DNA of 21,515 nt from a virus: the IMG/VR virus record IMGVR_UViG_3300009164_000412, positions 1 to 21,515 of that record; one strand, 5' to 3'. The first letter of the stretch is position 1, and each line of letters starts with the position of its first letter. This document shows positions 1 through 21,515 of the stretch, one piece after another. Below the pieces are notes generated by a model. That model saw only the letters and a list, made by a program, of their open reading frames with translations, did no database searches and had not been told where the DNA came from. A program made the translations under genes and the position numbers.

Positions 1-1584
1 CCTTGGCACAACGCCACATTTTCTCATTGCGTAGTCATAAAAAACAACTCCAAATTTATATGTTGACCTTTGTGGGAATACCTTGAATGTATTATTAGAT
101 AACCCTGTTATAGTAGTAAATTTATTACTTACGAATCCTGCTGTAAAATAATTAAAATCAGTATATCGTACACTTCTAGCGCTACTAGGAAAAAATAAAT
201 CTCTTAATTTTGTTACAGCGATAGTAGATTGCGGGCAAATATAAACTAATGATGACGCAGCAAAAGAAGATGGTGGACTTGACGGAATCGATGGAACGCT
301 TCCATCTCCAGTAGTTGCATAGTAAGAGCCTAATAAATATAACCCAGTTATTCCATTTATATTAGCAATAACAAACCATCCAGCAAATCCCCACCTTTCC
401 GCAACATCAAATTTTCTCCAATCATTTCCCGTTCCAAATTGATAAGCATAAAGTTGATATTGTTGAGATACTTGGTTTAATGTTTGAACATTAGACATCG
501 AGGCGGTCAAAGATGTAATTCCTGGTGTTGTATATCCTTCGGTGTTATTTCCTAAAAAATATCTATTTTTTGCTACTTCATGTGTTTGGGAATATATTGG
601 AACGTTATCAAATGGTCTTAATACATCATCTTGAGCAATGTTTTCGCCTGTTCTATTGTTATAAAAATTATAAAACAATGGGGTATTACTATTTTGACCT
701 GATATTTCTGCCGCTTCTGATGGTATTGATTTATCCCATGTTTTTATTACTACAGCATCGCTTCCCCCCTGATTAGTTCCATCGCTTATCCTGCATATTA
801 ATCTTAATATTTTTACTGTGCTTGGTATTCTTTCAGTACCATCCATCGTAACACTTATATAATTGTAATTTTCTGATGCTGAATTTAATTTTGATGCGGG
901 ACTATATGCACCAACAACGGTTGTTTCGCTATCATAATATTGATATTGAAATGCAAATTCAAAAGAATTATATTGAATAAGATTATTTAAAAAGATAGAG
1001 TCGTAAGCCTTTAATATATTAGGGGAAAATATTGGCGGGGGCTTTATTATTGTTATTTCCGAAAAATTTAATGGAAATGTATACGGCTGAGCTGTTGTTG
1101 GGAACGATGGATTGTTTGTTTTTATTCCAGACTCTATATTTATTTTTCTTGGCTCGTTGGCTTTCCCATTTACCCAAGAAAGTATTCCGTTTGTTATTTT
1201 AGCACTATGTATTGGTTCACTTGTAAAGTTTAATCCACCTGTTACTTGACTTGATAACAATACGGTGTAAATAGTATCAAAATCCGTATAACAACATTCT
1301 ATTTTATGATTTGTTGAATCATATTTATTATAATAAAAGGTTACGAATCTTTTATTTTCTACATCGTCTGCTGTTCCTATTGCAGTGAATACTACTGATG
1401 GTTGCGGGGAAGATATAAGTTTTGTACTACCAATACTTTCCACTGTACCAATAACTCCACTATCAGTACTTCCCGTTCTCGCATTTTGCATATTTACCCA
1501 TGCATTTTGAGAAACTACAAAATCTGCCGAATCAGCATCTAACATACTATCAGATGATAGAAAATATTTTTTTTCGTTTTGCAT
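1..1584 (-). CDS. Large tail stabilization/muzzle-type structural protein (partial, C-terminus off the left edge)
   Basis: The frame is open from an ATG at 1582-1584 to the left edge, giving 528 visible residues with no stop; the C-terminal part lies outside the window. Recognisable blocks are EPRKINIE near residue 145, RPFDNVP followed by EVAKNRYFLGNNTEGY near 321-352, and FGVVFYDYAMRK near 511. From memory, these match a large protein of crAss-like and related Bacteroidota podophages usually annotated 'stabilization protein', thought to be part of the tail barrel/muzzle. The composition (many Ser, Thr, Asn, Tyr, little charge, beta-rich) fits a virion protein. It lies directly downstream of small structural genes on the same strand. 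Its exact place in the tail is inferred, since only family resemblance was used. Confidence 0.72.
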   Translation of the reverse strand, partial: MQNEKKYFLSSDSMLDADSADFVVSQNAWVNMQNARTGSTDSGVIGTVESIGSTKLISSPQPSVVFTAIGTADDVENKRFVTFYYNKYDSTNHKIECCYTDFDTIYTVLLSSQVTGGLNFTSEPIHSAKITNGILSWVNGKANEPRKINIESGIKTNNPSFPTTAQPYTFPLNFSEITIIKPPPIFSPNILKAYDSIFLNNLIQYNSFEFAFQYQYYDSETTVVGAYSPASKLNSASENYNYISVTMDGTERIPSTVKILRLICRISDGTNQGGSDAVVIKTWDKSIPSEAAEISGQNSNTPLFYNFYNNRTGENIAQDDVLRPFDNVPIYSQTHEVAKNRYFLGNNTEGYTTPGITSLTASMSNVQTLNQVSQQYQLYAYQFGTGNDWRKFDVAERWGFAGWFVIANINGITGLYLLGSYYATTGDGSVPSIPSSPPSSFAASSLVYICPQSTIAVTKLRDLFFPSSARSVRYTDFNYFTAGFVSNKFTTITGLSNNTFKVFPQRSTYKFGVVFYDYAMRKCGVVPR

Positions 1585-1593
1585 TATAATTAT

Positions 1594-1851
1594 TTAAGTA
1601 AGGTATGCTTCTTTAAATATTACTTTATCTTCTGTTGTTAAATAATAAGTAACTGAATCGTATGAAAGCAATGTTGCTCCCAATGGATTAAATGTAAGAT
1701 AATCTCCAACAGAATACAATTCAGATAAACTATTTACTGCAACAACAGTTGTAAATATATAATCATTATTTGTTAAAACAATACCATTCAAGCTATATGA
1801 TTCTATTAATAAAATCTGTCCTCTATTTAATACTAATGATGGTGCTGCCAT
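1594..1851 (-). CDS. Small GroES-fold-like structural or accessory protein
   Basis: An 85-residue protein lying 2 nt below the fibre gene and 9 nt above the large tail gene. It has no signal peptide or membrane segment. The second half reads VGDYLTFNP, then YDSVTYYLTTEDKVIFKE, which resembles the 'GD.V.F' plus 'Y.l..e.dIl' half of a GroES/co-chaperonin barrel. Two other proteins in the window show the same pattern (5875-6510 and 13083-13361). Its place between fibre and tail genes suggests a virion part or assembly helper, not a general chaperonin cap. The fold call is by eye. A generic small beta-barrel is the alternative. Confidence 0.6.
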   Translation of the reverse strand: MAAPSLVLNRGQILLIESYSLNGIVLTNNDYIFTTVVAVNSLSELYSVGDYLTFNPLGATLLSYDSVTYYLTTEDKVIFKEAYLT

Positions 1852-1853
1852 AT

Positions 1854-3137
1854 TTATCTTATTTCTCTAAATTTAATTGCTGCATAACAATTTTGAGTTC
1901 CACTTAATGATGTAGCCTTTAATGTTAACGTGCCCATTGCTCTAACAGCCCCAGATGCATTTAATGTTATTGGATACCTTGATATTATAGCTGTATTTAC
2001 CACTGTTTTGTTAGACCCAGATGCTGGTACCCACCCTGCATCTATAATAATAGTAGGACTTCCACTAAGAGTTCCAGCTACGTTATATTCTGAACTACTA
2101 TAGTTTGTATTTACATTATTATATGTAGTAGTCCCAGATATGGCTTGACCTAGGCATAACTCCCATTTAACTGCTTGGTTTCCAGAATTAAATACCTCTA
2201 CATCTATAAAGGCTACTCTTGTTCTATTTGCTATACTATTAAATGTTGTTCTTGGTCTAATACTTATTAAATGAGCTCCTCCCGTTCCTACATCTATATG
2301 GGATGCTCCCGTGTCTTGGGAAAATGTGTAACCATATACATTTATATCTTCTGTGCCACCTTCAGATATTACAGCAGAGCATATAAAATTCATTGATGTA
2401 CTAGCAGTTGCCGAACAAGTCATTCCACATCTAACTGGCAAATTTGCTGTTTGAATATAAGGGTATGTATTTATATTAGCGTGTTTAAATTCATGGGCGT
2501 AGATTATAGTTCCTCCAACATCAAATCCAACCCTAACCCTACCTACATAAAGAGCTTGTAAGTCTATTACAAGTATTTGCGTTTTTGCTATATCTAATGT
2601 TATGCCACTCGCTCCCGTTCCGTCTAATTTATCAACATTCCAAGAGGATTGAGCCACTGTTTCATTTCCTGCTGAACTGGCAGAATATACTACAAATTGT
2701 TTTGTAGTACCATTTAATTGAAATTCTATACCATTTACCCCATCGGAATATCCTGCAAACTTTAATACATTAGATGCGGCACTTAGCATATTAAATGTAA
2801 CAAATATTAGCTGAGACCTTCCTGGTTGATATGGAAGATACTCGTAGCTCTGCATATATGCTTTACTCCCAGTAGGAGTGGATTCAAATGTCATAGCTGC
2901 ACATCTATTAGTAGTATTGTATGATACAGCAGCTCCAGACCCACTTACTATTTGCTCATATATTATCGGAGCAAGGTCGTAAGTGAATTGAGAGTTGTGA
3001 AGAATAAGAGGATTTGAAACCCTTAGCCTGCTAAACGCATCTACGCTTGCAGAATCTCCAAAAGCAATATTATTCCCCATATAATTCATTTGGTCGTTTA
3101 TATATCTTCCATTACCATATTCTAATGATGAAATCAT
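1854..3137 (-). CDS. Tail fibre / receptor-binding-type structural protein
   Basis: A 427-residue protein, rich in Ser, Thr, Ala, Gly and Asn with few charges, typical of beta-structured phage fibres. Near residues 33-45 it carries DAFSRLRVSNP and then SQFTYD, a block I recognise from many phage minor structural or fibre proteins, where it forms the N-terminal attachment region. The remainder (jelly-roll-like, with repeated hydrophobic beta strands) has no motif I can name. It sits 2 nt downstream of a 95-residue small protein and upstream of the large tail gene, in the same transcription unit. It holds only one GGGAA/TTCCC site in about 1.3 kb, while neighbours carry about four per kb, which fits a module swapped in from elsewhere. 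Confidence 0.68.
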   Translation of the reverse strand: MISSLEYGNGRYINDQMNYMGNNIAFGDSASVDAFSRLRVSNPLILHNSQFTYDLAPIIYEQIVSGSGAAVSYNTTNRCAAMTFESTPTGSKAYMQSYEYLPYQPGRSQLIFVTFNMLSAASNVLKFAGYSDGVNGIEFQLNGTTKQFVVYSASSAGNETVAQSSWNVDKLDGTGASGITLDIAKTQILVIDLQALYVGRVRVGFDVGGTIIYAHEFKHANINTYPYIQTANLPVRCGMTCSATASTSMNFICSAVISEGGTEDINVYGYTFSQDTGASHIDVGTGGAHLISIRPRTTFNSIANRTRVAFIDVEVFNSGNQAVKWELCLGQAISGTTTYNNVNTNYSSSEYNVAGTLSGSPTIIIDAGWVPASGSNKTVVNTAIISRYPITLNASGAVRAMGTLTLKATSLSGTQNCYAAIKFREIR

Positions 3138-3139
3138 AA

Positions 3140-3427
3140 TTAATCTATTGAAAAATAATAATCTACTGAACCGCTTGCGACTATGTAAATATGATTATTT
3201 GGTTTTACTTTGATGGGAATATCTCGTATATAGGCTTGCCCAGGTGCTAATTGATATGATACAGCAGATATTGCAGTACCGCTAACTCCTTGTGTATCTG
3301 TTAAATAAACAGTTACAGAAACAGATGTAGCAGCCTTGTTTGATATAATATAAGACATTATAGTTGATGGTATATTGTATGCCACCAAGAATATAGAACC
3401 AGTAGTATTTCCCTTTAATACAGGCAT
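3140..3427 (-). CDS. Small beta-rich virion-associated protein
   Basis: A 95-residue protein without recognisable catalytic motif. Alternating hydrophobic and Ser/Thr/Val stretches (IFLVAYNIP, SVSVTVYLTD, YIYIV-like strands near the end) suggest an all-beta domain. Its ATG follows an A/T tract with no Shine-Dalgarno, 2 nt below the gp4-like connector gene, and its stop lies 2 nt before the fibre gene. Proteins of this size often accompany fibre genes in Bacteroidota phages as decoration or fibre-base proteins. That role is inferred from position only. Confidence 0.6.
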   Translation of the reverse strand: MPVLKGNTTGSIFLVAYNIPSTIMSYIISNKAATSVSVTVYLTDTQGVSGTAISAVSYQLAPGQAYIRDIPIKVKPNNHIYIVASGSVDYYFSID

Positions 3428-3429
3428 AA

Positions 3430-4182
3430 TTAATTTTTTATCGAAGCCATATAATTCTTACGAACCATATTTTTAATATCTACGGCAGTAATATCATTTA
3501 ATTTAGCTCTTAATAATCTTTTTTCACTAAGGTATGTGGCAGCTTCTGGGCTACTTTTTATGTTTGCATTTCTAGACGTTTTCCAATCTATGTACGATTG
3601 AATACAAGAGAATGATAACATATCTATTTGCGTAGCATTATTAACGCTTTGCCCGTCAGATATGTATAACAAAACTATACTTTCTGCTGAAAATGTTTCA
3701 GTTAGCTGTATTTGCCTTCTTTCTTTAACTACCTTATACCCGTTTGCTCTTTCTCCACCATTTGCTCCGTAAAACCTTCCAGTAGGCTCTCCGTAGTCAT
3801 TTACGTTCCAATACCATAACCAACTTGGATTTATTCCGTATACTGTTTCTTGTTGATTTTTTGTTCTGTCTTTATATGGAATAAAGTTACCAGAAGAGTC
3901 TGTTGTCCTTAATGGGTTTAAGTTATCGTTTTTTGGTACAGGTCTTAAAAAATTACCAGTAGATACGCTTACTGATATGTCATCAACAAAGTCTGGAGGT
4001 AAATCAACAGCATAATAACTATTGATGGGAAGATTTACCGCATTTATTATTTTAAGTGTATCTGTGCTTAACTGCCTTATGCAAGAAGATGCATGAAGCA
4101 GATACTCTGTATAATAATGAATAGGATAGCCTTTTTCTAAAAGGCTTCTCCTTACAATCATATCTAGGTTTGCGTATGTCAT
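3430..4182 (-). CDS. P22 gp4-like head-tail connector (tail tubular/ring) protein
   Basis: A 250-residue protein. Residues about 1-50 are helical (MTYANLDMIVRRSLLEKGYP, then YYTEYLLHASSCIRQLS), followed by a beta region (VDLPPDFVDDISVSV) and the block EPTGRFYGANGG near residue 136. After that come KERRQIQL and IVLLYISDG, and a C-terminal helical tail (CIQSYIDWKTSRN). This order, especially the helical start and the G(R)xYGxxGG block, matches the gp4-like connector of crAss-like and other Bacteroidota podophages, which forms a 12-fold ring under the portal and extends the DNA channel. Its ATG overlaps the upstream stop by 1 nt (TAATG), suggesting translational coupling. The family assignment rests on remembered motif similarity. 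Confidence 0.75.
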   Translation of the reverse strand: MTYANLDMIVRRSLLEKGYPIHYYTEYLLHASSCIRQLSTDTLKIINAVNLPINSYYAVDLPPDFVDDISVSVSTGNFLRPVPKNDNLNPLRTTDSSGNFIPYKDRTKNQQETVYGINPSWLWYWNVNDYGEPTGRFYGANGGERANGYKVVKERRQIQLTETFSAESIVLLYISDGQSVNNATQIDMLSFSCIQSYIDWKTSRNANIKSSPEAATYLSEKRLLRAKLNDITAVDIKNMVRKNYMASIKN

Positions 4183-4874
4183 TATGATTCTCCTTGTTGT
4201 CTAAGTGGTGTACCTTTGTCCTCTTTAGCTGTAGCAGAAACAACTTTATCTGCCGTAGGCTGTGTAATATATAATCTATAAACCTCTTGAATTATTTCCC
4301 ACTCCATTTCTGGAGGAACGGGAAGTATATCGTAATCTCCATAGTTAGAAATATCTAAAATAGCCAATTCTACATTTATATATGAAAATCCAACTCCAGA
4401 AATCATAACTCGATTTGTTTGAGTTAAGTCCTTTGTAAAATAAATATTTAAACCTCTTGTTTCATATCCAACCTGCCCCAACAAATCATTTATCATCAAC
4501 TGAGACCTTAATAAATTAGACTGTCCCATTTGTAGCGGAATAAATTCCTTTTCTGGTTCGTCTGGAATATATATAGACCACACTCCCATATTTCTTGGTA
4601 ATCCTAATGGTTTTACGGGAAGTGTTGCCTTACTTTTTCCCGTTCCATTTTGAGTAACAAGTACATTATCATATTTAGCTATCACCGTACTATTAGGTAT
4701 GACTTCCCCTAGTTTTAATCCTGTATTAAAATAATCAATTTTTAGCTTTTGATTTATAACCTGCCCTACAGATATCTTTAATTCATTTATACTTATAGAC
4801 GAAGCAACACCAGGGTCGCCACCTTCTATAAGAGAATATGCCTGTTCAGCAAGTTTATATATGGTCTGTGCCAT
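4182..4874 (-). CDS. Ring/connector structural protein (crAss-like type)
   Basis: A 230-residue protein starting with a helix (YKLAEQAYSLIEGGDP), then ISVGQVINQKLK. A beta region holds LPRNMGVWSIY, LLGQVGYE and SNYGDYDILPVPPEME, and the C-terminal tail is charged and disordered-looking. The 'LPRNMGVW' and 'DYD.LP.P.DME' blocks recur in structural proteins next to the gp4-like connector in Bacteroidota podophages. It is therefore most likely one of the stacked ring or tail-barrel components, assembled onto the portal. It is translationally coupled to the gp4-like gene by a 1-nt overlap. I cannot say which ring position it takes. Confidence 0.65.
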   Translation of the reverse strand: MAQTIYKLAEQAYSLIEGGDPGVASSISINELKISVGQVINQKLKIDYFNTGLKLGEVIPNSTVIAKYDNVLVTQNGTGKSKATLPVKPLGLPRNMGVWSIYIPDEPEKEFIPLQMGQSNLLRSQLMINDLLGQVGYETRGLNIYFTKDLTQTNRVMISGVGFSYINVELAILDISNYGDYDILPVPPEMEWEIIQEVYRLYITQPTADKVVSATAKEDKGTPLRQQGES

Positions 4875-4888
4875 TAATTATATTTTAA

Positions 4889-5143
4889 TTATGAACTAAA
4901 AACAGCAGATAGCATTGATATCCCTTGACTCATTGTGGTTATAGTAACCCCATTAACCTGAAGACTGCCAAGAGGTATCTCAAAATAATCTATACCTATT
5001 TCTATTATAAACATATTAGTAGACGAGCCATTTATAGCCATTGTATAAGAGCTAAATTTACCAATTGAGCCAAAATAAGATTTAGCCAAGTTGGTGTCTT
5101 GTTTTACGGCTACAATGTTTGAAACCTTTGTAATGTTTGTCAT
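4889..5143 (-). CDS. Small conserved-context structural-region protein, unknown function
   Basis: An 84-residue protein between two ring-type structural genes. It has no motif I recognise. It is moderately hydrophobic (FIIEIGIDYFEIPLGSL), probably beta-rich, with no clear membrane segment and no cysteine. The start is chosen at the ATG preceded by an A-rich tract with spaced T residues, the Bacteroidota-style translation start seen across the window. Its position suggests a minor virion or assembly protein. That is inference from context. Confidence 0.55.
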   Translation of the reverse strand: MTNITKVSNIVAVKQDTNLAKSYFGSIGKFSSYTMAINGSSTNMFIIEIGIDYFEIPLGSLQVNGVTITTMSQGISMLSAVFSS

Positions 5144-5160
5144 TTTTTATTTTTTATTTT

Positions 5161-5841
5161 TTAAACCATGTTTTGACCAGTATAATTTGATTGACTCTTA
5201 AGCTCTGCGTATTGCATTATGTCTTGTTCTCCAATATTTATCCCTATGCTTGACAATGCCTTTACAAGAACGGCATTTTGCCAATTTTCTGGGAACTCTA
5301 ACTCAACAGAGCCTATTGGGTTGTAAACTATAACTCTTCCGCTAATAATTGTATAATTAAAAACTGGTTTCTTTGGTCTTCTAAAATATGTTACAGTGCC
5401 AGTATATCCTTGTGCAGGATATATTCTATAATACCTTGGAGCAATAACTTCCCCTATAGGGAATGATGAATCTATTGGGTCTATTTGAGACATGAGCCTA
5501 AAAGAAATCTCATCCTCATTATACATTTTAACAGAAGTGTAATGTGTTCTTACGGGGTCTGTATATCTTATTTGAACATCTAATAAATTTATTAGGTCTG
5601 AATTAGACGGAACAACAATAACTCCAGATATAGTATTTGCAGGAGTAAAATTATATGTTGCTCTAAATGGAACTAATGCATCTTTTATTCTTTGAGATGT
5701 TGCATATTGTGCACTTAGGTCATCATACAAACTAAGTTGACCCCTATCGCATATTTGTTCTAGTTCGGGAATAGTATACCAAGCACCCGTGTGCTTGTTA
5801 ATCCAAAAGTTTAAAAAATTAAATGCTTCTTGTAGGGTCAT
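5161..5841 (-). CDS. Head-completion / ring structural protein
   Basis: A 226-residue protein. It begins with a helical segment (MTLQEAFNFLNFWINKHTG) and a second helix around 'ELEQICDRGQLSLYDDL'. The middle beta region contains the YFRRPKKPVFNYT block near residue 153. It ends with VELEFPENWQNAVLVKALSSIG and a helical tail with MQYAELKS. The pattern 'RxPxxPxxxYT ... Y(D/N)P..S.ELEFPE ... IL..iGI' is common in structural proteins of Bacteroidota and marine podophages, near the connector genes. It is the first gene after the GroES-like tandem protein and may have its own promoter at about 5858-5865. Exact virion position is not determinable here. Confidence 0.66.
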   Translation of the reverse strand: MTLQEAFNFLNFWINKHTGAWYTIPELEQICDRGQLSLYDDLSAQYATSQRIKDALVPFRATYNFTPANTISGVIVVPSNSDLINLLDVQIRYTDPVRTHYTSVKMYNEDEISFRLMSQIDPIDSSFPIGEVIAPRYYRIYPAQGYTGTVTYFRRPKKPVFNYTIISGRVIVYNPIGSVELEFPENWQNAVLVKALSSIGINIGEQDIMQYAELKSQSNYTGQNMV

Positions 5842-5857
5842 TTTAATATACTTTAAT

Positions 5858-5865
5858 CAAAAGTA
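5858..5865 (-). promoter_or_regulatory. Possible minus-strand -7 element upstream of structural genes
   Basis: On the minus strand this reads TACTTTTG, matching the Bacteroidota -7 consensus TAnnTTTG, in the 33-nt gap before the ATG at 5841. I see no convincing -33 TTTG at the right distance, and such strings arise by chance in AT-rich DNA, so this is weak. Confidence 0.3.
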
Positions 5866-5874
5866 ATATTTTTT

Positions 5875-6510
5875 TTAATCTGAAATAAATTTACCAAAGA
5901 TTTTATTTTGCGAAATTATGGAAAAAGGCTTATTATTAATTTGATATTTTTGTGCAGTCATTGAATTGAAGTATATAACATCCCCTTGGTCTACATCAAT
6001 TGGGGTTTCTGTTGTTTTGCTATTTTCAATATGCATCACCTCTGTTTGTGCTGCTTTTTTAAGTTTTTTTAATGTAGAGGGAAGAACTAGGGTGCTTTCT
6101 GTAAATGTTGAAGCCATTACATAGCCATTAATCATTATTATTTCTTCATCTCTTATAACAGCAAATATTTTAGTAATGTCTGCTAAGAAGTATTCTTCCC
6201 CCTTATGTATCATTTTATTTCTGTATACTGGTTCTGCATCTTCGGCAGGTATAACAAAATCATGTATTATGCTATAACTAAATATAGCGGTATCTCCGAC
6301 TTGTATATCTTTTGTAGAAAACCCTTCATATCCTATTTTATTGCTTATTGTCTTGGGAAGACTTACTACCTCTCCCATTATATTTACAAGGTCAACGCTA
6401 TCAACGGAAGCTCCGTTTTGAATAGACGATAATTGAAGTATTTTTGAGATGTTCCCAATATACTTTGTTTTAACCTTTACCATTACATTGTTTTCTGGTG
6501 ATTGTATCAT
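5875..6510 (-). CDS. Tandem GroES-like (co-chaperonin-fold) protein
   Basis: A 211-residue protein that appears to hold two GroES-like barrels. Domain 1 (about residues 8-125) has VMVKVKTKYIG, MGEVVSLPK, VGDTAIFSYS and then EEYFLADITKIFAVI, the order expected of GroES ('KV', 'G.V', 'GD.V.f', 'Y....dIlai'). Domain 2 (about 126-211) begins GYVMAS and continues through VDQGDVIYFN to FSIISQNKIFGKF. A normal GroES is about 95 residues, so the length fits a duplication. The stop-start overlap with the upstream 96-residue gene is ATGA. It may assist folding of virion proteins with host GroEL, or use the fold structurally. The fold is assigned by pattern, and no mobile loop typical of GroEL binding is obvious. 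Confidence 0.55.
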   Translation of the reverse strand: MIQSPENNVMVKVKTKYIGNISKILQLSSIQNGASVDSVDLVNIMGEVVSLPKTISNKIGYEGFSTKDIQVGDTAIFSYSIIHDFVIPAEDAEPVYRNKMIHKGEEYFLADITKIFAVIRDEEIIMINGYVMASTFTESTLVLPSTLKKLKKAAQTEVMHIENSKTTETPIDVDQGDVIYFNSMTAQKYQINNKPFSIISQNKIFGKFISD

Positions 6511-6797
6511 ATTTTATATTTTTCGTAATCTTCGTTATTTTTTATTTTTTTATCTAATAAATAAGTTGCCATGTCTGCATAGATATGCTGAACCTCTTGA
6601 AGAACAAACTTATCTGCTGGCATATATCTTCCCCTTAAAGTCCCAACAAAAGAAACGTATAAATTATATCCTGCTATAGGATATTGTGCTAAATCGTTCT
6701 CTATTTTATTTGTTATTTTACCTATAAAGTGAGGGAAGTCCTTCTGTAGAATATAATATTCTGCTCCTTCATGATATAAAATATATGGGTTATTCAT
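6507..6797 (-). CDS. Small protein of unknown function
   Basis: A 96-residue soluble protein with no recognised motif. The first half is mixed alpha/beta with many aromatic residues (YILYHEGAEYYILQ), then FVGTLRGRYMP. The C-terminal third is a charged helix (LQEVQHIYADMATYLLDKK). It overlaps the upstream glycosyltransferase by 8 nt and the downstream GroES-like gene by 4 nt (ATGA), so it is translated as part of the same operon. It marks the boundary between the sugar island and the virion module. No function is proposed. Confidence 0.6.
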   Translation of the reverse strand: MNNPYILYHEGAEYYILQKDFPHFIGKITNKIENDLAQYPIAGYNLYVSFVGTLRGRYMPADKFVLQEVQHIYADMATYLLDKKIKNNEDYEKYKI

Positions 6798-7356
6798 AAA
6801 TATGTCTTTGTTCTAAAATTTTATTATAGTCTACCATTGCTTTATTGTTCATGCTAAATCCAGGTCTTTGAAGAGCAGGCATAGGGTAGCATAAATAAAA
6901 ATCCCCTCTTCCTTGCTGTGCTGTATCTATATGTTTGTCGCTTGGTGTTTCCAAAAACTTATCATAATACTTTTCATGAACTATAATGCAGTGATGCCCA
7001 ACATAAGAATTAACTTTCGTAATAGGTGCTTTGTATTCTACTGTGTAGTCAATTAAATAACTACCTCCCAAGTATATATCATAATCTCTTGGCTTGTTTT
7101 GCATAAAATACCTCCATCCTGTTTCACTTGGAAACCATATATCATCTTCCATTATACATACTTCTTTTTCCCCTCGTTCCTTAGCTTTTTTAATTATTTC
7201 TTTTTGAGATATATTTATTGAGTTTACAACGTCATTTGTTAAAATTGGACTTATAATATCATATTTAATAATGCCTTGTTTTTCCATTTCTTGTACTATC
7301 AATGGGAAGTTGTCACTCCTTCTATCATCATAAAGTATTTGTGGTATTATATCCAT
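6790..7356 (-). CDS. GT25-like glycosyltransferase
   Basis: A 188-residue protein resembling LPS/collagen-type family 25 glycosyltransferases. After an N-terminal 'ILYDDRRSDN' segment, VCIMEDDIWFP at residues 67-76 supplies the acidic metal/nucleotide-sugar site (EDD). YLGGSYL near 96 and VGHHCIIVHEKYYDKFL near 120-136 match the family pattern of a conserved G-G turn and an 'A..Yiis...a..ll' helix. D and H in HIDTA follow. It would transfer a sugar from a nucleotide donor to a glycan or protein acceptor in the cytoplasm. It overlaps fcl by 10 nt, so the donor-making gene and this transferase are co-translated. Acceptor and sugar are unknown. Confidence 0.72.
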   Translation of the reverse strand: MDIIPQILYDDRRSDNFPLIVQEMEKQGIIKYDIISPILTNDVVNSINISQKEIIKKAKERGEKEVCIMEDDIWFPSETGWRYFMQNKPRDYDIYLGGSYLIDYTVEYKAPITKVNSYVGHHCIIVHEKYYDKFLETPSDKHIDTAQQGRGDFYLCYPMPALQRPGFSMNNKAMVDYNKILEQRHIYE

Positions 7357-8276
7357 TTTGATATATCTAATGAGTCTATTGTTTTTCGTATTCCTTCTTC
7401 AAGGGAAGTTGTAGCTCTCCATCCTAGGTTGTTTATTTTAGAAACATCTAACTTCTTTCTCTTCATTCCGTCAGCTTTAGATAAATCATGTTTTATTTTC
7501 CATTTATAGCCAACTATATCGCATATTATTTCAAGTAAAGTGTTTAATTCTATATCTTCGCCCACTCCGATATTTACATGACCAAAGTCACTATAATTAT
7601 TCATTAGGAATATACACGCATCTGCACAATCTTCAGAATATAAAAATTCTCTTCTAACTGTTCCCGTTCCCCATATTTTTATTTCTTCATTTTCTTTTTT
7701 AGCTGTTATTACTTTTCTTAATAGCGCAGGGAGGACATGAGAGTTGTTTAAATCATAATTATCATTTATTCCATACAAATTAGTAGGCATAGCTGATATA
7801 AAATCACATCCATATTGCTTTCTATAAGCATCGCACATTTTTAATGCAGCAATTTTAGCTACTGCATAATATTCATTTGTTGGCTCTAATTCCCCTTGCA
7901 ATAAATATTCTTCTTTTATTGGCTGTTGGGAAAATCTTGGATATATACATGAGCTACCAAGTGCTAATAGCTTTTTAACACCACTTTTATATGATGCATG
8001 TATAATATTGCTCTGAATCATCAGGTTGTCATAAATAAAATCAGCAGGATATTTAATGTTTGCATCTATTCCACCAACTTTTCCTGCACATACAAATACG
8101 TAGTCTGGGCTTATGTATTCTATATATTTATTTACGGATTCTTGATTTCTTAAATCTAAATTTTGAGATTCCTGCACAAATATATTATCATACCCTTTTT
8201 TGGATAGTTGTCTAATAAGTGCGCTTCCCATTAGCCCATTATGACCAGATACGTATATTTTTGAGTTTTTATTCAT
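7347..8276 (-). CDS. fcl: GDP-L-fucose synthase
   Basis: A 309-residue NADP-dependent short-chain dehydrogenase/reductase of full family length. GHNGLMG (11-17) is the Rossmann loop. SSCIYP (108-113) carries the catalytic Ser and the epimerase Cys110. YYAVAK (136-141) carries the Y-x3-K pair, and NNSHVLPALLRK places the catalytic His at 180. These equal the Ser107, Cys109, Tyr136, Lys140 and His179 set known in the E. coli enzyme, so activity is likely. It converts GDP-4-keto-6-deoxy-D-mannose to GDP-L-fucose by 3,5-epimerization and reduction. Its partner gmd lies at 13922-14884 on the same strand. It overlaps the methyltransferase gene by 8 nt and the GT25-like gene by 10 nt. A GDP-6-deoxyhexose variant product cannot be excluded. 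Confidence 0.93.
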   Translation of the reverse strand: MNKNSKIYVSGHNGLMGSALIRQLSKKGYDNIFVQESQNLDLRNQESVNKYIEYISPDYVFVCAGKVGGIDANIKYPADFIYDNLMIQSNIIHASYKSGVKKLLALGSSCIYPRFSQQPIKEEYLLQGELEPTNEYYAVAKIAALKMCDAYRKQYGCDFISAMPTNLYGINDNYDLNNSHVLPALLRKVITAKKENEEIKIWGTGTVRREFLYSEDCADACIFLMNNYSDFGHVNIGVGEDIELNTLLEIICDIVGYKWKIKHDLSKADGMKRKKLDVSKINNLGWRATTSLEEGIRKTIDSLDISKWI

Positions 8277-8841
8277 CTATTTTCCAATAAACTGTTTTCC
8301 AAGGGTTTCCTTCATGATTAATATGGTCTGGTTGAATAAATACGTTTATTTCATATTTACTCATTAATTTTTCTGATGAAGGGGAAATCCATACATAATC
8401 TTGATGCCAATTATCTGCAATTATTATCCCACTTCTTCCCTTAAAATGATTCAAAGCCCATTCAAGACACTCGCATCTCCAAATTCCATCTACTGATATA
8501 ATGTCATATTGTTTATCATTTGGAATCATATCAAAAAATAAATGTTGTGTTCCTTGAAGTCCATCTTCTAATTTTTTTACAAACAACCTTCCATTGTATA
8601 ACTTATTAGCTTCACAAACTAGCTCTATTTGATTACCCCACTCTTCATTTGCGTCTATAGTATCTACCCATTTTGCTTTACCCCTAAGCCATGTTGTACT
8701 TTTCCCTCCACCAAATTCAAGCCAGTTTTTATTACTTAAATCCCACCTTTTTAAAACATCTAAAAATGAATGAGTCCACCAAGGCATAACTAGTCCATCC
8801 TTATCCATCATTTGCCATTCTATTAACTCAAATTCGCTCAT
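8269..8841 (-). CDS. Class I SAM-dependent methyltransferase-like protein
   Basis: A 190-residue Rossmann-type protein. WLEFGGGKSTTWL (40-52) is motif I for SAM binding, VDTIDANEEW (59-68) places an acidic residue at the end of strand 2, and YDIISVDGIWR (112-122) is the motif IV region. GIIIADNW (138-145) follows as strand 5. This pattern resembles small methyltransferases found in surface-polysaccharide clusters and phage genomes, which often methylate sugars. It lies between the acyltransferase gene and fcl with a short overlap, so a sugar or glycan acceptor is the most economical inference. A protein methyltransferase is possible. Confidence 0.68.
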   Translation of the reverse strand: MSEFELIEWQMMDKDGLVMPWWTHSFLDVLKRWDLSNKNWLEFGGGKSTTWLRGKAKWVDTIDANEEWGNQIELVCEANKLYNGRLFVKKLEDGLQGTQHLFFDMIPNDKQYDIISVDGIWRCECLEWALNHFKGRSGIIIADNWHQDYVWISPSSEKLMSKYEINVFIQPDHINHEGNPWKTVYWKIDE

Positions 8842-8844
8842 TTT

Positions 8845-9468
8845 TTATTTTTTAACATTTAATCCAATTTCTCTTATTGGAACGCCGACATACTTATACC
8901 CTTCTCTTAATATTGATTTTTTCCCAACAAATGCACTTGCTCCAATCATGCATCCTTTTGGAACAAAACAATTTTGATGTATTACTGCATTCATTCCAAG
9001 ATTAGACCTCTCTCCTATTTCAGAGTGTCCTCCTATTTTAGCTCCTGATGACAAAACTACAAAATCATTTAGAACAACATCATGTGCAACATAGCTATGT
9101 TTCATTAAATAACAACCTTCTCCAATTATTGTTTGTCTATTAACTCCAGAGTCTATACTAACCAACCCGTTTATTCTAGAATTATTTTTTATTAGAACCC
9201 CTTTGTTTTTTAAATTTTCTTTCCCTTTCCATTCTGGTGGAAGACCTATTGTACAATTAGCTCCTATATACACATCATTTTCTATCGTAACATCCGAATA
9301 AATAGATACTCCGTTTTCTATAATACAATTTTTGCCTATTTTAACTTCTTTTGCTATATATACACATTGTCCAATTTTTGTATTTTCTCCAATTTTTACA
9401 CACTCTGATATTTTTGAAAAATTTCCCACAATAACGCTATCAAGTATCTTTGATTTAATTATATTCAT
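8845..9468 (-). CDS. Hexapeptide-repeat (left-handed beta-helix) acyltransferase
   Basis: A 207-residue protein made of [LIV]-G-x4 hexapeptide repeats, such as IGENTKIGQ, IGKNCIIENG, VYIGANCTIG, then IGGHSEIGERSNLG, running from about residue 20 to 190. This is the left-handed parallel beta-helix of the LpxA/NeuD/PglD acyltransferases. A candidate catalytic His is in YVAHDVVL, near residue 132. It most likely acetylates a sugar or sugar nucleotide using acetyl-CoA. It follows a run of glycosyltransferase genes and precedes the methyltransferase. Its specificity cannot be read from sequence. Confidence 0.85.
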   Translation of the reverse strand: MNIIKSKILDSVIVGNFSKISECVKIGENTKIGQCVYIAKEVKIGKNCIIENGVSIYSDVTIENDVYIGANCTIGLPPEWKGKENLKNKGVLIKNNSRINGLVSIDSGVNRQTIIGEGCYLMKHSYVAHDVVLNDFVVLSSGAKIGGHSEIGERSNLGMNAVIHQNCFVPKGCMIGASAFVGKKSILREGYKYVGVPIREIGLNVKK

Positions 9469-9504
9469 ATTGTTTTTTATAATATTAATAAGTGAAAATT
9501 ATTA

Positions 9505-10293
9505 TTACATAAATTTAGGAATATCATCATATAGTTTAGTTAACCATTCTTTATGGGCTGAAAATGGTCTACATAAATGAGCTTGGCTATACCAACCGTT
9601 TTTTAATTTATCTAAGTCATAAGCTAATTCATAGTGCCTATTGCAATCCAATCTTCTTTGACACATTAACTCAAAATAATTTAAGGACTTAATTATATCT
9701 TGGTTATTATATTGCCTTAATTTAAAGCTAAGATAACTTTCATCCATTCCCCAAAATGTATCTTCAAACCAAAATGGTTTAACTCCAGAATTAAATACTT
9801 TTCTTACCTCGTCTTCAAAATTTTCTTCAAATCCATATATGTTATTAAATGTAGACCCTTTTGCACAATGATGGCTAGATGGACTTGCTGAATTTTCGAA
9901 AGTCCAATGATGATTTGGGAAGTATGCATTTGCTATCAACATAACATAATCTTCATCGCTAAACTCGTTTACTAAATCAGATATAAAAATTTTACTTAAC
10001 GGCACTTCATCAATCCCTTGAATAAAACAAATGTCATTTGGATAAAATTTTGTTCCATAATGAAATGCTATTGTAGCTTGTACGGGTATTGGATAATCCT
10101 CATTTATTTTCAAAAAATGGACTTCTCCATAATCTTTATTCAATGAGGTTTTATTAAAATCTTCCTCTTCCCCAACCCAAATTAAAACAGGGTCTATGCT
10201 AAATTTTTCTTTAATTGTTTTTGATAATGGATTCCAAAAGTCATAATACAGCTCATTATTTGTTGTGCTTACAATTATTTTATCTATTTTCAT
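9505..10293 (-). CDS. GT-A-like glycosyltransferase with altered metal site
   Basis: A 262-residue protein with a GT-A-like N-terminal half (KIIVSTTNN, then VLIWVGEEE, then a 'Q' helix at VQATIAFHY near 71-79). Where related phage transferases have DxD after strand 4, it reads IQGIDEVPLS (91-100), leaving only D95 and E96. The C-terminal HLCRPFSAHKEW matches HLPRPLTIEENF in the next gene upstream, so the two look like paralogues. An unusual metal-independent or inactive transferase is possible. Start spacing to the upstream gene is 1 nt. The DNA after its stop is a short 36-nt AT-rich gap. Confidence 0.62.
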   Translation of the reverse strand: MKIDKIIVSTTNNELYYDFWNPLSKTIKEKFSIDPVLIWVGEEEDFNKTSLNKDYGEVHFLKINEDYPIPVQATIAFHYGTKFYPNDICFIQGIDEVPLSKIFISDLVNEFSDEDYVMLIANAYFPNHHWTFENSASPSSHHCAKGSTFNNIYGFEENFEDEVRKVFNSGVKPFWFEDTFWGMDESYLSFKLRQYNNQDIIKSLNYFELMCQRRLDCNRHYELAYDLDKLKNGWYSQAHLCRPFSAHKEWLTKLYDDIPKFM

Positions 10294-10294
10294 T

Positions 10295-11068
10295 TTATTT
10301 TAATTTTAAATATTCATCTCTATAATCAACCATCCACTGCAAGTTATCGTTATTATATTTTAGTTTAAACAAATCGTAAACCTTATTAAAGTTTTCTTCT
10401 ATTGTTAATGGTCTTGGTAAATGTGCGTCTATTATTGTATCTGTGTCAAATTCCCACCCATCCCTATCGGCTCTATTAACTACTTTTTGATTTATTCCGT
10501 TGCATCTATTATGAAATGTTATATTTTCTCCGCTTTCATTTATATGTTTTTTTATTAAAAATTGGTCAAAAAACCAATAATTATTTCTTATATCTTCCCC
10601 CTCTATATTATCTACTATATCAGATAAGTGTTCTTGATAATTATTTTTTATATTCATAACATTTTCCCACTTGTGCGCTGGCATAGCTATATAACACATA
10701 GGATATCCAACATAATCTGTATAATCTGTTATAAATACATGAAGATTTCCATCATTTAATTTATTAAATGTGTTTCCAAAAACAGCTAAATCTGAATCTC
10801 CAGTTATAATCGTTTCATTTTTATCTTCTACAACACAAGAACCAAAAAGTCTAGACATTTGGCTATATGTAGATATTCTTTTTTCTTCACAATTAAATTC
10901 ATAAAATTTAGTAGAATTACAATATTTTTTAGCCAATTCTATTTTTGGGTTATTGCCACTTGGTATAAAAACAATACAATCTATACCTATTTTATTCCAA
11001 GAATAAACAACAAATGGTAAAGGCATTGCATAAAAATCATGTTCTGTTGCTGATAATACTGCTTTCAT
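10295..11068 (-). CDS. GT-A-like glycosyltransferase with DSD motif
   Basis: A 257-residue protein with N-terminal AVLSATEHDFYAMPLPFVVY, a central 'Q..RLF' helix (SQMSRLFGS, 69-77) and ITGDSDLAVFG (88-98). The last contains the DxD (91-93) that binds metal and the nucleotide sugar in GT-A enzymes. HLPRPLTIEENF near the C-terminus is shared with the 262-residue neighbour. It would act in the cytoplasm on an unknown acceptor. Genes on both sides are 1 nt away, so it is one of a run of co-expressed transferases. The donor might be the GDP-fucose made by the gmd and fcl products, by inference. Confidence 0.64.
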   Translation of the reverse strand: MKAVLSATEHDFYAMPLPFVVYSWNKIGIDCIVFIPSGNNPKIELAKKYCNSTKFYEFNCEEKRISTYSQMSRLFGSCVVEDKNETIITGDSDLAVFGNTFNKLNDGNLHVFITDYTDYVGYPMCYIAMPAHKWENVMNIKNNYQEHLSDIVDNIEGEDIRNNYWFFDQFLIKKHINESGENITFHNRCNGINQKVVNRADRDGWEFDTDTIIDAHLPRPLTIEENFNKVYDLFKLKYNNDNLQWMVDYRDEYLKLK

Positions 11069-11069
11069 A

Positions 11070-11753
11070 TTAAATACCTCCTATAAAAAATATTAATTCA
11101 TTTTCATTATATCCAGTTCCTTTGTAGGAAACCATGTCAAGACCTTTTGTATTTTTAAGGTCAAGCTCCCAACAAGCAATAGATAAACAACTTTGGTCTT
11201 GTCTGTGAAACAAAAATCTTTTGTCTGCGCTTTGATTGTCGTGTAATCTACTCCCCTTGCTTAATCCAACATCCATCAACTCCTTCCATCTTGCGTATAA
11301 GGCTTTGCCTGCCTCGTTTTCAAAATTAATACCAACGCAACCTGATGCCCATTCGTTTATACCTTCAGCCTCATCTCTGCTTAGGTTTACATATTGCAAT
11401 GCTGTGTCATTTACAGATTGCGCTAAATTATATCCACTACTGAAAAAATAATATCCCTGGTCATTAATTAAGTCAAACATTCTCATTGGATTTTTAACTG
11501 CCCAAAATGAAGCATCTAGCCACAATATATGTGTGTATCCTTGTTTTAACGCCTCCTCAAATGCTGCCATTTTCATATAATAAGGGAAGTCCTCATGTTT
11601 ATGACTATTAGGAGGGTATTCATCTTTCCATGTTAGAACATTGCCAGCCCAGCCTTCAAAATTTAATGATTGCTCAAGCCTTTTAACTCCTTGTGCATAC
11701 CATCCTCCTATTCCTGCGCTAATAATTGCTGTTTTTTTACCTATATTTTCCAT
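11070..11753 (-). CDS. Glycosyltransferase-like protein (GT-A/GT8-like)
   Basis: A 227-residue protein. Its N-terminus (TAIISAGIGGWYAQGVKRLE) is like the donor-binding start of GT-A enzymes. YTHILWLDASFWAVKNP (73-89) contains the site where many transferases have DxD, here D-A-S. Later come WASGCVGINFENEAG and HRQDQSCLSIA (near 180), a pattern seen in small phage or capsule transferases that place an Asp before a helix. It is flanked at 1-3 nt by other transferase genes. Which sugar it handles is not evident. Confidence 0.62.
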   Translation of the reverse strand: MENIGKKTAIISAGIGGWYAQGVKRLEQSLNFEGWAGNVLTWKDEYPPNSHKHEDFPYYMKMAAFEEALKQGYTHILWLDASFWAVKNPMRMFDLINDQGYYFFSSGYNLAQSVNDTALQYVNLSRDEAEGINEWASGCVGINFENEAGKALYARWKELMDVGLSKGSRLHDNQSADKRFLFHRQDQSCLSIACWELDLKNTKGLDMVSYKGTGYNENELIFFIGGI

Positions 11754-11756
11754 AGT

Positions 11757-12353
11757 TTATTCTATTCCGTATCTTTCGTTATGTGGTGTTGATTTATGCC
11801 TATAAAGATATAATGATTTTTCTATGAATATTTCTGAACTCAGGAGGGGAGTCACGGCTTCGCTGAATACTCTATCTTCCCCGTATCTACTGTCTTCATA
11901 TCCAATCTGCAATGCTTTTTCTCTTAATATTACAGACTTTGGATTAGCGCATCTTATGTGGTCGTATCCGTCTTGATTTTCAGCCCAAAATTTATTTCTA
12001 ATACTAAATATTGATATTGACTTATCTCCGTCTATGTCGCAGTCTTCTAAAAACCCTACATGGTCTATTGATGGATTTTCTTTAAGGGAAGTTACGATAC
12101 AGTTTAAATAATCTTCAGAAATCCAATCATCAGAATCTATACCTACAACATATTTTCCTATTGCTCTTTCTAATAAATCTTGTCTTTTTTTACCTATTGA
12201 CTTTTCTTTATTATCTTCATCTATAACTATCTCAATAATATCCTCGTATTTATTTTCAGATATTTGTTTTTTTATCTCTTCTAACAAATGACAAAATATA
12301 TCTTTTCTGTCTATTGTTGTTGGTAGCATTATTGTTAATAGTGGGGAAGTCAT
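11757..12353 (-). CDS. Family 2 glycosyltransferase (GT-A)
   Basis: A 198-residue GT2-type protein. LLTIMLPTTIDRKDIF (5-20) is the nucleotide-binding start, EIVIDEDNKE (41-50) follows, and YVVGIDSDDWISEDYL (68-83) carries the DxDD metal site. GYEDSRYGEDRVFSEAV (around 150-166) is the acceptor-side region with ED, like the catalytic ED of GT2 enzymes. It is shorter than typical 250-300 residue members but retains the core elements. It would transfer a sugar from an NDP donor. It sits 3 nt from the next transferase in the island. Confidence 0.78.
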   Translation of the reverse strand: MTSPLLTIMLPTTIDRKDIFCHLLEEIKKQISENKYEDIIEIVIDEDNKEKSIGKKRQDLLERAIGKYVVGIDSDDWISEDYLNCIVTSLKENPSIDHVGFLEDCDIDGDKSISIFSIRNKFWAENQDGYDHIRCANPKSVILREKALQIGYEDSRYGEDRVFSEAVTPLLSSEIFIEKSLYLYRHKSTPHNERYGIE

Positions 12354-12356
12354 TAA

Positions 12357-13079
12357 TTAGTTTAATTTAGTTAAATCAAATTCTTGCAAATATTTATCTA
12401 GCCCTCCTAATTGTATTTCGTTATACATCTTTTGGTCAATATCCCATCCTATTGTTTGTTGTTGATTAAACATTTCATCTCTCTGAAAATCTGGATAGTT
12501 ATATGCTGGATTAAAATGTCTATATATAGACAATGGCACATAACTATATTTATTAAGTTTTTTAGCGCAATCTTCTACAAGGTTGTCGCAAAATAAAGAA
12601 ACAAATTTTGGGTCATAAATAAAACCAAATGCTTCAATCCATTTTTTACCCGCTATAAACAAAGTGCTTAATACCCCATGCGTATCGGGGTCTAAGTAAG
12701 CTATATACCCAGAATAATCAGGATAAAGTATGTTAAAATCGGAAACTATATATTTATCCCAAGATGGCATAATCCATCTCATATCATCTGAAAAGTTTAC
12801 TAAAATATCCCAATCTTGAAATTCATTTGGCAAAACGGTTAAGTCTCTATTTATAGCATCTATTTTATTTTTAGATGTGCCATAGATTACTTTGCAGTTT
12901 TGATAAGAGCTTATCTTGTCTCTCATTTTATCATTACGCATAGTATCATCATCTATATCTGCTGTTACTAGAACTCTTATTTGTTCTGGACTTGAGCAAG
13001 TTGCATATATATTTTCAAGACCCGCAAGAAACCTTTCAGGTCTTCCCCTTGATGCGTATTTTACAAGTATTATAGACAT
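12357..13079 (-). CDS. Glycosyltransferase-like protein, GT-A/GT2-related
   Basis: A 240-residue protein starting SIILVKYASRGRPERF, a common opening for phage and polysaccharide transferases ('.R.RP..F'). RVLVTADIDDDTM (35-47) follows, then the metal-site-like ILVNFSDDMRW (92-102). The C-terminal half has aromatic and acidic residues (FCDNLVEDCAKKLN) and ends in LGGLDKYLQEFDLTKLN. It is probably cytoplasmic, with no membrane segment. It is the first transferase transcribed after the GroES-like gene. The call is by fold-level pattern. Confidence 0.68.
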   Translation of the reverse strand: MSIILVKYASRGRPERFLAGLENIYATCSSPEQIRVLVTADIDDDTMRNDKMRDKISSYQNCKVIYGTSKNKIDAINRDLTVLPNEFQDWDILVNFSDDMRWIMPSWDKYIVSDFNILYPDYSGYIAYLDPDTHGVLSTLFIAGKKWIEAFGFIYDPKFVSLFCDNLVEDCAKKLNKYSYVPLSIYRHFNPAYNYPDFQRDEMFNQQQTIGWDIDQKMYNEIQLGGLDKYLQEFDLTKLN

Positions 13080-13082
13080 GAA

Positions 13083-13361
13083 TTAGTTTTCATCAGTTAT
13101 AGCCCAAATATCTCCATTAGGAAACCCTGTACCATTTATCCAAAGGCATTTTTCTCCATTATAAATTTGTAGAACACCTACTTTATCTGGGAACATTACA
13201 ATGTCTCCTATGTTGTAAATATGAGAAAGCTCTTCTGATACTTCAACAACCTTAGCTCTTGCTAATTCTGTTTCTACTAACTCAATATTAGTGTTAGTTA
13301 CATAGTTTTTTGTTTCGAGGGGAAGAACCAATAGTTTACTTCCAACAGGTTTTAATTTCAT
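13083..13361 (-). CDS. GroES-like co-chaperonin-fold protein
   Basis: A 92-residue protein of normal GroES length. MKLKPVGSKLLVLPLE matches the GroES opening 'MkikPlgdRVLvkp.e'. RAKVVEVSEELSHIYNIGDIVMFP gives the 'G.V..v.......vGd.V.f' block, and EKCLWINGTGF... then DIWAI fits 'eylim.e.dIlAi'. The region corresponding to the GroEL-binding mobile loop (around NYVTNTNIELVETE) is present but unlike the host consensus. It may cap a host chaperonin during virion assembly, as phage T4 gp31 does, or serve another role. It is the clearest of three GroES-like proteins in the window. Confidence 0.72.
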   Translation of the reverse strand: MKLKPVGSKLLVLPLETKNYVTNTNIELVETELARAKVVEVSEELSHIYNIGDIVMFPDKVGVLQIYNGEKCLWINGTGFPNGDIWAITDEN

Positions 13362-13382
13362 TTTTATCGATTTGAATTTTTA

Positions 13383-13390
13383 CAAATATA
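13383..13390 (-). promoter_or_regulatory. Possible minus-strand -7 element before the GroES-like gene
   Basis: Minus strand reads TATATTTG (fits TAnnTTTG), lying 22 nt before the ATG at 13361 in the 30-nt gap. The -33 region falls inside the upstream gene and shows no good TTTG. It could drive the GroES-like and glycosyltransferase genes, but the evidence is one short AT-rich motif. Confidence 0.33.
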
Positions 13391-13391
13391 A

Positions 13392-13637
13392 TTATATTTT
13401 TCCCGAACTTAAAAGTTTTTTTTCACCATTTTTTTCAGAAAATATTTTATAGTATCTATTACTCATGTAAGTAAGCCCTATTGTTTTATTTTTTAAAATA
13501 GTAACACATTCTTCTTCGCTTCTAGATGTTGTTACAAATTCATAATGAGAAGCGTTTGCTATATATAAAATGTATTTTGTTTTGGGGAACTTGTTGTATT
13601 GTATTAGATACTCTTCATGACTTAAATCTTTTAGCAT
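13392..13637 (-). CDS. Small protein of unknown function
   Basis: An 81-residue soluble protein with mixed alpha/beta pattern: a helical start (LKDLSHEEYLIQYNKFPK), a strand (TKYILYIANASHYEFV), a helix with SEEECVTILKNK, then YYKIFSEKNGEKKLL. No catalytic motif is recognised. It lies 5 nt below the MazG-like gene and shares its operon. One Cys is present, with no metal-binding pattern. Confidence 0.55.
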   Translation of the reverse strand: MLKDLSHEEYLIQYNKFPKTKYILYIANASHYEFVTTSRSEEECVTILKNKTIGLTYMSNRYYKIFSEKNGEKKLLSSGKI

Positions 13638-13642
13638 ATTTT

Positions 13643-13918
13643 TTATTTGTTTTTTAGTTGTTCAATAATCATAAAAGCATTACATCCTAAAGCAACAAGA
13701 TGACCAAATTCTTGTTCATCAGAATAGTTGCCATTCATAATTTCAATACAGTGTCGGAATAGTGCTTGCTTTAAACTTTCGACATCGATTGGCTTTTGCC
13801 AATTACCAACAGGATATTTATCTCTGTTTAGCTGCATTCTTTCAGCCATTAGTTTGATATAGTTAAAGTCTATATCGTAGATTAGTTTTTTTTCTGTTTC
13901 TTTAATTCCTTGTGACAT
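13643..13918 (-). CDS. MazG/DUF5664-like all-alpha protein, possible dNTP pyrophosphohydrolase
   Basis: A 91-residue helical protein. The pattern NRDKYPVGNWQ (31-41), LFRHCIEIMNGNYSDEQEFGHLVALGCNAFM (53-83) has the spacing K-Y...N-W...RH...G...D-E...HL...N. I associate this with the short DUF5664-type dATP/dGTP diphosphohydrolase-like proteins of phages. Such proteins hydrolyse dNTPs, shaping nucleotide pools during infection. It is shorter than many members, so it may be a minimal or non-catalytic form. It lies 3 nt below gmd in the same operon. Confidence 0.52.
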   Translation of the reverse strand: MSQGIKETEKKLIYDIDFNYIKLMAERMQLNRDKYPVGNWQKPIDVESLKQALFRHCIEIMNGNYSDEQEFGHLVALGCNAFMIIEQLKNK

Positions 13919-13921
13919 ATA

Positions 13922-14884
13922 TTATAATTTTTTTTTCCAATATTCAATCATTTCATCTAACATAGTTTCAAATGTGTATTTAGGAATCCAATTTGTTTTA
14001 TTTTTTAATTTTGTAGAATCCCCTTTTAAATCATGGAGCTCTTCTGGTCTTAAAAATTTTTTATCTTGCTTTACATAATCTTCCCATTTTAAATCTAAAT
14101 AACTAAATACATATTCACATAAATCTTTTACGGAATGGGAAATACCTGTAGAGCAAACAAAATCATCTGAATGCTCTTGTTGCAAAATGAGCCACATTGC
14201 TTCTACATAATCTTTTGCGTGACCCCAGTCTCTTGTTGCATTTAAGTTTCCTAATTTAAGTTCATTACTAAAACCAAGTTTTATTTTTACAGCCTCCTTA
14301 CAAACTTTATTTGTTACAAAGTTTGTTCCTCTTAGTGGGCTTTCGTGATTAAACAATATTCCATTTGATATAAACATATCATAAGAGTTCCTATAGTTCC
14401 TGCAAATGTTGTAAGAAAATAATTTAGCGCAACCGTATGGTGATACTGGGTTCATAGGCGTATTTTCCCTTTGATAACCATCGTTATCTATTGAGTTGCC
14501 AAACATTTCAGATGAAGATGCTTGGTATATTTTAATCCCTTTGTTTACAATTTTTACTGATTCTAATAAGTTTAACGTACCTATTCCAGTTACATTAGCA
14601 GTATATATTGGTTGGTCAAATGAAATCCTTACATGGCTTTGTGCTGCTAAGTTGTATATTTCGTCTGGTTGTATTTTTTGTATTGTGTTTATAAGGGAAG
14701 ATAAATCAGTCATATCCGCATAATGAAGACTTAATTTTTCGTAAATATTATCAAGTCTTGCAGTTTGATTTTCAGAAACAGAATTTCTTTTTAATGTGCC
14801 ATAAACTTCATACCCTTTATTTAATAAAAATTCAGATAAATAAGCTCCGTCTTGACCGTTTATCCCTGTGATTAATGCTTTCAT
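13922..14884 (-). CDS. gmd: GDP-mannose 4,6-dehydratase
   Basis: A 320-residue extended short-chain dehydrogenase. GINGQDG (7-13) is the NADP-binding loop, NLAAQSHV (78-85) is the family signature, and QASSSEMFG (121-129) carries the catalytic Ser/Thr and Glu126. SPYGCAK (148-154) gives Tyr150 and Lys154, and the LFNHESPLRG and TRDWGHAKDY blocks are typical of the family. All known catalytic residues are in place, so it should be active. It converts GDP-D-mannose to GDP-4-keto-6-deoxy-D-mannose, the substrate of Fcl (7347-8276). It is somewhat shorter than bacterial enzymes of about 350-370 residues, mainly by trimmed loops. Its ATG overlaps the upstream stop (ATGA). GDP-mannose must come from the host. 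Confidence 0.95.
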   Translation of the reverse strand: MKALITGINGQDGAYLSEFLLNKGYEVYGTLKRNSVSENQTARLDNIYEKLSLHYADMTDLSSLINTIQKIQPDEIYNLAAQSHVRISFDQPIYTANVTGIGTLNLLESVKIVNKGIKIYQASSSEMFGNSIDNDGYQRENTPMNPVSPYGCAKLFSYNICRNYRNSYDMFISNGILFNHESPLRGTNFVTNKVCKEAVKIKLGFSNELKLGNLNATRDWGHAKDYVEAMWLILQQEHSDDFVCSTGISHSVKDLCEYVFSYLDLKWEDYVKQDKKFLRPEELHDLKGDSTKLKNKTNWIPKYTFETMLDEMIEYWKKKL

Positions 14885-15255
14885 ATTTTGCTGTTTTTAT
14901 CATCAATAATTTCAACATCTTCCCCTCGTATCATAGAATCAAGTAGGTCTTCTATAAAGGCTCTTTTTTTGTTGTCTAATAAGATAACTTTATCAGATAT
15001 TGCATCTATAGATATAGAGTCTTCTAATTCTTTTGCTAATATTTCTCTATTTTCAGAACTAAGTCTATCTTTTAGATTAGATATAATCCACTCACATTTT
15101 TGTATGTATTGATTAAATATCATTTTTACATCAAGGGAAGACCCAAGTCTCACATCTTCAAAATATTGTTGTGCTATTGACACATGATGTAATGCTTTTG
15201 CTAAACTGAATGTGTTGTCTGTAAATTTTTCTGATTTTAAGTTTTTCTTTTCCAT
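14881..15255 (-). CDS. Small helical protein of unknown function
   Basis: A 124-residue protein, predicted mostly alpha-helical from its heptad-like hydrophobics (FSLAKALHHVSIAQQYFEDV, CEWIISNLKDRL, REILAKELEDSI, AFIEDLLDSMIRGED). It is acidic overall, with no signal peptide and no motif recognised. It is located between dnaB and gmd, with a 9-nt gap after dnaB and a 4-nt overlap with gmd. It might be a replication accessory or simply a spacer protein at the module border. Context alone does not decide. Confidence 0.6.
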   Translation of the reverse strand: MEKKNLKSEKFTDNTFSLAKALHHVSIAQQYFEDVRLGSSLDVKMIFNQYIQKCEWIISNLKDRLSSENREILAKELEDSISIDAISDKVILLDNKKRAFIEDLLDSMIRGEDVEIIDDKNSKI

Positions 15256-15264
15256 GTTTTAAAT

Positions 15265-16674
15265 TTATATGCTAGAGTTTAATGGTTTCCAATTTCCGTT
15301 TGGTAATGAGCTTGATTGTATTGTATTTTCTAAAAGATGATGGTTTTTAAAATGCATTGTATTTCCTGTAAATTCCATAGCTATATTCCTTGTCGAGCCA
15401 TGTCTATTTTTAGCTACAGAACATATTGCTAATTTTTGAACGGGAAATTCTACATCTCCAATTTCTATTGGGTCTGTCATATTGTAGTATTCTGGTCTCA
15501 TTAAAAACAATACACTATCGGCATCTTGCTCAATAGCTCCAGATTCTCTCAAGTCGCTTAGCTGTGGCATTTTATCGGGTCTTGATTCTACAGCTCTACT
15601 TAACTGACTTAACGCTATTACTGGAATTTCAAGCTCTTTAGCTATACATTTTAATCCTCTGCTTATATCGGAAACTATTTGCTCTCTGTTCTTCCCCTTG
15701 GCATCAATTCCACTCATCAACTGAATATAATCTACTATGATGTATCCTATTTTATGCTTTTTCTTCAAGAGGGAAGCTCTAGTCCTTATATCCCTAATAT
15801 TCATACTAGTCTTATCTTCTATAAAAATTTTTGAGTTACTAATCTTGTCAATTGCTTGACCAAGCATCCTATCTTCTTCAGACGAGGTTTTCCCGTTCCT
15901 TATTTTTTCATGAGGAATACCAGTATCCATAGAAGCTAACCTTCTTACTAACTGAACACCATCCATCTCAAGGCTAAACCAAGCACAAGGTATATCTCCT
16001 AAAACAGAAGTGTTATAAGTTATTGATAGCGACAAAGCCGTTTTCCCCGCACCTGGTCTTGCAGCAATAATAATCAAGTCGGGAGAAACTAGTCCATTGG
16101 TAGCCTTATCTAATTCTCCAATTCCCGTCTTTATACCTAATACACCTGTTTGCTTAACTGTAGCGTGCTGTTCTAAGACCTTCATCCCAAAGTATTCGAT
16201 GTTCTTTGAAAGTCCAGAAATAACCCTTTCTTGTGCCTTCTGAATCTTATCGTCTGTACTACTTATCAAATCAAAAACATCGGTTTCATCTTCAAATGAC
16301 TTAGAAAAACCATCATGACATATGTTAATCATTTGTCTTTTAAGATACATTTCGGACAAAAGTAAAATATGATTTTCAATGTTCGCAGAACTAACTACAG
16401 AATTTGTTGTTTTTACTACCCCGTAAGTTCCCCCTGCCTCTTCCAATTTATTTTGCCTTTTAAGCTCCTCAACCACTGTTATAAGGTCAATGCCTTGGTT
16501 GGTGTCATAAAGTGTCTCTATTGCCTTAAAAATAGCCTTATATTCGATTTTATAAAACATATCCTCGAATAATCTTGACATTGCGACATTTAAGGTATCA
16601 GAATTTATTAAAAGACCTCCGATGATAGATTCTTCAATTTCTGATGATTGTGGAGGTAATTTGTCTTTAATCAT
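15265..16674 (-). CDS. dnaB: Replicative DNA helicase, DnaB family
   Basis: A 469-residue protein of normal DnaB length. LPPQSSEIEESIIGGLL (6-22) starts the N-terminal helical domain. The RecA-like domain has IIIAARPGAGKTALSLSI (Walker A, near 200-217), CAWFSLEM, IGYIIVDYIQLM (Walker B, near 307-318), PVIALSQLSRAVE, and LRESGAIEQDADSVLFL (the DnaB4/5 region with arginine finger and sensor residues). It unwinds DNA 5' to 3' at the fork as a hexamer and probably depends on the loader or initiator encoded immediately upstream, whose stop overlaps its start by 8 nt. The Walker and arginine-finger regions look intact. No intein is seen. Confidence 0.96.
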   Translation of the reverse strand: MIKDKLPPQSSEIEESIIGGLLINSDTLNVAMSRLFEDMFYKIEYKAIFKAIETLYDTNQGIDLITVVEELKRQNKLEEAGGTYGVVKTTNSVVSSANIENHILLLSEMYLKRQMINICHDGFSKSFEDETDVFDLISSTDDKIQKAQERVISGLSKNIEYFGMKVLEQHATVKQTGVLGIKTGIGELDKATNGLVSPDLIIIAARPGAGKTALSLSITYNTSVLGDIPCAWFSLEMDGVQLVRRLASMDTGIPHEKIRNGKTSSEEDRMLGQAIDKISNSKIFIEDKTSMNIRDIRTRASLLKKKHKIGYIIVDYIQLMSGIDAKGKNREQIVSDISRGLKCIAKELEIPVIALSQLSRAVESRPDKMPQLSDLRESGAIEQDADSVLFLMRPEYYNMTDPIEIGDVEFPVQKLAICSVAKNRHGSTRNIAMEFTGNTMHFKNHHLLENTIQSSSLPNGNWKPLNSSI

Positions 16675-17431
16675 GGCTAGGGGAAGTTATAGATTTTAGT
16701 TTTATTTTTATTGGCTGCTGCTGTGGATTATATTTTTGATTTTTATTAGCTTCATTTTTAAGCCAAGCAGAAATATAATTAATCGCAAGCACTTCCCAAT
16801 TTTTTATTGGGCTACCATTACAAAACCATTCAACACTTTCCCATTTATTAAAAAAACCATTTGCCATTATTTCTGTACCACCTGACATTATAAATTTTTC
16901 TTTAACTTTTTCAAAAGTTGGAATATTTGGTTTTCTAAAAAGATTTGAATCTGCAATTGTTAAATTATTTTCTTTTTCATTTTTATAATTACTTTTATCT
17001 TTAACCATATCCATATCCTTATCTTTATCCTTAATGATTATGGAATCATTATCTAATGATTCATTAACGATTATGTAATCATTACCAAATGATTCAGGTA
17101 TCAAATTTAATAAGTTATTGGTTTTCAATTCTTTAACAATTGAAACTATTACAGGCTTATTACTTTTTAAAGTTGAATATTGAAATTTTAAAAATTTAGG
17201 AATAAACCATATATTATCTTTAATTATTAATCTTCCTTCCATTTCTAAAATTAATTCATCTTCGGTAGCTTTTGTATTGCACATAAAATTCAAAAGTTTT
17301 ATGCTTCTTTTACAAATTCCTGCATGGTTACAATTATCCAATAACCATTGCCAAATGATTCTGTAATCATTATTTAATGATACAAACCAATCGTCTTTCC
17401 ATTTTTCTGTGTCTGTGTACCTTTTTGCCAT
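16667..17431 (-). CDS. Replication initiator / helicase loader-like protein containing putative origin repeats
   Basis: A 254-residue protein. The N-terminal 110 residues (KRYTDTEKWKDDWF, IIWQWLLDNCNHAGI, LIIKDNIWFIPKFLKFQY) resemble the winged-helix domain found in phage replication proteins of the lambda O/DnaD-like group. An Asp/Lys-rich linker (about 125-150, KDKDKDMDMVKDK) leads to a C-terminal helical part (FEKVKEKFI, FFNKWESVEWFCNGSPIKNWEVLAINYISAWLKNEA). Adjacent, overlapping dnaB supports a helicase-loading or initiation role. Two clusters of 11-bp phased repeats lie inside the gene, as the lambda origin lies inside O. It carries no GGGAA/TTCCC site beyond its first few bases in the left third, unlike neighbours. 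The winged-helix call is tentative. Confidence 0.7.
   Translation of the reverse strand: MAKRYTDTEKWKDDWFVSLNNDYRIIWQWLLDNCNHAGICKRSIKLLNFMCNTKATEDELILEMEGRLIIKDNIWFIPKFLKFQYSTLKSNKPVIVSIVKELKTNNLLNLIPESFGNDYIIVNESLDNDSIIIKDKDKDMDMVKDKSNYKNEKENNLTIADSNLFRKPNIPTFEKVKEKFIMSGGTEIMANGFFNKWESVEWFCNGSPIKNWEVLAINYISAWLKNEANKNQKYNPQQQPIKIKLKSITSPSHD
17032..17098. repeat. Iteron cluster A: six 11-bp phased AATGATT/AATCATT units (putative origin)
   Basis: Units start at 17033, 17044, 17055, 17066, 17077 and 17088, exactly 11 bp apart: AATGATT, AATCATT, AATGATT, AACGATT, AATCATT, AATGATT. Five are exact copies of one strand or the other and the fourth differs at one base. The period is not a multiple of three, so it does not come from a protein repeat. 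It lies in the linker-coding part of the initiator gene. Known iteron origins bind initiators on one helix face with about this spacing; that role here is inferred. Confidence 0.72.
17343..17382. repeat. Iteron cluster B: four 11-bp phased units near the initiator start
   Basis: Units begin at 17343 (AACCATT), 17354 (AATGATT), 17365 (AATCATT) and 17376 (AATGATA), again exactly 11 bp apart. Two are exact and two differ by one base. Two 11-mers recur from cluster A: CCAAATGATTC (17085-17095 and 17351-17361) and TGTAATCATTA (17074-17084 and 17362-17372), with their order reversed. The cluster lies in the 5' coding part of the same gene, about 320 bp away. It may be a second initiator-binding site, for looping or autoregulation. 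Confidence 0.62.
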
Positions 17432-17445
17432 ATAAAAAAAATTAA

Positions 17446-17575
17446 GGGTAGTATCCTGCTGTTGCTAAATAATCATAACTTGCTTATAGAAAAGCAGATT
17501 TGAATATCAACAGGAACTACCCAATATTTTAATAAATTGTTTTTTGAAAAAATCACTTGTTATAATTATTTAGCA
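17446..17575 (-). promoter_or_regulatory. Structured 5' leader with two interleaved inverted repeats upstream of the initiator gene
   Basis: Pair 1: 17446-17464 against 17508-17522 (GGGTAGT...TCCTG...TTG, with two small bulges). Pair 2: 17463-17479 against 17559-17575 (TGCTAAATAATCATAAC, 16 of 17 bases paired). The arms alternate (1-2-1-2), so in RNA they can form either a pseudoknot or two competing hairpins. The right edge meets a predicted minus-strand start near 17572, and the left arm ends about 15 nt before the ATG at 17431. No small ORF is evident. A cis-acting leader RNA, an attachment/operator structure or a small RNA are all possible. Confidence 0.5.
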
Positions 17576-17578
17576 CTA

Positions 17579-17609
17579 CAAAGATAAACAAGTTTTTTAA
17601 TTAACCAAA
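17579..17609 (-). promoter_or_regulatory. Bacteroidota-type promoter for the replication operon
   Basis: On the minus strand, TTTGG (17605-17609) precedes an 18-nt spacer and TATCTTTG (17579-17586), matching TTTG...TAnnTTTG with slightly short spacing. It sits in the 178-nt gap upstream of the initiator, so it would start the message near 17572 and produce a leader of about 140 nt. The -7 element is perfect. The -33 match overlaps the end of the upstream gene. Confidence 0.5.
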
Positions 17610-17816
17610 TTAATATTTACTTGAAGGAAAAACCCAACATTCTAATTCATCAATATTAAAGTACCCTTCTTTTGTTTTAGTTCTTTTTGTGTAGTGTGTT
17701 ATTATTACAGAAACTGTTGATGGGCTTATGTTTAACTTTTTACAAATATCTTTATTGCAAATTTTTTTATAATGCAATTCAAGTATTTTATCTTTAAGTA
17801 ATTCCTTTTTTCCCAT
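17610..17816 (-). CDS. Small helix-turn-helix DNA-binding protein
   Basis: A 68-residue basic protein. KILELHYKKICNKDICKKLNISPSTVSVIITHYTKR forms a standard HTH: a helix, 'NKDICKKLNIS' as turn and helix 2, 'PSTVSVIITHY' as recognition helix. There is no dimerization or ligand domain beyond a short C-terminal tail (FNIDELECWVF). It overlaps the upstream gene by 23 nt and ends at the replication-operon promoter, which makes a local regulator or DNA-binding accessory plausible. Targets are not known. Confidence 0.68.
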   Translation of the reverse strand: MGKKELLKDKILELHYKKICNKDICKKLNISPSTVSVIITHYTKRTKTKEGYFNIDELECWVFPSSKY

Positions 17817-18039
17817 TTTTTTTAGTATTTGTTTTAGGTAATTTATTTATTACTTCTTTTTCTATTTTTTCTTTCGAGAGGGAAGAGATGGCAACGCCAA
17901 ACCGAATATTTTTTTCAGTTTCTACTACGTAACAATTATCATGGTCTGCTATGAATTTTACTTTATCTCCCTTAACTGCATAAGGCTCTTTGGTCTTAGA
18001 GTTTATTACATTTTCCCTTAAATAAAATTCATAATCCAT
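17794..18039 (-). CDS. Small beta-barrel-like protein of unknown function
   Basis: An 81-residue protein. YAVKGDKVKFIADHDNCYVVE and KNIRFGVAISSLSKE suggest a small SH3-like beta barrel, a pattern found in short Bacteroidota phage proteins of unknown role. The C-terminus is lysine-rich (LPKTNTKKNGKKGIT). Its 3' end overlaps the HTH gene by 23 nt in another frame. No function is proposed. Confidence 0.58.
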   Translation of the reverse strand: MDYEFYLRENVINSKTKEPYAVKGDKVKFIADHDNCYVVETEKNIRFGVAISSLSKEKIEKEVINKLPKTNTKKNGKKGIT

Positions 18040-18042
18040 ATT

Positions 18043-18129
18043 TTATAATTGTGTTTCAGTAATACTGCTATCGCAGTCAACCATTTCGGATGGGTCTTCT
18101 ATTCCATCTGAAGGATTCCATTTATTCAT
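18043..18129 (-). CDS. Possible 28-residue microprotein
   Basis: A short frame (M-N-K-W-N-P-S-D-G-I-E-D then PSEMVDCDSSITETQL) starts at ATG 18127-18129, inside the stop region of the upstream HTH gene, with an 8-nt overlap. It ends 3 nt before the next gene. It fills what would otherwise be the only unexplained gap in a fully packed operon and is acidic. With no homologue in mind, translation is only suggested by fit. Confidence 0.4.
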   Translation of the reverse strand: MNKWNPSDGIEDPSEMVDCDSSITETQL

Positions 18130-18352
18130 CTATTATATTTTTTAAATCTTCAAAAACTTTTACTATAGCTTCCCCTAGATAACCATCAGCTACATTTCCT
18201 GACAAATAGTTTTTTACAGTAACACCACTACAACCTAACTTAGAACCAACCAACCAACAAGTAACAGATTCTTTTGAGTCTGGAAGCTTTATCTTTCTTA
18301 ATTGTTTTGCTAATTCTTTTTTTCTTTCTTTTAAACTATCTATGTGATTCAT
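18122..18352 (-). CDS. Small HTH regulator-like protein
   Basis: A 76-residue protein: a basic N-terminal helix (SLKERKKELAKQLRKIKLP), then VTCWLVGSKLGCSGVTVKNYLSGNVADGYLGEAIVKVFEDL. Here 'VGSKLGCSGVTVKNYLSG' reads as a Cro/C1-type helix-turn-helix. It is transcribed divergently from ninG across a 96-nt promoter region, the usual place for a phage regulator. It could control both promoters. It has no ligand or protease-sensor domain, so it is more like Cro than a full repressor. Confidence 0.62.
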   Translation of the reverse strand: MNHIDSLKERKKELAKQLRKIKLPDSKESVTCWLVGSKLGCSGVTVKNYLSGNVADGYLGEAIVKVFEDLKNIIDE

Positions 18353-18364
18353 TTTCTTTTTTTA

Positions 18365-18397
18365 CAAAGTAAAGCATAATATTTTTATTCTCCAAAA
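18365..18397 (-). promoter_or_regulatory. Minus-strand promoter of the HTH/early operon
   Basis: On the minus strand TTTTG (complement of 18393-18397) lies 20 nt from TTACTTTG (18365-18372), close to TTTG-N20-TAnnTTTG with one mismatch in the -7 element. Predicted start near 18358, a few bases before the ATG at 18352. Confidence 0.5.
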
Positions 18398-18417
18398 ATA
18401 ATTGAAAATAATTTTGG
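18392..18417. promoter_or_regulatory. Imperfect palindrome joining the two divergent -33 elements (operator candidate)
   Basis: The segment begins CCAAAA and ends TTTTGG, with a partly symmetric AT-rich centre, 26 bp in all. Its arms are the -33 boxes of the opposing promoters, so one bound protein could affect both. The HTH protein at 18122-18352 is the natural candidate binder. The symmetry is imperfect in the middle. Confidence 0.42.
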
Positions 18418-18444
18418 AAATATCGTTTCTTGTGTTTATTTTTG
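18413..18444 (+). promoter_or_regulatory. Plus-strand promoter of ninG
   Basis: TTTG (18413-18416), a 20-nt spacer and TATTTTTG (18437-18444) match the Bacteroidota promoter consensus exactly. The predicted start falls at or next to the ATG at 18449, implying a leaderless or near-leaderless message, unless the in-frame ATG at 18455 is the true start. Confidence 0.62.
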
Positions 18445-18448
18445 ATAA

Positions 18449-19027
18449 ATGAGTATGATACCTAAAACTAAATTTGGAGATTGTAGTGAGTGTGGAGATG
18501 TTAATGTAAATGTTGTTAAGAACGGGAAGAACTTGTATTGTATACCATGTAGAAATCAACAAAAAGCAAAGCAATACACAGAGAAGGCGAATTTAAAAAG
18601 TAAGATAAGAAGATTAATTTCTGACGATGGAATGGCTGAAAGGCAGTCCTTAATGAATGACTTGGATTTTACATTTTCCCGTTACATAAGAATAAGAGAA
18701 GCTAATGAAAATGGAATTGTAGAATGTTATACTTGTGGGAAAAAAGACCATTGGAAATATCTTCAATGTAGTCATTATATAAAAAGAAGTCATTATGGAT
18801 TAAGATGGGATATAAGAAACGCTAAACCAGCTTGCGTTAATTGTAATGAAATATTAAGTGGGAATATTAATGAATATACGATAAGATTAGAAAAAGAACA
18901 ACCTGGAATTACTAATCAATTAAAAGAAAAAAGCAAAGAAATTTGTAAATACGATAGAGCAGAATTAAAGGAATTAATAATAGATTTAAGATTAAAGTTA
19001 AAAATGGTTAGCTCTAAATTAAAATAA
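18449..19027 (+). CDS. ninG: NinG/Rap-like recombination protein
   Basis: A 192-residue protein with two zinc-binding clusters: C12-x2-C15 ... C31-x2-C34 at the N-terminus and C93-x2-C96 ... C107-x-H109 ... C129-x2-C132. The block LQCSHYIKRSHYGLRWDIRN, then CVNCNEILSGNINEY, is the NinG signature (GH/SHyi.R....LR.d..N..p.C..CN..lsGn...Y). Lambda NinG (Rap/Orf) family proteins act on recombination intermediates and help phage recombination. It is a normal length for the family. It is expressed from its own promoter, divergent from the HTH gene. The in-frame ATG at 18455 is an alternative start. Confidence 0.86.
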   Translation: MSMIPKTKFGDCSECGDVNVNVVKNGKNLYCIPCRNQQKAKQYTEKANLKSKIRRLISDDGMAERQSLMNDLDFTFSRYIRIREANENGIVECYTCGKKDHWKYLQCSHYIKRSHYGLRWDIRNAKPACVNCNEILSGNINEYTIRLEKEQPGITNQLKEKSKEICKYDRAELKELIIDLRLKLKMVSSKLK

Positions 19028-19033
19028 TTTATG

Positions 19034-19041
19034 TATATTTG
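19034..19041 (+). promoter_or_regulatory. Possible -7 element after ninG
   Basis: TATATTTG fits TAnnTTTG and lies 112 nt before the HNH gene start. No good -33 TTTG is seen. Weak. Confidence 0.25.
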
Positions 19042-19083
19042 TATTGCTTATTATTAATATCATGATTTTTATAAAACCTATTT

Positions 19084-19141
19084 CCCCAATTTGGATGCAT
19101 CTCCCCTATTTGGTATTGATGATAAGCCTTCCATTTTGGGG
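19084..19141. repeat. Three CCCCNAWWTGG repeats upstream of the HNH gene
   Basis: CCCCAATTTGG (19084-19094) and CCCCTATTTGG (19103-19113) are direct copies 19 bp apart. CCATTTTGGGG (19131-19141) is an inverted copy. GATGCATC, a perfect 8-bp palindrome, lies at 19094-19101. The inverted copy can pair with the first to make a hairpin followed by a T-rich run, so this might end the ninG transcript, bind a regulator, or be a relic of element insertion. Confidence 0.4.
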
Positions 19142-19152
19142 TATTATTTTTT

Positions 19153-19794
19153 ATGCCTAATTTAATATTAACAAATAAAAGAGTAGGAACTACTGTTTAT
19201 ATTTGTGATGTAGAAAAAAAGAAATTACCATGCGGAATCTCTCCAAGAAGAATATTGGTTAAATGCGATTGTGGAAAAACAAAGGAATTATTATTATTAC
19301 ATTGGATAAGAGGTAGGATAAAGTGTATTTGTATAACAAAAAAAGAAAAACATGGAGATGTAGGCTCTAAATTACATAATACATGGAGGGCTATGAAAAA
19401 CAGATGTTCTAAAAATTATTTTCAAAAAAAATATTACTACGAAAAAAACATTTCTGTTTGTGATAAATGGAAAATGTATTCAGAATTTAAAAAATGGGCT
19501 TTGCTAAATAATTATAAAGATGGCTTACAAATAGATAGGATTGATAACAGCAAGGGCTATTATCCCGAAAATTGCAGATTTGTTACACAAGAGGAAAACA
19601 TGGCAAATAGAGACGTAACAATAAAAATAAAACACAATGGAGAGCTTGTTCCATTAACAAAAATGATAAAAATATATAATAAAGATAATTATTATTATAA
19701 TAATGTATTGCATAGAATTAATAGAGGATGGGATTACGAGAAAGCATTTTTTACTCCAACTAGAAATGGAAATTATAAAAGAAAAAATAACTAA
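19153..19794 (+). CDS. HNH homing-type endonuclease
   Basis: A 213-residue basic protein. The N-terminal part (RRILVKCDCGKTKELLLLHWIRG, KCIC) carries a Cys-based zinc site. HNTWRAMKNRCSKNYF (75-90) and VCDKWKMYSEFKKWAL precede LQIDRIDNSKGYYPENCRFVTQEENMANR (125-153), the core of the HNH nucleases found as free-standing homing endonucleases in phages. The C-terminal KMIKIYNKDNYYYNNVLHRINRGWDYEKAFF (170-200) resembles a NUMOD-type DNA-binding repeat. It would nick or cut a specific site to spread its own gene. It contains no GGGAA/TTCCC site, consistent with recent arrival. No intron is visible around it. Confidence 0.78.
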   Translation: MPNLILTNKRVGTTVYICDVEKKKLPCGISPRRILVKCDCGKTKELLLLHWIRGRIKCICITKKEKHGDVGSKLHNTWRAMKNRCSKNYFQKKYYYEKNISVCDKWKMYSEFKKWALLNNYKDGLQIDRIDNSKGYYPENCRFVTQEENMANRDVTIKIKHNGELVPLTKMIKIYNKDNYYYNNVLHRINRGWDYEKAFFTPTRNGNYKRKNN

Positions 19795-19855
19795 AACAAC
19801 TTCTTATAGATTATAGAGCAAAACTTAAACTAGTTGAATCTAAACTACACTAAAA

Positions 19856-20509
19856 ATGAAAATATTAATTGCTTGTGAAGAAAGTCAAGCCGTATGTAAA
19901 GAATTTAGAAAATTAGGTCACGAAGCATACTCTTGTGATATATTGGATTGTAGCGGAGGTCATCCAGAATGGCATATAAAAAATGATGTAATTGAAGTTA
20001 TTAACGGGGGGGGGTATGAAATGATGATAGCTTTTCCGCCATGTACACATTTAACCGTAAGCGGAGCAAGACATTTTGAACAAAAAAGAAAAGATGGAAG
20101 ACAAAAGCAAGGTATTGATTTTTTTATGGCAATGATTAATTCTCCAATAGAAAAAATAGCAGTAGAAAACCCTGTTGGAATAATGAGTACTATATATAGA
20201 AAGCCAGACCAAATAATACAACCATATTATTTTGGAGACCCGTTTCAAAAAACAACTTGTTTGTGGTTAAAAAATCTAAACCCATTATATTATAATTTAG
20301 AACCAAATATATTTGATACTAATGTTACTTCTACGAAAGATAAAGGAGAGATGATTTATTGGATAGATAAAAAAACTGGTAAACAAAAAAGCCAAGCTAA
20401 ATGGTATTATGACGCATTAATTAATGCAAAAACAAAAGAAGAAAGAAGCACATTAAGAAGCAAAACATTTCCAGGTATAGCCAAAGCAATGGCTACTCAA
20501 TGGGGTTAG
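19856..20509 (+). CDS. C5-cytosine-DNA-methyltransferase-like protein
   Basis: A 217-residue protein. ILIACEESQAV (3-13) and AYSCDILDCSGGHPEW (24-39) form the SAM site. MMIAFPPCTHLTVSG (56-70) holds the PPC motif IV with the catalytic Cys63. IAVENPVGIMST (101-112) is the ENx motif VI, followed by RKPDQIIQPYYFGDPFQKTTCLWLKNL and a C-terminal TFPGIAKAMATQWG. This short family, common in phages, lacks the long target-recognition domain of restriction-linked enzymes. It may methylate phage DNA against restriction or modify pyrimidines. Nine G residues at 20006-20014 encode Gly51-Gly53. Its 3' end overlaps, tail to tail, the nuclease-like gene on the other strand by 17 nt. Confidence 0.82.
   Translation: MKILIACEESQAVCKEFRKLGHEAYSCDILDCSGGHPEWHIKNDVIEVINGGGYEMMIAFPPCTHLTVSGARHFEQKRKDGRQKQGIDFFMAMINSPIEKIAVENPVGIMSTIYRKPDQIIQPYYFGDPFQKTTCLWLKNLNPLYYNLEPNIFDTNVTSTKDKGEMIYWIDKKTGKQKSQAKWYYDALINAKTKEERSTLRSKTFPGIAKAMATQWG
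20006..20014 (+). repeat. G9 homopolymer inside the methyltransferase gene
   Basis: Nine consecutive G in AT-rich coding DNA. A change of one G would shift the frame early in the gene (after residue 50 of 217). Such tracts act as slippage switches in some bacterial modification genes; here that is inference. It could also be a sequencing-sensitive spot. Confidence 0.75.
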
Positions 20510-20951
20510 TTATTTTTCTTACTATAAAATTATTTTTAAACTTGGCTTTATTAATTAAATATCCTTCTGTTCCGCTTCCTTTATCTCCAGCATTTATAGT
20601 TTTTTTATGGGGAACACTTTCTATTAGGTCTTTTAGGTCGCTTGTTTTAATGTACCATATTTCTTTTGAGTGAGTAAAATATGTTGCGAACCAATCTGCT
20701 TTGGTTACATTTATTCCAGATTCCTTGCCTCTGCATTTTGTTTCTACAAATAAATTTCCTGTGTATGGGAAGAAGTCGGTCTTGCACTCGTAAGTTATTT
20801 TGTTCCCATTTTGGGAAATCATAAAGTCGTAGTCGCTATTTTCGTTTCGTTCAAGCAATAATTTAGCGCCAAGGGAAATTAAGTCGTTTAGAACAATATC
20901 CTCCCCCTTGTTACCTATTACCAAATCCTTCTTAAAATCATAATTAGCCAT
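20493..20951 (-). CDS. PD-(D/E)XK nuclease-like protein
   Basis: A 152-residue protein. IGNKGEDIVLNDLISLGA (12-29) supplies the N-terminal helix with E17. SDYDFMISQNGNKITYECKTD (39-59) gives D42 and the E55-x-K57 pair of the PD-(D/E)XK fold, and LFVETKCRGKESGI (67-80) adds E70. It also has NVTKADWFATYF, a helix common after the core in restriction-endonuclease-like proteins. It may cut DNA or be a repair/recombination nuclease. Related small proteins are common in Bacteroidota phages. It converges on the methyltransferase gene, overlapping by 17 nt. A restriction-modification pairing is possible but unproven. Confidence 0.7.
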   Translation of the reverse strand: MANYDFKKDLVIGNKGEDIVLNDLISLGAKLLLERNENSDYDFMISQNGNKITYECKTDFFPYTGNLFVETKCRGKESGINVTKADWFATYFTHSKEIWYIKTSDLKDLIESVPHKKTINAGDKGSGTEGYLINKAKFKNNFIVRKITNPIE

Positions 20952-21145
20952 TAGTTATAAAAAAAATATTCATCTTCTACATCTGTGTCGCAATTAATAT
21001 CAAATTCCTCTTCATCAATCTCTACTAGTTTCTTACATCTAACGCAAAGTCTAAAAAACCCAACTTCAAAAGCCCCTCCTTTTACATATATATTTTTAAC
21101 TATAGACCATTCATGAATATTTGACTGACAAAACTTGTCTTTCAT
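20951..21145 (-). CDS. Small cysteine-containing acidic protein of unknown function
   Basis: A 64-residue protein with CQSNIHEWSIVK, FFRLCVRCKKLVEI and an acidic C-terminus (DEEEFDINCDTDVEDEYFFYN). C-x2-C with an upstream C and H could hold a zinc ion. It overlaps the nuclease-like gene by 1 nt, so the two are coupled. No family is recognised. Confidence 0.55.
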   Translation of the reverse strand: MKDKFCQSNIHEWSIVKNIYVKGGAFEVGFFRLCVRCKKLVEIDEEEFDINCDTDVEDEYFFYN

Positions 21146-21169
21146 TTTATTCTTATTTAATAATACAAT

Positions 21170-21256
21170 TTAATCTTTATTTCGGTACTTCCCAAAGATA
21201 TAACCAATACCATACCAAATTAAAAATGCAAAGTAAATAAGAATCTTAGCTATCAC
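21170..21256 (-). CDS. 28-residue single-membrane-segment microprotein
   Basis: Starts at GTG (21254-21256), overlapping the stop of the preceding microprotein as GTGA. It reads IAKILIYFAFLIWYGIGY then IFGKYRNKD: one hydrophobic helix with a basic end, the pattern of a small membrane peptide. Its stop lies 24 nt before the 64-residue gene. Start codon use and coupling support translation. Function unknown. Confidence 0.5.
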   Translation of the reverse strand: MIAKILIYFAFLIWYGIGYIFGKYRNKD

Positions 21257-21324
21257 TTTATTTTTTTAAAGTTAGCTATTATAGAGCCAATTGAAATAAC
21301 AGAGAATAGTATAATAAGGAGCAT
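21253..21324 (-). CDS. 23-residue single-membrane-segment microprotein
   Basis: ATG at 21322-21324 gives MLLIILFSVISIGSIIANF then KKIK: a hydrophobic helix with a lysine-rich tail. It lies 1 nt after the stop of the 35-residue microprotein and its TGA overlaps the next GTG. The three form one chain of coupled tiny frames. Function unknown. Confidence 0.48.
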   Translation of the reverse strand: MLLIILFSVISIGSIIANFKKIK

Positions 21325-21325
21325 A

Positions 21326-21433
21326 TTAAATTTCTTTATCGCTATCGTAATCTGAATTAATTATTCTTAAAATAATATAAGCTAATGTAGCTAGTAGTCC
21401 TAGAGATGTAAATATAGCAACGTATTTTTCCAT
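21326..21433 (-). CDS. 35-residue single-membrane-segment microprotein
   Basis: ATG at 21431-21433 gives MEKYVAIFTSLGLLATLAYI then ILRIINSDYDSDKEI: a hydrophobic segment at about 5-25 followed by a charged acidic tail. It is the first of three tiny consecutive membrane-peptide genes and lies just below a dyad-containing promoter region. No homologue is recognised. Small holin/spanin-like, exclusion or regulatory peptides are conceivable. Confidence 0.55.
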   Translation of the reverse strand: MEKYVAIFTSLGLLATLAYIILRIINSDYDSDKEI

Positions 21434-21448
21434 GTTTTATAGTTTATT

Positions 21449-21476
21449 TGTCAGCTTTGTTCTGACAGCAAAGATA
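21449..21476 (-). promoter_or_regulatory. Promoter -7 element overlapping an inverted repeat upstream of the microprotein operon
   Basis: Minus strand TATCTTTG (21469-21476) is a perfect TAnnTTTG. A TGTG at about 20 nt upstream is a weak -33. The predicted start falls into the dyad TGTCAG...CTGACA (21449-21454 and 21462-21467), which may be an operator or a leader hairpin. The rest of 21477-21515 shows no gene. Confidence 0.42.
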
Positions 21477-21515
21477 TAAAATATATTTATTCGCACCACA
21501 TATAAGCCTGTTTTA

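Follow-up and report, generated by a model that had tools for sequence, protein, structure and literature searches.

Layout of the leader

What does the long, internally complementary leader between a promoter and the ATG at 17431 do for the phage gene that follows it? The window, i.e., the whole stretch of DNA analyzed, is the complete IMG/VR record IMGVR_UViG_3300009164_000412 (21,515 bases) of a tailed phage. The initial annotation had described the leader as a candidate structured RNA or pseudoknot controlling replication, in which two long dyads, one with 16 of 17 bases paired, alternate as 1-2-1-2 after a start near 17572. On the minus strand, the promoter TTTG-N19-TATCTTTG occupies 17609–17579. 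Its −33 box, TTTG (17606–17609), is separated by 19 nt from the −7 box, TATCTTTG (17579–17586), which fits the Bacteroidota consensus TAnnTTTG. The consensus and spacing were taken from a study that mapped the −7 box at −12 to −5 (PMC6847099), and because of this published position the predicted start is 17574, within the first bases of arm 1.

All four arms were located on the minus strand, in the order 1-2-1′-2′ along the RNA. Arm 1 (17559–17575) forms the predicted 5′ end of the RNA, arm 2 (17508–17522) and arm 2′ (17446–17461) are the 5′ and 3′ strands of a hairpin, and arm 1′ (17463–17479) lies inside the loop of that hairpin. Arm 2′ leads straight into TTAATTTTTTTTAT, and for this reason the 2:2′ hairpin was assigned as an intrinsic terminator, completed by a U-rich tract (17432–17445) directly 5′ of the start codon. 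Helix 1:1′ has 17 pairs (16 Watson-Crick and one G-U), and helix 2:2′ has 15 pairs and a one-base bulge. The arms in the window were set by hand and by helix scoring, since ungapped detection missed this locus owing to the 2:2′ bulge. None of 300 dinucleotide shuffles of the leader contained a helix as good as 1:1′, and the score of the interleaved pair, 52.0, was reached in 0 of the 300 (shuffled maximum, 45.5). RNA folding of the leader favored the 2:2′ hairpin, with −34.7 kcal/mol and a z-score of −3.1. The layout, terminator shape, and complementarity can be read directly off the sequence, and support for the architecture is good.

The two dyads and their order were thus as first described, with the predicted start shifted from 17572 to 17574. 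The last arm does lie near the start codon, at 14 nt rather than about 15. The initial annotation had also proposed that this arm gates translation, and had overlooked that it runs into a U-run and forms a terminator. A hairpin or pseudoknot that hides the initiator start region from ribosomes would suit the 14-nt distance, and in Flavobacterium translation is reduced by structure close to the start (PMC6847099); however, the U-run behind the hairpin points to termination, and the design leaves the start codon itself unpaired. Control at translation is accordingly quite unlikely as the main function.

A family of leaders with the same layout

The window leader belongs to a large RNA family that appears to be undescribed. 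Leaders of IMG/VR homologs of the initiator protein were unrelated in sequence but had the same layout (e.g., L019, L021, L017, L001, L022, L014, L047, and L231), and 10 of 61 leaders found in this way reached a fixed score of at least 45, compared with 0 of 122 shuffles. The common layout consists of a promoter, arm 1, a terminator hairpin that carries the complement of arm 1 (1′) in its loop, a U-run, and the ATG. The common form presents arm 1 in a short 5′ hairpin, as a 7-nt loop that kisses the terminator loop. In a rarer form with five members (the window, L014, L022, L193, and L400), arm 1 is linear, 13–18 nt long, and located at the predicted 5′ end. The window has the Bacteroidota promoter with its +1 (17574) at arm 1 (17575–17559), and its terminator loop holds the complement of arm 1, followed by the U-run and the start codon. 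Instead of a 5′ hairpin with a loop of about 7 nt, it has a linear arm 1 of 17 nt, and the terminator loop pairs with approximately the first 17 nt of the RNA itself; it is an outlying member of the family, without the 5′ hairpin of the common form.

A structure-free pattern comprising only promoter box, spacing, and U-run (−7 box, a gap of 68–98 nt, and CTTTTTTATTTTATG) gave at least 120 matches in IMG/VR, in which the conservation of the promoter box and U-run is fixed by the search pattern itself. The version with a gap of 99–129 nt gave 13 matches across the whole collection. Among the matches listed, total length peaked sharply at 102–105 nt, about 28 different loop sequences were present, and in 71 of 76 distinct elements the 5′ hairpin loop could form six or more contiguous Watson-Crick pairs with the 3′ half. 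Such pairing was seen in 9% of controls in which 3′ halves were exchanged between members and in 6% of those in which they were shuffled. Several of the five elements that fell short proved on inspection to be mis-parsed hairpins, and two elements (L335 and L380) look like chance matches.

No Rfam family scored at or above its gathering threshold, and a permissive search gave chance-level matches only, in agreement with the initial annotation, in which no known riboswitch or family had been recognized. A BLAST comparison of the window leader with phage genomes yielded only AT-rich chance matches, and one of family members with phages and plasmids yielded nothing; the family is therefore not findable by nucleotide similarity. 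Sequence-based RNA searches are blind to such an element, in which the letters change freely and the pairing is kept. No description of such an element was found in the open-access literature. In 395 plus 99 host genomes, the exact pattern, which is strict, did not occur, so that a host chromosomal origin is unsupported, and no element was found before the initiator gene of Riemerella phage CRP6.

Compensatory changes in the paired arms

Covariation was counted in an alignment of 55 members (A3), using a named structure of 22 pairs; the counts do not speak for the window's linear form, which has only five members. With phylogeny ignored in these counts, 83% of the cells of the whole structure were paired, and 300 two-sided changes were observed, compared with 99 in shuffled alignments and 66–106 with partners slid. 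Two-sided changes occurred at 7/7 pairs of the kissing helix, in 84 cells, compared with 22 shuffled and 5–24 slid. RNAalifold recovered the terminator helix only in part, as stems shift by one base between subgroups, and the named structure was the basis of the counts for P1 and the kissing helix.

A close pair of phages makes the same point as these counts. L366 and L385 have downstream genes that are 99% identical over 499 nt and share the 5′ stem and linker, and both loops are switched together, from GTCGGAT/ATCCGAC to GTTGCAG/CTGCAAC. Beyond the loops, the two leaders differ only in a few apical-stem bases beside them. The pairing itself, rather than the letters, thus appears to have been kept by evolution. 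Stems vary about as much as loops across the family, and much of the leader diversity could have arisen by compensated drift.

A DNA operator or recombination site, named earlier as the alternative should the arms be conserved without covariation, is extremely improbable. Dimeric proteins can bind dyads, but among relatives the arm letters differ freely, and what is retained is their complementarity, which spans about 50 nt in an interleaved arrangement.

Genes downstream of the leaders

In the window, the leader precedes a replication initiator operon. The putatively regulated gene (16667–17431, minus strand; ATG at 17431) encodes a replication-initiator-like protein of 254 amino acids that has relatives; it matched no Pfam family and only weakly a PHROG of unknown function. 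The same operon continues with a gene for the DnaB replicative helicase (15265–16674, minus strand; Pfam DnaB_C, E = 1.9e-88). The hexamer AATGAT/ATCATT occurs eight times inside the initiator gene, in two clusters (17033–17093 and 17343–17381), compared with a mean of 1.4 and a maximum of 5 copies in shuffles; the clusters resemble the iterons of an origin.

Among the matches listed, 59 of 75 elements (approximately 79%) had an initiator-like or DnaB match on the same strand within 3.5 kb downstream, and 2 of 75 had one upstream. The initiators behind the leaders belong to DUF1376, DUF6291, Lin1244-like, and HTH_36 families and to the window's own, and their PHROGs names are mostly replication initiation protein, DnaD-like helicase loader, and replisome organizer. 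Most exceptions look, by eye, like recombination or primase operons (ERF-like or primase-like). In L320, L363, and L295, the element stands before genes that by eye resemble ERF-like recombinase or helicase/primase genes, suggesting a wider role before DNA-metabolism operons. Genes resembling homing endonucleases sometimes sit between the leader and the replication genes.

This context argues against a stable, trans-acting small RNA gene with its own promoter and terminator, from which readthrough into the replication genes would be incidental. Such a gene would explain the complete promoter–RNA–terminator unit, its constant length, and loops exposed for pairing; however, the element almost always leads into a replication operon, as the downstream and upstream counts above illustrate, and its U-run abuts the start codon. 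We regard this explanation as rather unlikely. The earlier description of a structured leader controlling replication is upheld in its structure, strongly, by the compensatory changes that it had called for (7/7 kissing pairs in 55 aligned relatives), and in its link to replication by the gene context.

L366 and L374 carry identical leaders before initiators without detectable similarity, and the leader is therefore a module that can go with different initiator proteins. Unrelated first genes likewise follow identical leaders in L340 and L386. The leader, as judged from these two pairs, moves as a cassette. Autoregulation by the initiator was considered and rejected, as unrelated initiators follow identical leaders (L366 and L374). 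It is also very unlikely that the leader RNA primes or marks a replication origin in the manner of the ColE1 primer: the initiator gene adjoins the leader and contains the iteron-like repeats, but a primer has no need of a terminator before the gene, unrelated initiators follow the same leader, and no DNA sequence is conserved.

Leader types in isolated Flavobacterium phages

The element was found before the replication protein of Flavobacterium phage vB_FspP_elemoA (laboratory host, Flavobacterium sp. BAL314), which provides both a host phylum and a test system, and with isolated phages the element is testable now. In the elemoA leader, the RNA is predicted to start 5 nt after TATNTTTG. The elemo phages of one Flavobacterium host strain carry three leader types, with loops GTGAGATG, TGAGAGC, and GTGGAGG, each accompanied by its complement, and these sit in near-identical or related genomes (L404, approximately 1600–1750 of MT497083.1; L407; and L408). 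Between elemoA_11-9C and elemoA_1-5B, the leaders are 71–72% identical, and both flanks are mostly 93–100% identical. Other blocks of the elemo genomes also recombine, with allele replacement elsewhere too. The divergence of the elemoA leaders supports diversifying selection, short of proof.

Proposed mechanism

We consider it fairly likely that the element attenuates transcription of the phage replication operon close to its promoter and that it is set by RNA–RNA pairing, plausibly with feedback by the terminated leader in trans. RNA polymerase starting at approximately 17574 would copy the arms in the order 1-2-1′-2′. Folding of the 2:2′ hairpin over the U-run would stop transcription just before the initiator ATG, giving a leader RNA of approximately 130–140 nt, whereas earlier capture of arm 1′ by arm 1 would hinder the terminator and allow the initiator and DnaB genes to be transcribed. 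An antiterminating role of 1:1′ is favored because arm 1′ is made before arm 2′, and an early 1:1′ helix should delay the terminator; the two helices could also coexist as a pseudoknot, with either sign of regulation. We infer termination at the U-run from the sequence, and regulation of readthrough by the pairing from its placement and conservation. In this manner, the element probably sets the timing of phage DNA replication.

The most probable signal is the RNA–RNA pairing itself. The loops vary freely while their complementarity is kept, which argues against a small-molecule sensor or a sequence-specific protein and fits either structural upkeep or RNA–RNA specificity in trans. Terminated leaders with the same loops, once accumulated, might pair with either arm 1 or arm 1′ of newly made transcripts; the outcome would be a copy-number-like feedback, together with interference between related phages that depends on their loops, and could serve copy control or superinfection specificity. 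This step in trans, taken alone, is proposed tentatively.

A cis-only attenuator, in which the loop pairing merely times the folding of the terminator and no RNA acts in trans, is possible, though on the unlikely side. The signal would then be a host or phage factor, such as a Nus factor, an antiterminator protein, or polymerase speed, and the loop letters would drift under compensation. The anatomy and the covariation are equally expected in this case, as are stem variation equal to that of the loops and a leader modular relative to the initiator genes. On the other hand, the loop switches in otherwise near-identical phages (L366 and L385) and the divergent leaders within near-identical flanks in elemoA exceed what slow drift would lead one to expect.

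RNA-based immunity or incompatibility might be widespread in Bacteroidota phages, including virulent-looking ones, with loops diversifying as specificity types, as would plasmid incompatibility determinants. Each self-complementary leader would then limit, in trans, transcription of the replication genes of phages with the same loops. We regard this extension as somewhat doubtful. The leader element itself could show how phages without repressor-type immunity control their copy number or exclude each other.

Comparison with known RNA regulators

The known kind to which the element belongs is that of RNA attenuators of replication genes, and its kissing-loop design is apparently undescribed. 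In plasmids pT181 and pIP501, a terminator likewise stands ahead of the replication initiator gene and is controlled by RNA pairing with specificity set by loops, but the pairing RNA comes from a separate convergent antisense promoter. Here, a consensus promoter on the opposite strand was found in 0 of 120 elements and was likewise absent from the window leader. The repZ leaders of IncB/IncI plasmids also combine loop-distal pairing with a replication initiator gene; there, the pseudoknot activates translation, whereas here an intrinsic terminator forms the 3′ partner. The preQ1 and SAM-II riboswitches are similarly compact pseudoknots upstream of a gene, but no conserved unpaired core was present here outside the promoter, linker, and U-run that could serve a ligand, and the pairing segments are free in sequence. 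The c4 antisense RNA of phages P1 and P7 (Rfam RF01695) is alike in that phage RNA segments are complementary to sites on the same transcript, and differs in that the present family matched neither c4 nor any other Rfam entry.

The nearest known system in function, by analogy, is the immunity of phage P4 (CI RNA with seqA/seqC), in which a small RNA made from the replication-operon leader pairs and thereby causes premature termination (PMC4825925). Both systems involve a replication-operon leader and complementary segments on one transcript, and RNA–RNA pairing controls premature termination in P4 and would do so here. In P4, a processed CI RNA pairs with two sites (PMC4825925), whereas here the terminator loop would pair with the 5′ part of a leader of approximately 100–140 nt; the sequences are unrelated. 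The present element would represent a common, undescribed RNA control element at the DNA-replication decision point of many Bacteroidota phages.

Other features of the window

An exact 16-nt copy of arm 1 (TGCTAAATAATTATAA) was found at 19502–19517 on the plus strand, inside an ORF (19153–19794) of unknown family that is endonuclease-like by eye. Copies of arm 1 in shuffled windows were at most 14 nt long, and no such copy was seen in the other long-arm loci. The mRNA of this ORF could pair with arm 1′; the copy is possibly due to chance. By eye, the ORFs at 7347–8276 and 13922–14884 resemble GDP-fucose synthase and GDP-mannose 4,6-dehydratase, respectively, and the many glycosyltransferase-like ORFs around them, also judged by eye, point to a sugar-nucleotide cluster in this phage.
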